From positions 41,898 to 105,897 of IMG/VR virus record IMGVR_UViG_3300005265_000001: a stretch of DNA of 64,000 nucleotides. One strand, 5' to 3'. Below the pieces are notes generated by a model. That model was not told where the DNA came from. It worked only from the letters and a program-made list of their open reading frames with translations, and did not search any database. The translations under genes were made by a program, and so were the position numbers. Shown here piece by piece: positions 1-64,000 of the stretch; position 1 is the stretch's first letter, and each line of letters begins with the position of its first letter. The stretch comes from a virus.

Positions 1-206
1 CTATTTCATCATTAAATAACAAAATTTACTATAATCATGGAAGATGGGATGCTCAAACTCCCCCTCATGATGATGGAAATAGAGAATACAACCCTCAAAC
101 AGATACTTTCACAACTGATATGGACGGTTATCTTTCAGAAGGAAATGGTGCTTTTGTTGTAAATGAGAAAATTCATGTATTTGGTGGGGGCATAGTGCCC
201 TATTAA
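1..206 (+). CDS. Kelch-repeat fibre protein, C-terminal end (partial)
   Basis: The frame is already open at the left edge (codons from base 3) and ends at TAA 204-206, so only about 67 C-terminal residues are visible. It contains an N-N-K-I-Y strand, a loop with P-Q-T-D-T-F, and a final strand N-E-K-I-H-V-F-G-G-G. This is the spacing and G-G ending of one kelch propeller blade. It is followed after 13 bases by another kelch-type gene, so it belongs to the same receptor-binding fibre cluster. The propeller size and the N-terminal domain cannot be judged. Confidence 0.7.
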   Translation, partial: ISSLNNKIYYNHGRWDAQTPPHDDGNREYNPQTDTFTTDMDGYLSEGNGAFVVNEKIHVFGGGIVPY

Positions 207-219
207 AGGAAAAGCAAAA

Positions 220-705
220 ATGAAAAGTAATGATTTTGATGGACTAACATTTTCCAATGGGGCGGCTGGATGCGGATATAATTTAGCACGAAGAGAAGAC
301 ACAAGTCATTATGAATATATTCCTTTCGTTTCAAAAACAACGAAAACTGATATGCCCTATGCCGTTTATTTTCACGCTTATACAGATTTAAATAATAAAG
401 GATATTCTTTGTGTGGAAAAGATGATTATGATGATTATGCCACAACTGGATATGTTTTTGAATATTTACCCGATACTTGGGTATCTAAAACAGATTATTC
501 ACATAATTTGTCCCAAATGGGCGCCACAATAGTCAATAATAAAGTCTATGCGTTAGGGGGATATGAAGTTTATGATGATGAATTTGGATATATGCAATAT
601 GCGTCTGTGAGTTGGGTTAATTATTTAGAAAATGACACTTGGACGACAGATGAGCAAATGCCCGATTCAGTAAATCACATGGGGGCATTTAATAATGTTT
701 CTTAA
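220..705 (+). CDS. Short kelch-type protein
   Basis: This 161-residue protein has about two recognisable kelch blades (K-G-Y-S-L-C-G, K-V-Y-A-L-G-G), each followed by an aromatic/acidic loop and D-T-W-V-S-K-T. A complete propeller needs five to seven blades. This may therefore be a fragment of a decayed gene, or it may complete a propeller with the protein encoded just upstream. An AAGGA-type ribosome site precedes the ATG. No signal peptide or fibre-anchoring domain is visible. It ends directly against the glycosyltransferase start (TAA then ATG with no gap), which suggests co-translation. Confidence 0.65.
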   Translation: MKSNDFDGLTFSNGAAGCGYNLARREDTSHYEYIPFVSKTTKTDMPYAVYFHAYTDLNNKGYSLCGKDDYDDYATTGYVFEYLPDTWVSKTDYSHNLSQMGATIVNNKVYALGGYEVYDDEFGYMQYASVSWVNYLENDTWTTDEQMPDSVNHMGAFNNVS

Positions 706-1584
706 ATGAAATTTTTTCATGTTTCTCCAATAAAACCACAAGGTATTTTCAATTCAGTTAAAACACTATCGAATTATACAAAACAACCATTATATTTAAT
801 CAATTTTCCTCTACATATCCCCAAAAATATTCCGATTCATTTAAATGTTCCGTGGTCTTTTTCTAAGGTTTATCCATATTTGGTTAATACCTTATCTATT
901 TTTACAATTCATCATTCGAGTAATTTAATTGGTATCAAAAGTTTTGAAAATGTTTTTTATGTTGTATTGACAAAATGGTTGTATAATAATTTGGTTGATA
1001 ATTTGGAAAATGTTGTTTATATTCCTAATGGAATAGATTTGAATTTTTTCAAACCAAACAAATCATTTTTAGAATCCGAAAAGTTTACAATTCTAATAAA
1101 TGCCAAGAATTTCAATATGTTGTATAATATTTTAGATAAGTTGAATGAAAATGATATTAGAGTAATGATATATGGAAATCATAAGAAAATAGAAAAATCA
1201 TTTAATTTTGAAATAATAGATTGGGGTTGGGTGGAAAATAAAGTTTTGCTATTACATATTTTGAACGGTGTAGATGTTTTTATTCCTTTGTTTGGAAAAT
1301 CAATGTTACCTAATGTTATTTTAGAAAATATGGCTTGTCAGAATGTTCCAATTGTTTTAGATTATTATGGTGTAGATGAAATAATACGTAATAAAATTAA
1401 TGGTTATGTTGTTAATAACATAGATGAGTTAATTGAACAAATTTTTGTTTTGAAAGATAACAAAAAGATTTTGAGAAAAATAGGTATAAATGCAAGGACT
1501 AATGTTGATAAGTATTTTAATCCAATCATTCAAGCTAACAAATTTTTGAATTTTTATGACTCCATTTCCAAATACCATATATAA
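706..1584 (+). CDS. GT-B glycosyltransferase (group 1/GT4-like)
   Basis: The 292-residue protein carries hallmarks of a GT4-type glycosyltransferase. Around residues 103-115 is V-Y-I-P-N-G-I-D-L-N-F-F, the linker entering the C-terminal nucleotide-sugar domain. Around 200-240 is P-N-V-I-L-E-N-M-A-C followed by P-I-V and G-V-D-E-I-I-x-x-K-I-N-G-Y-V-V, the donor-binding region. The first glutamate of the usual E-x7-E motif is not obvious. The protein is short for the family (commonly 350-400), mainly at the N-terminal domain. Its start abuts the stop of the kelch gene before it, so it is part of the fibre cluster. It could modify virion fibres or host surface sugars; this role is inferred from context only. 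Confidence 0.8.
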   Translation: MKFFHVSPIKPQGIFNSVKTLSNYTKQPLYLINFPLHIPKNIPIHLNVPWSFSKVYPYLVNTLSIFTIHHSSNLIGIKSFENVFYVVLTKWLYNNLVDNLENVVYIPNGIDLNFFKPNKSFLESEKFTILINAKNFNMLYNILDKLNENDIRVMIYGNHKKIEKSFNFEIIDWGWVENKVLLLHILNGVDVFIPLFGKSMLPNVILENMACQNVPIVLDYYGVDEIIRNKINGYVVNNIDELIEQIFVLKDNKKILRKIGINARTNVDKYFNPIIQANKFLNFYDSISKYHI

Positions 1585-2065
1585 AAATGCTGAAAATTTA
1601 CAACATATTCCTTTTGAATGTTTAATGCTATTTGATAAGCACGGCAATTTATCAGTTTTTTATACGTCTTTTTCAAAAACCAAAGTAAAATTAAAGAAAA
1701 AAGAAATCAAATATCCAATTGAATCTCGCCATTTTTCTATTCATAATCATTTGAAAGATAATTCCTTTTCTCTTGTGGATATTATTACAATTATGAATTT
1801 ATTGATAAAATGGTCAATAGTTGTAACACCTAATAGATGGTTTTGCCTGGAATTGGATGTGAAAAATTTACTTTTATTGAATAGATGGGAAGAAATGCAA
1901 AAAATTAAAATGGAATGGAATCAATTGAAACGATATACCCATACAACAAACCATTATAAAATGAAAGAAATAACAAAAAAGTATCCAAACATATTTAATA
2001 GTTATATTATTTTACACAATGGAAAATTCAGTAATAAATCTAAATTCATGCTCAATAAACCATAA
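1556..2065 (+). CDS. Unknown protein between glycosyltransferase and kelch gene
   Basis: I do not recognise this 169-residue, basic, lysine- and aromatic-rich protein. It has no obvious signal peptide, membrane segment or repeat. It overlaps the end of the glycosyltransferase by 29 bases and the start of the next kelch gene by 47 bases. This heavy overlap makes the exact start uncertain; an in-frame ATG at 1625 would remove the left overlap. The C-terminal half is rich in charged helix-like sequence (W-E-E-M-Q-K-I-K-M-E-W). It could be an assembly or modification accessory for the fibres, but nothing in the sequence proves this. Confidence 0.55.
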   Translation: MTPFPNTIYKNAENLQHIPFECLMLFDKHGNLSVFYTSFSKTKVKLKKKEIKYPIESRHFSIHNHLKDNSFSLVDIITIMNLLIKWSIVVTPNRWFCLELDVKNLLLLNRWEEMQKIKMEWNQLKRYTHTTNHYKMKEITKKYPNIFNSYIILHNGKFSNKSKFMLNKP

Positions 2066-3308
2066 AATTGAAGTATCAAATTCCACTTTAGAAATTAACT
2101 CAAGCAATGCTCAAAATGTTGATTTGAAGAATGGAAGTGCGGGTAAAATTAGTTCAAGTGATTTGTCTGAATTAAATATTGAAACGGATAATAATTCAAC
2201 CGCAATAGTTTCAACTGTAAAATCAAGCAATTTTAATGTAAAAGCTAAAGATGGATGTAATATAAATGAAGTTCAGCAAAATAGCGGAGATGTTAAGTTT
2301 TTTTCAAAAAATTATGATGAGAGATTAATAGAAAAATTTCAATCACTTTCAGATATTTTACAACATTGTTATAATACTGATGTTTCTGGAATTTGTGGTG
2401 TCTGTGGAAGTGGTGGACCTTCGCATGTTCCAAAAGGTTATATTTTTGGGGGATTTAGTGGGTCTGATGGACAACCAAGTTATTCAATTATGGATGATAT
2501 TGATGAATATGATGAAAATGGTGATTTGTGGTCGTCTAAAAGCAATTTATTATCTCCCGCAAGGGATTATACGTCGGCTTTTTATATTTCCACAAAAGGG
2601 TATATAGTTGGGGGAAGGGGTGGATATCATACTTTGGATGATACCATTGAATATACACCCGAAATTGATAGTTGTATTTTACGTGGAAATATGGTTCATG
2701 ATAGACAAGATGGCACGGCGTTTTCTATAAATAATAAAGGTTATTATAGTGGCGGATTTGGAAGTGATAGTTCCAATCAATCAAATACAAATTTTGAATA
2801 TGATGTAGCCGGGGATAGTTGGGTTACAAAACACACAATTCCCTATCCCGCAAGAAGGGAATTAAGGTCTTCTACTATAAATAATAAAGGATATTTGTTT
2901 TCTGGTTTTAATATGAGTCTTCATTATCTAAGAGATACAGAAGAGTATAATCCTTTGAATGATACATGGGTATCAAAAACAGATCATAATAGTCCAGGAC
3001 GGGGACTAAATGCGGCGTCTCCATTTGATAATAAAAGTTATATAATAGGTGGGGATACTGGTAGTTCTTATATAAATGATGTTGATGAATATGAACCTGG
3101 TGGTGATACATGGGTATCAAAAACTAATTATCCTACAATTATAGGAAGACAAGTTAGTAATAATTTATCAAATGGTATATGTGTCTTTGGAGGAGAAAAT
3201 TCATCTACAATTGTTCGAGATGTATATGAATTTAATAACAATTCATGGACTTCAAAAGCAAGTTTACCATCGCCTTCAAGAGCAAATGCGTCAGGAACAC
3301 CAATTTAA
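2019..3308 (+). CDS. Kelch-propeller fibre tip with beta-helical stalk
   Basis: This 429-residue protein has two parts. Residues 1-95 are a Ser/Asn-rich stretch of short strands (N-S-T-L-E-I-N-S-S-N, S-S-D-L-S-E-L-N-I-E) that looks like a small beta-helix, much like the 650-residue protein at 12999. Residues 135-429 hold six kelch blades (Y-I-F-G-G, Y-I-V-G-G, Y-Y-S-G-G, Y-L-F-S-G, Y-I-I-G-G, C-V-F-G-G) with D-T-W-V-S-K-T linkers, enough for a full six-bladed propeller. The likely role is a receptor-binding tail fibre. No good ribosome site precedes the ATG, so translation may be coupled to the overlapping upstream gene. Confidence 0.75.
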   Translation: MENSVINLNSCSINHKIEVSNSTLEINSSNAQNVDLKNGSAGKISSSDLSELNIETDNNSTAIVSTVKSSNFNVKAKDGCNINEVQQNSGDVKFFSKNYDERLIEKFQSLSDILQHCYNTDVSGICGVCGSGGPSHVPKGYIFGGFSGSDGQPSYSIMDDIDEYDENGDLWSSKSNLLSPARDYTSAFYISTKGYIVGGRGGYHTLDDTIEYTPEIDSCILRGNMVHDRQDGTAFSINNKGYYSGGFGSDSSNQSNTNFEYDVAGDSWVTKHTIPYPARRELRSSTINNKGYLFSGFNMSLHYLRDTEEYNPLNDTWVSKTDHNSPGRGLNAASPFDNKSYIIGGDTGSSYINDVDEYEPGGDTWVSKTNYPTIIGRQVSNNLSNGICVFGGENSSTIVRDVYEFNNNSWTSKASLPSPSRANASGTPI

Positions 3309-3310
3309 TT

Positions 3311-3356
3311 TTTATATTATTTTTAAAAAATTGGGGAATAAAGTTTTTATATTATT
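3311..3356 (+). promoter_or_regulatory. Two copies of the TTTATATTATT promoter-like motif
   Basis: Exact TTTATATTATT occurs at 3311-3321 and again at 3346-3356 in the short gap before the tail sheath gene. The second copy ends 30 bases before the sheath ATG. The same spacing is seen before genes at 43370 and 49987. No sigma-70 -35 box accompanies it. It probably is a phage-specific promoter for abundant virion proteins. Confidence 0.65.
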
Positions 3357-3385
3357 AAAAGAGAAAATAAAAGGAGAGCTATATA

Positions 3386-5761
3386 ATGGGTAGTTATGTA
3401 TCACCGGGTGGTTACGTTAGAGAAATAGATTGGAGTCTATATGCACGGTCTTTATCTTCAACTTCGGTTGGATTTATTGGTGCATTTGATAAGGGGCCAA
3501 TAAATGAGGCAACTTTAATTACTAATGTGGATGAATTAGTAAATGTTTTTGGCACACCAAATTTAAATACTTATGCGTGGGATGCCATAAAGCAATATTT
3601 AAGAAGTGGTAGAAGGGCTTGGGTTGTAAGAGTAGCGGATGATGATGCGGCAAAAGCAAAAATTGATGTAAATTCTGAAAATCAATATGGATTTATTTTG
3701 TCGTCAAATAAAAATTTGTTTACTTTTGATCCACCTTATGCTGGAACACTAAAAGGAAGTGAGGTTGAAACATATATTATAAATTCTTATGATGCCTTAA
3801 AATTTAAGGTTGATGGGAGTGATATAGTTGCTGTTAATTTAACTTCTGGAATTAAAAGCGCACAAGCAATTGTAAATGAAATCAATTCACAAACAACTGG
3901 AATTACGGCGGTTTATAATAATGGGTATGTTTGGGTTAAATCAAACACAATTGGAAGTTCATCTTCAATTGAGGCAATGGCGGTTGATTGTGTGAGACTT
4001 GATGTTGAAAGTGTTTCAGGGGATTTTACAATTGGAGAAACAATTACAGGCGGAACGTCTGGGGCAACAGGGGTTTTATATGCCACAGATAATTCAACTT
4101 ATATGGATTTACATAGTGTAACAGGAACATTTTCGCCTTCCGAAACGGTTACAGGTGGAACATCTTCTGAAACGGCTGATATTACGGCGGCGGGTGTTCA
4201 TGAAAGAACAGATGCAAATTCAACATTGGGATTTACAACAGGAACAGTTTACACTGGAAGTGACGGAAATAATACATTAAATGTTTCAATTGATGGCGGT
4301 GGGACACAAACATTTAAAATGATTCCCGATACGGCAAATGAAACAATTTCCAAAACGGCACAACAAGTTGTAAATACTATCAATGCGTCAATTTCAGGCG
4401 GAAAGGCATATAAAACTTATGATGGAAGTGTCAAAATAGTCACAGATACGATTGGAAGTTCAGGTTCGGTTCAAGTTTTGTCTTCTTCAACGGCTGATAC
4501 TGTTTTGGGATTTGATAATAATGTTCATTCTGGAAACGATTCAGCGGCTAAATGCTTTTCAGTGGAAGCTATTAATGAAGGTGTTTGGGGGAACAAAATA
4601 TCTTTAATGATATCAACTGGAACAAGAACAAATACTTTTAGATTGGCCGTGATTTATGATTCAAAAACAGTTGAAGTTTTTAATAATCTTTCAAAGGTTC
4701 AAACTTCAAGTGACTATTTTGTTAATAAAATCAATGGAGTATCAAGATATATTACAGTCACAGATAATACAGTTGAAACAAATATGCCGGCATTTGATAC
4801 TTATACTTTGGTTGGTGGAAATTCAGGAATTTCTTCTTTGAATGATGCTGATTATATAGGTATTAATACAGGGTCCACAAAAACAGGATTACAAATTTTT
4901 AGAAATGCGGAAAAATTGCAAATTAATTTACTTGCAATTCCTGGTATTTCAAGTGCGGCTGTAATTTCTGAAATGTTATCTTTGTGTGAGGATAGAGCCG
5001 ATTGTATGGCAGTGGTTGATCCACCAAGGGGCTTGACACCACAAACAGTAGTTGATTGGCATAATGGAGAAGGAATTTGGTCTGGAAGTCATACGGCTTT
5101 TAATTCAAGTTATGGGGCTTTATATTGGCCTTGGGTTAAAGTTTATGACAGTTATAATGAAATTGAAAAATGGGTTCCACCTTCAGGGTTTGCCTTGGAT
5201 AGAATGGCATATACTGATAAAATTGCGGAAGAGTGGTATGCACCTGCTGGATTTACACGTGGACGTTTAACAAATGTTCTTGGATTGGAATATGATACGT
5301 CACAAGGTGACAGGGATTATATGTATTCCGATGGAAATGCTGTCAATCCAATTGTTGACTTTACACAAGAAGGTGTTGTAATTTGGGGTCAAAGAACACT
5401 TCAAAGAAAACCAACGGCACTTGATAGAGTTAATGTTAGACGGTTGTTACTTTATATTAGAAAAGTTGTAGCAACTACTACAAAATATTTCGTCTTTGAA
5501 CCTAATGATAAATTATCATGGGCAAGATTACGAAATGCCCTTATTCCATATTTTGATTGGTTGTATGATCCTGAAACTGGTAGAGCATTGTATTATTACA
5601 AAATTCAATGCGATAAAACAACCAACACAGATTTGGATATTAACAATGGAGTAATGAGGGTTAAAATCTTCTTACAACCGGTCAAAGCGGCTGAAATTAT
5701 TGTATCAGATTTGATTCTGTTACCAACAGGCGTGACTGCGGAAGATTATGTTATTTCATAA
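3386..5761 (+). CDS. Contractile tail sheath protein
   Basis: The 791-residue protein begins S-Y-V-S-P-G-G-Y-V-R-E-I-D and has the family N-terminus (V-G-F-I-G-A-F-D-K-G-P, N-V-D-E-L-V-N-V-F-G-T-P) followed by A-I-K-Q-Y-L-R-S-G-R-R-A-W-V-V-R-V. The C-terminal sheath domain (about 600-791) is also clear: V-N-V-R-R-L-L-L-Y-I, then D-P-E-T-G-R-A-L-Y-Y-Y, then L-Q-P-V-K-A-A-E-I-I. It polymerises around the tube and contracts to drive injection. The middle (about 200-270) contains two G-E-T-x-T-G-G-T-S modules also found in the 1448-residue protein at 25766, an insertion that makes this sheath longer than T4 gp18. An AAGGAGAG ribosome site and a phage-type promoter motif precede the gene, and a hairpin terminator follows. 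Confidence 0.95.
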   Translation: MGSYVSPGGYVREIDWSLYARSLSSTSVGFIGAFDKGPINEATLITNVDELVNVFGTPNLNTYAWDAIKQYLRSGRRAWVVRVADDDAAKAKIDVNSENQYGFILSSNKNLFTFDPPYAGTLKGSEVETYIINSYDALKFKVDGSDIVAVNLTSGIKSAQAIVNEINSQTTGITAVYNNGYVWVKSNTIGSSSSIEAMAVDCVRLDVESVSGDFTIGETITGGTSGATGVLYATDNSTYMDLHSVTGTFSPSETVTGGTSSETADITAAGVHERTDANSTLGFTTGTVYTGSDGNNTLNVSIDGGGTQTFKMIPDTANETISKTAQQVVNTINASISGGKAYKTYDGSVKIVTDTIGSSGSVQVLSSSTADTVLGFDNNVHSGNDSAAKCFSVEAINEGVWGNKISLMISTGTRTNTFRLAVIYDSKTVEVFNNLSKVQTSSDYFVNKINGVSRYITVTDNTVETNMPAFDTYTLVGGNSGISSLNDADYIGINTGSTKTGLQIFRNAEKLQINLLAIPGISSAAVISEMLSLCEDRADCMAVVDPPRGLTPQTVVDWHNGEGIWSGSHTAFNSSYGALYWPWVKVYDSYNEIEKWVPPSGFALDRMAYTDKIAEEWYAPAGFTRGRLTNVLGLEYDTSQGDRDYMYSDGNAVNPIVDFTQEGVVIWGQRTLQRKPTALDRVNVRRLLLYIRKVVATTTKYFVFEPNDKLSWARLRNALIPYFDWLYDPETGRALYYYKIQCDKTTNTDLDINNGVMRVKIFLQPVKAAEIIVSDLILLPTGVTAEDYVIS

Positions 5762-5790
5762 ATGGATGAATTAAATCCATTTTTCTCTTA
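5761..5790 (+). terminator. Rho-independent terminator after tail sheath
   Basis: The inverted repeat AATGGAT (5761-5767) / ATCCATT (5775-5781) has a 7-base loop and is followed by TTTTCTCTT. It starts in the sheath stop codon. The stem is short and AT-rich, so termination may be partial, letting some transcription continue into the tube gene. Confidence 0.6.
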
Positions 5791-5815
5791 AAAAACAAAA
5801 TGGAGGATATATTAA

Positions 5816-6295
5816 ATGTTAAGAGCAACACATTTAACTACTAATTTTGAACCTCAAAGGAAATTTGATTTTGAGATAGATTTTGGGGATGATATTTTGA
5901 GACTATCCGTTTCAAAGGCGTCTCTACCTTCGGGTTCAAATGAAGAAATTGAGTTAAAATATGGAAATGAAAGGGTATGGATTGCGGGTCAAGCTAATTG
6001 GGAAGCCTCTACGCTTGAAATTCGTGATACTCTTGATGCTGGAACGGCGGAAATTTTGTGGAATTGGCGTCGGCAAGTATATGATGAAGAAACGGGGGCA
6101 ATTGGACGGGCGGCAACTTATAAAAGAGTTGGGTCTTTGTTTTTACTTGCACCCGATGGGTCTGATTATAGAGAATGGCAGTTAATTGGATGTTGGCCTC
6201 AATCACTTAAAATGGGTGATTTGGATATGAGCGACAATAATATTGTTTTAATTGAGGCAACTATTCGATATGATAGGGCTGTCTTTTTGGGATAA
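5816..6295 (+). CDS. Tail tube protein
   Basis: This 159-residue protein directly follows the sheath, as tube genes do in contractile phages, and has the right size and pattern for the T4 gp19-like tube family. It starts with a short R-A-T-H-L-T-T-N-F-E-P strand, has F-D-F-E-I-D-F-G-D-D, then S-K-A-S-L-P-S-G-S-N-E-E-I-E-L, and ends with I-E-A-T-I-R-Y-D-R-A-V. Hexamers of it would stack into the inner tube through which DNA passes. A strong GGAGG ribosome site lies before the ATG, as expected for an abundant structural protein. Confidence 0.88.
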   Translation: MLRATHLTTNFEPQRKFDFEIDFGDDILRLSVSKASLPSGSNEEIELKYGNERVWIAGQANWEASTLEIRDTLDAGTAEILWNWRRQVYDEETGAIGRAATYKRVGSLFLLAPDGSDYREWQLIGCWPQSLKMGDLDMSDNNIVLIEATIRYDRAVFLG

Positions 6296-6335
6296 TCAAA
6301 AAATATATTTTAAATCTTTAAAAGGAGATAAATAA

Positions 6336-7070
6336 ATGAGTGAAGTTATTAATCTGCCTTCAAATGGATGTTTTGGTTACGATAGTGAAATTTCAATTAA
6401 AGAAATGAGGGTTGGGGAAGAAAAATTACTTTCTAAAATTAACAAAGTCAATTTTACAAGAACAATGATGGACATTTTTGCACGGTTAATAGATGGAAAA
6501 GACATTGATTTTGTGAAAAATATGTTAATTTCAGATGGAAATTATTTGTATATGAAAATACGGGAATATACATACACCCCAAAATATGAATTTTCTGTAA
6601 AATGTTCAAATTGTGGTGAAATTATCAAAAATGAAATTGATATTCCCGATGATTTAAACATTACAGTTGCAGAATGTGATAAAATAGAAGGTGATGGAGA
6701 AATTACATTTACACTACCCAAATCTTCCGATGAAATTACATATCGGTTTATAAGATATGCAGATCAAATTAAAATTGAAAACAATATTAGACGATTAAAA
6801 TCAAGTGACAGTGCTATTGATTATATTTTTTCAATAGCATACGCAATTAAAACAGTGAATGGCAATGAAATGAAAATTACTGAAAAACTGAAATATGTTG
6901 AAAATCTATCAAGTTATGATTACTCATATTTACAAGAATATGTCAATTCCTTAACACCCGGTGTTGACCCATTTATAAATGTAGAATGTGGTGAATGTGG
7001 CTATGAAGATAGATATTTGATGCCATTCAATGAACACTTTTTTCGTCCAAGAGTTATTCGGAAATCCTAA
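6336..7070 (+). CDS. Zinc-ribbon tail assembly / baseplate-hub-type protein
   Basis: This 244-residue protein has two Cys pairs: K-C-S-N-C-G near residue 90 and V-E-C-G-E-C-G near residue 217. Together they form a likely zinc ribbon. It sits between tail tube and tape measure. The architecture resembles the T4 baseplate-hub (gp26/gp51-like) family that accompanies tape measure genes in many myoviruses, and the position is that of the lambda gpG-type assembly chaperone. Its last 14 codons overlap the next small frame and contain a run of six T (7038-7043) where a +1 shift would fuse the two products. A good AAAGGAG ribosome site supports the ATG. Confidence 0.7.
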   Translation: MSEVINLPSNGCFGYDSEISIKEMRVGEEKLLSKINKVNFTRTMMDIFARLIDGKDIDFVKNMLISDGNYLYMKIREYTYTPKYEFSVKCSNCGEIIKNEIDIPDDLNITVAECDKIEGDGEITFTLPKSSDEITYRFIRYADQIKIENNIRRLKSSDSAIDYIFSIAYAIKTVNGNEMKITEKLKYVENLSSYDYSYLQEYVNSLTPGVDPFINVECGECGYEDRYLMPFNEHFFRPRVIRKS

Positions 7071-7227
7071 TTTAGCCGAAATACTTTCAATTCAATATTA
7101 TTTATCAAAATTCCTTCACCTTTCTATTAGTGAACAGGATATTTTAAATGTTTCAGAATTTCAATTCTTTTGGGAAAAGTTGAAAGAAGAAAATGAACAA
7201 CAGGAATATGTAGAAGATGGCTACTAA
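7030..7227 (+). CDS. Small tail assembly protein, possible frameshift extension
   Basis: The 65-codon frame runs from an ATG inside the preceding gene, +1 relative to it, to a stop 11 bases inside the tape measure gene. It has a helical, acidic C-terminus (W-E-K-L-K-E-E-N-E-Q-Q-E). No ribosome site precedes the ATG. It may instead be made as a +1 frameshift extension of the upstream protein at TTT-TTT-C, comparable in position to the gpG/gpGT pair that chaperones the tape measure. A separate coupled protein is the alternative. The function is inferred from synteny. Confidence 0.6.
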   Translation: MNTFFVQELFGNPNLAEILSIQYYLSKFLHLSISEQDILNVSEFQFFWEKLKEENEQQEYVEDGY

Positions 7228-9745
7228 AGACACAGAAAAAACAGAAGCATTAACCGGGGATTTTGAGCAAGATATTAAACGGCCAAAGGCTGTAATAAAA
7301 GACATTCTTTCAATGCTTGAATTACTTTCCCAACGGGGGGGTAAAACAGGCAAATCTTTTGAGGGAATGTATAATATTATAAAGGACGTTTCATCATTAA
7401 AATTAAGTAAAGAACAAATTGAAAAGTTGACAGGTGTTTTATATGGATATGGTCAGACAATGGCTGACATATCTAATAAAGGTGAAACGTGGAACACTAT
7501 TAATAATGCTTTGGCATATACAATGAACATGCGGTTACGTGGTGTTCTTGAAAATTTGATGAGGGATTTTACGGAAGTTAGAAAAGAAGGTTCCAAAACA
7601 AATGCTGTAATTAAGGCCATTATTGGAAACATTGTAAAATATGGTAGAATGTATTTAGGTATTCATACATTCAGAAAGTCTTTTTTAATGACGGCACATT
7701 TACAAGATGAGGCAGTTGAACTTACTGAATTAACTGATAAATACAAAAATGTATTTGAAGCACGTCGGGCACTTATCAAATTTTTTAATCAAATTCCTAT
7801 TTATGCCGAAAATGCTGTGAAGGTTTTGGGGGAATTGTGGAAAAGTGGGTTTACAGGTGGAAAAGAGAAGGCGGAAGAATTTGCAATGGGAATTGCCAAA
7901 ATATTTCAAGCGGTCAAGTATTTAAATAATGAAGTTTTGGTTAAAGGTGCCGTTGGGTTTGAAAAAGTGGGCCTTTCAATCCATGCTTATCAAACCATAG
8001 TGGGAAACTTAATTCAATTAAAACGCCATGCACAAGCCACAACTGAACAAATCAATAGAGCTTTACAGGATGCAGTGGAAAATCATGCAACTTTAGCGTC
8101 AATAGCAAAAGAACAACATAAAAATTTAGTAGAAGTTGTAAGTGATTATAATAGAGCGTCAATTGCGGCCAATAAACTTGGAAAGGGTGGTAATGAATTA
8201 TTTCAACAAATGTTCAAAGCATATAGAACTAAAGATTATGCTGTTTTAATGGATTTATTTGGGCCAAAATTGGGAAAAATGGTCACTGTTACAATAGATC
8301 AAATGAGAAAAGGTGGAAAAGGATTTACTGAAACTTTTGATGCAATGTTAAAAACAATAATGAGAAGTGGAAATTTTAATGAGGCACTTCTTAAACACTT
8401 AGGTTTTGATGTTTCAACGGAACAAATTAAAAGATTTAGATTGCAATATGATAGATTTATGAAATCCGCAAAACATATTGATTTTGAGGCGGGAGCTGAG
8501 CATTTTGAAGAAGCTGTTCATAAATATGAAAAAACATGGGAAGCATTTAATAAAAATTTTGTAAATCAATTTAAAGGTGCATTTTTAACAGTTGGAACAT
8601 ATTTACTTGATTTTTTTAACAAACATAAAGAAACTATTAATAAATTTTTACATACAATTTCCGGGTTTATCAAAAATCACCCCATTGTTACAATGTTAGC
8701 GGGTGGGGCTTTAACATTTGGGTCCGGAAGTTTGATTAAAACATTATTTAGTAAGATTTTTGGGGGATTTTTTGGAAAAGGTGTGTCTGATAATACCAAA
8801 AAAACCGCCACAAACACAGGTCGTATTTATAGACTTTTATTAAGAGGTGGTATGTTTGAAGGCGGGGCAATTACAAAATTAAGAGGGGCAATTTTATCAA
8901 GATTGGGAATTGATAGTTTCAAATCAATGTTTACGGCAAGTTTGCCCGCTATGTTTTCAAATTTATTTGGTGGTGGAATGATAGGAAGTATTGCTGGAAT
9001 AGTTGGTCCTATTGTAATGGTTATATTGGGATCAATTGCAGTTTATACAATTGTTTCCAAAATTTTCAAATTTTTTGGATGGGATAAAAAAATAGAAGAG
9101 GCAAGTGCAAAATTTTTCAATGATGTTGAAAGGGAACGTAAAAAAATTACAGGATTTTATGAAAAAGAAAGAGTGGCAAAACAAGAAAAAGTTTATCTTG
9201 ATGTTCATAAAGGGGATATAATCAAGTGGAAAAATGAATTAGTAAAGGCCGGATTGATATCAAGTGGCGAAAAATATGGGCTTGGAGAAAGTTTATCAAA
9301 AATTTGGCAAGCAAAACAAATGGGATTAAATGGAACAGAAAATTTAACAAATAAAGAAATGGTTATAATTGCACGCAAAATGGAAAATGAAAGATGGGGC
9401 GGAAAAACATATTCGGCTTGGGATAGGGGTATATTAACACTTTATCAACTTGAATCATATTTACCATTTTTGAAAAAATATAGTCAAAAACGGGCCGCTG
9501 AATATATAGAAAGAGAAAAACTTGTCACAACAGAAGGACGTGGACCTGTAACTTTAAATGATGTTAGACAAGTAATTGAAATCCCAGAAGCCAAAGAATT
9601 ATCAAGTTCCGCACAAAATTTACAAATATCTTCTGATAATTTGAATAAAGCAACAGATAAATTATTAGCATTGGTAAATGGTATTCCAACATTAAACCAT
9701 TCAACTCAAAACCAAAGTCTTGCGAGATCATGGGGGGTTCCTTAA
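7217..9745 (+). CDS. Tail tape measure protein
   Basis: At 842 residues this is the longest helical protein of the tail module and follows the two small assembly proteins, the classic tape-measure position. It is Lys/Glu-rich and helical throughout, with hydrophobic segments near 488-510 (V-T-M-L-A-G-G-A-L-T-F-G) and 588-614 (I-A-G-I-V-G-P-I-V-M-V-I-L-G). Such segments in tape measures help cross the inner membrane. It sets tail length and is ejected ahead of the DNA. The start overlaps the preceding frame by 11 bases. The C-terminus ends shortly before the baseplate genes. Confidence 0.85.
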   Translation: MATKDTEKTEALTGDFEQDIKRPKAVIKDILSMLELLSQRGGKTGKSFEGMYNIIKDVSSLKLSKEQIEKLTGVLYGYGQTMADISNKGETWNTINNALAYTMNMRLRGVLENLMRDFTEVRKEGSKTNAVIKAIIGNIVKYGRMYLGIHTFRKSFLMTAHLQDEAVELTELTDKYKNVFEARRALIKFFNQIPIYAENAVKVLGELWKSGFTGGKEKAEEFAMGIAKIFQAVKYLNNEVLVKGAVGFEKVGLSIHAYQTIVGNLIQLKRHAQATTEQINRALQDAVENHATLASIAKEQHKNLVEVVSDYNRASIAANKLGKGGNELFQQMFKAYRTKDYAVLMDLFGPKLGKMVTVTIDQMRKGGKGFTETFDAMLKTIMRSGNFNEALLKHLGFDVSTEQIKRFRLQYDRFMKSAKHIDFEAGAEHFEEAVHKYEKTWEAFNKNFVNQFKGAFLTVGTYLLDFFNKHKETINKFLHTISGFIKNHPIVTMLAGGALTFGSGSLIKTLFSKIFGGFFGKGVSDNTKKTATNTGRIYRLLLRGGMFEGGAITKLRGAILSRLGIDSFKSMFTASLPAMFSNLFGGGMIGSIAGIVGPIVMVILGSIAVYTIVSKIFKFFGWDKKIEEASAKFFNDVERERKKITGFYEKERVAKQEKVYLDVHKGDIIKWKNELVKAGLISSGEKYGLGESLSKIWQAKQMGLNGTENLTNKEMVIIARKMENERWGGKTYSAWDRGILTLYQLESYLPFLKKYSQKRAAEYIEREKLVTTEGRGPVTLNDVRQVIEIPEAKELSSSAQNLQISSDNLNKATDKLLALVNGIPTLNHSTQNQSLARSWGVP

Positions 9746-9750
9746 AATAA

Positions 9751-10269
9751 ATGAATAGCACAGAATTTTTAAATCAATGTTACATAAAAGACCTGGTTGA
9801 TGAATGGATTTATAAATTTCAATTGATGCCAAATGAAATAACACTTGAAAAAGGAACTAATTGGGAAGATGTGGAAATTCCTGGGCGGTCTGTTCCACTA
9901 AAATTTTATAGGTCGTCAAATTCTGAAAAATTATTATTAAATTTGCAATTAGTAACATCTATGTTTCAAGGGGATAATGCTGAGGCTATGGTTTATCAAG
10001 CTATAAGAAATTTAAAATCAATGCCTTATCCTGATTATTCTGGAAGATATGTTAAACCACCGCATAAATATTTAATTGTGATTAGTAACACTTTTAATGA
10101 CCCAACTTTTGATATGTATCAATATATTGCAGTTTGTCGAAATGTTAGAGTCACTTATAAATTACCTTATGATTTTACAAGCGGTCGATCAATGTATGTT
10201 GAAGTTCAAGCGGATTTTGAAGAGGTAAGAGATGAACCTTATGATTTGAATATAATTAGAGGTGTTTAA
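9751..10269 (+). CDS. Baseplate/tail-tube-associated protein
   Basis: This 172-residue beta-rich protein contains N-W-E-D-V-E-I-P-G-R-S-V-P and a Y-S-G-R-Y-V-K-P-P-H-K-Y-L segment. In contractile systems, proteins of this size located between tape measure and a gp53/LysM protein connect the tube to the baseplate hub; the Afp7/Pvc7-type N-terminal domain is similar in layout. It starts 5 bases after the tape measure stop and ends 2 bases before the gp53-like gene. The exact family is not certain. Confidence 0.6.
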   Translation: MNSTEFLNQCYIKDLVDEWIYKFQLMPNEITLEKGTNWEDVEIPGRSVPLKFYRSSNSEKLLLNLQLVTSMFQGDNAEAMVYQAIRNLKSMPYPDYSGRYVKPPHKYLIVISNTFNDPTFDMYQYIAVCRNVRVTYKLPYDFTSGRSMYVEVQADFEEVRDEPYDLNIIRGV

Positions 10270-10271
10270 AA

Positions 10272-10631
10272 TTGTTAAATATCAGTAAAAAACAATCAAA
10301 ACATTTAAAATATGAGGTAAATACTGTTGATGATAAGTTACTTTCAGATGATAAATCAAGATATTATGGTTTGAAATTTTTAGAATCGGCGGTTGTTACG
10401 GATTCCTTGTGGATTGAAAGTTTTGAAAGAAAAGAAATTCCTGAAAGTGATAATGATTTATACATAGAATTTCAAAAAGGTGACAGATTAGATTTATTAT
10501 CATTTCATTATTATGGAACTTCAAGGTTATGGTGGGCTATTGCAATAGCCAATAATATCCAAAACCCATTTAAAGAAATAAAACCGGGAACAATGATTCG
10601 GATTCCCGATATAAATTTAATTAGAAGGTAG
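10272..10631 (+). CDS. gp53-like baseplate wedge protein (LysM-like)
   Basis: This 119-residue protein ends with a LysM-like fold seen in T4 gp53 and similar wedge proteins: F-Q-K-G-D-R-L-D-L-L-S-F-H-Y-Y-G-T-S-R-L-W-W-A-I-A, then A-N-N-I-Q-N-P, then I-K-P-G-T-M-I-R-I-P. Such proteins brace the baseplate around the tube. The start is TTG at 10272, two bases after the previous stop, which suggests translational coupling. The next gene follows after five bases. Confidence 0.8.
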   Translation: MLNISKKQSKHLKYEVNTVDDKLLSDDKSRYYGLKFLESAVVTDSLWIESFERKEIPESDNDLYIEFQKGDRLDLLSFHYYGTSRLWWAIAIANNIQNPFKEIKPGTMIRIPDINLIRR

Positions 10632-10636
10632 GTTCC

Positions 10637-12031
10637 ATGTTCAATTATAATCAATACATACCCCAACCCGCTTTTGGGTTTGTTCATTTTGAATTGTTTA
10701 ATAGAAATAAAAAAGTTGTATTGAAAACTCCAAGTATAAATGAAAAATTAAATTCAAGAATAATTGAAATGCAATACACACGGAACATGGCGAATAGAGC
10801 CAATCAATTGACATTTAAATTGTTTGATGAAACATGGGGGGAACTTGAAGACGATATTATTGAAATTTATAGAGATGATGATTCAAGATTGTTGTTAAAA
10901 TATGGGTGGATAGGAAATGATGGCGAAATTTATGAATCTCAGTATTATTCTTTATCTTTGACACATATTCGACCTGAATTTAGAATTGATGGACTTATTT
11001 TAACTTTTGATGCTATTTCAAATGTAGATGATTTTTTTCAAAACAAATTCAAATATAATACATTTGCTTTAAAGGAATTTGCGTGTAGGCATTTACCATA
11101 TTTGAATCAATATCTTAAAATGGATCATAAAACATCTAAAGTAAATGCTGATTTAATAGAAAGGTCTCCCGTTTCCCCTTCGGATGTAGTAAAAGCCTTT
11201 GCAATATTTAAAAAATTTGATTATGATATTGATGAAACTCATATTGTTTTGCACCATTGGTCCCATACAAAAACGATTAGACAACCTTGGGTTCCACCAA
11301 TGAATGATGTTACAATTGGGAGCTATATAAAAGATGAAATTCTACCAATTTCATGTGGTAGAAACAATAAACCTGGATATTATTTTTGGGTTGAAGACGG
11401 GGAAGAAAGGCCAAAAATAATTTTTAAACAAATGAAAGAAAGTGATGATGTTTTGAAATATATATATTTAAGAGAAGAAAATAGTGAAGTGATAAGTTTT
11501 AGTCCCGTTTTATTAGGAAAATTTGCAAGTTTAAAAACACCTTCTGAATCAATGCAATATGTAGATTTGCAAACAGGGCACAAAAAAATCATACTGAAAC
11601 ATGCGGAGAGGGTTAATTGTGGTGGAAATAATCATTTGCCAATTGATAAAATAGGCGGGAATTATGTTACTTTGAAAAAAAGAGATAATGACACAATACC
11701 AGAAAAAGAAAAAATTGCGAAAAACACACATAATATTAAAGATCAACATCACACCCTTGAAATGAGTGAAATTAAAACGGCGCATAGTATGATTTATGAT
11801 ATGAATACAACTTTTGAGGCGGAATTGCGTATAATTTGCAACCCTAAATTAAATCCATACGCAACAATTTATGTAGAAGTTCCAAAACCAAACGGGGAAC
11901 TTCATTATGCAAGTGGGCAATATAGAATAACCGAAATCACAGATAGATATGTTAATGGTGTTTTGGAATCAACTATAAAATTGATAAGAAATTCACTTTT
12001 AACACAATCACAACAAGTGGTGAAAGACTAA
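10637..12031 (+). CDS. Baseplate hub protein (gp27/gpD-like)
   Basis: The 464-residue protein has the layout of phage hub proteins related to T4 gp27, P2 gpD and VgrG. The beta-rich N-terminus (A-F-G-F-V-H-F-E-L-F) is followed by M-A-N-R-A-N-Q-L-T-F-K-L-F-D-E, E-I-Y-R-D-D-D and L-L-K-Y-G-W. It lies between the gp53-like gene and the OB-fold spike gene, and its stop overlaps the spike ATG (TAATG). It should form the trimeric adaptor between the sixfold tube and threefold spike. No lysozyme domain is seen. Confidence 0.8.
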   Translation: MFNYNQYIPQPAFGFVHFELFNRNKKVVLKTPSINEKLNSRIIEMQYTRNMANRANQLTFKLFDETWGELEDDIIEIYRDDDSRLLLKYGWIGNDGEIYESQYYSLSLTHIRPEFRIDGLILTFDAISNVDDFFQNKFKYNTFALKEFACRHLPYLNQYLKMDHKTSKVNADLIERSPVSPSDVVKAFAIFKKFDYDIDETHIVLHHWSHTKTIRQPWVPPMNDVTIGSYIKDEILPISCGRNNKPGYYFWVEDGEERPKIIFKQMKESDDVLKYIYLREENSEVISFSPVLLGKFASLKTPSESMQYVDLQTGHKKIILKHAERVNCGGNNHLPIDKIGGNYVTLKKRDNDTIPEKEKIAKNTHNIKDQHHTLEMSEIKTAHSMIYDMNTTFEAELRIICNPKLNPYATIYVEVPKPNGELHYASGQYRITEITDRYVNGVLESTIKLIRNSLLTQSQQVVKD

Positions 12032-12999
12032 TGATAACAGGAATTTTTTTAGCAACAGTTGAATATAATCTTGACCCATTACAAAGGGGGAGAATAAAGG
12101 TAAGAGTCAATGGAATTGATGATATGGATAAACCAGTTGATGATTTGAATTGGGCGGAAATTATTAATATTGGGGGGGCTGGAAATGATTTTGGAAATAT
12201 AAATATCCCTGAAGTGGGTTCAACTGTTTACGTTTCTTTTTTAAATGGTGATCCTAATAAACCTTTGGTTTTGGGGGGATATTATCAACATTCGGCAAAT
12301 GATAAAAATTATGTTTTTAATGAGGAAAGTGAAAAATTAAGAGAAAATATTTATGAAGATGTTGGAGAAATGTGGGCTGTTACTACAACTCCAATTATAC
12401 CAACACCGCATAATATTAATGAATATCCAATAGAAAGTCAAACATTATTGAATAATCAACCAACAAAAAGATTATCAAAAACTTTAAAAGGGCACACAAT
12501 TTTAATTGATGATATGGATGGAGAAGAGTCTTTTGAAATTATAGACAGGGCGGGGCAACTTTTAAAATTCAGGGCGAATGTTATAAAGAATCACAATGCA
12601 CTTAACAAAAACAGACGTGGTATAAAAAGAGCGGATGCAAAAAACACCTTTTCAAATGATATTTTTGAAGATAGTGGAACCGAAATTGATTTACTTGACA
12701 TAAAAGGGCAAGGACTTAAAATCAAATCCAAAAAACACTTGGAAGAAATAAACATAAAATCTATTTCAAAAGATAGCACACAGGAAATTCAATTAAATTC
12801 AGGAAAAGATGATTTTAACATAACAATAAAAAACAAAAATTCTCAATCAACTATTAGAATAAATAATGGAGAAGTTTCTATATTTTCAAATGGCAACATA
12901 AATATCATATCGGACAAAAACATTGTAATGAGTGGCAAACAAATAATAACAAATGAAACAAATGAAATTGATGATGAATTTTTTACGGGAAAAGACTAA
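12031..12999 (+). CDS. Central spike protein with gp5-type OB-fold
   Basis: Residues 1-90 form a recognisable gp5/VgrG OB-fold: G-R-I-K-V-R-V-N-G-I-D, then D-L-N-W-A-E-I, then N-I-P-E-V-G-S-T-V-Y-V-S-F-L-N-G-D-P-N-K-P-L-V-L-G. The rest is a beta-strand repeat region (S-I-F-S-N-G-N-I-N-I-I-S-D-K-N-I-V-M-S-G) like the gp5 C-terminal needle. There is no embedded lysozyme domain. The protein pierces the outer membrane and sits on the hub trimer. It overlaps both neighbours by one base (TAATG junctions), a tightly coupled hub-spike set. Confidence 0.85.
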   Translation: MITGIFLATVEYNLDPLQRGRIKVRVNGIDDMDKPVDDLNWAEIINIGGAGNDFGNINIPEVGSTVYVSFLNGDPNKPLVLGGYYQHSANDKNYVFNEESEKLRENIYEDVGEMWAVTTTPIIPTPHNINEYPIESQTLLNNQPTKRLSKTLKGHTILIDDMDGEESFEIIDRAGQLLKFRANVIKNHNALNKNRRGIKRADAKNTFSNDIFEDSGTEIDLLDIKGQGLKIKSKKHLEEINIKSISKDSTQEIQLNSGKDDFNITIKNKNSQSTIRINNGEVSIFSNGNINIISDKNIVMSGKQIITNETNEIDDEFFTGKD

Positions 13000-14951
13000 T
13001 GGGTGATATACAGAATCTTATTGATAAATCTTTAACTGAAAGTGAAAATTTTGTGTCTTCAATTAACTGTATTCGGTTAAATGATACAAATGTCAATTTA
13101 CCACGTGGAAATTCCATTAGATTTTATCATAGCAAAATTACAGGTATATTTAAAAATGTCGAAACATATAAGGGGCGGGGGGATATTTTCAATAAAAGGG
13201 AACAAACTGAATTTATTGATGATAATAACAAATATTATAATGCAATAGTAACAGAATATTCCCTTTTTAATAAATTCCATGTGAAAGGATCGGAAATAAT
13301 TGCAGTTTCAACAACATTTCAAGAAATTGAGCTTGATGGTTGCAATGCAAAAATTATTGGAAATCCCTATTATGGTGATATTATTGAGGATTATCATGGA
13401 GCCATTAAAGATACTTATATAAATGTTACAAATGGGAAATTGATAATCAAACACATGATAATAAAAAATTTGGATGTTTTACTCAAAGATTGTGAAAATG
13501 CTGTAATTGAATTTATAAATTGTGATTTTGATGCTATTAAAGAATTTGGGAATGTTACAAATTGTGAGATATATTTTGCACAATGTAGGGGAGTATCATT
13601 TTTGAGAAAAGGGCTTGTAATGACCAAGTCAAAAATTACTATAAATAATCAAGAAATAAAAAGTAGAAATGATGTAATTTTTAGTGGCACAGAATCGGAA
13701 ATAATTATAAACAATTCTCCCAATATATACTCTTCGGTTGGAATTGTAAATGGAAATGGAACTGATATTAGTATTTATAATTCAAAAATAGATGGAAATC
13801 CTCAATGCGCTTTTGAATTGAGTAATAAAAGCAATTTGAAAATTTCAAAAATTTTTGATGATATAAATTCAGAAGTCTTTCTTAAAAGTAATGATTCGGC
13901 AATTGATATAAATAATATTCAATCAATATATTCTGAATCAAGTTGTTTTAGTGTTAAAAATTCTTTTGTGAAATTGAATGGGTTTAATATTATTGAAAGT
14001 CAAGATGAAATAATCAATTCAAATCAATCAACCATTAATTATTTCGACGGGAACACAATAAAAGGAATTTCTTTGACTTCTAATAATGATAATTCAATTT
14101 TGTTTAAATCTATAAATACTATTGAAATAGAAACATCGTCATATACCAATTCAAATGTTAAATTTATTGATATAACAGATTTAGATAGTATTATAAATTA
14201 TAGTAATTCCAATATATTGAAACTTAATGTTGATACAATAGATAAAGACATAACAACAAACAATTCTAATTTATCTATATATAATAATAGAATACTTAAA
14301 AATGTCACAGCAAGCAATAAAAGCATTTTTAAGATTTTAACATTTAATGAAATGGGCAATTTTACTTCAAATGATAGTGTGGCAATTATAAAAAAAGGAA
14401 CTAAAACAGGAAATATAAATTTGAATGGATCAAAGATAAAAATAGCAAATCTTAATGAAATTGGGTCAATCAACGCAAATAATGATAGTTATTTGGAGGT
14501 AAAATATATTTCAAATGTTGATGATATAAATGTTTCAGATGGTAGATTCTTAAATCTTTATGATTTGGCTATAACAAGTGGATTGAACTTTGATGGATTT
14601 ACTTGTATTTCTAAAGATATAAAAATGGGGTCTTTAAATATTGCCGCAAAAAAAGCGGATTTGTTAAAAATTTATTGTAAAGGAACAATGGAAATTTCGG
14701 GGGCATCTAATGTTGATATGGCCGATATTAGAACAAACGGTTTAAATATAGCAAATTCGTCTAATGTAATGGGAAAAACAGTAAATTCGGGAAGTTTAAA
14801 TATTAGTGGTGGAAGTGTAAATATAAACATTTCGGGTCTTAATGGATGCGGAACTATTTCTGTAAGTAGTTCTCATGATGTTAGCATTTCGCCTGTTACT
14901 GCCACAAACATCACAATATCCAATTCTAAATGTAATTTGATAAATTATTAA
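12999..14951 (+). CDS. Large beta-helix protein downstream of spike
   Basis: This 650-residue Asn/Ser/Ile-rich protein is built of short strand repeats such as N-L-K-I-S-K-I, S-E-I-I-I-N-N-S and G-S-L-N-I-S-G-G-S-V-N-I-N-I-S-G, the look of a long right-handed beta-helix. It follows the spike gene with a one-base overlap, so it may form the spike tip, a needle extension or a short tailspike. No catalytic residues can be recognised. The beta-helical N-terminus of the kelch protein at 2019 is of the same style. The enzymatic or receptor role is unknown. Confidence 0.7.
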   Translation: MGDIQNLIDKSLTESENFVSSINCIRLNDTNVNLPRGNSIRFYHSKITGIFKNVETYKGRGDIFNKREQTEFIDDNNKYYNAIVTEYSLFNKFHVKGSEIIAVSTTFQEIELDGCNAKIIGNPYYGDIIEDYHGAIKDTYINVTNGKLIIKHMIIKNLDVLLKDCENAVIEFINCDFDAIKEFGNVTNCEIYFAQCRGVSFLRKGLVMTKSKITINNQEIKSRNDVIFSGTESEIIINNSPNIYSSVGIVNGNGTDISIYNSKIDGNPQCAFELSNKSNLKISKIFDDINSEVFLKSNDSAIDINNIQSIYSESSCFSVKNSFVKLNGFNIIESQDEIINSNQSTINYFDGNTIKGISLTSNNDNSILFKSINTIEIETSSYTNSNVKFIDITDLDSIINYSNSNILKLNVDTIDKDITTNNSNLSIYNNRILKNVTASNKSIFKILTFNEMGNFTSNDSVAIIKKGTKTGNINLNGSKIKIANLNEIGSINANNDSYLEVKYISNVDDINVSDGRFLNLYDLAITSGLNFDGFTCISKDIKMGSLNIAAKKADLLKIYCKGTMEISGASNVDMADIRTNGLNIANSSNVMGKTVNSGSLNISGGSVNINISGLNGCGTISVSSSHDVSISPVTATNITISNSKCNLINY

Positions 14952-14974
14952 AATAAAAACAAAGGATAATAAAA

Positions 14975-16396
14975 ATGGATTTAGAACCAAGAATTTCATA
15001 CATAAATAAAACTTATGATGATATTAAAGAATATATTATAAGGTTAATTCCAAAAATAACTGATAAATGGACAAATTTCAATGAATCTGATATTGGGATT
15101 GTTATTATTGAATTATTTGCGGCAATTGCAGATATGTTAAATTTTTATATTGATAATCAAGCCAATGAATCCTATCTCAAAACCGCACTTGAAAGAAAAA
15201 ATATCTATAAATTAGTTCAATTAATTGGTTATAAACCACACAATTATATATCCTCACAGGGAACGGCAATAATTTCAATTGATAGTCCAATTTCAAATGA
15301 TATTTTGATACCAAAATGGACACAAATATCCTCAAAATCTAATCTAAAATTTTATACAATGGAAGAGGCAATTATTCATGCGGGTGATGTTTCCACAAGT
15401 GTTAAAATAAAAGAAGGATTGTTGGCAATTGAAACAGTAAATTCACCTGGTATTCAAGATTGGGAATATAAATTAAACAATCCACAAATTGATATAACAA
15501 CTATTTCAGTTCGATTCAATAATATTGAATGGGAATGGAAAAAAACACTTATAAATTCCACAAAAGATGATACTCATTACACAACTTATTTGGATGCGGA
15601 GGGAAATGTGTATTTAATTTTTGGAGATGGTATAAATGGAAAAATGCCGGATTTAGAAGATGTTGGAGAAATTAAATACTTGTTATCAAATGGAGAAATT
15701 GGAAATGTTGGTAGTGATTTTTTGACAAATATAGACAATGTGATTTATGATTCGGCTGGAAATAAAATTGACAATATCAATGTTCAAAATAATGAAAATA
15801 TTACGGGGGGAACGGGGGTAGAAACACTTAATCATATCAAAAAGTATGCTGGAAAAGAATTACGGACACTTGATAGAATGGTGACAGTTGATGATTATAA
15901 AACTATTATAGATTTACACCCCTCTATTTGTAAATCTGCGGTTTATGATATTTCAAATGCCGATAAAATTCCATTTCGATTTGCAAAGATTTATGCCATT
16001 CCTAATGGAGGTGGAAATTTAACAACATCTCAAAAGGCAGATTTGCTTGAATATGTCTCAAATTATGCTTTAATTGGAACAACTGCTATTATTGATGATG
16101 TGAAATACAAAAATATTGATTTTGAAATAAATGCCTATTATTATTCACAATATGATAAAAATGTGATTAAAAATACTTTGAATCAGATTATTACTGATTA
16201 TTTTTCCGTGGAATCTGAATATATTGAATTTGGAACTAATATTGTAAATTTAACTGAATTATATTCAATGTTAAATGAGGTTGAAGGTGTAGCATACATT
16301 GACAACATAAATCCAACTGAAAGTTTTATTGAATTGGAAGAGGGCGAATATCCTCTATTATCAACATATAAAATAAATATGGAAAAGGTGAATTAA
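14975..16396 (+). CDS. Baseplate wedge protein, gpJ/gp6-like
   Basis: The 473-residue protein matches the baseplate J family. The N-terminus has W-T-N-F-N-E-S-D-I-G-I-V-I-I-E-L-F-A-A-I-A-D, then Y-L-K-T-A-L-E-R and I-G-Y-K-P. The middle has F-G-D-G-I-N-G-K-M-P and the C-terminal half R-T-L-D-R-M-V-T-V-D-D-Y-K-T. These proteins form the wedge ring that couples baseplate opening to sheath contraction. The gene has an AAAGGAT-type ribosome site and is followed two bases later by a membrane-anchored protein. Confidence 0.9.
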   Translation: MDLEPRISYINKTYDDIKEYIIRLIPKITDKWTNFNESDIGIVIIELFAAIADMLNFYIDNQANESYLKTALERKNIYKLVQLIGYKPHNYISSQGTAIISIDSPISNDILIPKWTQISSKSNLKFYTMEEAIIHAGDVSTSVKIKEGLLAIETVNSPGIQDWEYKLNNPQIDITTISVRFNNIEWEWKKTLINSTKDDTHYTTYLDAEGNVYLIFGDGINGKMPDLEDVGEIKYLLSNGEIGNVGSDFLTNIDNVIYDSAGNKIDNINVQNNENITGGTGVETLNHIKKYAGKELRTLDRMVTVDDYKTIIDLHPSICKSAVYDISNADKIPFRFAKIYAIPNGGGNLTTSQKADLLEYVSNYALIGTTAIIDDVKYKNIDFEINAYYYSQYDKNVIKNTLNQIITDYFSVESEYIEFGTNIVNLTELYSMLNEVEGVAYIDNINPTESFIELEEGEYPLLSTYKINMEKVN

Positions 16397-16398
16397 CT

Positions 16399-17388
16399 AT
16401 GAAATACATATTAGATAGAGTTATTTTGATGGTTATAATTGCGGGGATGCTTTTTGCTGGATTGTGGGCTTTTAAATCTTATTTGGAAACAAAAAAAGCA
16501 ATTGCATACAAACAACTTGAACACCAAGATAAAGAATATTTGAAAGAATTTGTGAAATTGAAGGATGAAATAGTAAAATTAAAAAGTGAAAGTGTTTCTG
16601 AAAGAAAAATCAAAAAAATAATCAAAGAAGAAATGGGAAAGGTTGTAGTTGATGCAATTAAAAAACATAAAGAAAAACCACAACTTATAACTGTTTCAAC
16701 CGTAAACACGAAACAAGAAGTCGAATTGGACCCAAAAATTTGGAAACATTATGAAAATAAAGATAATCCCCATGCTGAATACTATTTTATGAAATTATAT
16801 AAAACTGATTCAAGTGGAACGAAAATTCCTTGGGCATGGGTCATGTATTTTCCAAATAGAGATAAAAAATGGAAATATGGGTTTTATCCATTGAAGTTAA
16901 GGTCAAAAACAGTTGTAACTAAACAAGAAACGGGCGGATTAAATACCTATACTCAATTGACAGTCGAAAATGAAAAGGATAAAGATTCGGCGGGAAAAAT
17001 TCAAAAATTAACAATTTCCCCAAAAGATTCTTATGTTAAATTTGTATATCCCCCAAAAAGAGAACGTTTTCATTGGTGGAATCCTAATTTGTCAATTGGT
17101 TATGGGGTCTATTATAATATAGATGATGATAATTTTGTAAATGGTTTGGAATTTGGTTTTAACTTTTTGAATTATGGAGTTAAAGAACGTGTAAATTATA
17201 AATTTTTAACATTTGGAATTGGGTCTAATTTTGGTGATGATAATTGGGGCTTTGTAAGTCCTGTGGAAATAAATTTGCAAAAATTTAGAATCCCTCTAAT
17301 TCACCATATTCATTTGATACCTGTAAAAGCGGGATATACAGATGGAAGTGATTGGTTAATTGGAAGCGGATTAAATATTGAATTTTAA
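16399..17388 (+). CDS. Membrane-anchored coiled-coil protein with barrel-like C-terminus
   Basis: I do not recognise the family of this 329-residue protein, but its layout is clear. Residues 7-26 are one membrane helix (V-I-L-M-V-I-I-A-G-M-L-F-A-G-L-W). Residues 30-90 are a Lys/Glu coiled coil. A beta-rich domain follows. The last 100 residues alternate aromatic and glycine residues (S-I-G-Y-G-V-Y-Y, L-E-F-G-F-N-F-L) and end in I-E-F, like an outer-membrane barrel. A protein anchored at both membranes could work like a spanin in lysis or as an envelope modifier. This is inference; the location inside the baseplate operon is odd for such a role. Confidence 0.6.
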   Translation: MKYILDRVILMVIIAGMLFAGLWAFKSYLETKKAIAYKQLEHQDKEYLKEFVKLKDEIVKLKSESVSERKIKKIIKEEMGKVVVDAIKKHKEKPQLITVSTVNTKQEVELDPKIWKHYENKDNPHAEYYFMKLYKTDSSGTKIPWAWVMYFPNRDKKWKYGFYPLKLRSKTVVTKQETGGLNTYTQLTVENEKDKDSAGKIQKLTISPKDSYVKFVYPPKRERFHWWNPNLSIGYGVYYNIDDDNFVNGLEFGFNFLNYGVKERVNYKFLTFGIGSNFGDDNWGFVSPVEINLQKFRIPLIHHIHLIPVKAGYTDGSDWLIGSGLNIEF

Positions 17389-17408
17389 TAAAAAAGGAGA
17401 TTGTAAAA

Positions 17409-18419
17409 ATGGCAATTAAAAGAATACCTGGGTATTATGTTTTATATGATAGGTTGAGAAGTGATAAGTATTTTATGGGATATGATTATGGATTTAGAGT
17501 TCAATTAATGCAGGCTGATTTTGTATTTGATCCTGTAAATCATAAGTCTTGGAATAATATTTCGTCACACGCTTTACCTTCTGGAAACGGTTATTCTCCA
17601 ATAACAGTAGATCATGGATATTTAAGAGACCCAACCAGAGCAGGTGCAATTTACACTAATTCAGAAGGAAATTATGTATCGTCAGCAAGATATAAATATA
17701 ACAATTCTACTGATTCTGTTTTGTGGACGGCTTCTGGGGGGGACATTGGTCCAACTTCGGGGGCCTGTATATGGCATACCTATGGGAATGCAAATGCGGG
17801 AGTTGCGTATGCTATTGTTGGTTATATTGATTTTGGGCAAAATATAACTATAACAGATGGTGACACTTTAAAATTGGATCATTGTTTTTGGTTCGATTTT
17901 GTAAATGATTCAGAATATATTTCCAACTCCATATTTAGGAATTTTGCCTATTATGATGTTTATAAAAATAGATGGGACGTTTTTTCGTCACAATATGAAC
18001 TTCAAACATCTGAAAAAGTTCAAATGGCTTTGGTTAAACCAAGTTTTGTTTGGAGTAAAGGTATTAAAACAAAAGGGGATGTAAATTCGGCGGATCTTTT
18101 ACCCGCTGGAAATGGTTATAGTGTAAAAAATTTAAAAAATCCCCACCAAACCATTGTGTATGAGAGTGATAAAGCCTATGTTCAATTTTCGTGGGACAAT
18201 GTTATTTGGATTGCGTCTGGGGGAGATATTGGACCAACGTCGGGAGCAATATTATATAGTTTAAATACAAATGTTAGATTGATAACATCTACTTCTAATT
18301 ATGAAAGCGTAAATTACCCAATGTTAGGTTATATTGATTTTCTCAGTGATATTACTGTAACAGATGGTCAAACATTAACAGTTAAAAATATAAAAATTAA
18401 AATAAATTCAATATATTAG
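17409..18419 (+). CDS. Two-domain structural protein (paralogue of 20697 and 43370)
   Basis: The 336-residue protein contains two copies of one domain. Each copy has a V-Q-L-M-x-x-x-F-V-F/W start, an L-P-S/A-G-N-G-Y segment, a W-x-A-S-G-G-D-I-G-P-T-S-G-A core and a final G-Y-I-D-F ... T-x-T-D-G strand. The same domain is present twice in the product at 20697 and once in the one at 43370. It probably is a virion decoration, fibre or baseplate-associated domain. A strong AAAGGAG ribosome site precedes the ATG. It stands directly before the first gp25-fusion gene, an order repeated for the second pair. Confidence 0.65.
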   Translation: MAIKRIPGYYVLYDRLRSDKYFMGYDYGFRVQLMQADFVFDPVNHKSWNNISSHALPSGNGYSPITVDHGYLRDPTRAGAIYTNSEGNYVSSARYKYNNSTDSVLWTASGGDIGPTSGACIWHTYGNANAGVAYAIVGYIDFGQNITITDGDTLKLDHCFWFDFVNDSEYISNSIFRNFAYYDVYKNRWDVFSSQYELQTSEKVQMALVKPSFVWSKGIKTKGDVNSADLLPAGNGYSVKNLKNPHQTIVYESDKAYVQFSWDNVIWIASGGDIGPTSGAILYSLNTNVRLITSTSNYESVNYPMLGYIDFLSDITVTDGQTLTVKNIKIKINSIY

Positions 18420-18431
18420 GACTAAAAACCT

Positions 18432-20678
18432 TTGGCGGCTATTGTAATTGAAAGCAAAATTGATTTTAAAGAAAACGATTTTCATCCATTATATGATGTG
18501 GATGGAACCAATTTTGTTCATTCTAAAATTGATTTTCAGGGGATACCGTCAAAATTTTCAACTAATGAATTAACCTATGATGGGCATGTTATAGACAATT
18601 ACACACATGCCCAAAGTAACCTTTATTTACAAAGTGTTGATATTTCCCATGAAGAAGCAATAGGTTCCGCAACACGAGTTGATTCAAAACTTTATTTAAT
18701 TTCAGAAATCAATGGTGATTATGATATTGACCATTATAGGTTTGTAGATACCTGGATACAATTTAAAGGTATTCCAAACAAATTTTCAACTAATGAATTA
18801 ACCTATGATGGACACGTTATAGACAATCAAACAAACGCCAAGTCTAATTTGTTACTTGAAAGTTCGGGGCCAAGCGGTGAAACTGATATTAGAGATGCCA
18901 TAAGAAAAACTTCTAATATTCAATTTAGTTCTGAGCATTTATTGGGATTTTATGATGTTGATGGTGTTGTTTTTGCCCATTCAAAAATTGATTTTGAAGG
19001 TATTCCAAACAAATTTTCAACTAATGAATTAACCTATGATGGTTATACAATTGATAATCAAACAGATGCAAAGTCTAATTTATATTTTGAAAGTGATTAT
19101 ATAAGTAAAGAAGTTGAAGCTGGTAGGGGGGAAAGAATTGAAACTAAAAAGGTTTTTAATGTAACACTTGAATGTGAAATAGATGATAATGTTAGTATTT
19201 TTGATATTTCTTTACCAACAGAAACATCATTATCATATTTTTTACAAGTTGATAGATATTTTTATAATTTAGGGTTAGATGGAATTGCGGAAATATCCGC
19301 CACAGAACCGCATTTGGGAAAGGTTTTAGAAGCAATTCCAATTGAAAGTGATACTGAAATTAATGCTGTATTTGCGGAAGAATATTGGGCAACCCCCGGA
19401 AATGTAGAATCTATTTCAGAAATTTCAAATGGATTATATGTAGATAAAATACTTTATGGCAATCTTTTTAATTCAGAAACTAACATTGGTTTTGATTATG
19501 TTGTAGATGTTTATATAAATGAAAATTTATTAAATATTTCTACTGAACTTATTTCAGAATTGGCAGTTGGTGTTTTGGTAGAACCAACTGAATTAAATGT
19601 TGATTCTAATATAGATGCCACACAATTTTTGAATATAAATGCTTTTCCTGGGCCTATTGAATCTATAACTGAATTAATTGGATTTTATACACAAGACACT
19701 ATTATTATGAATCCCACCCTTATAAGTGAGGGTGAAAATAAATTTGATTCACTTATTTTAGAAGTATTTGGTGATTATTTCAATTCAATTGGAAGTTTTG
19801 ATTTTAATATTGTTAAAGGTCTTGTAATTATTCCCAATTCTTTGAAACTTTCTACTGATATATCTTTTAATTTAGAGGTTGGGTGGATAAATATACATGC
19901 AATTGTAATGTATTCTAATTTATCTCTTGGGGCACATGCGGCAACTGATACACTTATATATCCAAACCCATTAAATTCAATAAATTCTTTAAATTATTAT
20001 CAAATAACTGATCTCATAGTTAGGGATTTTGATTTAGAAAGTATTGCTAAATTAAAATATTTGCCCGATACAGTTGTAAATTTAAAAGACCCGATTCTAT
20101 CAAATTCGGAAGTATTATATTTATTAGGGGATTTAAAAGGGCCTCCATTACACACAAACACTGAAATTAAGTATAATTTTGAAATTTATTATACAAAAAA
20201 ACCTGGACATGATTATTTAGTAAGTATAGAGCGGTTAGGGAAAAGAAGTCAAGAATTATTTTCCCAAAAAACTCAAAAAACAATAGGAAATGGGGTAGAT
20301 TTTCCGTTTAAATATGATAAAGAGGGGCTTGATACAAATGCTGGACTTGAATTGATAAACGATTCGATTGAAATGATACTTTCAACTTGTAAGGGGTCGA
20401 GATTTTTTGAACCTGAATTTGGGTCAAATTTATGTAAAATGGCCTTTGAGCCAATTGATGAATTGTTTTTTGAGAGATTAAAAATTGAAGTTGTTGATGC
20501 GTTAAGAAAATGGGAAAAAAGAATAAAAATTAAAAGGGTTGAATTATCAGATAAAGATGAAAACTTGATAAATAATGGAATAGTATATATTAAAATATTT
20601 TATTCCATTAGAAACACACAAATAGAGGGTAACTATGTTTATCCATTTAGAACAAAAGAATTTTATGAAAGACAATAA
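18432..20678 (+). CDS. gp25-like baseplate wedge protein with long repeat extension (copy 1)
   Basis: This 748-residue protein has three parts. Residues 1-225 hold three repeats of roughly 75 residues, each with F-S-T-N-E-L-T-Y-D-G and I-D-N-x-T. Residues 230-600 hold shorter repeats of the L-x-S-x-S/T-x-I type. The last 140 residues are a gp25/GPW wedge domain: G-V-D-F-P-F, I-E-M-I-L-S-T-C-K-G-S-R-F-F-E-P-E-F-G-S-N-L and R-K-W-E-K-R-I-K-I. Normal gp25 proteins are about 130 residues, so the N-terminal 600 residues are an unusual fusion. Start is TTG at 18432 with AGGA ten bases upstream. Confidence 0.82.
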   Translation: MAAIVIESKIDFKENDFHPLYDVDGTNFVHSKIDFQGIPSKFSTNELTYDGHVIDNYTHAQSNLYLQSVDISHEEAIGSATRVDSKLYLISEINGDYDIDHYRFVDTWIQFKGIPNKFSTNELTYDGHVIDNQTNAKSNLLLESSGPSGETDIRDAIRKTSNIQFSSEHLLGFYDVDGVVFAHSKIDFEGIPNKFSTNELTYDGYTIDNQTDAKSNLYFESDYISKEVEAGRGERIETKKVFNVTLECEIDDNVSIFDISLPTETSLSYFLQVDRYFYNLGLDGIAEISATEPHLGKVLEAIPIESDTEINAVFAEEYWATPGNVESISEISNGLYVDKILYGNLFNSETNIGFDYVVDVYINENLLNISTELISELAVGVLVEPTELNVDSNIDATQFLNINAFPGPIESITELIGFYTQDTIIMNPTLISEGENKFDSLILEVFGDYFNSIGSFDFNIVKGLVIIPNSLKLSTDISFNLEVGWINIHAIVMYSNLSLGAHAATDTLIYPNPLNSINSLNYYQITDLIVRDFDLESIAKLKYLPDTVVNLKDPILSNSEVLYLLGDLKGPPLHTNTEIKYNFEIYYTKKPGHDYLVSIERLGKRSQELFSQKTQKTIGNGVDFPFKYDKEGLDTNAGLELINDSIEMILSTCKGSRFFEPEFGSNLCKMAFEPIDELFFERLKIEVVDALRKWEKRIKIKRVELSDKDENLINNGIVYIKIFYSIRNTQIEGNYVYPFRTKEFYERQ

Positions 20679-20696
20679 AAATAGGAGATTTTAAAA

Positions 20697-21629
20697 ATGG
20701 CACATAAAAAAATTATAACACCTGAAGTATTAAAGGAATTGTTATATAAAGGAAGTAGTTCTACGGGAATTTACAGCACAGGAAGAACGTTAAAAGTTTA
20801 TTTAATGAATGATTCTTTTGTGTTTAATCCGGCCACTCATAAACAGTGGCCTAATGTTTCTTCTTATGTTCTACCTTCTGGAAATGGGTATTCTCCAAAG
20901 TCGCATTATTTTAATTCTCGGGCACATTGGGCGAATTATTCATATAATACCGCAAAATTATATTACTATCCTGGGGATAGTTGGGCGTCATGGACAGCAA
21001 GCGGGGGGAGTATAGGACCCACAAATGGGGCAATATTGTGGCTTGATTATTCAAGTCATGATTATATATGGGCGTATGTTGATTTTGGTGGAAGTATTAC
21101 TATTCCCGATGGAGAAAGTTTGGTAATAAAAAATATAGATGCTTTTTATTTTAATGATTTATCTACAAGTTGTATTTATAAAGATATTGTGGTTTCAGCA
21201 CAACAAAATTCATTATACATGACAGATATAAATGGTCATAATACACGATTATATTTAATGCAGTCTGGATTTACATGGAATCCTAATGTAAAAAAATGGG
21301 ATGATATTTCCTCACAAGCGTTAGCGTCTGGAAATGGTTATACGGCTGGAACAAAATTGAGTTATGTATCTTGTGGAGCTACAACTTCGGGAGAACTTTA
21401 TAGTTATATAAAATATGGAGATTTAATATTTGCGGCAAATGGGGGACCTATTGGGCCGTCACCTGGGGCTATTATAATGGCATATAAAAGTGTTTATGTA
21501 GGTTCAACAACTATAAACAATCCAATTTTGGGGTATATAGATTTTGGTGGGGATAAAACCGCAAATGATGGAGACAATTTTGTTATTAACAATATAATGT
21601 TTAAACTATCTTCAAAAGATACTATTTAA
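20697..21629 (+). CDS. Two-domain structural protein (second paralogue)
   Basis: This 310-residue protein has two copies of the same domain as the product at 17409. Each copy has L-M-N/Q-S-x-F-V/T-F/W-N, L-P/A-S-G-N-G-Y, then W-T-A-S-G-G-S-I-G-P-T-N-G-A (first) or A-A-N-G-G-P-I-G-P-S-P-G-A (second), and Y-V/I-D-F-G-G. It lies between the two gp25-fusion genes, so a [two-domain protein + gp25 fusion] unit appears to have been duplicated. It is probably a virion component. An ATAGGAG-type ribosome site is present. Confidence 0.65.
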   Translation: MAHKKIITPEVLKELLYKGSSSTGIYSTGRTLKVYLMNDSFVFNPATHKQWPNVSSYVLPSGNGYSPKSHYFNSRAHWANYSYNTAKLYYYPGDSWASWTASGGSIGPTNGAILWLDYSSHDYIWAYVDFGGSITIPDGESLVIKNIDAFYFNDLSTSCIYKDIVVSAQQNSLYMTDINGHNTRLYLMQSGFTWNPNVKKWDDISSQALASGNGYTAGTKLSYVSCGATTSGELYSYIKYGDLIFAANGGPIGPSPGAIIMAYKSVYVGSTTINNPILGYIDFGGDKTANDGDNFVINNIMFKLSSKDTI

Positions 21630-21640
21630 AAAAGTGAATT

Positions 21641-23536
21641 ATGGAATTTGATGTTTTATATTCAACAGGATTTATAACAAACGGTGTTGGAAAAATTTCC
21701 AATGATTCTGTTCTTGTAAATAGATACGATGTAACAGATTTTATAGTTCCTGCTAATGGTAAAATATCAAATGATTCTGTTCTTGTAAATAGATACGATG
21801 TAACAGATTTTATCATTTCCGCTAATGGTAAAATATCAAATGATTCTGTTCTTGTAAATAGATACGATGTAACAGATTTTATAGTTCCCGCTAATGGAAA
21901 GGTTTCTAATGATTCCATTTTGGTAAACGCAAACCGTGGAATTGCTTTTAGATTGAGGGGTGCATATAATTATGAGCAATTAATTGATGAGCCTGAAAAA
22001 GTTACTATTGATGGATATGCCGATTTAGATTTTAGTCATTTAGCAATTGATAAAATAATGACAAATTCAGAAGTTGATTCAACATCAGAATTGACTTCAA
22101 TGGAACCTCATTTAGGAAATGTATTAAATGCAGATTCTTTAAATTCAATAGCTGAATTAACTGGTGGGAATTATTTTGAAGAGTATTGGGCCATTCCAAC
22201 ATCTAATTTGGGCATAAGTAGTCAAATTTCAAATACATTACTTGTTGATAAACTATTTTACGGTCTTGTTTTAGAATTAAATACTCAATTATCCAATTCA
22301 TTAGTAGTTGACAGAATTTTTTATGAAAACAATTTTGAATCAAATGGAGAAATTCTAAACGATTTGGCCGTTGGTTTTTCTAATCTTAACAGCACAATTT
22401 TATCACAAACATCATTAGAATCAAGTCAATTTATTAATAATAATGTTTATGTATCTGAACTTGATGGAAATACTGAAATTGATTTTTCAAGTGTTGGTAT
22501 AGATATTTTAGTTTTTCCATTGAATATTGTTTTAGACATTTTATTTGATTCTATAAATATGGAACAAGCGGTAAATCCATTAACAACCAATAGTAGTTTG
22601 GATAGTCAACTTTCAACGGGTGTGGTTGAAGCCGTTCCAATGATATCAACTGCTAATATTGGGTTTGATGGTTTAGTTTTTGAATTTGAAAATTTGGCAC
22701 CATTTAACTCAAATACAAATATAACTTTCAATCTTGAAGAAGATGTAATTTCTCATGTTTTAGATACAAATTCTGATTTAGATTTTGATGGAGCAATAAG
22801 CGATGTCATTATTAGGCCGTCCGAATTGACAACAGGAAATTCCTTATATTATTTAAAAATAATAGATGTTTTTATAAATAATGGTGTCATAAATGCTCAA
22901 TCTGATTTAAGTTTCCTACCAGACACCAATATATATTTAACGGAGGCGATTTCTACAAATTTAATGTTGTTATATATGTTGGGGGAATTAAAAACCAGCA
23001 AATTAACAACATATAGTAGATTAACATACAACATTGGAATTTTTTATGATAAATTAACTGGACATGATTATTTTGTAAAAACTGAACGATTTAATTATAG
23101 AGAGGAAAATAAAGAAATTTTAGAAAAAACGGGCAAAATAATAGGAACGGGGGTTGATTTTCCTTTTGAATACGATCATTATGGTGTTGATAGAAATGTT
23201 GGTATTGAGGTAATAAATGATTCAATTGAAATGATTTTGTCAACTTGTAAGGGGTCAAGATTTTTTGAACCTGAATTTGGGTCGAATTTATGTAGATTGG
23301 TTTTTGAACCGATTGATAATATTTTGTTTGAAAAATTAAAGGTAGAAGTTGTTGATGCTTTGAGAAAATGGGAAAAAAGAATAAAAATAAGAAAGGTAGA
23401 AATTTCAGATAAAGATATGAACGCTATAAATAATGGTATTGTTTATATAACTGTTTATTATTTAATCCGAAATACACAAATTGAAGGAAATTATGTTTAT
23501 CCATTCAAAACAGAAAATTATTATAAAAGGATTTAG
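21641..23536 (+). CDS. gp25-like baseplate wedge protein with long repeat extension (copy 2)
   Basis: The 631-residue protein is a paralogue of the product at 18432. Its C-terminal 140 residues are nearly the same gp25 domain (S-T-C-K-G-S-R-F-F-E-P-E-F-G-S-N-L, then R-K-W-E-K-R-I-K-I). Residues 1-95 are a 23-residue tandem repeat (I-S-N-D-S-V-L-V-N-R-Y-D-V-T), and residues 120-470 hold the L-x-S-x-x-x-I-x-F repeat type shared with the neighbouring baseplate genes. Two wedge paralogues in one phage could make a mixed ring or distinct fibres. It starts 11 bases after the previous stop. Confidence 0.82.
   Translation: MEFDVLYSTGFITNGVGKISNDSVLVNRYDVTDFIVPANGKISNDSVLVNRYDVTDFIISANGKISNDSVLVNRYDVTDFIVPANGKVSNDSILVNANRGIAFRLRGAYNYEQLIDEPEKVTIDGYADLDFSHLAIDKIMTNSEVDSTSELTSMEPHLGNVLNADSLNSIAELTGGNYFEEYWAIPTSNLGISSQISNTLLVDKLFYGLVLELNTQLSNSLVVDRIFYENNFESNGEILNDLAVGFSNLNSTILSQTSLESSQFINNNVYVSELDGNTEIDFSSVGIDILVFPLNIVLDILFDSINMEQAVNPLTTNSSLDSQLSTGVVEAVPMISTANIGFDGLVFEFENLAPFNSNTNITFNLEEDVISHVLDTNSDLDFDGAISDVIIRPSELTTGNSLYYLKIIDVFINNGVINAQSDLSFLPDTNIYLTEAISTNLMLLYMLGELKTSKLTTYSRLTYNIGIFYDKLTGHDYFVKTERFNYREENKEILEKTGKIIGTGVDFPFEYDHYGVDRNVGIEVINDSIEMILSTCKGSRFFEPEFGSNLCRLVFEPIDNILFEKLKVEVVDALRKWEKRIKIRKVEISDKDMNAINNGIVYITVYYLIRNTQIEGNYVYPFKTENYYKRI
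21702..21920 (+). repeat. 69-bp in-frame tandem repeat
   Basis: A 69-base unit, containing GTAAATAGATACGATGTAAC, recurs three times nearly unchanged, followed by one diverged unit, and encodes 23-residue repeats. It lies within the second gp25-fusion gene. The near-identity at DNA level points to recent copy-number change. Confidence 0.85.
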
Positions 23537-23539
23537 AAA

Positions 23540-25216
23540 GTGTCTTTATTAGTATTATTTAATCAACCAGTTGAAGAGTATATATTAGAATCAACAGGTG
23601 AATTAAATGCAACATATTTTATAGGTATTGAAAATATAGTTGTAGCAAATCCTTTAGAAACCACCGGATCATTACAAAGTGAATTAGGCAGTAATGATTT
23701 AAATTTAATTGCAGATGCGCTAAATTCAACTTCGATACAATCTTTTAATGGGGTATCACTTGGAAATGTTATAAATACAAGTGAATTAAATGCCATTACC
23801 ACAAATTTATTTGATAGTTTAGTAATAGATTCAATATTAAACGCCACAGAATTAAGTGCAAATACAGAAATTCTTGAACCTAATACTTATTTAAATTTAA
23901 ACGTCGATGTTTTAAATGTAGTTTCAAGTCAATTATATTCGAGTGTTGTTACTGATAATGGAGTAATTGCTACACCATTAGAAACAAATTCAGAAATTGA
24001 TTTTGCAAATATAGCAATTGGAGAAGTTGTAAGTGTCAATAATTTGACAGCAAATTCAAGTATTTTGTTTAGTAATATTATACTTGGAAATGTTGTAAAT
24101 GCCGATGTGGTAAATGCAACATCACAAATTCAAGGCATTATGGCCGTATCAAATCAAGACACGGTTTTGGAAACAAATTCTCAAACACTTTTCACACAAT
24201 TTACTAATGTTCTTATTACAAATCCAACATTAACTTTAAATGTTTCATTAGATGGTCTTCAAATCGGTAAAAAAGTAATAAATGCCGTTCCTTTTGAGGC
24301 TAATGTTGAAATTTTGGCAATTACAAATAAATTGATATATGCTGAACCATTAACACTTAATTCTTTAATAAAATTTTCAAAATTTCATTCTCATCCGGTT
24401 CAAAGTGAACATCCAAAAGATGAATATACTGAATTTGATTTATATAAACTGTTTCCAAACTATGTCCAATTTGTAGATAATTATGTATCTGATTATCCTT
24501 ATTTAATGGCATTTGCAAGAATTTTTACAAAAAACACGAAAGTTCCAAACAGTCCAATTGTGGCTGATGACGGGGTTTTTGATTTATTATTGAAAGCAAC
24601 AGATGATTTGATTAAATTATTTTCAATAGAAGACGTTCCCGAAAAATTTATTGATTATTTAGCACATTTACTTGGACATACAAATTTTAAGAATGAAGAT
24701 ATAGATAATCAACGCAAACGTTTGAAAAATTTAATATATTATTATCAAAGAAGGGGGACAAAAAGAAGTCTTGATGGAATATTTAGAGAAACAAAAATTG
24801 ATTATGAATTGGTTAATCAAGTCTATAATTTGGCGTCAACAAGTTTTAATGGGAGGTTGTCTTTCTTTGATTGCGCTTTAGAAGATGAAAAATATTGGCA
24901 CGAAGGGTCATTATTAATCAAAATGTTTACTATTATAAATGGGGTAAATTTTGAGGTGTTAAAAGAACGGGTTAAAGATGTAATTCCATTGGGATTTATT
25001 GTTTGGTATCTATTATATTTATATAGATTTTTTGATTATCAATTAGTAATAAATCATTCATATTCAATGACAATACCAGAAGAAGATTTGAATATTTTTA
25101 AATATAGCGAAAATTGGAAATGGAATAATACATGGGTTAGATTTTCTAATAGTGATTTTAAATTTAATACGGTCCCATTGAATTTGAGGGCTGATACAGA
25201 TTATCACTTTGTATAA
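23540..25216 (+). CDS. gpI-like baseplate protein with repeat extension
   Basis: The C-terminal half of this 558-residue protein (from about 290) looks like a P2 gpI-type tail protein. It has D-L-L-L-K-A-T-D-D-L, L-A-H-L-L-G, then R-K-R-L-K-N-L-I-Y-Y-Y-Q-R-R-G-T-K-R-S-L and I-P-L-G-F-I-V-W. The N-terminal 280 residues are repeats of the E-L-N-A-T/S-T-x-I/L type similar to those in the two gp25 fusions and in the 1124-residue protein at 49987. Start is GTG at 23540, three bases after the previous stop. The gp25-J-gpI set is a complete wedge in P2-like terms, here spread over a longer cluster. Confidence 0.75.
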   Translation: MSLLVLFNQPVEEYILESTGELNATYFIGIENIVVANPLETTGSLQSELGSNDLNLIADALNSTSIQSFNGVSLGNVINTSELNAITTNLFDSLVIDSILNATELSANTEILEPNTYLNLNVDVLNVVSSQLYSSVVTDNGVIATPLETNSEIDFANIAIGEVVSVNNLTANSSILFSNIILGNVVNADVVNATSQIQGIMAVSNQDTVLETNSQTLFTQFTNVLITNPTLTLNVSLDGLQIGKKVINAVPFEANVEILAITNKLIYAEPLTLNSLIKFSKFHSHPVQSEHPKDEYTEFDLYKLFPNYVQFVDNYVSDYPYLMAFARIFTKNTKVPNSPIVADDGVFDLLLKATDDLIKLFSIEDVPEKFIDYLAHLLGHTNFKNEDIDNQRKRLKNLIYYYQRRGTKRSLDGIFRETKIDYELVNQVYNLASTSFNGRLSFFDCALEDEKYWHEGSLLIKMFTIINGVNFEVLKERVKDVIPLGFIVWYLLYLYRFFDYQLVINHSYSMTIPEEDLNIFKYSENWKWNNTWVRFSNSDFKFNTVPLNLRADTDYHFV

Positions 25217-25231
25217 AAGGAGAAAAATTAA

Positions 25232-25753
25232 ATGTCAACTGGAATAACAACAAATTATAGCAAAATACATAATGGAATAAGATTCAAAAATCAAACACTT
25301 TGGATGGCAATAGGTAGAACTACACCGTGGACTAATGAATCAAGTCCACCGGCTGAAACATCCACCACAACTTCAATTGATGAAATTAAAGGATTTGTAA
25401 AAATTACAAATAAATCAATGGTTTATGAAGTTTCAAGTGGTGAAGATATTGTGGTTTTGGGAAATAAATATAAATTTTCATCCGATAATGATGCTTATTC
25501 CAATAATGCAAAATTTGTCTATCTTAAAGGTGAAATTTTAAATAGTTATTTTATTGAAACACCATTTTTTAAATATAGACAAATAGGAATATATTCTAAT
25601 TTAGTTCCTGTTACTGGACATGAGGGTGATTTGTATTTGGACCCAAGTAATGTTTCAGATGCGGGAATTTTGGAATATTATTCAAATGAACAACCAATTG
25701 AACGTAGAAACGATAGAAAAGATGTTTTTGAGTTTATTTTAGAATTTTTTTAA
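25232..25753 (+). CDS. gp8-like baseplate wedge protein (probable)
   Basis: This 173-residue protein has L-W-M-A-I-G-R-T-T-P-W-T-N-E-S-S-P-P near residue 25, similar to the G-R-(S/T)-x-P-W ... P-P signature at the start of T4 gp8. It also has a Y-L-K-G-E-I strand and R-Q-I-G-I-Y-S-N-L-V-P. It is about half the length of gp8, so it may keep only the N-terminal domain. Its position before the large wedge protein fits. An AAAGGAG ribosome site lies before the ATG. Confidence 0.6.
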   Translation: MSTGITTNYSKIHNGIRFKNQTLWMAIGRTTPWTNESSPPAETSTTTSIDEIKGFVKITNKSMVYEVSSGEDIVVLGNKYKFSSDNDAYSNNAKFVYLKGEILNSYFIETPFFKYRQIGIYSNLVPVTGHEGDLYLDPSNVSDAGILEYYSNEQPIERRNDRKDVFEFILEFF

Positions 25754-25765
25754 AGAGGTAGAAAA

Positions 25766-28700
25766 ATGAGTTACTACAAAAGATATATAAAACCGCTTGA
25801 AGGTCCTAAAGATGTTGTGATATCTTGGACGGGAGATGTTGGAACAAGAACCTATTATTATGAAATCACCGTTTATAATCTTGACGGGGAATCAACGTCT
25901 TCTGGATTGATTTCAATTCCGAATTGTAAAGATGTTCTTGATGATTTGAATAAAGTCACTTTAACATGGAATAAAGTTAAAGGGGCTAAAGGATATAGAG
26001 TTTATGGAAGAGATTTAAATTCAAGAACATTGATTAAAGATATTACAAATCCTGACATTACAAGTTATGTAGATAATGGTCTCGATTCTCCCGATGGCAC
26101 AACCCACGTCCCAACAGTAAATAGAACACATAGATTGGAATGGGATGAATTGTTATTTAGAGAAGGAAAAATAATTCAATCGGCTGAATTAAATGATATT
26201 CAAGGAATTTCTAATATCAATTTGCAGAGGTTGGGAGATAGATTTTATAATGATGGCGATATTATTAGTGGGGCACAATTAGTCACAAAACAATACAAAA
26301 GTTTGCAAATTACTAATATTTCAGGTGATTTTGAATTAAATGAATTAATTACTGGACAAACTTCTGGAACAAGTGGGAAACTTGTAAATACTGATAACAA
26401 CACCTATATTTTTGTGAGTGATTATAATGGCAGTTTTTCAGTTGGAGAAACAGTAATTGGGGGAACTTCGGGTAATACGGCGGTTATTTCTGGAATTTTG
26501 GATCATTATGAGGCATATATAACAGATGGTGAAATATATCTTTTAGGAAAAATTAGAAATGTTGAAGGAACAAAAAATCCAATTGTTTTGACTGGAAGTG
26601 GAATTGAAAAAATTGGGCTAAAATATGAAGAAAAAATAATAACTGAAAGTGATGATTCAATTTTACTTGACCCGGCAGAGGGCGTTCCTAATTATGGAAA
26701 ACCTGGGGCGCATAGATTAACTTATGATTTTACATGGATTAAAGATGATCCTAATATGGTTGAAGTTTTTCAATTAAAAGATGGGAAACAATCAATTAGA
26801 CGGGCAAGTATGAGTGAATTGGAAAAATCACTTGCACGAAGAACTTATGACGAAAGTGGGAACTATACAGTTACAGATGTTAAATTAACAGCTAAAAATC
26901 TTACGAGTTCAAAATTTGAATTGTGGCTTGATCCAATGAAATGTTATGTTTTGGGATATGAATTGGAAAAAATAAATCCCGAAAAAATTGAAATTGATAG
27001 GACACTTGATAAGCAATATCAAGACGATGTTCAATTTCAATATACGGCACCAACACCAAATTTTATATATTTGGGAAATGAATTTATTTCTGATGTTGTA
27101 AATGTTACTGGAATTAAGACAATTTCGGATGAAATGCAGTCTTTTGGGGCGTCGGCACCCAATAATCAAGTAACATTAAATCATACACCTGTATTTACGG
27201 TTGATAGTATATGGTCTGGGCCGGGGGAAACAGGAACACAATTTATTGAGGGAAGTGATTGGGAACGAAATGGTAACACTGTTACAAATTTAACTGGAAC
27301 AGCACAAACATGGTATATCAATTATAAATACAATGCCTCTTTCCAAAAGGCAGTTAGAACGAAAACACATGAAACTGAAACTGGACTTGATTTTACCACA
27401 ACAAATCCGGTCACTTTATCTCATTCTGATTTAATTAAAGTTACAGATTGTTATCAAGGGGCCGTTCATTATTCCGAAGGTGTGGATTTTGAAATAGATA
27501 ACGGTCAAACTGATACGGCATATAATAACGCTACAATAACATGGTTGGGGGGAACTTTACCAACAAACTTAACACTTGAATATGATTATTGGGCACATAC
27601 AGTTGAAGGGGATTATGTAAGTGCGGATTCTTATGATGTCTATGATGAAATTTTATCATATAAAGGGCAAAATTTAAGAGATGTTATTGATTTTAGAACA
27701 AATGGGGAAAAACCGGCAAATCCTTCCGTTGTAGTGGTTGATTTTAATTATTATTTATCACGGGTTGATTTGGTTTATATTGATAGCAATGGAATTTTTA
27801 ATTATCAAAAAGGAAAACCAGAATTTAATCCAATTAGGCCAAAAGAGAAAGATGAGGTTTTGTATATTGCCGAAATTTGGTTGCCTCCATATATTTATAG
27901 CATTGATGATGTTGCAATTGCATATAGAGAACCAAAAAGATTTACAATGCACGATATTCATTTATTGGAACATCGTATTGACCAATTGGAATATTATCAA
28001 TCTTTGAATCAACTTGAAAATGAAGCTAATTATGAACCAACTGCTTATAATAAATCGGGAATTTTTGTGGATAATTTTACAGGTCATTCAAGAGGTGACG
28101 TAAATCATCCTTCTTATAATTGCTCAATAGATGAAAAAGATAAGGAAATGTTATTGTCATTTACTTATGAAATTAAACAGTTGGAATATGAGCCTTCATT
28201 AACTTCGGGTATTAAAACAGACAATGAAAAATTGTTTACACTTGGATATACAGAAGAAGAGTGGTTAAAACAACCATTTGCAACTGATTTTATAAATGTC
28301 AATCCCTACGATGTTTTTGAATGGACGGGGGTAATGAAATTAACACCTGAAACTGATTTTTGGGTTGATACAGAACGTGTTCCTGATATTCAGGTTGATT
28401 TTGATAATAATAACGCTGGATGGAAAAACGATGGATGGAAAAAATATTACGGAAGTTGGAGGGGACATTGGACAGGGTGGCATAGATACGCAAGAAATTG
28501 GCCTTATCATAAATCAAAACAATTTCCAAACGGGTCACAAATGAGAAATTTGTATGTGGCTAAAAGAACAGTAACAGCAATTAAACACGTTCCAAACACA
28601 GTAACAAAATCACTTGGGGATAGAGTGGTTGATGTTAGTATTATTCCATACATTAGACAAAGACCAATTAGTGTGACTTGTGAACGAATGAGACCTGATA

Positions 28701-30112
28701 CCGATAATATTTCACTTTATTTTTCAAACATAAAGGTTGATTTTATTCCCGCTAATGCTACTTATCAAGGTTCGACGGCTGGAACTGGAAAAACAGACGC
28801 ACATGGCATTTTAAAAGGGTCATTTATGATACCAGAAGGTGTGGCGGTTGGAAAAATAAAGGTTGAAGCCAAAGATGATTTGGGATTAACGGCGTCTGCG
28901 GCATATTATACAGCACAAGGAATGACACAAAAGAAAAACAAAACAATTTTGGGAATAACAAATTGGACAACCAAGAAAATGACTTGGACTGAATCTAAAA
29001 TTATTGCAAAACGATATGCTGATCCTCTTGCTCAAACATTTCTAACACCCGAAGAAGATTACATTTTTGTGTCTTCAATTGATTTATATTTTAAAACCAA
29101 GTCGGCAAATATTCCCGTAACTGTTCAGATTCATACAACTGATAATGGATATCCGGCGGATACTGTTTTACCAAACGCTTCAAAAACTTTATATCCAAGT
29201 GAAGTAAATATTTCAGACGATGGAAGTGCCGCAACACGCTTTACTTTTGATGACTTGGTTGTTTTACAGCCCGGAACGGAGTATTCAATAGTTATTTTGG
29301 CAAATTCCAATGAATATTATATTTGGAAATGCACATTGGGCGGCAAAGATATTTCAAGTGGGAATCTTGTAACAAAACAACCTTATAATGGTGTATTTTT
29401 TAAATCTCAAAATGCTTCAACATGGACAGCGGATCAAAATTCCGATTTGAAATTTAAGATAAACAGGGCAAAATTTCAAACAAGTGGAAGTTTGGTATTC
29501 AAAAATGTCAATTTGAATCAAGCCAATGGTGGATTCGGGGTATTTTCTCCAATGATTACAGATTTGGTTTTGGAGAACACCAATATCACTTATTTTTACT
29601 GTCTTGATGGAAGTGGGGCAATATGGAATCAATATGATCCCGCAAATGATGTTCAAATGAATGAACCAAAAGCCAATTTAATGATTAAGGCAGAATTTTC
29701 AACCAATTCAGATTATGTTTCACCAATGATAAATAAAGAAAGATGTGGTGTAAATGGAATTTTGTTTAATCCAACTGGAGCCTATGTTAATTTTGAAACT
29801 AAATTAAATAATGATTCCAATAACATAAAACTGATTGTTCAAGTAGATAAAACGGGTGTTGTTGGGGTTGATGGATTTAAACCATATTTTTCAACTTCAA
29901 AAGATGTTTCAGTCGATCCCGGAAGTGAAACATGGGTTCCAATGACTCAAACGTCTTCAACTTATATTGATGATGGTGGGGCATTTTATGAATATTATTT
30001 TGAAAATTCTGGATTGAGTGTGTTTAATTATTTTAGAATAAAAATTGATTTGGATACAAATAATAGAGCATTTTCACCGAAATTGAGAAAATTGAGAGTA
30101 ATAACGGGGTAA
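25766..30112 (+). CDS. Giant baseplate/fibre-attachment protein (DUF4815-like)
   Basis: At 1448 residues this is the largest gene of the window. Residues 15-110 look like a fibronectin-type fold (W-N-K-V-K-G-A-K-G-Y-R-V-Y). Residues 125-170 have L-E-W-D-E-L-L-F-R-E-G-K-I-I-Q-S-A-E-L-N-D, the start of the DUF4815-type domain of phage tail proteins. Around 180-250 lie two G-E-T-V-I-G-G-T-S-G modules shared with the sheath. A Trp/Gly-rich stretch follows near 890-920, then an Ig-like part and a beta-sandwich C-terminus. It likely bridges wedge and long fibres. It is preceded by an AGAGGTAG ribosome site. Confidence 0.75.
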   Translation: MSYYKRYIKPLEGPKDVVISWTGDVGTRTYYYEITVYNLDGESTSSGLISIPNCKDVLDDLNKVTLTWNKVKGAKGYRVYGRDLNSRTLIKDITNPDITSYVDNGLDSPDGTTHVPTVNRTHRLEWDELLFREGKIIQSAELNDIQGISNINLQRLGDRFYNDGDIISGAQLVTKQYKSLQITNISGDFELNELITGQTSGTSGKLVNTDNNTYIFVSDYNGSFSVGETVIGGTSGNTAVISGILDHYEAYITDGEIYLLGKIRNVEGTKNPIVLTGSGIEKIGLKYEEKIITESDDSILLDPAEGVPNYGKPGAHRLTYDFTWIKDDPNMVEVFQLKDGKQSIRRASMSELEKSLARRTYDESGNYTVTDVKLTAKNLTSSKFELWLDPMKCYVLGYELEKINPEKIEIDRTLDKQYQDDVQFQYTAPTPNFIYLGNEFISDVVNVTGIKTISDEMQSFGASAPNNQVTLNHTPVFTVDSIWSGPGETGTQFIEGSDWERNGNTVTNLTGTAQTWYINYKYNASFQKAVRTKTHETETGLDFTTTNPVTLSHSDLIKVTDCYQGAVHYSEGVDFEIDNGQTDTAYNNATITWLGGTLPTNLTLEYDYWAHTVEGDYVSADSYDVYDEILSYKGQNLRDVIDFRTNGEKPANPSVVVVDFNYYLSRVDLVYIDSNGIFNYQKGKPEFNPIRPKEKDEVLYIAEIWLPPYIYSIDDVAIAYREPKRFTMHDIHLLEHRIDQLEYYQSLNQLENEANYEPTAYNKSGIFVDNFTGHSRGDVNHPSYNCSIDEKDKEMLLSFTYEIKQLEYEPSLTSGIKTDNEKLFTLGYTEEEWLKQPFATDFINVNPYDVFEWTGVMKLTPETDFWVDTERVPDIQVDFDNNNAGWKNDGWKKYYGSWRGHWTGWHRYARNWPYHKSKQFPNGSQMRNLYVAKRTVTAIKHVPNTVTKSLGDRVVDVSIIPYIRQRPISVTCERMRPDTDNISLYFSNIKVDFIPANATYQGSTAGTGKTDAHGILKGSFMIPEGVAVGKIKVEAKDDLGLTASAAYYTAQGMTQKKNKTILGITNWTTKKMTWTESKIIAKRYADPLAQTFLTPEEDYIFVSSIDLYFKTKSANIPVTVQIHTTDNGYPADTVLPNASKTLYPSEVNISDDGSAATRFTFDDLVVLQPGTEYSIVILANSNEYYIWKCTLGGKDISSGNLVTKQPYNGVFFKSQNASTWTADQNSDLKFKINRAKFQTSGSLVFKNVNLNQANGGFGVFSPMITDLVLENTNITYFYCLDGSGAIWNQYDPANDVQMNEPKANLMIKAEFSTNSDYVSPMINKERCGVNGILFNPTGAYVNFETKLNNDSNNIKLIVQVDKTGVVGVDGFKPYFSTSKDVSVDPGSETWVPMTQTSSTYIDDGGAFYEYYFENSGLSVFNYFRIKIDLDTNNRAFSPKLRKLRVITG

Positions 30113-30115
30113 AAA

Positions 30116-30298
30116 ATGAGTCTTTATGATGTTATTCCACCCGGAGCTATAAGGGACAGAAAATCAAAAGCCATTGTTTTTGCCAAAAACGAAAATAGAC
30201 AACTAAAAAAAGAAATTGATGAATTGAAATCAATGATAAATTATTTGGTTGAAAAAATAAACAAAATGGAGAAAAATAATCATGATACAAGGCAGTGA
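30116..30298 (+). CDS. Small coiled-coil protein
   Basis: The 60-residue protein has a short N-terminal I-P-P-G-A-I-R-D segment followed by a Lys/Glu/Leu coiled coil (L-K-K-E-I-D-E-L-K-S-M-I-N-Y-L-V-E-K-I-N-K-M). It starts 3 bases after the giant protein and overlaps the next fibre gene by 17 bases. The size and position suggest a fibre trimerisation or assembly helper, but no family is recognised. Coding is supported by the tight packing between genes. Confidence 0.6.
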   Translation: MSLYDVIPPGAIRDRKSKAIVFAKNENRQLKKEIDELKSMINYLVEKINKMEKNNHDTRQ

Positions 30299-31388
30299 TT
30301 ATGAAGCAATAGTTTATTCGGGAACAACACCCGATGATGCACCAACGGGGGCACAAAAAATCAATAATAATTTTAAAAAGATAACATTTTGCCCACCCGT
30401 CGATACTTTTGCCCATTTACCAACTACAAATAATAATGCGGGTGATGTTAGAAAAACACTTGATACTGGTAAAGAATATATGTGGGATGGGGCAAATTGG
30501 GTTGATTATGAAAAAAAGATAATTGTGGATGAAATTGGAAATGCAACAATTGATACAGATACAATAGAAAAAACTTATGATCCAAGCGCACCAAGTATAA
30601 AATATGATATTAAGAATGATTCAATTACAAATGCTCATATCAAATCAAATGCTGGAATTGAATGGAGTAAAATATCAAAAAGTGGGTCTTCAATTAGTGA
30701 TTTTGATTCAGCAAACCACAATGATTTAGATAATATTCAGGGTGGACAATTAACCGAAAGGTTCCATTTAACAAATAATGAACACGATACACTTACAACG
30801 GGTTCAAACGCAGATGGTCTTCATATTCACGATCACAAAAATCTTCAAAATATTCAAGGTGGGGCCGTAAATGATTATTATCATTTAACACACACCCAAC
30901 ACGATACACTTACAACTGGGTCAAACGCAGATGGTCTTCATTTACATGACCATAAAAATTTAGAAAATTTACAGGGCGGAACTACAAATGAATATTATCA
31001 TTTAACTGATAATGAACATTCTTTATTGGTTTCAAATGGATTAGCTGATAGTTTACACAAACACACACATAATACACTTGAAGGTTTGAATTTGGGAGAT
31101 TATCAGCACTTGACAGCAACCCAAAAAACCGATTTAACGGGTGGGGCAAATGCGGATGGGCAACATTTACATTCTCATGCAAATTTAACAGGTTTACAAG
31201 GCGGAGCGTCAGGTGAATTTTATCATTTAACAAGTGACCAATATACAAAATTGGGTCAAGTGTATAATTATACTCCAACTTCTTCAAGTGACGCAAATGG
31301 AAATGTTGATGATATTGCCTATGATGGAAGTTATTTATATGTTAAAACTTCAAGCGGGTGGTTAAGAGCGGCTTTATCATCATTTTAA
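30282..31388 (+). CDS. Tail fibre protein with His-rich repeat shaft
   Basis: The 368-residue protein has a shaft (about 140-330) of four to five repeats with the phage fibre pattern H-N/K-x-L-x-N-I/L-Q-G-G, then E-x-Y/F-H-L-T, then H-D-T-L-T-T-G-S-N-A-D-G-L-H. Repeats of this type bind metal or pack as triple beta-spirals in other phage fibres. The C-terminus (D-D-I-A-Y-D-G-S-Y-L-Y-V-K) is a typical short tip. It overlaps the coiled-coil gene, and its ATG is preceded by AATGGAG, giving coupled translation. Confidence 0.85.
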   Translation: MIQGSDYEAIVYSGTTPDDAPTGAQKINNNFKKITFCPPVDTFAHLPTTNNNAGDVRKTLDTGKEYMWDGANWVDYEKKIIVDEIGNATIDTDTIEKTYDPSAPSIKYDIKNDSITNAHIKSNAGIEWSKISKSGSSISDFDSANHNDLDNIQGGQLTERFHLTNNEHDTLTTGSNADGLHIHDHKNLQNIQGGAVNDYYHLTHTQHDTLTTGSNADGLHLHDHKNLENLQGGTTNEYYHLTDNEHSLLVSNGLADSLHKHTHNTLEGLNLGDYQHLTATQKTDLTGGANADGQHLHSHANLTGLQGGASGEFYHLTSDQYTKLGQVYNYTPTSSSDANGNVDDIAYDGSYLYVKTSSGWLRAALSSF

Positions 31389-31422
31389 TTAAATTATTAA
31401 AATAAACAAAATGGAGAAAAAC

Positions 31423-32517
31423 ATGAAAAAACTTTTAAAAATTTTTTGGGTATTTATGATTGTAATGAGTGTTGCATTTTTAGGGTGTAAACACCACCAT
31501 GATGATGACAATAATCATCCACCAATTTCGGAAAATCCGGCAAGTTATAATTATGTTGCGACAGAAGTTGGGCACCACCAACCTGGATTTTTCAGTTGTT
31601 ATTGGTTAAACGGTTTGAATATGGGAACATATATGGATTATAATCATAAACATGATATGCAAGCACAGTTTTGTCGATTTGAAAATGGTAGAGTTGTAGT
31701 GAAACGTGTTGTTCATGGAGCCGAAAGTATCTATAATTTAAGAAAAATTGATGATAATTCACTTTTTGCACCTGGGGAACAATCACATTTATTTGGAATG
31801 AAACTTGATGGGTCTTATTGGATTATTCATCCAAAACATTTAAGAATGGGTCATTATCAAGCACAATGGTGGAATCACGATGGAATAGCTGAATGGGTAA
31901 CAACTGAAAAAGATACAATTTCAACCCAAAACAAATCACAAATTTGGATAAATGGAAAGTTGTTATATGAAACTTCTGATTTTACGTGGAAAGAGTTTGT
32001 GATTAAGGGAAATGATTGTTATCTTGCTACTTATTTTATATGGAAACATACAGAAGGTGGGGTTCTTAAAGTTAATTTAAAAACTGGGGAACCTGATTTG
32101 TTGTATTCAGAAAGATGGACTTCATGTTATTGTATTGGATTAAATAAAAAGACAGAAAAAGTTTGGTATGCTTTAGAACATGGAAATTCAAGCACACTTT
32201 GTAAATTACCTCATGATGTTGTTCAAGATATTCCCGCAAAAGCATGGAGATTTAGGTTTATTAAAAAACCGGATCATAGTGACGGAACTTTCTTTTTAAC
32301 AGCGTCAAAAAATGGATGGAGACACGGCGGGCCTTCTTATGTGTATGTTTATAATACTGAAACGGGCGTTTTTGATTTAAAAATTACAATTCCAGAGGGG
32401 GCTTCGGAACCCTGGGATATTTGTGGTTCGGATGATCCAAACGTTTTTTATCTTGTTACAAGGGATGAAAGCAAAGGAAATTTAGGTAAAATTTTCAAAA
32501 TTACACGGTCAAAGTAA
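31423..32517 (+). CDS. Predicted lipoprotein with propeller-like domain
   Basis: Starting at the second ATG (31423), which has GGAG six bases upstream, the protein begins with a signal peptide M-K-K-L-L-K-I-F-W-V-F-M-I-V-M-S and a lipobox A-F-L-G-C (Cys22). A His/Asp-rich linker (H-H-H-D-D-D-N-N-H) follows, then a beta-rich domain with Trp and Tyr repeats resembling a propeller. A lipidated phage protein in the host envelope is often a superinfection-exclusion or receptor-masking factor. It could also be a virion part. It lies between two fibre genes. The ATG at 31411 would hide the signal peptide behind extra residues and lacks its own ribosome site. Confidence 0.7.
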   Translation: MKKLLKIFWVFMIVMSVAFLGCKHHHDDDNNHPPISENPASYNYVATEVGHHQPGFFSCYWLNGLNMGTYMDYNHKHDMQAQFCRFENGRVVVKRVVHGAESIYNLRKIDDNSLFAPGEQSHLFGMKLDGSYWIIHPKHLRMGHYQAQWWNHDGIAEWVTTEKDTISTQNKSQIWINGKLLYETSDFTWKEFVIKGNDCYLATYFIWKHTEGGVLKVNLKTGEPDLLYSERWTSCYCIGLNKKTEKVWYALEHGNSSTLCKLPHDVVQDIPAKAWRFRFIKKPDHSDGTFFLTASKNGWRHGGPSYVYVYNTETGVFDLKITIPEGASEPWDICGSDDPNVFYLVTRDESKGNLGKIFKITRSK

Positions 32518-32535
32518 AGGAATAAACACTTTATT

Positions 32536-34698
32536 ATGGGTTGGTTAAGTGGGTTTAAAAATAGGAAATTACATACTATAAACAGTGCTTCCGGTGCTGG
32601 AAACGGATATCAAGTTCTTATAAATGTTAGATATGGGACTGGAACAGACACCGGAAATACTGTTTTTTTAGGGGGAAAATGTAAAGAAGACTTTAGTGAT
32701 ATTAGATTTACTCTATTTGATGGAATTACTCAATTAAGATATAAAATAATTGAAAAAACAAATGGTGATAATGCTAAAGTTTGGGTTCAAATTATTCAAG
32801 ATTTAAGTAATTATGATGTAAATATATATTTATATTATAATAATTCAAATGCTATTGATGTTTCAGATGATGATACTTTTGAAATATATGATGATTTTTC
32901 GGATACAAGTATTTCAATAGAAAAATGGTCATATTGGAATATGATTATTGATAATGGAGTTATTAAATCAACAGATGATTCCGCCAATTTAATTAGTAAA
33001 GAAAATTTAATTAAAAAGGGTCATAATTATTTACTTGAAGCAAAAATGCAATTGGCTGGAAACTATGATTTTGATTTGAATTATTATTATGATTGGAATA
33101 ATAGAATATTTTTGAGACTTAGTAATTATCCTCCTGGAACATCTCAAATATTAAAAAGAATAAACGGAACACAATCTAATCTTGGGAGTGTTGGTCCCAC
33201 TGTAAATTTGAGTGAGTGGTATTTATGTCAAATAGCAAGAATCGGAACAGACTATACGTTTTATGTAAAAAGGTTATCAACATCTGATGATGGTAGTAAT
33301 ACAATTTCCATAACTGATACAGAAGTAAATGATAAGGACCTTAAAGTTGTATTATTACCTTTTAAAACGGGCGATTCTTGTGATTATATATTTTTAAGAA
33401 AATATACAAGTCCAGAACCAACACACGGAAATTGGGGAAATGAAGAAAATGAACCATTTAGATATATAGAAATTGATGAGGGAAATGATAAAAAAATTGG
33501 AACAATTGTAATAAATTCAGATGAACATATTCAAAGAATAACTAAAGCAAAAAATGACATAAAATTTCAAGAAGTTTTGCATGGTTCCAATTTAAATGGA
33601 GCTGAATCGGATTGGATTGAATGTAATGGAATGGAAGAGGTGTATGTAAAAACATATTTTAAAAATAGTTCTGATACAGCTAATATTAGAATTGGATTTT
33701 TGGATTTTTCAGATGAAATAGTATATTCACCTCAATATACAATAAATAATTTGGGTCAAGCGGATAATGGTGATTGGGTTGGTGATTTGAAAATAATAAA
33801 TGTGTCAGGTTATCAAAAAATACAAGTTAAATTAGTAAGTTCGCCTTCAAATGAAATAAGGGTGGAAATTGGGGGAAAACCCAATTCAGTTGATATTTCT
33901 AAAGGACATTATTTTAGAAATACTCAAAATGTAGAATATACAGCACAAACCGATACTTGTTTGAGTAAAGCACCCAATATAAACATGCAAGATAGACCTT
34001 CAGGGGCAAATGTTAAAGGTCTTGGTTATTGTATAACTGGTTATGATTCATCGGCAGGGGAATATACTAAATATTGTAATGAATATAATAAAAATACAGA
34101 TAGTTGGTCCTCTAAAACGCAATGTCCAAGTCCAAGTCGAAATGATGCTTATGCAAGTAATATTTATTCTAAAATTTATATAGTTGGGGGTAGAAATTCG
34201 GCTGGTAGTGGTATTAGTGATAATGATGAATATATTCCAATAACAGATGGTTGGTCCTCTAAGACTAATTATCCACATGCTTTTGCCGGGCCACGATCCG
34301 GGGTTTTGTATAATAAAAGTTATGTCGCTGGGGAAAGTTATTGTGATATGTATGTTCTTGATAGTTGGACAACAAAAACAAACAGACCCGTAAATGAGGT
34401 TATGTGTGGGTGTTTTGTATTAACACACTCAAAGCTATATTTAGCGGGGGGATACCATTATACAAGTAGGCATGACGAATACACACCTGATACATGGGTA
34501 AATAAAACCGATTTACCTACACCCGCACGTGGTATTATGGACGGAACAACAATTCAAAATAAAGGGTATGTTTTGGGGGGTTATACTGGTTCAACAGAAG
34601 CTCACGATGTAGATGAATATGATTCAGTTACTAATTCATGGGTATCAAAAAATGATTGCGCTTCTTTTGGGGCTTCAAATACAGTTATAACATTATAG
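32536..34698 (+). CDS. Fibre protein: DUF2341-like, lectin-like, adaptor module, kelch
   Basis: This 720-residue protein begins with a domain like DUF2341 (F-K-N-R-K, then Y-Q-V-L-I-N-V-R-Y-G-T-G-T-D, D-F-S-D-I-R-F), followed by a concanavalin/LamG-like region (about 115-300). Next comes the shared adaptor module (I-E-I-D-E-G-N-D-K-K-I-G-T, about 310-455). About five kelch blades follow (K-I-Y-I-V-G-G, K-L-Y-L-A-G-G, K-G-Y-V-L-G-G). The multidomain layout is that of a sugar-binding adhesin at the tip of a fibre. It lies in a run of four such genes. Confidence 0.75.
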   Translation: MGWLSGFKNRKLHTINSASGAGNGYQVLINVRYGTGTDTGNTVFLGGKCKEDFSDIRFTLFDGITQLRYKIIEKTNGDNAKVWVQIIQDLSNYDVNIYLYYNNSNAIDVSDDDTFEIYDDFSDTSISIEKWSYWNMIIDNGVIKSTDDSANLISKENLIKKGHNYLLEAKMQLAGNYDFDLNYYYDWNNRIFLRLSNYPPGTSQILKRINGTQSNLGSVGPTVNLSEWYLCQIARIGTDYTFYVKRLSTSDDGSNTISITDTEVNDKDLKVVLLPFKTGDSCDYIFLRKYTSPEPTHGNWGNEENEPFRYIEIDEGNDKKIGTIVINSDEHIQRITKAKNDIKFQEVLHGSNLNGAESDWIECNGMEEVYVKTYFKNSSDTANIRIGFLDFSDEIVYSPQYTINNLGQADNGDWVGDLKIINVSGYQKIQVKLVSSPSNEIRVEIGGKPNSVDISKGHYFRNTQNVEYTAQTDTCLSKAPNINMQDRPSGANVKGLGYCITGYDSSAGEYTKYCNEYNKNTDSWSSKTQCPSPSRNDAYASNIYSKIYIVGGRNSAGSGISDNDEYIPITDGWSSKTNYPHAFAGPRSGVLYNKSYVAGESYCDMYVLDSWTTKTNRPVNEVMCGCFVLTHSKLYLAGGYHYTSRHDEYTPDTWVNKTDLPTPARGIMDGTTIQNKGYVLGGYTGSTEAHDVDEYDSVTNSWVSKNDCASFGASNTVITL

Positions 34699-34707
34699 GT
34701 GTTTATT

Positions 34708-36021
34708 ATGAAATATATAACAATTAATAGTGGAACCGATAAAAAAGTTGCAACATTTAGAGTAGATGAAGAAGTTCATTTACAACGGTTATTATTTGAT
34801 AATGCTCCAATTTATTTAACAAATTTAACATATTCAAATGATAAAATTGGGCAAGCACTTATAAGTAAAAAAGTAGATTGCCGAAATTTGAAATATGTTA
34901 TTTTTAAAGTATTATTTCCTAATACCACAGATGTTTGTGATGTTGTAATTTCATTATATAACAATAATCTTGAAAAAACCACTTATCAAACCGTTTCACT
35001 TGGAAATACTGGATATTATGATTCTGATTTAAAAATGTATGATAGTGAAATGGTTATTGTGGATGTAAAGGATTTTGATTTTGCTATTTTTAAAATTAAA
35101 ACTGATATTGTAAATGAAGTTGAAATTATGGGTGGGGGAAGTAAAAATCAAGAAAGTTTTAACGGTTATGTATTTGGAGGTGGAACTGTTAATGATGCCA
35201 ATATTGATATAAAATGGTATCAACAATATTTTGTATCAGCAGATAGTTGGATTACAAAACATAATATACCTTCAACCCATTTTTCTTTTCCTTTGGATGG
35301 GCAATTTGTTTTGGGAATAGATTTTACAACATTTGTTTTGAGTCCTGAACTTGATATGTTTTTTTATAAAACGGCTATGCCAAGTCCCGCCAGGCATTGT
35401 GTAGATGGAATGGAAATTAAAAATAATGGATTTGTAGTTGGGGGAAATGCTGGTATTGGGGCGGGATGGAATGTTATGTGTAAAGATACTGATAGTTATA
35501 TTTTGGGATTGGATAGTTGGAGTGGTAGAACAGATATAAATAGTCCCGAAAGAAGATTATATGGGGCCACAAGCATTGGAAATAAAGGTTATATTATTTG
35601 TGGTCAAGCACCGTCTGGGTTTTTGAGAGATATGGAAGAATATCAAATTGATTTTTGGACAAGTAAACTTGATAAACCTTCTCCCAATGTAATTTCTAAT
35701 CATGGAGCCGGACAAATAAAAGATAAAGCCTATTTAATTGGTGGATATATGTGGGATACGGAAGTGTATAAAGATATTTATGAATTTGATCCAAGTGGAA
35801 ATACATGGACTAAAAAAACAGATATGTTAAGTCCCGCAAGAACTTCTCACGCCACAATTTCATTAAATAATGGAATTTATTTGGTTTATGGTTCAGATGG
35901 CACAAAAATTACAAATGGAAATTATTATAATCAAACAGAATTTTATCAAAATGATACTTGGGTTTCCAAGGCCGATGCTCCGTTGCCGTTAAGGTGTCAA
36001 TCCTTTGGAGATGTTTTATGA
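34708..36021 (+). CDS. Kelch fibre protein with shared adaptor module
   Basis: ATG 34708 with AGGTG seven bases upstream is preferred over GTG 34699. The 437-residue product starts M-K-Y-I-T-I-N-S-G-T-D-K-K-V-A-T, the roughly 145-residue adaptor module that ends E-I-M-G-G-G. About six kelch blades follow (G-Y-V-F-G-G, G-F-V-V-G-G, G-Y-I-I-C-G, A-Y-L-I-G-G). Blade linkers are the D-T/S-W-x-x-K-x-D type with P-S-P-A-R loops. It probably is one of several alternative receptor-binding tips. Its stop overlaps the next ATG (ATGA). Confidence 0.75.
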   Translation: MKYITINSGTDKKVATFRVDEEVHLQRLLFDNAPIYLTNLTYSNDKIGQALISKKVDCRNLKYVIFKVLFPNTTDVCDVVISLYNNNLEKTTYQTVSLGNTGYYDSDLKMYDSEMVIVDVKDFDFAIFKIKTDIVNEVEIMGGGSKNQESFNGYVFGGGTVNDANIDIKWYQQYFVSADSWITKHNIPSTHFSFPLDGQFVLGIDFTTFVLSPELDMFFYKTAMPSPARHCVDGMEIKNNGFVVGGNAGIGAGWNVMCKDTDSYILGLDSWSGRTDINSPERRLYGATSIGNKGYIICGQAPSGFLRDMEEYQIDFWTSKLDKPSPNVISNHGAGQIKDKAYLIGGYMWDTEVYKDIYEFDPSGNTWTKKTDMLSPARTSHATISLNNGIYLVYGSDGTKITNGNYYNQTEFYQNDTWVSKADAPLPLRCQSFGDVL

Positions 36022-38321
36022 AAAACTGGTTTAATGATAATTGTAAATATGAACGAAAAATAACAATAGATCACAGTAAAGTATCGGGAGATTTTTTCTT
36101 TTTTCCTTTCATACTCAAACTTGATTCCAATAATTTTGATTTTTCAAAGACAAAAACAGACGGTTCAGATATATGTTTTTCTAATTCAACCAAAGAGGTA
36201 TGGTTATTTTTTCAAAAAGTTGTATATGATGTTACAAATGAAATAGGAATTTTTATTATAAATATTCCAAAATTAGATAGTGTAAATGATTTAGATATTT
36301 TTATGTATTATGGGAACGATAATCCTGTTTATCCACCTATTGATACTAATAAACTTAATTCGTATTATCATATACATTTTCCGTGTATGGATTATTCCAC
36401 AACTTCAATAAAAGATATTTTTACAAATGAAATAATAGCAACAAAAAATGATTCAAGTCATGTTTATGAAGATGATGGATTTTTATATAAATCTCAATAT
36501 TTTGATGGAAGTGGATTAGCATTGTTTGATAATCCTGACCCATTAAAAAAATCTAAATTTACTATTGAAATGTTAATAAAAATACCTGATACACCAAACA
36601 ATAATGCGTGTATAATTTCATGTGGTAGATGTGATACTGGGGGATGGTCTGTTAGAACTCAAAGTGATAAAAAAATTAAATTTAATTGGTATGATGGAAA
36701 TCAACACAATTTATATAGTTCTCCTATCACTTCTAATGAATGGCATTATATTACTTTTGTTTTAGATGGTTCAAATGCAATAGGATACATTGATGGTGTT
36801 CCGTCAGTAACGTCAGTTGCCGCAGATATAACATACGATACAAATTATCCTGATATTCAATTTGGAAAAATATTTTATTGGTCGGACCCATATTATAAAG
36901 GTCATTTAGAAATGTTTCGATTTTCTTTTTATCCACGAAGTTCTAATTATGTTTTACAAGTTTATAATAATTTATTTGGAAATATGGTTCAGATAGGCAA
37001 TGAAAATGAATATCCTACTAAGATTTATATTAAAAGAGATGAAGGAATAAATGATAAAATAGGAATATTTGAAAAAAATACAAATCAGTTAATTCAAAAA
37101 TTTCAATATTTTTGGCCTAATATACAATTTACAGAAATTATGGAAGAAACAAATGTAATAAAATCTCAATCCCAATGGGTCAATTGCGATGGTCTTGAAA
37201 ATTTATTTATAAAATCCTTGTTTTCTGATTTATCTGATACAAGTGTAGATATTAGAATTGTGGTAAAAGATTATAATAATTATTGGTCTTATAGCAAAAA
37301 ATATACAATAACAAATACGGGTATTTTAGATACAAATAGCCCGTATTATTTGGGTGAATTATTTAAGTTTAATGTGAGCGCAATTAAAGATTTTGGAATA
37401 AGATTAGAATCAAGTCCAAGTGGAAATATAAAATTTGAGGTTGGGATTGACAATATATCACGATCTTTTGGAATAAATGGAGAAGAAATAGGATTATTTT
37501 TTGGGGCCGTTGCTACTTCTTATGATTATACAACAAATAGTTTTAAAAATTTAATGGAAAATACAACAAATATAAACGCTACGTCCCCCGGAGCCGGAAG
37601 AGATGGAGATAAAAATATAGTGGCTGGATATGCAACATCATGGAACGGAAATTATGAAGCACGTGTAAATTTATATAATTCCAAATTAAATATTTGGGTT
37701 GTTAGAAACAATTTTCCTCCTCCCGCAAGAAGTTTTTTTGGTTTTACAACTAAAGTTTTAAATGGAAAATTGTATTTAACGGGTGGTTATTATTATACAG
37801 GAAGTTCAAGTGATTGTATAGAAAATTCTATTATTTCAGATGTATGGGTTTCAAAAGCTAATATACCAGAAATAAAAAATGCTCACACAAATGCGCTTGT
37901 GAATGGAAAGATATATAATATTGCGGGAAGTGATAGCACCAAAAGTTCAGGTTTTCATGTATATGAATATACTCCAACTTCGGACACATGGGCAAATAAA
38001 ACAAATATGCCACAGGGACGAAAGGAAGCGGATGGAAGTGAAATAAATGATAAAATATATATTTCGGGAGGAAGAGATCAAGATGCTGGGGTTCTTTTAA
38101 AAGATAATTATGAATATATTCCCTCTGGGGATACATGGAACAATAAAACTGATATGCCAAGTCCAGAAAGAAGTCAAGTTCGTTCTATGCCGTTAAATAA
38201 CAAACATTATACGTTTTCGGGGCAATATTTGGCTATTTACAATCCAACAGATGATACCTGGGTTCAAAGTATGGATATAGCAACCAATAAATATTATATT
38301 GGGGTTGCAAATACGCCATAA
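36018..38321 (+). CDS. Fibre protein: DUF2341-like, LamG, adaptor module, kelch
   Basis: The start at 36018 (ATGA overlap with the previous stop, GGAG seven bases upstream) gives a 767-residue protein. Residues 1-110 are DUF2341-like (K-Y-E-R-K-I-T-I-D-H-S-K-V, D-G-S-D-I-C-F). Residues 125-330 are LamG-like (F-T-I-E-M-L-I-K-I-P, W-H-Y-I-T-F-V-L-D-G, G-Y-I-D-G). The shared adaptor module spans 335-490, and about five kelch blades complete it. It is the same domain order as the gene at 32536. A longer reading from 35958 would add 20 residues that overlap the previous gene, without its own ribosome site. Confidence 0.75.
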   Translation: MKNWFNDNCKYERKITIDHSKVSGDFFFFPFILKLDSNNFDFSKTKTDGSDICFSNSTKEVWLFFQKVVYDVTNEIGIFIINIPKLDSVNDLDIFMYYGNDNPVYPPIDTNKLNSYYHIHFPCMDYSTTSIKDIFTNEIIATKNDSSHVYEDDGFLYKSQYFDGSGLALFDNPDPLKKSKFTIEMLIKIPDTPNNNACIISCGRCDTGGWSVRTQSDKKIKFNWYDGNQHNLYSSPITSNEWHYITFVLDGSNAIGYIDGVPSVTSVAADITYDTNYPDIQFGKIFYWSDPYYKGHLEMFRFSFYPRSSNYVLQVYNNLFGNMVQIGNENEYPTKIYIKRDEGINDKIGIFEKNTNQLIQKFQYFWPNIQFTEIMEETNVIKSQSQWVNCDGLENLFIKSLFSDLSDTSVDIRIVVKDYNNYWSYSKKYTITNTGILDTNSPYYLGELFKFNVSAIKDFGIRLESSPSGNIKFEVGIDNISRSFGINGEEIGLFFGAVATSYDYTTNSFKNLMENTTNINATSPGAGRDGDKNIVAGYATSWNGNYEARVNLYNSKLNIWVVRNNFPPPARSFFGFTTKVLNGKLYLTGGYYYTGSSSDCIENSIISDVWVSKANIPEIKNAHTNALVNGKIYNIAGSDSTKSSGFHVYEYTPTSDTWANKTNMPQGRKEADGSEINDKIYISGGRDQDAGVLLKDNYEYIPSGDTWNNKTDMPSPERSQVRSMPLNNKHYTFSGQYLAIYNPTDDTWVQSMDIATNKYYIGVANTP

Positions 38322-38333
38322 AATGAGGTAAAA

Positions 38334-39635
38334 ATGGGTTTTGTTACAATAAATGAAGGCATAAATAAATCAATCGGAACAAATTCTAAAGATTTATTAT
38401 ATATTCAAAGATTTATAAGAGATACCTATAAACCAACTTTAGAAAATATGTTAGATTCAACTAACTTAAATGGGGCTGAATCTTTTGTAATGAATTGTTC
38501 TGAATATGATATGGTGTTTTTTAAAGTTTTGTTTAGTGTTTCAAATGCAAGCGCAAAATTTAGAATTAAATTGTATGATTTAAATGATGTTTATATTTAT
38601 AGTGAACAATATACAATAAGTTCAACTGGAATTTTAGAAGATAGTTTATATGTGGGTGAATTATTAGTGGCTGATGTTAGAGGGTTTAATAAAGTTGCTA
38701 TTAGATTAGATTCTGATATTACAAATGGGGGAAATGTTAAAATTTTGGGGGGTGGAATGGGAAATGATGTAATTGTGGATAAGGGATATATAATTTATGG
38801 AAAAGATTCATCCGTTGGACTTAGGGATACAGATGAATATAATAATCAAACAGATTCATGGGCATCTAAAACAGATGGATTAAGTCCTGAACGGTGGTCG
38901 GTGGGATCTGTTAAGATTTTAAATAAAGGATATGGAAATTATGGAAGAGATTCATCTGTTGGACTTAGGGATACAGATGAATATAATAATCAAACAGATT
39001 CATGGGCATCTAAAACAGATGGATTAAGTCCTGCCCGAATAATATTTCCTGCTAATACTATTTTAAATAAGGGATATATGTATGGTGGAAGCCCAATAGA
39101 TTATTCTACTTATTATAAAGATGTAGATGAGTATAATCCAGATACATGGGTTTCAAAAATGGATATGCTTTCTCCCGCAAAAAATGGAATATTTAGCACA
39201 ACTATAATGTTGCAAAATAAAGGGTATATTGCTTATGGAACGGCCAGTGGTATTGGGGGAGTTAAAACTAACTATGAATATAATCCCGATACATGGGTAA
39301 TTAAATCTGAAGCTATATCTCCTATAAGAAGTTTATGCGCAACTAATTCTGTAATAAATAAAGGATATATTACGGGGGGATGGGATGATAATCAAAATTT
39401 ATTACAAGATACAGATGAATATAATAATCAAACAGATTCATGGGTTTCTAAAACAAATTCACTATCCCCACCCCGGCGAGATGCGGGTTTATTTCCCCTT
39501 TTAAATAAAATATATTTTGTTGTTGGGGGGGATGGCACAAATTATTATAAAGATATAGATGAGTATAATCCAGATACATGGGTTTCAAAAATGGATATTA
39601 TCAGCCCCGCAAGATGGGTAATTGGAACAATATAA
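38334..39635 (+). CDS. Kelch fibre protein with recent blade duplication
   Basis: The 433-residue protein has the adaptor module at 1-145 (F-V-T-I-N-E-G-I-N-K-S-I-G-T to V-K-I-L-G-G-G) and six kelch blades. Two successive blades are almost identical (D-S-S-V-G-L-R-D-T-D-E-Y, then W-A-S-K-T-D-G-L-S-P) and come from a 144-base tandem duplication. An ATGAGGT ribosome site precedes the ATG. Its end overlaps the next gene by 14 bases if that gene starts at 39622. Confidence 0.75.
   Translation: MGFVTINEGINKSIGTNSKDLLYIQRFIRDTYKPTLENMLDSTNLNGAESFVMNCSEYDMVFFKVLFSVSNASAKFRIKLYDLNDVYIYSEQYTISSTGILEDSLYVGELLVADVRGFNKVAIRLDSDITNGGNVKILGGGMGNDVIVDKGYIIYGKDSSVGLRDTDEYNNQTDSWASKTDGLSPERWSVGSVKILNKGYGNYGRDSSVGLRDTDEYNNQTDSWASKTDGLSPARIIFPANTILNKGYMYGGSPIDYSTYYKDVDEYNPDTWVSKMDMLSPAKNGIFSTTIMLQNKGYIAYGTASGIGGVKTNYEYNPDTWVIKSEAISPIRSLCATNSVINKGYITGGWDDNQNLLQDTDEYNNQTDSWVSKTNSLSPPRRDAGLFPLLNKIYFVVGGDGTNYYKDIDEYNPDTWVSKMDIISPARWVIGTI
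38815..39035 (+). repeat. 144-base tandem duplication of one kelch blade
   Basis: A stretch beginning GTTGGACTTAGGGATACAG recurs exactly 144 bases later (38815 and 38959) and stays identical for about 75-80 bases. 144 bases is 48 codons, one kelch blade, so the reading frame and propeller fold are kept. Confidence 0.85.
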
Positions 39636-40212
39636 AAATATTGGGGGTTTACAAGTGTATAAACTAAAAACAAATTATATTCAACCTATTTATGAAACAA
39701 ATGAAGTAAAAGAATCAAACATTTTAAAGGTTAGATATCAATTAAATTTTTCACCTTGGGATGGACCGGCATGTTTTTTTCTTGGGGCGTTGGAACCAGA
39801 AGTTTTTAATTATTTGAAGGATAAAGATGTGGTTGATGCCGAAATTGTTGAAATTTATGGTGAATTTCCATATAGAATTGACAGTTATGAATTAAATCAA
39901 AAACTTCCAATGAAAGAAGTTATACCTGAAATTGTATATAAACCCAATTGGAACGAAGATAATTTTTTTACACGGTTGGAAAAATCAATTAAAGAAGATG
40001 GATTAAAACACCCAATTCCCGTTTGTATTTTTGATGAGGATTTTGTATGGTGTGGTAAGGAATATAAAAAAGATGTTCCTTATATGGGGAATATAGGAAA
40101 TTCAAGATATGCGGTTTTTAAACACATGAGAAAACGAAAATTACCTGTAAATATATGGTATTTTTCCAAAACAAACAAAAGAGTTTTATTAGATTTAGCG
40201 AGGGTAGAATAA
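39622..40212 (+). CDS. ParB-like (ParB/sulfiredoxin fold) domain protein
   Basis: The middle of this 196-residue protein has the ParB N-terminal pattern: L-E-K-S-I-K-E-D-G-L-K-H-P-I-P-V (about 117-132), then G-N-S-R-Y-A-V-F-K-H-M and K-L-P-V-N-I-W. Phage ParB-fold proteins include DNA-binding, nuclease and nucleotide-modifying types; the activity cannot be decided. No helix-turn-helix or signal peptide is visible. The start is uncertain: ATG 39622 overlaps the kelch gene, while GTG 39655 has a G-rich stretch (TTGGGGGT) at good distance. The location inside the fibre cluster is unexpected. Confidence 0.65.
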   Translation: MEQYKNIGGLQVYKLKTNYIQPIYETNEVKESNILKVRYQLNFSPWDGPACFFLGALEPEVFNYLKDKDVVDAEIVEIYGEFPYRIDSYELNQKLPMKEVIPEIVYKPNWNEDNFFTRLEKSIKEDGLKHPIPVCIFDEDFVWCGKEYKKDVPYMGNIGNSRYAVFKHMRKRKLPVNIWYFSKTNKRVLLDLARVE

Positions 40213-40676
40213 TGAAAAAAATAATTGTGTTTATATGTATGATTTTATTGGTTTTCACTTCAAATCTATATGGAAAACAAGATATTGATTATTTAATTAC
40301 AAACATAAACAAAAATACTGAAATAATTGCAAAAACCCATGACCCAAAATTATTATTACAAAATTATAACATGATTGCGGATGCCATTGCATTAGATTGT
40401 GATATGATTACAAAAAGTTGCACTTGCAATGATTGTATTAGGCAATGTCAAATGGCCGTTACAATAAATAAAGATTTAATAGATTCTATTGATAGGTTAT
40501 TAGAAATTTTGGAAAATATAGATAAAACTGAATCACCTGAACTTGGATCATTATATTTGAAAATTCAGGATTCTAAAAAAATTATATTAGGATGCCGACG
40601 GAGGGGGATAGTAAAATTACTTTATCAACCCAAAATTCCACAATTTCATGATATAGAACCGGCAAGTGCCTATTAA
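40212..40676 (+). CDS. Secreted small Cys-containing protein
   Basis: ATG 40212 overlaps the previous stop (TAATG) and has GAGGGT before it. The 154-residue product starts with a signal peptide (K-K-I-I-V-F-I-C-M-I-L-L-V-F-T-S-N-L-Y-G) with probable cleavage after G20. The mature part is helical, with a cysteine cluster (C-D-M-I-T-K-S-C-T-C-N-D-C-I-R-Q-C) and another Cys near the end, so it likely forms disulfides in the periplasm. No family is recognised. It could be an envelope-directed protein acting during lysis or exclusion. A reading from 40155 would hide the signal peptide. Confidence 0.7.
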   Translation: MKKIIVFICMILLVFTSNLYGKQDIDYLITNINKNTEIIAKTHDPKLLLQNYNMIADAIALDCDMITKSCTCNDCIRQCQMAVTINKDLIDSIDRLLEILENIDKTESPELGSLYLKIQDSKKIILGCRRRGIVKLLYQPKIPQFHDIEPASAY

Positions 40677-40712
40677 ATTATTAACAAAACGATTTTGGAA
40701 AGCAATTAAACA

Positions 40713-41984
40713 ATGTCATATATTACTATAAGAGAAGGAACCGATAAAAAAATAGCAACTTTGGAAATTACAGAAGGTTCAGATGTAATACATATCCAAA
40801 GAATTGCTATTGATGTCTTTAATGTATATTTTGCAAATATTTTGGACCCAATTAAATTAAATGGGGCTGAATCCTTCAAAATATCTTGTGGTGATATTCC
40901 CTTTGTTAAAATAAAAGTTGGATTTGCGTCAAGTTCTGATTCTGATATTGATATTGGAGTTAAATTAGCTAATAATAATGGGGTTAGTATTGCAAAAAAA
41001 ATAAATGTGAATAATACTGGTATTTTAGACCCAAACCATAATTATTATATTAGTGAAGAAGTTAGTATTGACACACTTGGATTTGATAATGTAGAAGTTA
41101 TTTTATTAAGTTCTCCAACTGGTAATGTCAGAATGTGGGGGGGTGGGGAAAAAATAGATGTAACACGTGGATATGTTTTTGGTGGTGTTGATAATAATTG
41201 GGCGCAATATAATACAAATATTGAATATAGTCATGATTTGAATACATATACTTTTAAATTAAATATTCCGGTGGCGTGTGGTTATCATTCTTCTGCCAGT
41301 TATTTGTTTAAAGGATATGTTTTGGGGGGTATTGGGTTAAATAAAAATTATGTATATGATAAAAAATCAGAAACATGGTTATCTATTGCAAATATACCCT
41401 CTCCTGATAAACGCTATTCTTGGGCAAATAATGTGGGGGGGAAATTATATTTATTATATGGAAAAGACGGTTCTAATAATTATTTAAAGTCTAATTATGA
41501 ATATAACACACAAAATGATACGTGGGTTATAAAAACAGAAGGGCCAAGCCCCGGAAGGGCTGGATTGGCGGGATTTGTTCTTAATTATTATAATTATGCT
41601 ATTGGTGGTGGAACGTCTTCTGCTGTTTATGTTGATAATGATAGATATGATTATAAAACAAATTCTTGGGTATCAAAAACTAATTATCCAAGAGGAAGTT
41701 CTTCAAGATATTTTTCTGGTAGAACTATTATAAATAAAGGATATACCGTTGCTTATACAAATTATACGGATGAATATATAGATGATGTTTGGATAAATAA
41801 AACTAATTTTCCCCCACCAAACAGGGGCCACCAAAAATCATTTTCAATAGGAAACAAGTTCTATCAAATTTATGGTGATGGGGTTAGGGATTGTGATGAA
41901 TTTAATCCCCAAACTAATACATGGGCAAATAAAGCCGATGCTCCAAGCCCCGCTTTAAAAGATTCACAGGCAACACAAATTTAA
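40713..41984 (+). CDS. Kelch fibre protein with shared adaptor module
   Basis: The 423-residue protein has the adaptor module at 1-145 (Y-I-T-I-R-E-G-T-D-K-K-I-A-T to R-M-W-G-G-G) followed by about six kelch blades, some with a changed G-G pair (K-L-Y-L-L-Y-G, K-F-Y-Q-I-Y-G). It is the last of five genes with this module. No strong ribosome site is seen before the ATG (TTGGAAAG lies about 20 bases away). It probably is another receptor-binding tip. The next gene starts a separate unit with its own promoter motif. Confidence 0.75.
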   Translation: MSYITIREGTDKKIATLEITEGSDVIHIQRIAIDVFNVYFANILDPIKLNGAESFKISCGDIPFVKIKVGFASSSDSDIDIGVKLANNNGVSIAKKINVNNTGILDPNHNYYISEEVSIDTLGFDNVEVILLSSPTGNVRMWGGGEKIDVTRGYVFGGVDNNWAQYNTNIEYSHDLNTYTFKLNIPVACGYHSSASYLFKGYVLGGIGLNKNYVYDKKSETWLSIANIPSPDKRYSWANNVGGKLYLLYGKDGSNNYLKSNYEYNTQNDTWVIKTEGPSPGRAGLAGFVLNYYNYAIGGGTSSAVYVDNDRYDYKTNSWVSKTNYPRGSSSRYFSGRTIINKGYTVAYTNYTDEYIDDVWINKTNFPPPNRGHQKSFSIGNKFYQIYGDGVRDCDEFNPQTNTWANKADAPSPALKDSQATQI

Positions 41985-41998
41985 ACCATAGAAATTAA

Positions 41999-42009
41999 AT
42001 TATATTATT
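41999..42009 (+). promoter_or_regulatory. Promoter-like motif (ATTATATTATT)
   Basis: This differs from the TTTATATTATT motif at its first base only. It ends 39 bases before the ATG at 42048. The bases after it (TAACGTAAC) resemble those after the copy at 61200 (TTTACGTTAG). There is no -35-like box. Confidence 0.5.
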
Positions 42010-42047
42010 TAACGTAACATATTTAACCATTTTGGAGGTAAATTAAA

Positions 42048-42323
42048 ATGGATGAAGAAATCAGAAAAATCCAAAAAAGAATCAATTTATTAAAAGAAGA
42101 ACTTAAATTACTGAATGAACTTGTGGAATTAAGAGAAAAATTAGAGGAAATGAATAAACCAAAAGAATATATTCCGTATGTTCCTTATGTCCCATGCCCA
42201 CAACCATATCCATACGATCCTTGCAAACCTTATATTTGGTATTGGTATGAAAAAGATTCAAGTGGGTCAATTTCAATTGATTCAGTATCGGTTTCATCCG
42301 GTAATTATAAATGTTCAATGTGA
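42048..42323 (+). CDS. Small protein: coiled coil plus Pro/Tyr/Cys tail
   Basis: The 91-residue protein has a Lys/Glu/Leu coiled coil (E-E-I-R-K-I-Q-K-R-I-N-L-L-K-E-E-L-K-L-L, to about 35). A Pro/Tyr-rich stretch follows with Cys (Y-V-P-Y-V-P-C-P-Q-P-Y-P-Y-D-P-C), then a Ser-rich end. A perfect GGAGG lies before the ATG, and a promoter-like motif lies upstream, so it is likely strongly expressed. A trimeric head or tail fibre or appendage is possible. No family is recognised. Confidence 0.65.
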   Translation: MDEEIRKIQKRINLLKEELKLLNELVELREKLEEMNKPKEYIPYVPYVPCPQPYPYDPCKPYIWYWYEKDSSGSISIDSVSVSSGNYKCSM

Positions 42324-42363
42324 TAATAAATCTGTAAAATCTTAAAAATATAAGGGATTTAAA

Positions 42364-42534
42364 ATGATTATATTTACCGATGAGAATATTGTAGAACAAA
42401 ACATTGTAGATATCCAAAATAAAAACTATATAACAGAAGGCATTTCATTAGTTATAAAATGCAACAATAGTCTATTAGAAATCTTACTTGAAAAAAGTGA
42501 ATTAGAAAAAGCAATTAAACTATTAAATCAATAA
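42364..42534 (+). CDS. Very small protein (56 residues)
   Basis: A complete frame runs from ATG 42364 to TAA 42532-42534 in an otherwise empty gap, with AGGG seven bases before the ATG. The product begins M-I-I-F-T-D-E-N-I-V and ends with a helix (L-L-E-I-L-L-E-K-S-E-L-E-K-A-I-K). It fits exactly between the 91-residue and 223-residue genes in the same orientation. Function unknown. Confidence 0.55.
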   Translation: MIIFTDENIVEQNIVDIQNKNYITEGISLVIKCNNSLLEILLEKSELEKAIKLLNQ

Positions 42535-42546
42535 AGGAGTAAACGT

Positions 42547-43218
42547 ATGCGTAAACTTTCTGAATTATTAAAAGATCACCAAATGTTTCATTCAAAATTT
42601 CAACAGGATCATTTGATTACGAAAAGGGCGGGGGGAACACTTTATGGACAATACAAACAATCTTTAAGAGAACTTTATAAAAGAGTTAGAGGATTGGCCT
42701 CAGATTGGTATCAAATGGAAAAATTAAAAAATAAAATCAAACAATTACAAGTCAAAGAAGAAAAATTAAATGTTCAAATACATGAATTAGAATATATTGA
42801 GCCACACAATAAAACAAATCTAACCAACATTGAAATCAAAGAATTGAAAATAAAAAAAGAGAAAATTCAATTAGATTTGAAACATTCTATTATGTTACTC
42901 GAAAGTGCTGAACGGTCAACTAAAGAAACATTCAGGGAATTGAAACGATTTTATTCACAAGCCAATTATTTAAAAGATGAAATTGAAAAAAAATATGGGC
43001 CTTTGACAGATAAATTAAAAGAAAAACTTGATAGAGATATGTGGATGTATCGAATTAAAGAAATGTGTGCAATTGATTTAGTTTATAATGGTCGATTGTT
43101 AAATACAACTTATGAATTTTTGATTGCTTTACCAGACGATATGAAACATGAAGTTTTTCAGATTTTAAAAGAAGGTAAAGTAATGATTGAGGATATAAAA
43201 AGAGATTTAATTGAATAA
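42547..43218 (+). CDS. Coiled-coil protein of unknown role
   Basis: The 223-residue protein is helical almost throughout. A coiled coil spans about 50-150 (M-E-K-L-K-N-K-I-K-Q-L-Q-V-K-E-E-K-L), and a C-terminal globular part has W-M-Y-R-I-K-E-M-C-A-I-D-L. A strong AAAGGAG ribosome site precedes it. The end is followed by a long imperfect inverted repeat. It could be a structural or scaffolding-type protein; nothing in the sequence settles this. Confidence 0.65.
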   Translation: MRKLSELLKDHQMFHSKFQQDHLITKRAGGTLYGQYKQSLRELYKRVRGLASDWYQMEKLKNKIKQLQVKEEKLNVQIHELEYIEPHNKTNLTNIEIKELKIKKEKIQLDLKHSIMLLESAERSTKETFRELKRFYSQANYLKDEIEKKYGPLTDKLKEKLDRDMWMYRIKEMCAIDLVYNGRLLNTTYEFLIALPDDMKHEVFQILKEGKVMIEDIKRDLIE

Positions 43219-43231
43219 ATGTCATAGGGTG

Positions 43232-43306
43232 CATAAGATTCATACCTTTTTTTAAATTATATAAATCTATATTTAAAACTTTTTTAAAAAGGGTATGAAT
43301 CCTATG
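43232..43306. repeat. Long-loop inverted repeat downstream of coiled-coil gene
   Basis: CATAAGATTCATACC (43232-43246) pairs with GGTATGAATCCTATG (43292-43306), with one G-T mismatch position, around a loop of AT-rich sequence that itself has T and A runs. It may act as a bidirectional terminator or RNA structure before the promoter at 43330. Confidence 0.5.
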
Positions 43307-43329
43307 AAGGGTGTGACACAAAATAAATC

Positions 43330-43340
43330 TTTATATTATT
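43330..43340 (+). promoter_or_regulatory. TTTATATTATT promoter-like motif
   Basis: An exact copy ending 30 bases before the ATG at 43370, the same distance as at the tail sheath gene and at 49987. It follows a likely terminating structure, so the downstream gene needs its own promoter. Confidence 0.65.
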
Positions 43341-43369
43341 AAAAAAAGAGAAAGGGGGTGTTTTAGAGT

Positions 43370-43795
43370 ATGGCTACTGAACATTCAAATCATTACAAAT
43401 ATCAGTTGGCACAGGGAGCTATTGATTTAGACACAGATACTATTAAGTGCGCTTTGATGGCGAGCGGATTTGTCTTCGACAAAGATGCTCATGCTACATG
43501 GGCCGATGTATCTGCCAATGAACTATCTGCTGGAAACGGTTATACTTCTGGGGGAGCTACACTTTCGGGTGCAAGTATGACAGAAGATGACACAAATGAT
43601 CGAATGGAAGTTACCTATGATGATGTTTCTTGGACAGCAAGTGGTGGAAGTATTGGTCCCACACCTGGGGCAATTCTTTACGATACCACAACATCCGATA
43701 GCACCGTCATTGGATATCTTGACTTTGGTTCCGATCAAACAGCGGCAGATGGAGCTAATTTTGTCATTAAAAACATTACAATCCGAATTAGTTAA
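43370..43795 (+). CDS. Single-domain structural protein (paralogue of 17409/20697)
   Basis: This 141-residue protein is one copy of the domain found twice in each of the products at 17409 and 20697: I-K-C-A-L-M-A-S-G-F-V-F, L-S-A-G-N-G-Y, W-T-A-S-G-G-S-I-G-P-T-P-G-A, then G-Y-L-D-F-G and T-A-A-D-G-A-N-F. It has its own promoter-like motif and a GGGGGTG ribosome site. Its codons look richer in C and G (GCT, GTC, ATC, CGA) than its neighbours, as expected for an abundant protein. I read it as a major virion component such as a head or tail decoration protein. Confidence 0.7.
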   Translation: MATEHSNHYKYQLAQGAIDLDTDTIKCALMASGFVFDKDAHATWADVSANELSAGNGYTSGGATLSGASMTEDDTNDRMEVTYDDVSWTASGGSIGPTPGAILYDTTTSDSTVIGYLDFGSDQTAADGANFVIKNITIRIS

Positions 43796-43806
43796 TGTTT
43801 GAAAAA

Positions 43807-43842
43807 TTAGTTGTTCTTCCGGTGAAAAGCCGGAAGACACTA
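43807..43842 (+). terminator. GC-rich hairpin after structural protein
   Basis: TCTTCCGG (43815-43822) pairs with CCGGAAGA (43830-43837) around GTGAAAAG-type loop bases, and TTAGT/ACTAA extend the stem with a small bulge. No T-run follows, so it may act as an RNA-stabilising 3' end or attenuator rather than a simple terminator. Confidence 0.5.
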
Positions 43843-43865
43843 ATCCACAATAACCTTAATAACCA

Positions 43866-43876
43866 TTTATATTATT
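43866..43876 (+). promoter_or_regulatory. TTTATATTATT promoter-like motif
   Basis: An exact copy 62 bases before the ATG at 43938, longer than the usual 30-39. It lies after the hairpin of the preceding gene. Confidence 0.5.
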
Positions 43877-43937
43877 ATGCAAAATGAAAAAAATCTTAAA
43901 AATTTTAGGTTTTTTAAAAAAAAAGGAGGATGTTATC

Positions 43938-44126
43938 ATGAAATGGGAAACAGTCGTTGAATGGTTAGGAAAAATCTTGGGTATGGTATTGCCTGTTCTT
44001 ACCCCCTCAATCAAAGATGAATTATTTTCATTTTTGAAGAAACTTCACGAAAAAGCAGTTGAAACAGACAATCCAATTGATGATTTTCTGACACAGTTTT
44101 TACTTGATATTTTTGGAGTTGAATAA
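43938..44126 (+). CDS. Small amphipathic protein before endolysin region
   Basis: ATG 43938 has a perfect AAGGAGG site, so it is preferred over ATG 43884. The 62-residue product has a hydrophobic first half (V-V-E-W-L-G-K-I-L-G-M-V-L-P-V-L-T-P) and an amphipathic helical second half (L-F-S-F-L-K-K-L-H-E-K-A). The hydrophobic part is too short for a clear two-helix holin. It stands two genes before the amidase, so a holin-like or lysis-related role is possible but unproven. A strong terminator follows. Confidence 0.6.
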   Translation: MKWETVVEWLGKILGMVLPVLTPSIKDELFSFLKKLHEKAVETDNPIDDFLTQFLLDIFGVE

Positions 44127-44133
44127 AATTGAA

Positions 44134-44160
44134 TTGGGGGATTTTCCCCCAACTTAATTT
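44134..44160 (+). terminator. Rho-independent terminator
   Basis: TTGGGGG (44134-44140) pairs with CCCCCAA (44146-44152) around a five-base loop ATTTT, followed by CTTAATTTT. This GC-rich stem stands out in an AT-rich genome and ends the 43938 gene transcript. Confidence 0.8.
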
Positions 44161-44177
44161 TCGGAGAATTTTTAATT

Positions 44178-44498
44178 ATGCCGGATGCCGTAAATACTCA
44201 AAATTTTGAAAAATATAGTGAATCAATTCTCGATTATTCCTTTGATTGGAGTGATTGGTTGGATTATGATACTCATGAAATAATTCAAACTTATGATTTT
44301 GAAATAGTTGGACCTGATACAAATTTAACAGAAGTTAATAGGGATATTTCAAGTGATAGAAAAATGATTACAATTTGGGTTACAGGTGGAACACCAAAGG
44401 CACGGTATAAAATAATTGGTAAAATTACAACAAATTCAACCCCAATAAATAGACATGATATAAGGTTTATTCGTCTTTTAATACTACCAGAAGATTAG
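44178..44498 (+). CDS. Fibre-tail adaptor-like protein (probable)
   Basis: This 106-residue protein has the layout of the small phage fibre-tail adaptor family: D-Y-S-F-D-W-S-D-W-L at about 19-28, a D-T-x-E-I-I-Q-T-Y strand, I-W-V-T-G-G-T-P-K-A-R-Y-K-I at about 72-85, then I-T-T-N-S and a final R-x-I-R-L-L-I strand. These proteins form an all-beta ring or plug at fibre attachment sites. It is followed five bases later by the amidase. Confidence 0.6.
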   Translation: MPDAVNTQNFEKYSESILDYSFDWSDWLDYDTHEIIQTYDFEIVGPDTNLTEVNRDISSDRKMITIWVTGGTPKARYKIIGKITTNSTPINRHDIRFIRLLILPED

Positions 44499-44502
44499 TA
44501 AA

Positions 44503-45063
44503 ATGAAAAAGAAGATAATCGTTTTTGGCGGTCATACAACCAAAAAACCCGGTTGTTTCAGAAATGGGATAAGTGAAGTTGCCTATAATTGGCAAATGGC
44601 AAAATTGGTTGTAAATGGTGTTGATAGTGAAGATGTTATTTTAGGTCCTGAAATTGATTTACACGAAAGAATTAAATGGATAAATGAGAACTATCCAAAA
44701 GCTAAATTAGTAATGGAAATTCATTTAAATTGTTCTGAAAATGAAAAAGCGCACGGAACAGAAGTTTTATACAATGCTATTTGGAATTTAAAATCCCGTA
44801 AATATGCGAAATTATTTTTAAAAAACATTTGTATCAAATTATGGGGGACAAAAAAATCTGATAATTGCAGAGGAACTAAAACATGTCGGACATTAAAAAG
44901 AACACTTTCATTTTTAAAACACACAAAGCCTCCGGCAATTATTACTGAAAGTTTATTTATTTCAAATAATAAAGACAGTTATTATTTGGTAAAAGGTCTT
45001 GGATTTGAAAATATAGTTGAAGCGCATATTGATACAATTAAACAAATTTTGGATGGTGAATAA
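44503..45063 (+). CDS. N-acetylmuramoyl-L-alanine amidase endolysin (Amidase_3 type)
   Basis: The 186-residue protein has the zinc-binding and catalytic residues of the Amidase_3 fold: H11 in V-F-G-G-H-T, E25 in I-S-E-V-A-Y, H74 in M-E-I-H-L-N-C and E149 in I-I-T-E-S-L-F-I-S. It cleaves the amide bond between muramic acid and L-alanine in peptidoglycan. There is no signal peptide or wall-binding domain, so it needs a holin or similar for access. It is a minimal single-domain enzyme, as in many Gram-negative phages. The gene lies among fibre genes rather than in a compact lysis cassette. Confidence 0.88.
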   Translation: MKKKIIVFGGHTTKKPGCFRNGISEVAYNWQMAKLVVNGVDSEDVILGPEIDLHERIKWINENYPKAKLVMEIHLNCSENEKAHGTEVLYNAIWNLKSRKYAKLFLKNICIKLWGTKKSDNCRGTKTCRTLKRTLSFLKHTKPPAIITESLFISNNKDSYYLVKGLGFENIVEAHIDTIKQILDGE

Positions 45064-45065
45064 AA

Positions 45066-45860
45066 GTGAAATACACTTTTTATGAAACAGTTGGAGATGT
45101 TTATGGAAATGCGGTATCAAATGCAGATGTGTATGTGTATTTATCGGGAACTACAACAGCGGCAAAGGTTTATATAGATGGATCAGCGGTGACAACAGCA
45201 CCGCAAACTTCAACAGATAGTTTTGGATTTTATACTTTTCAAGTTGATGATGATGATTATAGTTATACCCAAACTTTTGATATCAAGGTTGCTAAGAGTG
45301 GGTATGTAGATAAATGGATAAAAAATATCAATATAATTGAAGGTGGTAAATTTGTTAGATTGGATGGAAATTCTTTACCAGAGGCCGATAACACCTATGA
45401 TGTGGGGGATTCAACACATCGTTTCAAGAATATTTATGCGGTTAATTTCAACGGAACGGCGTCAAGTGCTACTTATGCTGATATTGCGGAAAAATATACA
45501 ATTGAAGATATTGAAAATGTGAAGGTCGGAGATGTAATTATTATTTCAGATAAAGATGAATTTGATGGAAAAGTTTCAGATGAAATTGCTTCAAATAAAG
45601 TAATTGGTGTTGTTAGTGAAAATCCGGCATTTAAAATGAACTCGAATTTGGAAAATGGAAAATATATTGCTTTGCGTGGTAGGGTAAAATGTCGAATCTT
45701 TGGTGTTGTATCAAAGGGTGAAGAACTTGTATCTTATGTTAATGGTTGCGCTATTGGTATAAATAATGTTAAAAATTTCCTGGAATCCTATCAACCAGTG
45801 GGAAAATCATTGGAAAATAAGCGGACTTCCGAAGTTGGATTGATTGAAATAATTGTGTAA
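45066..45860 (+). CDS. Fibre protein with N-terminal attachment domain and peptidase_G2-like tip
   Basis: Start is GTG 45066, three bases after the amidase stop. Residues 1-80 form a beta-sandwich domain shared with the N-terminus of the protein at 54887 (F-Y-E-x-V, G-N-A, V-Y-I/V-D-G, P-Q-T). Then comes N-T-Y-D-V-G-D-S-T-H-R-F-K-N-I-Y, a known joint of phage fibre tips. Next is A-D-I-A-E-K-Y with a following V-x-V-G-D-V-I-I-I, a C-terminal chaperone or tip domain. It is likely a short tail fibre. The 80-residue shared N-terminus may bind the same attachment site in both fibres. Confidence 0.75.
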   Translation: MKYTFYETVGDVYGNAVSNADVYVYLSGTTTAAKVYIDGSAVTTAPQTSTDSFGFYTFQVDDDDYSYTQTFDIKVAKSGYVDKWIKNINIIEGGKFVRLDGNSLPEADNTYDVGDSTHRFKNIYAVNFNGTASSATYADIAEKYTIEDIENVKVGDVIIISDKDEFDGKVSDEIASNKVIGVVSENPAFKMNSNLENGKYIALRGRVKCRIFGVVSKGEELVSYVNGCAIGINNVKNFLESYQPVGKSLENKRTSEVGLIEIIV

Positions 45861-45883
45861 CATTTAAACACAATGAGGAAAAT

Positions 45884-46357
45884 ATGAATAAATCAATTGA
45901 TGAATTAATTCTTTTAATAACTACAAGTCGATATTTATCACGAAAACATTATGAGCGTTTTTTGGAAATGTTTGAAGATATCAAAAATGATAATGTTCAA
46001 ACAAAATACAAAGACTTGATTATAGATTGTTATGAAAAAGACAGGGAAATGGTATCACTTTTAGTCAATATGGAGAGATATTTTGCTCAAAATATTGAGT
46101 ATTATGAAAATGATGGAAAGATTGGAATAAAAGATTTGATTGGATATAGAAATGTTATAGATAGAAAGGTGGGGGATGAGCTTTTTGAAAAATATAAAGA
46201 CACAGAGGAAATAAAAGAAATCGTAAAGGGGTTTAAGAATCCTTTTTATACTATGAAAGCCATTTTTCTTGTATTTTTGGCTTTTCAAAATTCCGGTTCA
46301 CCATATTCCAAAGGTGACAAATTTGAACTTACAAAATTATTTAGTGAAGATGAATGA
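45884..46357 (+). CDS. Helical protein, first gene of radical SAM operon
   Basis: I do not recognise this 157-residue helical, Lys/Glu-rich protein. Its stop overlaps the ATG of the first radical SAM gene (ATGA), so translation is coupled and a shared role is likely. It has no signal peptide, one mildly hydrophobic stretch (M-K-A-I-F-L-V-F-L-A-F) near residue 130 and no cysteine pairs apart from one Cys. It could be a substrate-binding partner of the maturases, or a fibre chaperone. A GAGGAAAAT ribosome site precedes it. Confidence 0.6.
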   Translation: MNKSIDELILLITTSRYLSRKHYERFLEMFEDIKNDNVQTKYKDLIIDCYEKDREMVSLLVNMERYFAQNIEYYENDGKIGIKDLIGYRNVIDRKVGDELFEKYKDTEEIKEIVKGFKNPFYTMKAIFLVFLAFQNSGSPYSKGDKFELTKLFSEDE

Positions 46358-47556
46358 AACGAGATTTTTTTCAGAAAAAAGTATTAAATCGTATTCACTC
46401 GATAGAGCTTGTAATAAGCGAAAAGTGTCAAAATGCTTGCACTTATTGTTACAGAAATCGGTTGCATAAAAAATCAAACATAATAACAGTAAATCCCAAA
46501 ACAATTGAAATTTTTATTAAAAATCTATATGAATTATTTCCCGAATTAACAAAAATCGAAAGATTTGAACTATTTGGGGGAGAACCTTTTTTAGATTACA
46601 GCCATATATTTTCAATCTTTGAAATACTTAATAAATTTGATAATATTAAGAAAGTTGTAGTGCCCACCAATGGTAGATTACTACTATCTTTGAATAAAAT
46701 TGATAGAGAAAAATTATTAAATTCTTGGAATTTTGAGGTTGGAATATCAATGTCTATTGATGGAATAAACGGGCAAAGAAATTTATCAAATTTTGGTAGA
46801 ATGTTGGGATATGAGGAAATTGAAGAGAATGATGAATTTTTTAAGAATTTGAGAGATTTACAAAAAGAAATTGGTTTTGGCGTTCATCCAATGCTATATT
46901 TCGGAAATAATCAAAATTGGGTAGAGCAAGTTAAAAAATGGGTGGAACATGGATTTATACCATATTTATTAGAAATTAGACATCCTCTAAGCAATGATGA
47001 AATACTTGATTCAGTGAAAAATCTTGTATTTGTGGCTAATTACATTTTTAAAAATGTTGATAAAAAACATCATAAAAGATTCAATACAATTTTCCCCATA
47101 AAAGTTCCAAGGGGGCTTGGTTGTTCAGCGTTGACAACTATCACTATTATGCCCAATGGGGATATTCCCTTTTGCCATAGAGTTATAGAACCGCCTTATG
47201 TAATGGGGAATGTTTTGACAAAACAAATTGATTACTCTAAATTTGTAAATTATAAAACATTCGATCACCGAAACAATCCTGAATGTGTGGGTTGCCCTAT
47301 TAGAAAAATATGTTCAGGGCAATGTCTTGGGGCGGCGTATGAATATTATAGAGGCTATCCTTGGTTGAATATTCCTTCAATTTGTCAATATAATTTATTG
47401 AAATATTATGTTTTTTCAGAATTTTTTGAAATATGGAACAATTTTTTAATTGAAAATAGAGTAAATAAAAAAGATATATTGAAAGCATTGAAACGCAATA
47501 ATACAATAAAAGAAAAAATGGGAAAAATGATGAAGGAAATAAAATGTGGGATTTAA
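46354..47556 (+). CDS. Radical SAM/SPASM maturase 1
   Basis: The 400-residue enzyme has the radical SAM cluster motif C25-x3-C29-x2-C32 (S-E-K-C-Q-N-A-C-T-Y-C-Y-R). It also has the S-adenosylmethionine-binding G-G-E-P segment (E-L-F-G-G-E-P-F-L-D). The C-terminal SPASM domain has cysteines at 257 (G-L-G-C-S-A-L-T), 311, 314, 320 and 324 (E-C-V-G-C-P-I-R-K-I-C-S-G-Q-C), holding auxiliary iron-sulfur clusters. Such enzymes act on ribosomally made peptides, installing carbon-carbon, thioether or epimerised bonds. It is followed by a second enzyme of the same kind and by two repeat-peptide genes. Its end overlaps the next gene by 13 bases. Confidence 0.92.
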   Translation: MKRDFFQKKVLNRIHSIELVISEKCQNACTYCYRNRLHKKSNIITVNPKTIEIFIKNLYELFPELTKIERFELFGGEPFLDYSHIFSIFEILNKFDNIKKVVVPTNGRLLLSLNKIDREKLLNSWNFEVGISMSIDGINGQRNLSNFGRMLGYEEIEENDEFFKNLRDLQKEIGFGVHPMLYFGNNQNWVEQVKKWVEHGFIPYLLEIRHPLSNDEILDSVKNLVFVANYIFKNVDKKHHKRFNTIFPIKVPRGLGCSALTTITIMPNGDIPFCHRVIEPPYVMGNVLTKQIDYSKFVNYKTFDHRNNPECVGCPIRKICSGQCLGAAYEYYRGYPWLNIPSICQYNLLKYYVFSEFFEIWNNFLIENRVNKKDILKALKRNNTIKEKMGKMMKEIKCGI

Positions 47557-49070
47557 ACATATATGGATTTAGCACAATAGGACCCGCAACACCCAAAGAA
47601 TATAGTATTAATTTGGGCGATTGGGAAATTATTGATATACCTTTTGATGTGGATAAAGAAGAGGCAAAAAGATATATTTCCAATTTTTTGGATAAAATAG
47701 TTGCCATTGAAATGCCCACTTCATTACAATGTAATTTGAGGTGTAAATATTGTTATATTACTAATCCGAAATATAAAAATACGGTGGTAAAATCAAGTCA
47801 AATAGAAAAAATTATCAATAATGTTAAGAATTTGCTTCCAAACTTCAAAGAAAATTCTAAGGAAAAGATATATTTTACACCTTGGGGGGCGGAACCCCTT
47901 ATCAATATTAATACAATTGAGGTAATTTATAACAAAATTAAAGAGTTCAATTATAAAAATGTCACAATGAATTTTTCCACAAATGCTACGATATTAAACG
48001 AAAAAGTAAAAGATATTCTTTATAAATTGATTGATAAGGATATAATTAAAGATATTCAAGTTTCTATTGATGGTCCACCCGATATTCAAAACTATTATAG
48101 GCCATTTTTAAATGATTCTCCAAGTTTTGATTCTGTTGTTGAATTTGTAAAATGGATAAAAGAAATAGAAAGAGAGAAAAAGAAAAAAATTTTGCATTTT
48201 TGTTCTACCATTTATTTAAGAGACGAAAATTTTATTAATGATTGGTATAAGGCAACAGATTTTTTCTCAGATAAAGATAATGAACTATTTTTTACACAGG
48301 TTATGCCGTCACGTATGAGTGGTGAGGATTTAACAAATGATGAAATGGTGGAAATTTTTGTTGAAGCCATGAGACAAAGCACGGATTTACTTACTAAAAA
48401 GGCTAAAAACCAAAATATTGGGTTAGTTGATTTTTATACAAATAAATTGTTTGGTATTCCTTCGGCGTGTAGTAGAACAGCATATCCTTATTGTTCCGCT
48501 TTAAATACTCAAATTGCAATTGATTTGGATGGATCATTATATCCATGTCACGGTCCTATAACAAATCCAATAAACGAAAAACCGTGGGTATGGTTTGGAA
48601 ACATTTTTGAAAAAAAGATATCATATAGAAGACTAAAAAGGGCAATTTTTTCATTATACGGTGGAACAATTTTTAAAGGGAAATGCAATGATTGTATTAT
48701 TTATCAATTAACTCGATCCCCTATTTGTTGGAGTTGTTATTCTCATAATTTGGCAGTTTCAAATGAACCTTTAACAGATAGTATTTATAGATGTTTTGCC
48801 TTTAATAAATCATTTAAATATTGGTTGATTCAAGCACTTGTATCTATTGAAAATTCTTATGTTTTTCCATTATTAACTAAAAAAATGATAGAGTTTTTGG
48901 GTATTGAAAAAATTGAATCTAATGTAAAAAATAAGATATCATATAAAACTTCAAGTAAATATACATACGGTTATGATGGGGTTTTGGTAAATGCCTGTAA
49001 AAAAATGGAAAAAAATATTAGTTTTGGTGGATATGTTTCTGAATGGTGGCGAATGGATGATTTTAATTAA
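47544..49070 (+). CDS. Radical SAM/SPASM maturase 2
   Basis: The 508-residue enzyme has C63-N-L-R-C67-K-Y-C70 as the cluster motif, an F-T-P-W-G-A-E-P segment in place of the usual G-G-E-P, and S-I-D-G-P-P-D. The long C-terminal SPASM-type region has many Cys (S-A-C-S-R-T, Y-P-Y-C-S-A, L-Y-P-C-H-G, K-C-N-D-C, I-C-W-S-C). It differs clearly from maturase 1, so two distinct reactions or a heterodimer are likely. Pairs of radical SAM maturases next to a repeat protein occur in the His-Xaa-Ser systems; the enzymes here are reminiscent in organisation. It overlaps maturase 1 and precedes the repeat peptides by 25 bases. Confidence 0.92.
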   Translation: MWDLNIYGFSTIGPATPKEYSINLGDWEIIDIPFDVDKEEAKRYISNFLDKIVAIEMPTSLQCNLRCKYCYITNPKYKNTVVKSSQIEKIINNVKNLLPNFKENSKEKIYFTPWGAEPLININTIEVIYNKIKEFNYKNVTMNFSTNATILNEKVKDILYKLIDKDIIKDIQVSIDGPPDIQNYYRPFLNDSPSFDSVVEFVKWIKEIEREKKKKILHFCSTIYLRDENFINDWYKATDFFSDKDNELFFTQVMPSRMSGEDLTNDEMVEIFVEAMRQSTDLLTKKAKNQNIGLVDFYTNKLFGIPSACSRTAYPYCSALNTQIAIDLDGSLYPCHGPITNPINEKPWVWFGNIFEKKISYRRLKRAIFSLYGGTIFKGKCNDCIIYQLTRSPICWSCYSHNLAVSNEPLTDSIYRCFAFNKSFKYWLIQALVSIENSYVFPLLTKKMIEFLGIEKIESNVKNKISYKTSSKYTYGYDGVLVNACKKMEKNISFGGYVSEWWRMDDFN

Positions 49071-49095
49071 ATTATTATTTTGAGGTGTTTGTAGA

Positions 49096-49545
49096 ATGGG
49101 TTATACGTGGACGGATGAGACTTTAGATTCCGATGATGATATTAGAACGTTTCATGTTTCTGAATTAAGAACAAATCTTAATAATGAACGTAACAGAAGA
49201 AGTATGACTCAATTTAGTTGGACAGATGATCCATTGGATTCAGATACTAAGATAAAAACCGTTCACATAAATGAATTACGAAATGGTTGTGATACAACAC
49301 CTGTAAATACAGGGTGTTCTGCGGAAAAAGGAAGCTACTATTCCGATAATGATTCAACTGTATATTCAGATAAAGATGCTACGATTCATTCTGATGAAAA
49401 TACTGGAATAAATTCCGGAAGAGATGTTACGGTGTATAACGGGAGAGATGGGAGCTATCATAATGGATTTGATAGTGACCAATGCGGAACAGATTATGGG
49501 GGCGATGATAGTGATAAAAATAGCGGGATTCATAATGTGGGGTAA
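49096..49545 (+). CDS. Repeat peptide A, putative radical SAM substrate
   Basis: The 149-residue protein has two copies of a leader-like motif: residues 4-28 (T-W-T-D-E-T-L ... F-H-V-S-E-L-R) and 41-63 (S-W-T-D-D-P-L ... V-H-I-N-E-L-R). Residues 81-128 form six octapeptides (Y-Y-S-D-N-D-S-T, V-Y-S-D-K-D-A-T, I-H-S-D-E-N-T-G, I-N-S-G-R-D-V-T, V-Y-N-G-R-D-G-S, Y-H-N-G-F-D-S-D). Cysteines at 65, 74 and 130 bracket the array. The low-complexity acidic/Ser/Gly composition is unlike a globular enzyme. A conserved front part and variable repeat part fit a precursor peptide. A GAGGTG ribosome site precedes it. Alternatively it could be a small fibre or adhesin. Confidence 0.75.
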   Translation: MGYTWTDETLDSDDDIRTFHVSELRTNLNNERNRRSMTQFSWTDDPLDSDTKIKTVHINELRNGCDTTPVNTGCSAEKGSYYSDNDSTVYSDKDATIHSDENTGINSGRDVTVYNGRDGSYHNGFDSDQCGTDYGGDDSDKNSGIHNVG

Positions 49546-49548
49546 AAA

Positions 49549-49890
49549 ATGAGTTGGACAGATGACCCTCTTACAGCGGAACTTACAAAAGTAAAAACAA
49601 TTCATATAATTGAATTAAGAAATGCTATTGATGATTTAAGTGAGGGTTGTGTTTCTTATAATAGTTCTTATGATTCGGATAAAGACGCCACAGTTGATTC
49701 AAGTAAAAATAATACGGTAGATTCTACACAATATTCTGGGGCCGATTCATCTCAAAATAGTTCGGCGGATTCCACAAAAGATAATTCAGTAGATGGCACA
49801 AACTGGAACACAGATTATTATGCTAATCATGGAACTCACCACAATTCATGGTGTTCTGGAAACTACACAGATAGGTGTATAGGATATTAA
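49549..49890 (+). CDS. Repeat peptide B, putative radical SAM substrate
   Basis: This 113-residue protein has one copy of the same leader-like motif (S-W-T-D-D-P-L at 2-8, T-I-H-I-I-E-L-R-N-A-I at 17-27). An octapeptide array follows at 41-88 (Y-D-S-D-K-D-A-T, V-D-S-S-K-N-N-T, V-D-S-T-Q-Y-S-G, A-D-S-S-Q-N-S-S, A-D-S-T-K-D-N-S, V-D-G-T-N-W-N-T). Cysteines lie at 34, 102 and 110. It starts 3 bases after peptide A, so both are made from the same message. It lacks the first leader copy of A. A strong terminator follows at once, closing the radical SAM operon. Confidence 0.75.
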   Translation: MSWTDDPLTAELTKVKTIHIIELRNAIDDLSEGCVSYNSSYDSDKDATVDSSKNNTVDSTQYSGADSSQNSSADSTKDNSVDGTNWNTDYYANHGTHHNSWCSGNYTDRCIGY

Positions 49891-49918
49891 ATTTAATGAA
49901 TATGATTGTTTGTAACAT

Positions 49919-49941
49919 GGGGATGTCAATCCCCTTTTTTT
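49919..49941 (+). terminator. Rho-independent terminator ending radical SAM operon
   Basis: GGGGAT (49919-49924) pairs with ATCCCC (49929-49934) around a four-base loop, then seven T. It is a clean terminator immediately upstream of a promoter motif at 49947. Confidence 0.9.
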
Positions 49942-49946
49942 ATGTC

Positions 49947-49957
49947 TTTATATTATT
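49947..49957 (+). promoter_or_regulatory. TTTATATTATT promoter-like motif
   Basis: An exact copy six bases after the terminator T-run and 30 bases before the ATG at 49987. The terminator-promoter order shows that the downstream gene begins a new transcription unit. Confidence 0.7.
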
Positions 49958-49986
49958 TTTCAAAAATTGTGAGTTAGATACTTAAA

Positions 49987-52900
49987 ATGCCCGATATTTA
50001 TCCAAGTTCTCTAAATTCAAATACAAGTTTTTCTTTTAATTTGGGCGGAGATTTTTTAAAATATAGAAGCCTTACAATAGAGAGTAAGGATGTTGAAATT
50101 GATATTGATCCAATTATTTCAAACGTTGAATTAACATATTCTATTGAAGTATCTGATTTTTATTTGGGTTTAAGTTCTGAAATATCATTTAATTTTGTGG
50201 TTGGATTTTCTAATATAAATCCCACTTTAACAAGTTATTCTAATCTGTTTTCAGATTTGACATTAAAAGATTTTCAACTTAATTCGTATTCCAATTTATC
50301 ATATTTACTTGATGGAGATTTTTTAAAATATCGAAGTCTTGTTTTACGGGCATATAATGTAATAATCGAAGATAACACTGAAATAGAATCAAATGTAAGT
50401 GTTGATTTTGATGTAAATATAGAAAATGAAACAGATATTTTTTCTACTAATACAAACATAAATTTTCAAAATATTGATATCATTTTTCAAGCCGAAATAT
50501 TAAATTCAATAAGTCAAATAATCACTGAAATTGAGTTAATAAAATCAGTTGATTTACTTTCTACGAATACACTTTTTAGATTTGATGGAACTGCTACTGG
50601 AAATGTGGTAATTTCGGACTTATTACAGACTCAGGCTGATTTACTATATTCTAAAATAGTAACTGGAAATGCAATTGCAAGTGAAACACTTGATTCCAAT
50701 TCCAAATTATTTTATTCTGGACTTATTAACAATAGTGTTGTAATAAATGCCACAAGTTTAGGCACAAATGTAATTTTAGATTTTGTAGAATATACTGAAA
50801 AAGTTGCAAAAACCTTAAATAGTCAAACTCATTTATCTGTTTCAAGTCCTGTTATTGATAAAGTATTAAGAAATTTTATTATCCAAACCAATTCAAGCAT
50901 AGTATTTTCTTTTGTAAAAGGCATTTCAATTTCAAATAATATTTTTGAATCTGATTCTCAATTATCGTTTAATTATGCTATTGGTAAGGTTGTCTCAGAT
51001 TTTCAATTAAATGTTGATTCTGATTTGTCATATTCCGGCGTGGCTACCGATATAGTAATTGATTCCGAAAAACTTGATGCGGTTTCGGAACTTAATTATG
51101 GTGGTGTTGTAACTGGAAATGTCATAAGCAACTTTTTGTTAGAGGTATCAAGTGATTTAATTTATAGTAATTTTGTAATTGATACAATAGTAAATACCAT
51201 TCCTTTAATTTCAAATGTCAATTTGTTGTCTTCTTTTGTGATTGGAACGTCAATTACAGCAAATTCGATGGGATTAGATACTGAAATTGACTTTAATTAT
51301 GTGGTTGGAACGGTTGTAAGAAATTTTAATTTAGATTCGGTATCTGAAATATCATTTTCAAGTGTTTTTCGTGATACTATAATAGAAGTTCAGGAATTAA
51401 ATTCCAATACTTCTTTACAATTTGATTCAGTAATTATTGGAAATGTTGTTTCTAATTTTCTATTTGAAACGTTAAGTGAAATAGATTTTGGTCTATTTAT
51501 TGACAATGTTGTAAGCAATTTTAATTTAGATTCAACTTCTTATTTAGATTTTTCTAATCTTTTGATTGATACTGCCATAACACCTAATATATTAAATTCA
51601 TTGGTTTCAAATGTCTTTGATTATGCGGTTGGAAAGGTTTTAAAGGATTGGTTATTACAAACTGTTTCAGATATTAACTTTCATGTTGTGGTTGGTAGTG
51701 TCGTTTCAAATTTTACGTTTGGCACTAATACTTTCTTAACATTTTTGAAAACTGTAATTGGAAATGTTGTTACAGTAGATAGTTTAAATGTTGATCTTGA
51801 TATTGATTTTAATATTGTAAAGGGGCATGTTTTAAGAAGTGGTGTTTTATCTACCAATTCCAAACTGAATTTTGAGAAGATTGTAGATGTTAGCATACCT
51901 CAAAACTCCATTGAAACAAATTGTAATATTGGTTTTGATGGTGTTGTAACTGGTATAGCAATTCAAAATAATGTTTTTGATGGGTTTGTAAATATTTTTT
52001 ATGATTCTATTAGGGTTGGAACGGTTGTAAGAAATTTTGATTTAATATCAAATTCAAATATTTTGTTTTCAAATTTAATAGTAGATGTAATAATATCAAA
52101 AAATAATGAGATATTAAGCAATTCTGATTTATTGTATCAATCGATAGTTACTGGAAATGTGTTAATTGTAAACGAAATTGAAAGCAATTCTACTATTAAT
52201 TTTCAAAATATTGCAATTGGAAAAGTAATACATTCAGATGTTACTAATGTTTATACTGATATAAATTCAACTTTTGTAATTGGAAATGTTGTTAAAGATT
52301 TTGATTTATTGAGTGATACTACAATTTCTTTTGAAAAAATAATCATTGATACTGTAATTGACAATAATATTCAAACAACACAAACCGAAATTAACTTTGG
52401 AAATATCGAAATATCTGTTTTCGATATTGTTTTAAATTCGGCGGCTTCTTTAATATCTATTCCTGAAATTGAAGTAGATGGAAACATAATAGAATCGGCA
52501 ACAAGTCAATCTTTTCAAAACATACAAATTGAGTTTGAAATAAGTCAAATTGATTCTTTTACAAATATATTGTTCGATTTTTATATTGATAGAATTATAA
52601 AAAATAATTTCTTAGACACTGTTTCGGAAATTTCAAATGTTTTTTATGTAGATAAGATATTTACAGATAATAAATTAGAGACAAACGGTGAAATAACTTT
52701 TGGATTCTATGTTGATGTTGTATTAGATAACAATGTAATTACCTCAAATTCACAATTAAATAACACCTATGAATTACAATTTATTCCAAAGGCACTTGAA
52801 ACAGAAGGATCAATTTCATTTAATTTTATCATAGATATTTATTTGTATTTAGATAATTTGGAAAGTTTTGTTAATTTATATATTGACATTATTCAAAAAG

Positions 52901-53361
52901 ACTTTTTATTGTGGATTTATTCATTTCTTTCATATACAGGGCGGCTTGATTTTACTGAATTATGTAATATTTTCAATGTTTACAAAGAGGACAGGAAATT
53001 TTCAGTTGAAAGAGAAGATAGGACCTATCACATTTATGCTGAAACATATTCACAAGAAATTGAAATTCAAAACATTTTTAGAATCCAAAAAGAAAACAGA
53101 ACCTACCATATCTATGCTGAAACATATTCACAAGAAATTGAAATTCAAAACATTTTTAGAATTGAAAGAGAAGATAGGACCTATCACATTTATGCCGATA
53201 CAATTTCCCAAGAAATTGAATTGATTGATATTTTCAAAATACCAAAAGAAAATAGGGTATTTAAGATTTTTTCGGAGAATAGAGTATTTGAAATATCCAA
53301 AATTGATAGAATTTTTAATGTATTCAAACGGACTAAAGTTTATAAATTATTATGCAAATGA
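49987..53361 (+). CDS. Giant repeat protein of the baseplate-fibre repeat family
   Basis: The 1124-residue protein is built of some forty short repeats of roughly 22 residues, with the pattern L-x-S-x-S-x-L-x-F-x-x-x-V-I-G-x-V-V-x-x-F. The same repeat family occurs in the N-terminal extensions of the two gp25 fusions and the gpI-like protein. The C-terminal 140 residues carry tandem units R-E-D-R-T-Y-H-I-Y-A-E-T with E-I-E-I-Q-N-I-F-R-I, a motif known from other phage tail and head proteins. It likely forms a long flexible virion fibre. It has its own promoter motif. Confidence 0.7.
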   Translation: MPDIYPSSLNSNTSFSFNLGGDFLKYRSLTIESKDVEIDIDPIISNVELTYSIEVSDFYLGLSSEISFNFVVGFSNINPTLTSYSNLFSDLTLKDFQLNSYSNLSYLLDGDFLKYRSLVLRAYNVIIEDNTEIESNVSVDFDVNIENETDIFSTNTNINFQNIDIIFQAEILNSISQIITEIELIKSVDLLSTNTLFRFDGTATGNVVISDLLQTQADLLYSKIVTGNAIASETLDSNSKLFYSGLINNSVVINATSLGTNVILDFVEYTEKVAKTLNSQTHLSVSSPVIDKVLRNFIIQTNSSIVFSFVKGISISNNIFESDSQLSFNYAIGKVVSDFQLNVDSDLSYSGVATDIVIDSEKLDAVSELNYGGVVTGNVISNFLLEVSSDLIYSNFVIDTIVNTIPLISNVNLLSSFVIGTSITANSMGLDTEIDFNYVVGTVVRNFNLDSVSEISFSSVFRDTIIEVQELNSNTSLQFDSVIIGNVVSNFLFETLSEIDFGLFIDNVVSNFNLDSTSYLDFSNLLIDTAITPNILNSLVSNVFDYAVGKVLKDWLLQTVSDINFHVVVGSVVSNFTFGTNTFLTFLKTVIGNVVTVDSLNVDLDIDFNIVKGHVLRSGVLSTNSKLNFEKIVDVSIPQNSIETNCNIGFDGVVTGIAIQNNVFDGFVNIFYDSIRVGTVVRNFDLISNSNILFSNLIVDVIISKNNEILSNSDLLYQSIVTGNVLIVNEIESNSTINFQNIAIGKVIHSDVTNVYTDINSTFVIGNVVKDFDLLSDTTISFEKIIIDTVIDNNIQTTQTEINFGNIEISVFDIVLNSAASLISIPEIEVDGNIIESATSQSFQNIQIEFEISQIDSFTNILFDFYIDRIIKNNFLDTVSEISNVFYVDKIFTDNKLETNGEITFGFYVDVVLDNNVITSNSQLNNTYELQFIPKALETEGSISFNFIIDIYLYLDNLESFVNLYIDIIQKDFLLWIYSFLSYTGRLDFTELCNIFNVYKEDRKFSVEREDRTYHIYAETYSQEIEIQNIFRIQKENRTYHIYAETYSQEIEIQNIFRIEREDRTYHIYADTISQEIELIDIFKIPKENRVFKIFSENRVFEISKIDRIFNVFKRTKVYKLLCK
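53010..53210 (+). repeat. 78-base tandem repeat in C-terminal coding region
   Basis: Units containing GCTGAAACATATTCACAAG recur 78 bases apart and encode 26-residue repeats. Two copies are near identical over about 45 bases, and a third is diverged, all within the 1124-residue gene. Confidence 0.8.
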
Positions 53362-54173
53362 ACAGAAAAACACTAAAATTTTTGATTATTTTAATACTAT
53401 TTTTGGTTGGATGCGCTCACAAAAAACCACATGATAGACCTTCCAACTATGCCCATAGGTATATAGATGGTGTGAATTTATTTGTTTTTGAATCCGAAAT
53501 AAATGATGTTGATTTATTGATTGCAAAACATATTAGAGCGGTTCGATTACCAATTAGATATGAATTTCAAACTAAAACGTGTCAATATATTGATAAATTT
53601 TTAAGTCATGGTGTTACAGTTTTATTAACTTTTGATTTAACTGAAAATGATAGAAAATTCCAAAAAGCAATTGATTTTTATTTAAAACGATACGGAAACA
53701 GAGTTTTTTATGAGATTTTTAATGAGCCTTGGGCATATAATGGAAATCCTGGTTACAAAAAATTTGATTCAACTGAACGAATTTTTGTGGAACAAACAAG
53801 ATGGATTGATTATATTCATTCAAAATGTCCTAATTGTAAGACATTAAACGGTGGAATTGCTGATTTTTGTAATGATATTGAAATGGATTTATTGTTAAAA
53901 TATGTGGAAAGAGGCCACCAAGATATTTTTTCAATCCATATTTACGGATATTGTGAAAATGCTTTGATATCCAAAATAAACATGATGAAAAAAACAGGCA
54001 AAAAAATATGGATAACTGAAATCGGAACAACAGGAAACAAAGAAAATTACATAAATACATATTTTCCCAACATTGTAAAAATAGTTCAACCCGAAAAATT
54101 GATTTGGTTTGATTATAATTCTGGAAATTTTGGTATAGAACATACTGATATTTTCAATAAACTTTTTGAATAG
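53358..54173 (+). CDS. Lipoprotein glycoside hydrolase (GH-A clan, GH5/GH39-like)
   Basis: The product from ATG 53358 (ATG 53352 is also possible) starts with a signal peptide and a perfect lipobox L-V-G-C (Cys19). The mature part is a TIM-barrel glycosidase. Catalytic acid/base E123 lies in Y-E-I-F-N-E-P-W, and nucleophile E221 lies in I-W-I-T-E-I-G; the spacing of about 100 residues fits clan GH-A. The R-L-P-I-R strand near residue 60 also fits the barrel. It is a lipid-anchored enzyme that could act on cell-surface or capsule polysaccharide from the host envelope. It overlaps the previous gene by a few bases. Confidence 0.78.
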   Translation: MNRKTLKFLIILILFLVGCAHKKPHDRPSNYAHRYIDGVNLFVFESEINDVDLLIAKHIRAVRLPIRYEFQTKTCQYIDKFLSHGVTVLLTFDLTENDRKFQKAIDFYLKRYGNRVFYEIFNEPWAYNGNPGYKKFDSTERIFVEQTRWIDYIHSKCPNCKTLNGGIADFCNDIEMDLLLKYVERGHQDIFSIHIYGYCENALISKINMMKKTGKKIWITEIGTTGNKENYINTYFPNIVKIVQPEKLIWFDYNSGNFGIEHTDIFNKLFE

Positions 54174-54184
54174 GGTGTTACATA

Positions 54185-54874
54185 ATGAATTTAACAATTA
54201 ACAAATATATATCTAATTCAAGTGAATGGAATAATCTTGATGGAACAGTCAATCTTAAATCTCATAATGTCATGCAATATATAAATCCACCTAATATTTC
54301 AGGTTACTTATTCAATGGTGTTGATAGTTATATGGAATTTGATAATTCAGTTTTAATAGAGGGGAAGAAAAACTGGACAATTTATTTTTGGTTGATTCCC
54401 AAAATAAGTGACTGCTATATAATGGGCAAAGATGGATCATGGAAAATTGAATTGATGGGTGAATTATTACAATTTAGTGATTTAAAAAATTCTTTTTCCA
54501 TAAAGACATTAAATAAACTTATTGTAAATAAATTGTATAATATAGCAATTGTTTTTGATTTGAACACGTCTTTGATAAAAATTTATGTTAATGGTGTTCT
54601 GGATATTTCCGATAAAATTGAAAAACAAATATCCGAAGCCACAACTAAATTCAAAATAGGCAACAGTGAAAAAGATTATTATAAAGGAATTTTGTATAAT
54701 GTTATGATTTGGGATGATATAATTTCAGATTATCAATGCAAACATAATTATTACTATCATCCTTTATATTTATACAATACCGGCGTTATTCGGGGAAATA
54801 ATGTTAGTATTTTTACAAGTAATTTGATTGATTTTGTAAATAGGGGTATTGCTTTAGGTGGTATTCATATTTAA
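54185..54874 (+). CDS. LamG/concanavalin-like protein
   Basis: The 229-residue protein has a jelly-roll lectin pattern: G-Y-L-F-N-G-V-D-S-Y-M-E-F at about 39-51, W-T-I-Y-F-W-L-I-P, V-F-D-L-N-T-S-L-I-K-I-Y-V-N-G and F-K-I-G-N-S-E-K-D-Y-Y-K-G. Such domains bind carbohydrate. It follows the glycosidase and precedes a fibre gene, so it may be a sugar-binding fibre component. It has a GGTGTTACATA spacing before the ATG rather than a clear ribosome site. Confidence 0.7.
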   Translation: MNLTINKYISNSSEWNNLDGTVNLKSHNVMQYINPPNISGYLFNGVDSYMEFDNSVLIEGKKNWTIYFWLIPKISDCYIMGKDGSWKIELMGELLQFSDLKNSFSIKTLNKLIVNKLYNIAIVFDLNTSLIKIYVNGVLDISDKIEKQISEATTKFKIGNSEKDYYKGILYNVMIWDDIISDYQCKHNYYYHPLYLYNTGVIRGNNVSIFTSNLIDFVNRGIALGGIHI

Positions 54875-54886
54875 TGGAGGTTAAAA

Positions 54887-56434
54887 ATGAGGGTTAAATT
54901 TTATGAAAATGTTCAAGATTTGAGCGGAAATGCAATAAATAATGCAAGCGTGTCTGTTTATTTGAATACAAACAAAACTCCCGCTACCGTATATGTTGAC
55001 GGAAATCCTGTTAATACAATTCCACAAACGCATACAAATGAAAAGGGATATTTTGAATTTGAAGTTGATGATGATATGTATTCATCCGAAACTTTATTTG
55101 ATATTACAATCAATGATTCGGGAAATGAAATAAATTTGGTTGCTATTCCTATAATAAATCTAAGAAACGATAAAATTGTAATAAAAGCGGCACAGGTTCA
55201 AATGGATAATGGGAAATTTAACGCAAAAAATATGGATGAATTTGTTGAGGAAGTTGGGGAAACGAATTTTTGGAATGGATTTGATAGAAATTTACCTGAA
55301 ACAATGGGCCAAATAAGTTGGAATACAAATACACGTGAATTTTCTATTTCCCCCGTGAATGGAAAGAGTTTTTTCTATTTTTATGCGGGAGGTAAAAAAA
55401 TAACAAAGACTGAGACTGAAAGTGTTACAATTCCCGATGTTTCTGGAACTTATTATATTTATTATGATACAGATGGAAATTTAAACGCAATTGCCCACGA
55501 AAGTATGAGTAGAAGTGCATTTTTAGATGGGGCTTTGGTTGGTTTGGTATATTGGAATGATGAAGCTAAAGAAGGAAATATGGGGGATGAAAGGCATGGA
55601 ATAAGAATGAGTGGAATGACCCACATGGTGAAACACTTTACAACAGGGGCTTTGTATTCTTATGGGTTTGATATTGTGGGTCTTGAAAGCGGTGAAAAAA
55701 CTTATACTCATATAACAAATGGTAAAATGTGGGATGAAGATATAAGTCATGACCATATTTTATCCACAGAACATCCCTTTTTATGGAGAGAGGGTGTAGG
55801 GGGATGGAGATTTAGTGTTCCAAGCAATGAGGTGGCATATAAAGTTACCGGAAACAATTATTATTCATGGAATTATTACGATTCTAATAATAATTATTGG
55901 ATGTTAAAACAAGGACTTTCTGATAGTGATTTTTGGATAATATTTTTTGTGGCTTTTCCAAGTTTTGATGGGGCCAAAGTTTTTAAAATAATTGGACAAA
56001 ATGCCTATCCTTCACGGGGGGCGGCGAGATCAAATATTGAAAACGAAATACGAAAAATAACAACAGATGGATTGCCAACACTTGAAATGATTTGGCTATA
56101 TGCCATAATTGTAAAAAGAAATGGAAAACTTCAAACATTGGCAGATGGTAGTTTGTATTTAGATTTTAGGTTTGTAAAAGGAACAGGCGGTCAACCTAAT
56201 CCACCTTCGTATGCAAACGATATTTCCACAGATACAAGCAATTTTAATAAAATTTTAACCTCAAATGAAACAGATGTTCAAAAGGCACTTGAAAAATTAG
56301 ATGCTTTGAATTTGACAGATACAAATACTTCGGCAACGGGTGGAAGCGCAAATTTACCCCCTAATCCGGTTGGATTTGTAACATTGAATCTGAATGGAAC
56401 AGATGTTTTGATACCATATTATAATAAAGTTTAA
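54887..56434 (+). CDS. Tail fibre protein with shared N-terminal attachment domain
   Basis: The 515-residue protein begins with the same roughly 80-residue beta-sandwich domain as the fibre at 45066 (F-Y-E-N-V, G-N-A-I-N-N-A, V-Y-V-D-G-N, P-Q-T). A central domain follows (about 125-400) with I-S-W-N-T-N-T-R-E-F-S-I, W-N-D-E-A-K-E-G and many aromatic residues. The C-terminus is T-S-N-E-T-D-V-Q-K-A-L-E-K-L-D-A. A GGAGG ribosome site is present. The shared domain suggests that both fibres dock at the same site and may be alternative or mixed fibres. Confidence 0.78.
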   Translation: MRVKFYENVQDLSGNAINNASVSVYLNTNKTPATVYVDGNPVNTIPQTHTNEKGYFEFEVDDDMYSSETLFDITINDSGNEINLVAIPIINLRNDKIVIKAAQVQMDNGKFNAKNMDEFVEEVGETNFWNGFDRNLPETMGQISWNTNTREFSISPVNGKSFFYFYAGGKKITKTETESVTIPDVSGTYYIYYDTDGNLNAIAHESMSRSAFLDGALVGLVYWNDEAKEGNMGDERHGIRMSGMTHMVKHFTTGALYSYGFDIVGLESGEKTYTHITNGKMWDEDISHDHILSTEHPFLWREGVGGWRFSVPSNEVAYKVTGNNYYSWNYYDSNNNYWMLKQGLSDSDFWIIFFVAFPSFDGAKVFKIIGQNAYPSRGAARSNIENEIRKITTDGLPTLEMIWLYAIIVKRNGKLQTLADGSLYLDFRFVKGTGGQPNPPSYANDISTDTSNFNKILTSNETDVQKALEKLDALNLTDTNTSATGGSANLPPNPVGFVTLNLNGTDVLIPYYNKV

Positions 56435-56445
56435 GGAGAATTATT

Positions 56446-57036
56446 ATGTTAGACTTTGAAGAAAAGAAAAAAGATTTGGGACTTGTTTATTTATTTTACC
56501 AAAGAGTAAATTCACCATATTTAGAGGAAAAAAATCTTTTGATGTTAGAAAATAGAAATCCAACTAATTTAGATTTAGCACAAGAGTTGGATTATATTGA
56601 AACGTCGGTTACAAATACAAAAGATGAAAAAATAATGACACAAGATTTTTATTTTGCAGATTTGATTCCTTATAAAAAGATATTACTTGGAACTATTAAA
56701 AATGTTTTAAGTTTTGATATTAGAATGAATAATACAGGAACAATTTACATAACTAAGATTAATGTTAGTGTTATTAAAAAAGAAAATAAAACTGTTCAAA
56801 TCTTAAATACAATGGAAAATAGGGTTGGTGCTTCAAATAATACAGTTAATTTTGTAAATGTGAGTTTTCAAGATTTTATTCCAATTGATGTTCCAATTGA
56901 ATTTTTAGCACCCAATGAATTATTTGGAATAAGATTTGAGGTTTATGGGAATGTTTCAGAAAATGATGGAACATTAAGGTTTAAATGCACAAGAGGAAGT
57001 GCTGATAGTTATTTGATGGCCTATTTTGAAATTTAG
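56446..57036 (+). CDS. Unknown protein, last gene of structural block
   Basis: I do not recognise this 196-residue protein. It is mixed alpha/beta, with V-L-S-F-D-I-R-M-N-N-T-G-T-I-Y-I strands in the middle and a beta-rich C-terminus (L-F-G-I-R-F-E-V-Y-G-N-V). It has an AAGGAGAAT ribosome site, 11 bases after the fibre gene, so it is probably a fibre-associated or virion protein. It ends the block before the non-coding origin region. Confidence 0.6.
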   Translation: MLDFEEKKKDLGLVYLFYQRVNSPYLEEKNLLMLENRNPTNLDLAQELDYIETSVTNTKDEKIMTQDFYFADLIPYKKILLGTIKNVLSFDIRMNNTGTIYITKINVSVIKKENKTVQILNTMENRVGASNNTVNFVNVSFQDFIPIDVPIEFLAPNELFGIRFEVYGNVSENDGTLRFKCTRGSADSYLMAYFEI

Positions 57037-57065
57037 GCAGAGTATTCCATTAAACCCAAACAATT

Positions 57066-57095
57066 AAATTGAATATCAGTAAATTCAATTTTAAT
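57066..57095 (+). terminator. Terminator-like hairpin after structural block
   Basis: AAATTGAAT (57066-57074) pairs with ATTCAATTT (57083-57091) around an eight-base loop, then TTAATAG. The stem is perfect but AT-rich. Confidence 0.5.
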
Positions 57096-57332
57096 AGAAT
57101 TTTTAAAAACCAAACAAACTAATTATTTAATCATTTATTTTTGATTTTTTTAAGTTGGTTTTAATATACATTCAAACATATACAATCAAATCAATCAATA
57201 ACATTCATATTAAAATCATATTTTCTAAAATTCCTTATAGAAATATATATAGTGTATATCACAAAAAAATCGAAAATTAAACCTCTAAAACTGACAAATT
57301 AAATTTTCTTTATTTTTCAAATACTTACAATA

Positions 57333-57427
57333 GGGGCAATTTTAAAAGTTAGGTTTAACTAACTGTGGATAACTACCCCAAATTTGCCCCCCTATTTATC
57401 AACAATTGTGGATAACTTTGTGGATAA
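57333..57427. promoter_or_regulatory. DnaA-box cluster, candidate replication origin
   Basis: Three perfect TGTGGATAA boxes (complement of TTATCCACA) lie at 57364-57372, 57407-57415 and 57419-57427. The last two are 12 bases apart in direct orientation. A one-mismatch box in the opposite orientation (TTATCAACA) lies at 57396-57404. A GGGGCAA / TTGCCCC inverted repeat (57333-57339, 57384-57390) brackets the first box. Long AT-rich sequence flanks the cluster on both sides, as for DNA-unwinding elements. Confidence 0.7.
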
Positions 57428-57546
57428 GTTTTGTAAGTGTTTGATTTTATTTATTTTGTGGAATTGGGTTATTTAGTATTGATAAGGGTTCAAAAGGGAG
57501 GTCAATTTTTTATTAAAAAGGGATCATTTTTTTTTATTAAAAATGG

Positions 57547-57575
57547 TTGACTTTTTGCAATTTAGGGTATATAAT
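57547..57575 (+). promoter_or_regulatory. Sigma-70 type promoter
   Basis: TTGACT (57547-57552) and TATAAT (57570-57575) are separated by exactly 17 bases, a near-consensus host promoter. It lies 24 bases before the ATG at 57599, so the downstream small genes are likely read by the unmodified host polymerase early in infection. Confidence 0.85.
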
Positions 57576-57598
57576 ACAGAAAAAAACGGAGGGAAAAA

Positions 57599-57850
57599 AT
57601 GAAAGTAAAAGAATACATTGAAAATCACGGAAAAAGCTATTTGGCAGGAACTCTTTTAAAGGCCATAAAAAAGGGGGAAATAAAAGAAGACGATGAAATT
57701 GTAATTGGATCGGGGTTGATTGCACCTAAAACCCCGCAAAGCAATTTATACAAAGTTATGAAAAGACATAATTCCACCAAGTTTTATGTTGGTGGTAGGG
57801 CTGGAAGAAATGCTACCAGTGGATACTATTTTGCAGTGGTAAGGGGGTAG
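57599..57850 (+). CDS. Small early protein 1
   Basis: This 83-residue, basic protein starts M-K-V-K-E-Y-I-E-N-H-G-K-S-Y and ends with R-A-G-R-N-A-T-S-G-Y-Y-F. It is not recognised. It is the first gene after a strong host-type promoter, with a CGGAGGG ribosome site, so it is probably expressed immediately after infection. Small early proteins of this sort often redirect host functions, but no target can be named from the sequence. Confidence 0.7.
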   Translation: MKVKEYIENHGKSYLAGTLLKAIKKGEIKEDDEIVIGSGLIAPKTPQSNLYKVMKRHNSTKFYVGGRAGRNATSGYYFAVVRG

Positions 57851-57855
57851 AAAAA

Positions 57856-58101
57856 TTGAAAAAGTTAAGTTTTAATGCCGAAGCCGTTAGGATAACACAT
57901 GATTATATTTTGTTAAGAGATATAGGACCCTGGGATAAATTTAAAACTATTACAAATGCGGCGGAAGAAGTTGTAAAGGAACTCTATTCCAATTTAAATG
58001 GTCAAAAAATCTATTATATTGATAGTGAGGGGGATTTAGCGGAACTAAAATATGACGAAAATGGAAATTTTTTGGGTTTTGGTTCAAACGTCAAATTATA
58101 G
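57856..58101 (+). CDS. Small early protein 2
   Basis: The frame starts at TTG 57856, with AGGGGGT about eight bases before, and encodes 81 residues. It has a mixed alpha/beta pattern (I-T-H-D-Y-I-L-L-R-D, A-A-E-E-V-V-K-E-L, I-Y-Y-I-D-S-E-G-D-L). Not recognised. It lies 5 bases after the previous stop in the early operon. Confidence 0.65.
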   Translation: MKKLSFNAEAVRITHDYILLRDIGPWDKFKTITNAAEEVVKELYSNLNGQKIYYIDSEGDLAELKYDENGNFLGFGSNVKL

Positions 58102-58111
58102 GGGGAATAAG

Positions 58112-58228
58112 ATGGCAACCTATGAAATTGAAAACGAAATTGTTTCATTTCAGGCAGTATGTAGTTATTTTGAAACAGATTGTTTTTGTAATGAATATGA
58201 AGATGATGAGGAAGGGGGAAACGATTGA
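58112..58228 (+). CDS. Very small acidic protein (38 residues)
   Basis: ATG 58112 with AGGGGGAAT before it opens a 38-codon frame ending at TGA 58226-58228. The product has Cys at three positions (V-C-S-Y, D-C-F-C) and an acidic end (E-Y-E-D-D-E-E-G-G). It exactly fills the gap between its neighbours, and its stop overlaps the start of the RNA ligase gene. Function unknown. Confidence 0.6.
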   Translation: MATYEIENEIVSFQAVCSYFETDCFCNEYEDDEEGGND

Positions 58229-59289
58229 GTTTATTTGATGATTTGAAGAAACTTAAAGAAGAAGGGAAGATTTTCTTAAATTCTCATCCAACAAAACCAT
58301 TGTGGATTGCTAATTATACCCCACAAGTTCAATTTAAGGGGGAATGGTCAGAATTACTAATGATGTGTAGGGGTCTTGTGGTTGATGAAAATGGAAATAT
58401 TATTGCAAGGCCATTTAAAAAGTTTTTTAATTTACATGAACATTTAAATAATCCCGACAAACTTCCACCAATTCCCAAAACAAAAAAATTTGATGTGTAT
58501 GAAAAATTAGATGGGTCTTTGATTATTCTCTTTTGGTATGATGGGGAATGGGAAGTGGCGTCAAGAGGATCATTTATTTCAGAACACGCCAAAAAAGCAA
58601 GGGAAATGATTGAAAATAAATATGGATTTTATATAAATAGATTTGATAAATCTAAAACTCATTTATTTGAATTGATAGCACCTGAATTTAGAATTGTTGT
58701 TAATTATGGGGATATGGAGGAACTTTTTTTACTTGCTATTATTGAGACGAAAAGTGGAAAAGAAGATGGTATTTTTGGTGTTAATTTTCCGAATAAACCA
58801 AAAATTTATGATGGGGTTGCGGATATTAAAGAATTATTTGAAAAATATCCATATACCGGAAATCAAGAAGGATTTGTAATTAGATTTAGAAATGGATTTA
58901 GACTGAAATTAAAATATGAAGAATATGTTAAATTGCATAGAATGGTGACTGGACTCAATGAAAATGCTATTTACGAAATGTTAAAAAGTGGGGAAGGTGT
59001 TGTAGAATTAAAAAAACAATTACCAGAAGAGTTTTATGGTTGGATTGATGAAAAGGCCGGAAAACTTTTAGATATGTTTGAGAAAATTAAAAATTCCCAT
59101 ATTGATGTTTTCAAAAATGAAATAGATGGCAGGTTTACAAATAGAAAAGAAATGGCACTTAAAATTTTATCATATAAACCACAGTTGAATCCAAGTATTT
59201 TGTTTGCTTTGGCAGATGATAAAAATATTGATGAAATAATTTGGAAAATGATTAAACCAAAAAATAATGAAAAAGTGTGGGGGGTATAA
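58225..59289 (+). CDS. T4 Rnl1-like RNA ligase
   Basis: The 354-residue protein is a nucleotidyltransferase-type RNA ligase. Motif I is Y-E-K94-L-D-G-S, where the lysine takes the AMP. Upstream is C-R-G-L-V-V-D-E-N-G and R-P-F-K-K-F-F-N-L, a signature of T4 Rnl1-type ligases. Motif III is H-L-F-E-L-I-A-P (about 147), motif IV is E-G-F-V-I-R-F (about 214) and motif V is L-K-L-K-Y-E-E-Y (about 228). In T4 the enzyme repairs tRNA cut by host anticodon nucleases. No polynucleotide kinase is seen in the window. Start is TTG 58225, overlapping the previous TGA. Confidence 0.88.
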   Translation: MSLFDDLKKLKEEGKIFLNSHPTKPLWIANYTPQVQFKGEWSELLMMCRGLVVDENGNIIARPFKKFFNLHEHLNNPDKLPPIPKTKKFDVYEKLDGSLIILFWYDGEWEVASRGSFISEHAKKAREMIENKYGFYINRFDKSKTHLFELIAPEFRIVVNYGDMEELFLLAIIETKSGKEDGIFGVNFPNKPKIYDGVADIKELFEKYPYTGNQEGFVIRFRNGFRLKLKYEEYVKLHRMVTGLNENAIYEMLKSGEGVVELKKQLPEEFYGWIDEKAGKLLDMFEKIKNSHIDVFKNEIDGRFTNRKEMALKILSYKPQLNPSILFALADDKNIDEIIWKMIKPKNNEKVWGV

Positions 59290-59577
59290 ATGGTGGAATA
59301 TATGGGCGTTGCTAATATAGATAACACAAAATTATTGAGATTGGAGCCGGGTGATATAGTTGAATTATTTTCAGTAGATGGGGGAAAAATTGGAAAATAC
59401 TATATAACATATAATGGGGAATTGTATGTATATCCAAAGTCGGCTTTGAGTGTTACTATACCAGATTTTAAAAAATTTACTTTATTTCGATTTAAGGGAA
59501 ATGACTATTATATTTCTCCCAATTCTTATTCATGGTTAATTTTAATTGGTATTGAAAGGGTGGAAGAAAATGTTTGA
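59290..59577 (+). CDS. Unknown 95-residue protein
   Basis: The protein starts immediately after the ligase stop (TAAATG) with GGGGGGT before it. It is beta-rich (P-G-D-I-V-E-L-F-S-V-D-G-G-K-I-G-K-Y-Y-I, F-R-F-K-G-N-D-Y-Y-I), reminiscent of a small SH3-like or barrel fold. Not recognised. It overlaps the next gene by eight bases. Confidence 0.6.
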   Translation: MVEYMGVANIDNTKLLRLEPGDIVELFSVDGGKIGKYYITYNGELYVYPKSALSVTIPDFKKFTLFRFKGNDYYISPNSYSWLILIGIERVEENV

Positions 59578-59734
59578 ATTATTTACTGATTTTAATGTTC
59601 AACACAGTCCAAGATATTTTTATGCACGTGGGGCAATTTGGGGAATTGTTGCAACTCTTATTTGTTGCCATTATTTTAAATATTTGTCTCCAATTATTAG
59701 GAAAATTATTTTAAAAATTAGGGGGAGAAAATGA
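59570..59734 (+). CDS. Small single-pass membrane protein
   Basis: From ATG 59570 (GGTGGAAG before it), the 54-residue product has one membrane segment (G-A-I-W-G-I-V-A-T-L-I-C-C-H-Y-F) near residues 21-36 and a basic C-terminus (R-K-I-I-L-K-I-R-G-R-K). It overlaps both neighbours by a few bases, as small phage membrane proteins in early operons often do. It could modify the membrane or act in superinfection exclusion; this is inference. Confidence 0.6.
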   Translation: MFELFTDFNVQHSPRYFYARGAIWGIVATLICCHYFKYLSPIIRKIILKIRGRK

Positions 59735-59979
59735 GAAAATTTTTGTGTAAGGTGTTTGGGCATAAATGGAAATATTTTTTCAGTCTTTCTAATGGAATAA
59801 TGGAAAAAACTGAAATTAGAGTTTGTTCAAGGTGTGGGGCCGTTCAAAAATGGTCTCGAATCCCATTTATAGCGGGTGAAAGAACTTTGTGGCTTGCTAT
59901 GATTGAAAGAACTAAAAAAAATGCTAAACAGTATTGGGAAAATATTGAAAATAAAATCGAGGGGAATCAAAATGAATAA
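59731..59979 (+). CDS. Small zinc-ribbon protein
   Basis: The 82-residue protein has C-x3-G-H-K-W near the start (L-C-K-V-F-G-H-K-W) and R-V-C-S-R-C-G-A-V-Q at about 34-43, a four-ligand zinc ribbon like those of small prophage proteins of the DUF1660 type. Zinc ribbons here could bind nucleic acid. The start overlaps the previous stop (ATGAG). Confidence 0.7.
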   Translation: MRKFLCKVFGHKWKYFFSLSNGIMEKTEIRVCSRCGAVQKWSRIPFIAGERTLWLAMIERTKKNAKQYWENIENKIEGNQNE

Positions 59980-60217
59980 TGTTTGGGAAGTTTTAGAAAA
60001 AGTTGATGACGTTATTTGGGAACATGAAGAGGAATTTCTTAAACGCTTTGCACCAAAAGGTGCATTTGAATTACTTGGAACGGCGTTTACGTCCTCAAAA
60101 ATTTTAGAGTTTACTTCTTTTGTGGGGGATCATGTAAGTGTTATTTATGATTGCAAAGTTTCAGATTTAAAAAAATGGTTTAAAGAACTTGGGGTGGAAG
60201 AAATAAAAGGTTTTTAA
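59972..60217 (+). CDS. Unknown 81-residue protein
   Basis: The ATG at 59972 with GAGGGG before it overlaps the previous stop. The product starts M-N-N-V-W-E-V-L-E-K-V-D-D-V-I-W and ends with L-K-K-W-F-K-E-L-G-V-E-E-I-K. Not recognised; mixed helix and strand. It is probably an early phage protein. A longer reading from 59903 would lie inside the zinc-ribbon gene. Confidence 0.6.
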   Translation: MNNVWEVLEKVDDVIWEHEEEFLKRFAPKGAFELLGTAFTSSKILEFTSFVGDHVSVIYDCKVSDLKKWFKELGVEEIKGF

Positions 60218-60223
60218 TTCAAA

Positions 60224-60511
60224 ATGAATAAGATTATGTATTTTGATACAATAGAGTGTTGTAATTTTAAATTAGTTTTTACTCCCCCATTGGGGGTTAA
60301 AGTATCGGATTTGAAAGGTTGGGTTTTGGGGGAAAATGATTTATACAAGATTATTTCGGTTGGCAGAAATGAAAAAGAAATGATTGATTTGTTTAGTGAA
60401 GTTTTTTGTGATTTGTATGTTTTTTTTAAAAAACACGTGAACATGAAAACTAACAAATATGTTAGTTTAGTGCGAAAAAATTTAGAAGGAATAGAAAAAA
60501 TTGGAAAATAA
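60224..60511 (+). CDS. Unknown 95-residue protein
   Basis: It starts 6 bases after the previous stop without a clear ribosome site. The product starts M-N-K-I-M-Y-F-D-T-I-E-C-C-N-F-K and has a S-D-L-K-G-W segment similar to the S-D-L-K-K-W in the previous protein, suggesting that the two are distant paralogues. Basic C-terminus. Function unknown. Confidence 0.55.
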   Translation: MNKIMYFDTIECCNFKLVFTPPLGVKVSDLKGWVLGENDLYKIISVGRNEKEMIDLFSEVFCDLYVFFKKHVNMKTNKYVSLVRKNLEGIEKIGK

Positions 60512-60513
60512 GG

Positions 60514-60542
60514 TTTATTTTTTGTATTTTATGTGATATACT
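60514..60542 (+). promoter_or_regulatory. Extended -10 sigma-70 promoter (weak)
   Basis: TATACT (60537-60542) has TG one base upstream (extended -10), and a weak -35 TTTATT (60514-60519) lies 17 bases away. It precedes the gene at 60567. Confidence 0.5.
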
Positions 60543-60566
60543 TCAAAAAGTAAGGGGGTGATTTTA

Positions 60567-60881
60567 GTGAAAGTGGATGAAATGACATATTATATGCCCG
60601 ATTTTGAGAAAAATATGTATTTTACCAAAGTGGATGATGATGAATACAATATTTTTCTCAGAGAAAACGATGAGAAATTAGCAGTTGCAAGAAAGGTTGA
60701 TGGTCAATTTAAGGTGTTTTTTATTAAACGTGGGTTAATTAGACAAGAATTAGTCAATGGTTTGGCCGAAGTATTGGAATTTTTTAACAGGTTTAATGTT
60801 AATGAAACCGAAAAATCAGAAGAACCTGTTAAAATTGAAAGAGTAGAAGATTTGGAAGAACTTAAAAAAATACTACCATAA
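60567..60881 (+). CDS. Unknown acidic protein
   Basis: GTG 60567 is preferred because AGGGGG lies eight bases upstream; an in-frame GTG at 60558 overlaps this site. The product (104 residues) starts M-K-V-D-E-M-T-Y-Y-M-P and is acidic, with a Glu-rich C-terminal end (E-E-P-V-K-I-E-R-V-E-D-L-E-E-L). Not recognised. A separate host-type promoter lies just upstream. Confidence 0.6.
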   Translation: MKVDEMTYYMPDFEKNMYFTKVDDDEYNIFLRENDEKLAVARKVDGQFKVFFIKRGLIRQELVNGLAEVLEFFNRFNVNETEKSEEPVKIERVEDLEELKKILP

Positions 60882-60895
60882 AGGGGGAAATTGAA

Positions 60896-61168
60896 ATGAA
60901 TAAGTTGTTGCAGTTGAAAATTGAGGATAAGAATACGGATTTGTTTGTAGAGGTTGACGAAAATAATAATATTGTGAAAGAAGGTAAAATTGACGATTGG
61001 ATTGTAAGTAAATCAGTTCATAAAGGTGTCAATGTAGCAATTATTGAATTGAGTGATTGTTTTTGGTTGATTACTCTTAATCCAATTACTTTTGTGGATA
61101 AAATAGATAAAAAAGTTCTTCACAAAAAATCAGATGTAATTGGTCAATTTGAACTTAAATTTAAATAG
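60896..61168 (+). CDS. Unknown 90-residue protein
   Basis: The protein starts M-N-K-L-L-Q-L-K-I-E-D-K with AAGGGGGAAA before the ATG. It is beta-rich, with V-E-V-D-E-N-N-N-I-V-K-E and S-D-C-F-W-L-I-T-L-N-P, and no membrane segment. It is the last small gene of the early-type block. Function unknown. Confidence 0.6.
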   Translation: MNKLLQLKIEDKNTDLFVEVDENNNIVKEGKIDDWIVSKSVHKGVNVAIIELSDCFWLITLNPITFVDKIDKKVLHKKSDVIGQFELKFK

Positions 61169-61199
61169 GGGGTGGTGTGTATAGGATAGGAAAAAGCTG

Positions 61200-61210
61200 T
61201 TTATATTATT
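61200..61210 (+). promoter_or_regulatory. TTTATATTATT promoter-like motif
   Basis: An exact copy 38 bases before the ATG at 61248, in the gap after the early-type genes. The sequence after it (TTTACGTTAG) resembles that after the copy at 41999. Confidence 0.6.
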
Positions 61211-61247
61211 TTTACGTTAGTAAATATAAATCTTTTGGGGGGATAAT

Positions 61248-62276
61248 ATGAAAAGATTAATGTTTATTGTTTTATCTGTTTTTTTGGTTTGGGGATTGAC
61301 ATTTAATTTGGGGTATTCTTGTGGGATTCCTGGGGCAAAATGTCAACAATCTCAAGGTCAAAGTCAGGGTCAACACCAACAACAAGGTCAAACAACTACT
61401 GTAACAGTAGATAATACAAATACAAATTCGTCAAGTTCATCTTCGAGTTCAAAGTCTGATTCTCGATCATCATCTTCGTCAAAGTCATTATCGGAAATAA
61501 GTGGGTCAGGCAATTCGAGTTCGGCGGCATCGGCGCAAGGTGGCATTGCGTATGGGGGAAGTTCATCATCTTCAAGTTCCGCAAGTGTTACACATTCAGG
61601 CAATTCAAGCATTAGCGGTTCAGGAAATTCATCTCTTTATTACTATCAAGAAGATAAAAGAGAACATATTCGTGGGCCTGAATTGTTAAATTCTAATCCA
61701 CAAGTTTTACACGGAAAACCCTTAAAAATTAAAACATACGGATTAGATGATTTTCTTGCTAATGTTGAGTTTTTAACAAAAGAAGAGGCTGAAAAATTGG
61801 CTGATAAGGCCGATGATTATACGGTCAAAGATGCGGTTTTTTTGGATGGAGAACAAGAAAGTGACGTTATTAAGATAACAAATGAAGGTCATGGTAAATA
61901 TATGGGATTAGTTTATGTTTATCCCGATGGAAATGACTGTAATATTGTGTCAATGTTTGGTGTGGCGGCATATAAAGCATGTAAACTTGGAGCCACGGAA
62001 ATAAAATTGGTGAAAGTTGACTCACAAGAAGTAGATACAGGAAAAGCAATTAATATTGGGATTGGTGGCGGTGCTTCATTTTTATCTCATGGGGATAAGA
62101 CAGCAATAGCACCTAATGGGGGAACTGGATGGGGCAAAGCCTCTTCAAGTTCGGAAGAGTTGCCAGCAATTGTTGTGGCGTTATATACTTCAGGAACAAA
62201 GGTAACATATAATTATAGTAAAATTTCAAATGATGTTGTTAGCAAAGTTGTAACAACTGATAGCGAAATTAGGTAA
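61248..62276 (+). CDS. Secreted Ser/Gln-rich protein
   Basis: The 342-residue protein has a signal peptide (K-R-L-M-F-I-V-L-S-V-F-L-V-W-G-L-T-F). A Gln/Gly stretch comes next (Q-S-Q-G-Q-S-Q-G-Q), then a long Ser-rich low-complexity region with G-S-G-N-S-S motifs (about 58-135). A C-terminal globular domain (about 145-342) is rich in K-I-T-N-E-G-H-G-K-Y-M-G-L-V-Y-V-Y-P. Two early Cys (S-C-G-I-P-G-A-K-C) may form a disulfide. It has a GGGGGGA ribosome site and a phage-type promoter. It is likely exported to the periplasm or surface. No family is recognised. Confidence 0.7.
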   Translation: MKRLMFIVLSVFLVWGLTFNLGYSCGIPGAKCQQSQGQSQGQHQQQGQTTTVTVDNTNTNSSSSSSSSKSDSRSSSSSKSLSEISGSGNSSSAASAQGGIAYGGSSSSSSSASVTHSGNSSISGSGNSSLYYYQEDKREHIRGPELLNSNPQVLHGKPLKIKTYGLDDFLANVEFLTKEEAEKLADKADDYTVKDAVFLDGEQESDVIKITNEGHGKYMGLVYVYPDGNDCNIVSMFGVAAYKACKLGATEIKLVKVDSQEVDTGKAINIGIGGGASFLSHGDKTAIAPNGGTGWGKASSSSEELPAIVVALYTSGTKVTYNYSKISNDVVSKVVTTDSEIR

Positions 62277-62286
62277 AATTAAATAG

Positions 62287-62335
62287 AGAAGAGTGGCAAC
62301 TATTACGGTTGCCACCTTCTTTTTATTTATTTTTG
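62287..62335. terminator. Bidirectional terminator
   Basis: GTGGCAAC (62293-62300) pairs with GTTGCCAC (62308-62315) around a seven-base loop. A T-rich tract follows on the + strand (CTTCTTTTTATTT), and A-rich sequence lies on the other side. It sits between convergent genes (61248 on +, 62544 on -), so it can serve both. Confidence 0.85.
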
Positions 62336-62544
62336 GGTATTAGTATTTTTTTAAAATTTTTAACAGTTTCACGTTTTTGATATGCTTCGGATATGCTATC
62401 TTTTACAAAGGTGAAACATGCTTTATCGGCGGTTTTAATGAATAAATTTTTCTTTGCAAAACAAAATTCCTCTATTTTTTCTATCGTGATTTTTTGTCCA
62501 TTTTTGAAATACAGTTTTAATTCATATAGAATTTCAGGTTTCAT
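62323..62544 (-). CDS. Minus-strand small protein (73 residues)
   Basis: This is the only minus-strand gene I support. The product starts M-K-P-E-I-L-Y-E-L-K-L-Y-F-K-N-G-Q-K, with a mixed beta then helical pattern, and ends K-K-I-L-I-P-K-N-K. On the minus strand AAGGGGAT lies about eight bases before the ATG. The TTTATATTATT motif stands 29 bases before it in the same orientation. Its 3' end meets the bidirectional terminator. Function unknown; small basic regulatory proteins are possible. Confidence 0.7.
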   Translation of the reverse strand: MKPEILYELKLYFKNGQKITIEKIEEFCFAKKNLFIKTADKACFTFVKDSISEAYQKRETVKNFKKILIPKNK

Positions 62545-62572
62545 TTCAAATCCCCTTATTGGTATTTTTTAT

Positions 62573-62583
62573 AATAATATAAA
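62573..62583 (-). promoter_or_regulatory. TTTATATTATT promoter-like motif (minus strand)
   Basis: AATAATATAAA on the + strand is the exact reverse complement of the motif. Its 3' end lies 29 bases before the minus-strand start codon at 62544, the same spacing as at + strand genes. This orientation match supports the motif as a promoter rather than a general AT-rich feature. Confidence 0.65.
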
Positions 62584-62622
62584 TAGTTTGGGGTGTTTAT
62601 AAAATAAATTGGGAGTGATAAA

Positions 62623-64000
62623 ATGACATTGGAAGAGTATTACAAAAATAATCAAATTGGAATAGATGTGGTTCGACGAAAATATTTAATGAAATCGGAA
62701 AATCACATTGAGGAAAGTTTTTGGAGGGTTATCAATCCTCTATTGGAATTTGAAAAGGATAAATCCATAGGGGATTATTGGTTTGAGACTTTAATGGATG
62801 GAAAGTGGCGAATGGGTGGGTCCATTTGGGCAACAGTTGGGAACACCGAATTTCCCAAACAATCCACGGCAAATTGCACCACAAACATTATAAAAGAAGA
62901 TAGTTTAGAGGGTATTTTTAAAAGTGCCTATGAAGTGGCTAAATGTGCCGCATATAGGCAAGGTGTTGGAATACGTTTTTCTGAATTACGGCCAACGGGC
63001 GAAAAAATTAATAATTCTGCCAGAGTATCAAGTGGGGCAATTCATTGGATGAAATTTATTTCAAATGAGGTGGATTTTGTTGGTCAATCCGGGAGAAAAC
63101 CAGCTTTGTTATTTGATTTAGATGTTTGGTATCCAGATATTTACGATTTTGTTAAAATGAAAGATGATATTGATGTTATGCAAAATGTCAATATTTCAGT
63201 GATTATGAATAATGATTTTTTAGAAAAAGTTAAGAATGACGAATTTTGGGATTTGGTCTGGAACGGTAAGGTTTATAATACTGTAAAAGCGAGACATTTA
63301 TTTGATTTTATAGCGGAACATGCTTGGAAAACGGGGGAGCCTGGAATACAGTTGATTGATGTCATGAATGACTATTCTATGCAAAAATATGTTGGATATC
63401 CAATTGTTTGTTCAAATGCACCCGTTATTGGATCGTCTTTTGTTTTTACAAAAGAAGGAATATTTTCAATTGAAGATTTGTATGAATCTCAAAAAGAACA
63501 TGATATTTTGGTGGATTCAAGGCATTTTGAAAAAGATTTAATGGAATTGATGGAAAAAGATAGGGTAAAGGGTAGATATGGAAATGTCTTTTTTACAAAA
63601 GGAATATTTAAAAAATATGAAAATCAGGATGAATATGAAGTAAGTTTATCAAATGGAAGAAAAGTTTATTGTAATGATGAGCATAGATGGCTTACAACAA
63701 AAGGATATAAAAGAACAATTGATTTAGAAGTTGGAGATAAGATATTATTACCTTCGGATGGTATTTGGACTGAAAAATTAACGGAAAGTGAAATAAATTC
63801 AAGTGATTACAAAGATGGAGTGTTACTTGGATGGTTTGTGGGAGATGGTTTTTTTTATAAAATGTCAAATACAGGAAGATTAAATGAAGATAAAAACAAT
63901 CCAAATAAATGGGAAAGTTTTGATGATAGATATGGTGTGTCTATAATTTGGAAAGATGGTGAAGAAAAGGCACCCGAATTATTTAAGAAAAAATATCATG
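62623..64000 (+). CDS. Ribonucleotide reductase large subunit (NrdA/NrdJ), intein-split, partial
   Basis: The frame opens at ATG 62623 with GGGAGTG before it and stays open to the window end (459 codons). Residues 1-265 are the N-terminal part of a class I/II reductase: S-T-A-N-C-T-T-N with the first redox Cys, D-S-L-E-G-I-F, G-V-G-I-R-F-S-E-L-R-P-T-G, S-S-G-A-I-H-W, P-D-I-Y-D-F-V and G-E-P-G-I-Q-L-I-D. They end at V-C-S-N265 just before the catalytic Cys (E. coli N437-x-C439). An intein follows. No ATP-cone is present and no small subunit is seen, which slightly favours a class II enzyme. It makes deoxynucleotides for phage DNA. Confidence 0.9.
   Translation, partial: MTLEEYYKNNQIGIDVVRRKYLMKSENHIEESFWRVINPLLEFEKDKSIGDYWFETLMDGKWRMGGSIWATVGNTEFPKQSTANCTTNIIKEDSLEGIFKSAYEVAKCAAYRQGVGIRFSELRPTGEKINNSARVSSGAIHWMKFISNEVDFVGQSGRKPALLFDLDVWYPDIYDFVKMKDDIDVMQNVNISVIMNNDFLEKVKNDEFWDLVWNGKVYNTVKARHLFDFIAEHAWKTGEPGIQLIDVMNDYSMQKYVGYPIVCSNAPVIGSSFVFTKEGIFSIEDLYESQKEHDILVDSRHFEKDLMELMEKDRVKGRYGNVFFTKGIFKKYENQDEYEVSLSNGRKVYCNDEHRWLTTKGYKRTIDLEVGDKILLPSDGIWTEKLTESEINSSDYKDGVLLGWFVGDGFFYKMSNTGRLNEDKNNPNKWESFDDRYGVSIIWKDGEEKAPELFKKKYH
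63418..64000 (+). mobile_element. Intein with LAGLIDADG endonuclease inside ribonucleotide reductase (partial)
   Basis: From residue 266 the reductase sequence is replaced by an intein: A266-P-V-I-G-S-S-F-V-F-T-K-E-G-I-F-S-I-E-D-L resembles intein block A. C-N-D-E-H354-R-W356 with V-G-D-K-I resembles block B and its surroundings. G399-V-L-L-G-W-F-V-G-D-G is a LAGLIDADG motif. The first residue is Ala (or the next, Pro), not Cys or Ser. Trp stands two residues after the block-B His. The C-terminal half lies beyond the window. Confidence 0.85.

Follow-up and report, generated by a model that had tools for sequence, protein, structure and literature searches.

The window analysed here, 64,000 nucleotides of viral DNA (positions 41,898 to 105,897 of IMG/VR record IMGVR_UViG_3300005265_000001), carries a five-gene cassette in which a small helical protein, two radical SAM/SPASM enzymes (rSAM1 and rSAM2) with intact cluster-binding Cys residues, and two tetrapeptide-repeat proteins (A and B) are encoded together. 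Cassettes of this content recur across three phage lineages, and a wider pairing of radical SAM genes with repeat proteins is linked to tail-fibre genes. We consider it probable that the cassette is a phage protein-maturation module acting on A and B as tail-associated proteins.

Gene organization and the two enzymes

The five genes are tightly packed, with overlaps of four bases (helical gene and rSAM1) and 13 bases (rSAM1 and rSAM2) and spacers of 25 bases (rSAM2 to A) and three bases (A to B). With the hairpin and seven T residues that follow B (Table 1), this bears out the preliminary description of a single unit closed by a terminator.

Table 1. Features of the cassette and its upstream neighbour (window coordinates)
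Feature	Position	Strand	Basis
Tail-fibre-like protein, Peptidase_G2-like C-terminus, directly upstream of cassette	45066..45860	+	phrog_19602 tail fiber protein, 9.6e-16
Small helical protein	45884..46357	+	ORF call; no family matched (Pfam, NCBIfam, phrog)
rSAM1, radical SAM/SPASM peptide-maturase-like enzyme	46354..47556	+	Profile matches, structure relatives
rSAM1 CxxxCxxC cluster motif	46426..46449	+	Residues 25-32; Cys 25, 29, 32 invariant in three lineages
rSAM1 seven-Cys SPASM region	47122..47385	+	Cys 257, 274, 311, 314, 320, 324, 344 invariant in three lineages
rSAM2, second and different radical SAM/SPASM enzyme	47544..49070	+	Profile matches
rSAM2 CxxxCxxC cluster motif	47730..47753	+	Residues 63-70; Cys 63, 67, 70 invariant with L009
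rSAM2 seven-Cys SPASM-type region, variant spacing	48492..48794	+	Invariant with L009
Repeat protein A, putative substrate	49096..49545	+	ORF, motif HMM, period-4 signal
Leader-like motif, first copy in A	49099..49188	+	Profile HMM match, seed member
Leader-like motif, second copy in A	49210..49299	+	Profile HMM match, seed member
Tetrad region of A (YSDN DSTV YSDK DATI HSDE ...)	49327..49542	+	z 9.1; scan log10 p -7.1
Repeat protein B, putative substrate	49549..49890	+	ORF, motif HMM, period-4 signal
Leader-like motif of B	49549..49638	+	Profile HMM match, seed member
Tetrad region of B (DSDK DATV DSSK NNTV DSTQ YSGA ...)	49660..49887	+	z 10.8; scan log10 p -9.9
Intrinsic terminator, end of cassette	49919..49934	+	Hairpin GGGGATGTCAATCCCC, then TTTTTTT

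Both enzymes exceed the Pfam Radical_SAM cut-off of 29.5 (37.8 bits for rSAM1 and 45.6 for rSAM2) and possess the CxxxCxxC motif and seven SPASM Cys residues by which the superfamily of radical SAM/SPASM peptide maturases is recognized, in agreement with their earlier reading as two different members of this class. The NCBIfam SPASM model TIGR04085 is passed by rSAM1 (44.1 versus a cut-off of 27), and the Pfam SPASM scores of 20.1 (rSAM1) and 19.7 (rSAM2) lie slightly under the cut-off of 21.5. In rSAM2 the SPASM-type residues are Cys 317, 335, 381, 384, 395, 398 and 417. The solved structure closest to both enzyme profiles is 5wgg (E 9e-19 and 4e-15), which we take to be CteB, a thioether-forming SCIFF maturase; 8vpo is also among the nearest for rSAM1.

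A small gene occupies a place comparable to that of the helical protein in two related contigs, L009 and L046 (158 aa); sequence similarity is marginal with the former (E 0.004) and undetectable with the latter. AF2 predicts helices at low confidence (pLDDT 51), and the protein is possibly a partner of the enzymes.

Tetrapeptide repeats and the leader-like motif

The repeat unit of A and B is a tetrapeptide, [D/N/Y/H/C]-S-[G/T/D/S]-x, arranged in alternating pairs. Class-periodicity at four residues reaches the z values listed in Table 1, equalled by none of 1000 shuffles, and the BLOSUM autocorrelation is maximal at lag 8 (z 5.4 for A, 6.7 for B). Thus, the regular repeat noted in the preliminary description is present, but the period-4 signal rules out the octad as its basic unit, the octad being a pair of tetrads. 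The bracketing of the repeats by Cys holds only roughly, for Cys residues occur ahead of the core and also within it, at tetrad position 1. Among the 191 ORFs of the window the tetrad scan gave a signal in A and B only, and it gave none in 150 kb from phiKZ, T4 and SPO1; this control phage DNA contains neither tetrad nor Cys repeats.

Cys fills position 1 in about 10% of the tetrads of the window and L046 proteins, the remainder being D, N, Y or H, with Asp frequent in B; V or I is common at position 4 only, and no Val is fixed. When the phase of the Cys-poor tetrads was set blind to Cys, 17 of the 19 Cys residues fell at position 1, and the window-type repeat therefore looks like the CXXX layout in a form poor in Cys. 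AF2 renders the repeat region of B as disordered (pLDDT 41), though it might do the same for an unmodified chain with six aligned rows.

N-terminal to the repeats lies a motif of the form W-x-D/E...GD-x-I...E-L/I-R-x-N-I-D, which the profile HMM finds twice in A and once in B, so that the leader-like motif earlier said to be common to both is upheld. A and B thereby possess the leader and core expected of RiPP precursors whose genes adjoin those of the enzymes.

Related cassettes and the tail-gene setting

Alignment-based scans found the cassette genes, in rearranged order, beside tail-fibre genes in L009 and L046/L048. The rSAM1 relatives are 46% (L009) and 31% (L046) identical to the window enzyme, and rSAM2 has a relative in L009 (E 4e-117). 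Directly adjoining these enzymes are four tetrad-repeat proteins in L009 and two in L046/L048; repeat peptides thus accompany the enzymes in both other lineages, so that the refuting check proposed beforehand speaks for the cassette reading. Class-periodicity in six proteins ranges from z 9 to 24, and all cassette-type repeat proteins begin with a recognizable version of the leader-like motif. L046/L048 are TGA-recoded contigs in which reading TGA as W opens all cassette genes; under the standard code or TAG=Q the L046 genes are broken, the comparison covering these three readings.

The Cys-poor version was found in these three lineages only. Single-protein scans of viral contigs and annotated phages yielded no relatives. 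Two pattern scans of bacterial genomes gave no match, but the first patterns were poor and the second fixed Asn in H-x-N-E-L-R, so these negatives do not indicate absence of the system from hosts or prophages. A plasmid scan gave one weak and partial match.

In each of the three lineages the cassette has tail-fibre-like genes on its flanks, as the preliminary description had it for the window. The protein directly upstream is 38% identical over 171 aa to P0006, which in L046 is encoded two genes from the rSAM genes. Baseplate wedge proteins are encoded upstream, and in L007 a GpJ-type tip protein lies a few genes away. Downstream of the window cassette is an 1124-aa repetitive protein (49987-53361).

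A wider association emerges from either search side. In counts that include near-identical contigs, a same-strand Cys-repeat ORF accompanies 35 of the 77 viral loci selected by rSAM (antisense in one of 77), and a same-strand rSAM gene, mostly within 400 bp, accompanies 28 of the 34 loci selected by CTCNCNY repeat DNA alone. The remaining 42 rSAM-selected loci have no Cys repeat, and many of these resemble other rSAM types. The pattern WTDDPL...HIxELR alone retrieved six loci (the contig of L004 being assessed through L018), and rSAM is the next gene in all four whose DNA extends that far. Antisense tetrad matches, e.g. in L063 and L064, are shadows of opposite-strand Cys repeats and were ignored. 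Four Cys-repeat proteins carry a Peptidase_S74 tail-fibre chaperone domain after the repeat. In L024 the motif and core form the C-terminus of an RCC1-type protein of 516 aa, and the enzyme of this locus scores 340.1 against the CXXX-repeat maturase model TIGR04115 (cut-off 350).

Proposed function and comparison with known systems

In the mechanism that we propose, both enzymes would recognize the N-terminal motif of A and B and then functionalise the tetrapeptide repeats repeatedly, probably around the position-1 residue (D/N/Y/H/C). The modified proteins would become part of, or attach to, the apparatus of the tail fibres or baseplate, and their covalently altered repeat region might there provide a rod of some stiffness or stability, or an exposed surface for contact with the host. 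A and B are likely substrates of the enzymes, and the presence of the products in the virion is reasonably probable. That each repeat receives one modification has about an even chance; a cross-link, as opposed to epimerisation, hydroxylation or another change, is a tentative suggestion that we find rather doubtful. Counting against the model are the frequent position-1 Asp of B, which fits no rSAM cross-link chemistry that we can name, the scores of the matching enzyme models, which are far under cut-off, and the helical protein, whose sequence is not detectably conserved. The restriction of the Cys-poor version to three lineages, the 42 rSAM-selected loci free of Cys repeats, the near-identical contigs in the counts and the predicted disorder of the repeat region likewise weigh against it.

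The preliminary description left a choice between virion parts and secreted effectors. We prefer the former because of the fibre-like flanking genes in three lineages and the S74 chaperone on related Cys-repeat proteins. If the product were a genuine RiPP destined for secretion, A and B would be bacteriocin-like or signalling precursors carried as phage cargo, their leader cut and core exported; two rSAM/SPASM genes beside small leader-plus-core proteins are indeed a normal RiPP layout, and RiPP maturases are the closest enzyme models. However, no exporter, leader peptidase or immunity gene was found among the five cassette genes or tested neighbours, the cassettes lie between tail-fibre genes, and related loci encode the RCC1-type and S74-bearing repeat proteins instead of secreted peptides. 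Secretion is thus quite improbable, and of the earlier interpretation as a whole the maturase and substrate set among tail genes survives.

The enzymes might instead have some other target (a different tail protein, a protein of the host or, as an aid to metabolism, a small molecule), A and B being ordinary tail linkers in a shared operon. Metabolic or auxiliary roles have been ascribed to phage radical SAM genes (PMC2853527, PMC7150976), and the 1124-aa repetitive protein is a conceivable alternative target. Against this, repeat proteins and rSAM genes retrieve each other from either search side, and the control phage DNA lacks the repeats; we regard such a target as rather unlikely. Nor do we think it likely that the repeats form a metal- or polysaccharide-binding solenoid, regular without modification, in which the rSAM pair makes one or two changes elsewhere, e.g. 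thioethers at the sparse Cys residues. The frequent D or N at position 1, the sparse, in-register Cys and the kinship of both enzymes to 5wgg would suit it, but it leaves unexplained why the whole repeat grammar follows the enzymes whether the repeats are rich or poor in Cys.

Returning to maturation of tail proteins, the cassette in two more lineages and similar enzymes beside Cys-repeat proteins in dozens of loci suggest that many phages modify tail parts. It is conceivable, at somewhat less than an even chance, that many tailed phages apply dedicated radical-SAM chemistry to tetrads, Cys-rich and Cys-poor, of their own tail-fibre or tail-tip proteins, giving a locked rod or receptor-contact surface. 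If so, the D/N/Y/H tetrads of the window would require chemistry other than Cys thioethers. The Cys-poor tetrads would be a class of substrate new to SPASM enzymes. Were a large share of phage rSAM genes to mature virion proteins, their place among tail genes would be accounted for, an unexplained phage gene class would become testable, and a natural route to hard, covalently reinforced protein rods would be indicated. A published account in which pelagimyophage host-recognition clusters are set apart by extra radical SAM cassettes (PMC7029224) fits this picture. In the open-access literature searched, we found no account of phage tail proteins or fibres being modified by an rSAM enzyme.

Among known systems, the His-Xaa-Ser system (HxsA/B/C), the analogy first offered, likewise pairs two rSAM enzymes with a repeat protein; we reject it, as the enzymes score 46.0 and 50.0 bits against the HxsB model TIGR03978 (cut-off 370) and A and B have no tandem H-x-S. 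The best full-protein NCBIfam match is NF047865, the PapB-type ranthipeptide maturases (64.2 and 110.8 bits), but both scores are under the cut-off of 340, and A and B, which themselves match nothing in NCBIfam, lack Cys-x3-Asp repeats. CteB is the nearest solved structure, yet SCIFF is a six-Cys peptide and the repeats of A and B are Cys-poor.

The CXXX-repeat system (TIGR04115, TIGR04119) shares an rSAM/SPASM enzyme beside a protein with four-residue repeats and S/G at positions 2-3. Unlike those of A and B, its tetrads almost all carry Cys at position 1. The window cassette also differs in its two unlike enzymes (33.3 and 62.3 versus the TIGR04115 cut-off), its helical gene and its tail-fibre setting. 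In the bacterial TvgA/TvgB pair, one rSAM enzyme acts repeatedly on the TVGG repeats of TvgA, making cyclopropylglycine from Val (PMC9062424), much like the repeated modification proposed here, although A and B have no fixed Val and are phage-encoded. Lastly, tail fibres with a Peptidase_S74 or Peptidase_G2 chaperone resemble the neighbours of the cassette and, elsewhere, the Cys-repeat protein itself, which bears S74.

Cassette genes and their setting

The virus record is 105,897 bases long, and the window covers its positions 41898-105897. Genes for a tape measure and for baseplate wedge proteins lie among those upstream of the cassette; the source virus is therefore a tailed phage, whose tail is probably contractile. 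The five genes form the compact unit of the preliminary description: successive genes overlap by 4 and 13 bases, then stand 25 and 3 bases apart. The terminator said to close the unit was confirmed as an intrinsic terminator 3′ of the five genes.

Coordinates of the cassette, its neighbours and features of other loci (window positions unless a locus is named)
Feature	Coordinates	Remarks
Hairpin	44132-44154	5′ of amidase gene; terminator-like tails on both strands
N-acetylmuramoyl-L-alanine amidase	44503-45063	5′ of cassette
Tail-fibre-like protein with Peptidase_G2-like C-terminus	45066-45860	between amidase and cassette
Cassette	45884-49890	
rSAM1	46354-47556	
rSAM2	47544-49070	
Repeat protein A	49096-49545	
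Repeat protein B	49549-49890	
Repetitive protein, 1124 aa	49987-53361	3′ of cassette; numerous imperfect V-I-G-N-V-V-S-N-F-x-L repeats; without family; perhaps fibre shaft
Glycosyl-hydrolase-like protein	53352-54173	among tail genes; Glyco_hydro_cc 27.1 bits (cut-off 21); possibly a receptor- or wall-degrading part
Small helical gene	L009:2162-2732	seemingly split by frameshift, real or assembly-derived
Glycosyltransferase group 1 gene	L009:3959-4978	between rSAM1 and rSAM2
Radical SAM gene with B12-binding-like region	L007:2362-3714	(CT)n group; directly 3′ of SPASM gene, then small gene and Lcl_C-domain protein; likewise in L003, L006
Two more rSAM genes	L024:5067-7594	C-terminal end of second matches TIGR04119 (CXXX repeat peptide maturase model)
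Cys-repeat ORFs, jumbo phage phiEaH2	L088:3123-3922	overlap genes annotated hypothetical
Cys-repeat ORFs, jumbo phage SEGD1	L089:3193-3901	overlap genes annotated hypothetical

Both rSAM1 and rSAM2 pass the Pfam radical SAM cut-off, and the seven C-terminal Cys of each are compatible with the SPASM domain claimed for them, their spacing being canonical in rSAM1 and variant in rSAM2. Among solved structures, 5wgg is the closest to both profiles.

Repeat proteins and cassette relatives

No family match for A or B was found in Pfam, NCBIfam and PHROG profile searches. Class-based periodicity reveals a four-residue unit in A (z 9.1) and B (z 10.8); the octapeptide repeat described earlier is visible, but as a pair of these tetrads. 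Over A, B and two proteins of the related locus L046 the grammar (in %) is [D33 N24 Y18 C10 H6]-[S49 G14 N10]-[G25 T23 D22 S17]-x; that of the CXXX repeats in other phage loci is C-[S42 T17 G9]-[G58 S13 N6 T6]-[T28 G27 S20]. With the phase set blind to Cys, position 1 holds 17 of the 19 Cys in eight Cys-poor cores (chance ~6e-9, treating Cys as independent). Among 191 window ORFs the signal is limited to A and B, and it was not found in the ORFs of 150 kb of phiKZ, T4 and SPO1.

An alignment-based scan of viral contigs yielded L009, which carries a relative of rSAM2 (E 4e-117) and, surrounded by tail-fibre-type genes, the order two repeat proteins, small helical gene, rSAM1, glycosyltransferase, rSAM2, two repeat proteins. 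L046 and L048 were picked out by a tetrad-periodicity scan across all ORFs of the fetched loci; throughout both, genes are open only if TGA encodes an amino acid. Read with TGA as Trp, L046 has a tail fibre followed in order by two repeat proteins, the rSAM2-like and rSAM1-like genes, a gene of 158 aa and another tail fibre. The gene order in both differs from that of the window, and the helical gene equivalents in L009 and L046 were assigned from position and size, not sequence. The L046 relative of rSAM1 is clearly related (28% identity, E 1e-26, seven-Cys layout in common), whereas that of rSAM2 is weaker (pair E 5e-13 across the radical SAM half, profile E 1e-13). The seven C-terminal Cys are invariant across the three aligned lineages in rSAM1, and between the window and L009 in rSAM2. 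When the three rSAM1 sequences were used for a final scan, no additional close member emerged, so that the lineages known to have the Cys-poor version number three, with L046 and L048 taken as one.

Leader-like motif and linkage in other loci

The motif also begins (CT)n-tailed proteins beside an rSAM gene in L003, L006, L007, L010-L014, L017, L018 and L020. In L024/L027 it lies ahead of CxxxC repeats; one copy there makes up the C-terminal portion of a large RCC1-type protein (516 aa) and gives a weak profile match (E 0.3-1). Since the motif profile was seeded with window, L009 and L024 sequences that it then matches, its scores there are not independent; independent evidence comes from a plain pattern search and from the L046 proteins, which were found via periodicity and then read as motif-initiated.

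A Cys-repeat ORF lies on the same strand in 35 of 77 loci selected solely for rSAM similarity (antisense, 1). Conversely, 28 of 34 loci selected solely by a CTCNCNY-type DNA pattern have a same-strand rSAM gene, mostly ≤400 bases away, and four of the other six have little DNA or a position at the stretch edge. The Fisher value for this linkage (9e-12) overstates its strength, because near-identical contigs are among the loci. The cultured phages phiEaH2 and SEGD1 have an rSAM gene pair with Cys-repeat ORFs 1-2 kb upstream, in a region adjoining an annotated virion structural protein. Four Cys-repeat proteins contain Peptidase_S74, a fibre chaperone domain, over the Pfam cut-off.

Proposed function and known systems

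The linkage of the genes and the class of the enzymes are most simply explained if the rSAM enzymes bind the leader-like motif and modify the repeats; the modified proteins would then belong to the tail. The layout fits the RiPP-like system first proposed, but a secreted product is not supported by the genes tested. That Cys and D/N/Y/H share a register suggests position 1 as the centre of the chemistry. For the Cys-rich relatives the enzyme models matched make thioether formation a natural guess; we know of no chemistry that suits every position-1 residue of the window repeats.

The PapB maturase model scores best for both enzymes, yet far under its cut-off, and membership of that family was rejected. 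The HxsB and CXXX-repeat models score lower still; the CXXX family was likewise rejected by cut-off, and the suggested likeness to the His-Xaa-Ser system did not hold as membership at the cut-off tested. In the open-access literature, phage rSAM genes have been interpreted as metabolic (PMC2853527, PMC7150976), and differences among pelagimyophage host-recognition clusters include added radical SAM cassettes (PMC7029224). As judged from its genes, the present cassette would operate in the manner of an rSAM/SPASM system that matures repeat peptides. TvgB is a precedent for a single rSAM enzyme able to modify a tetrapeptide present in many copies (PMC9062424).
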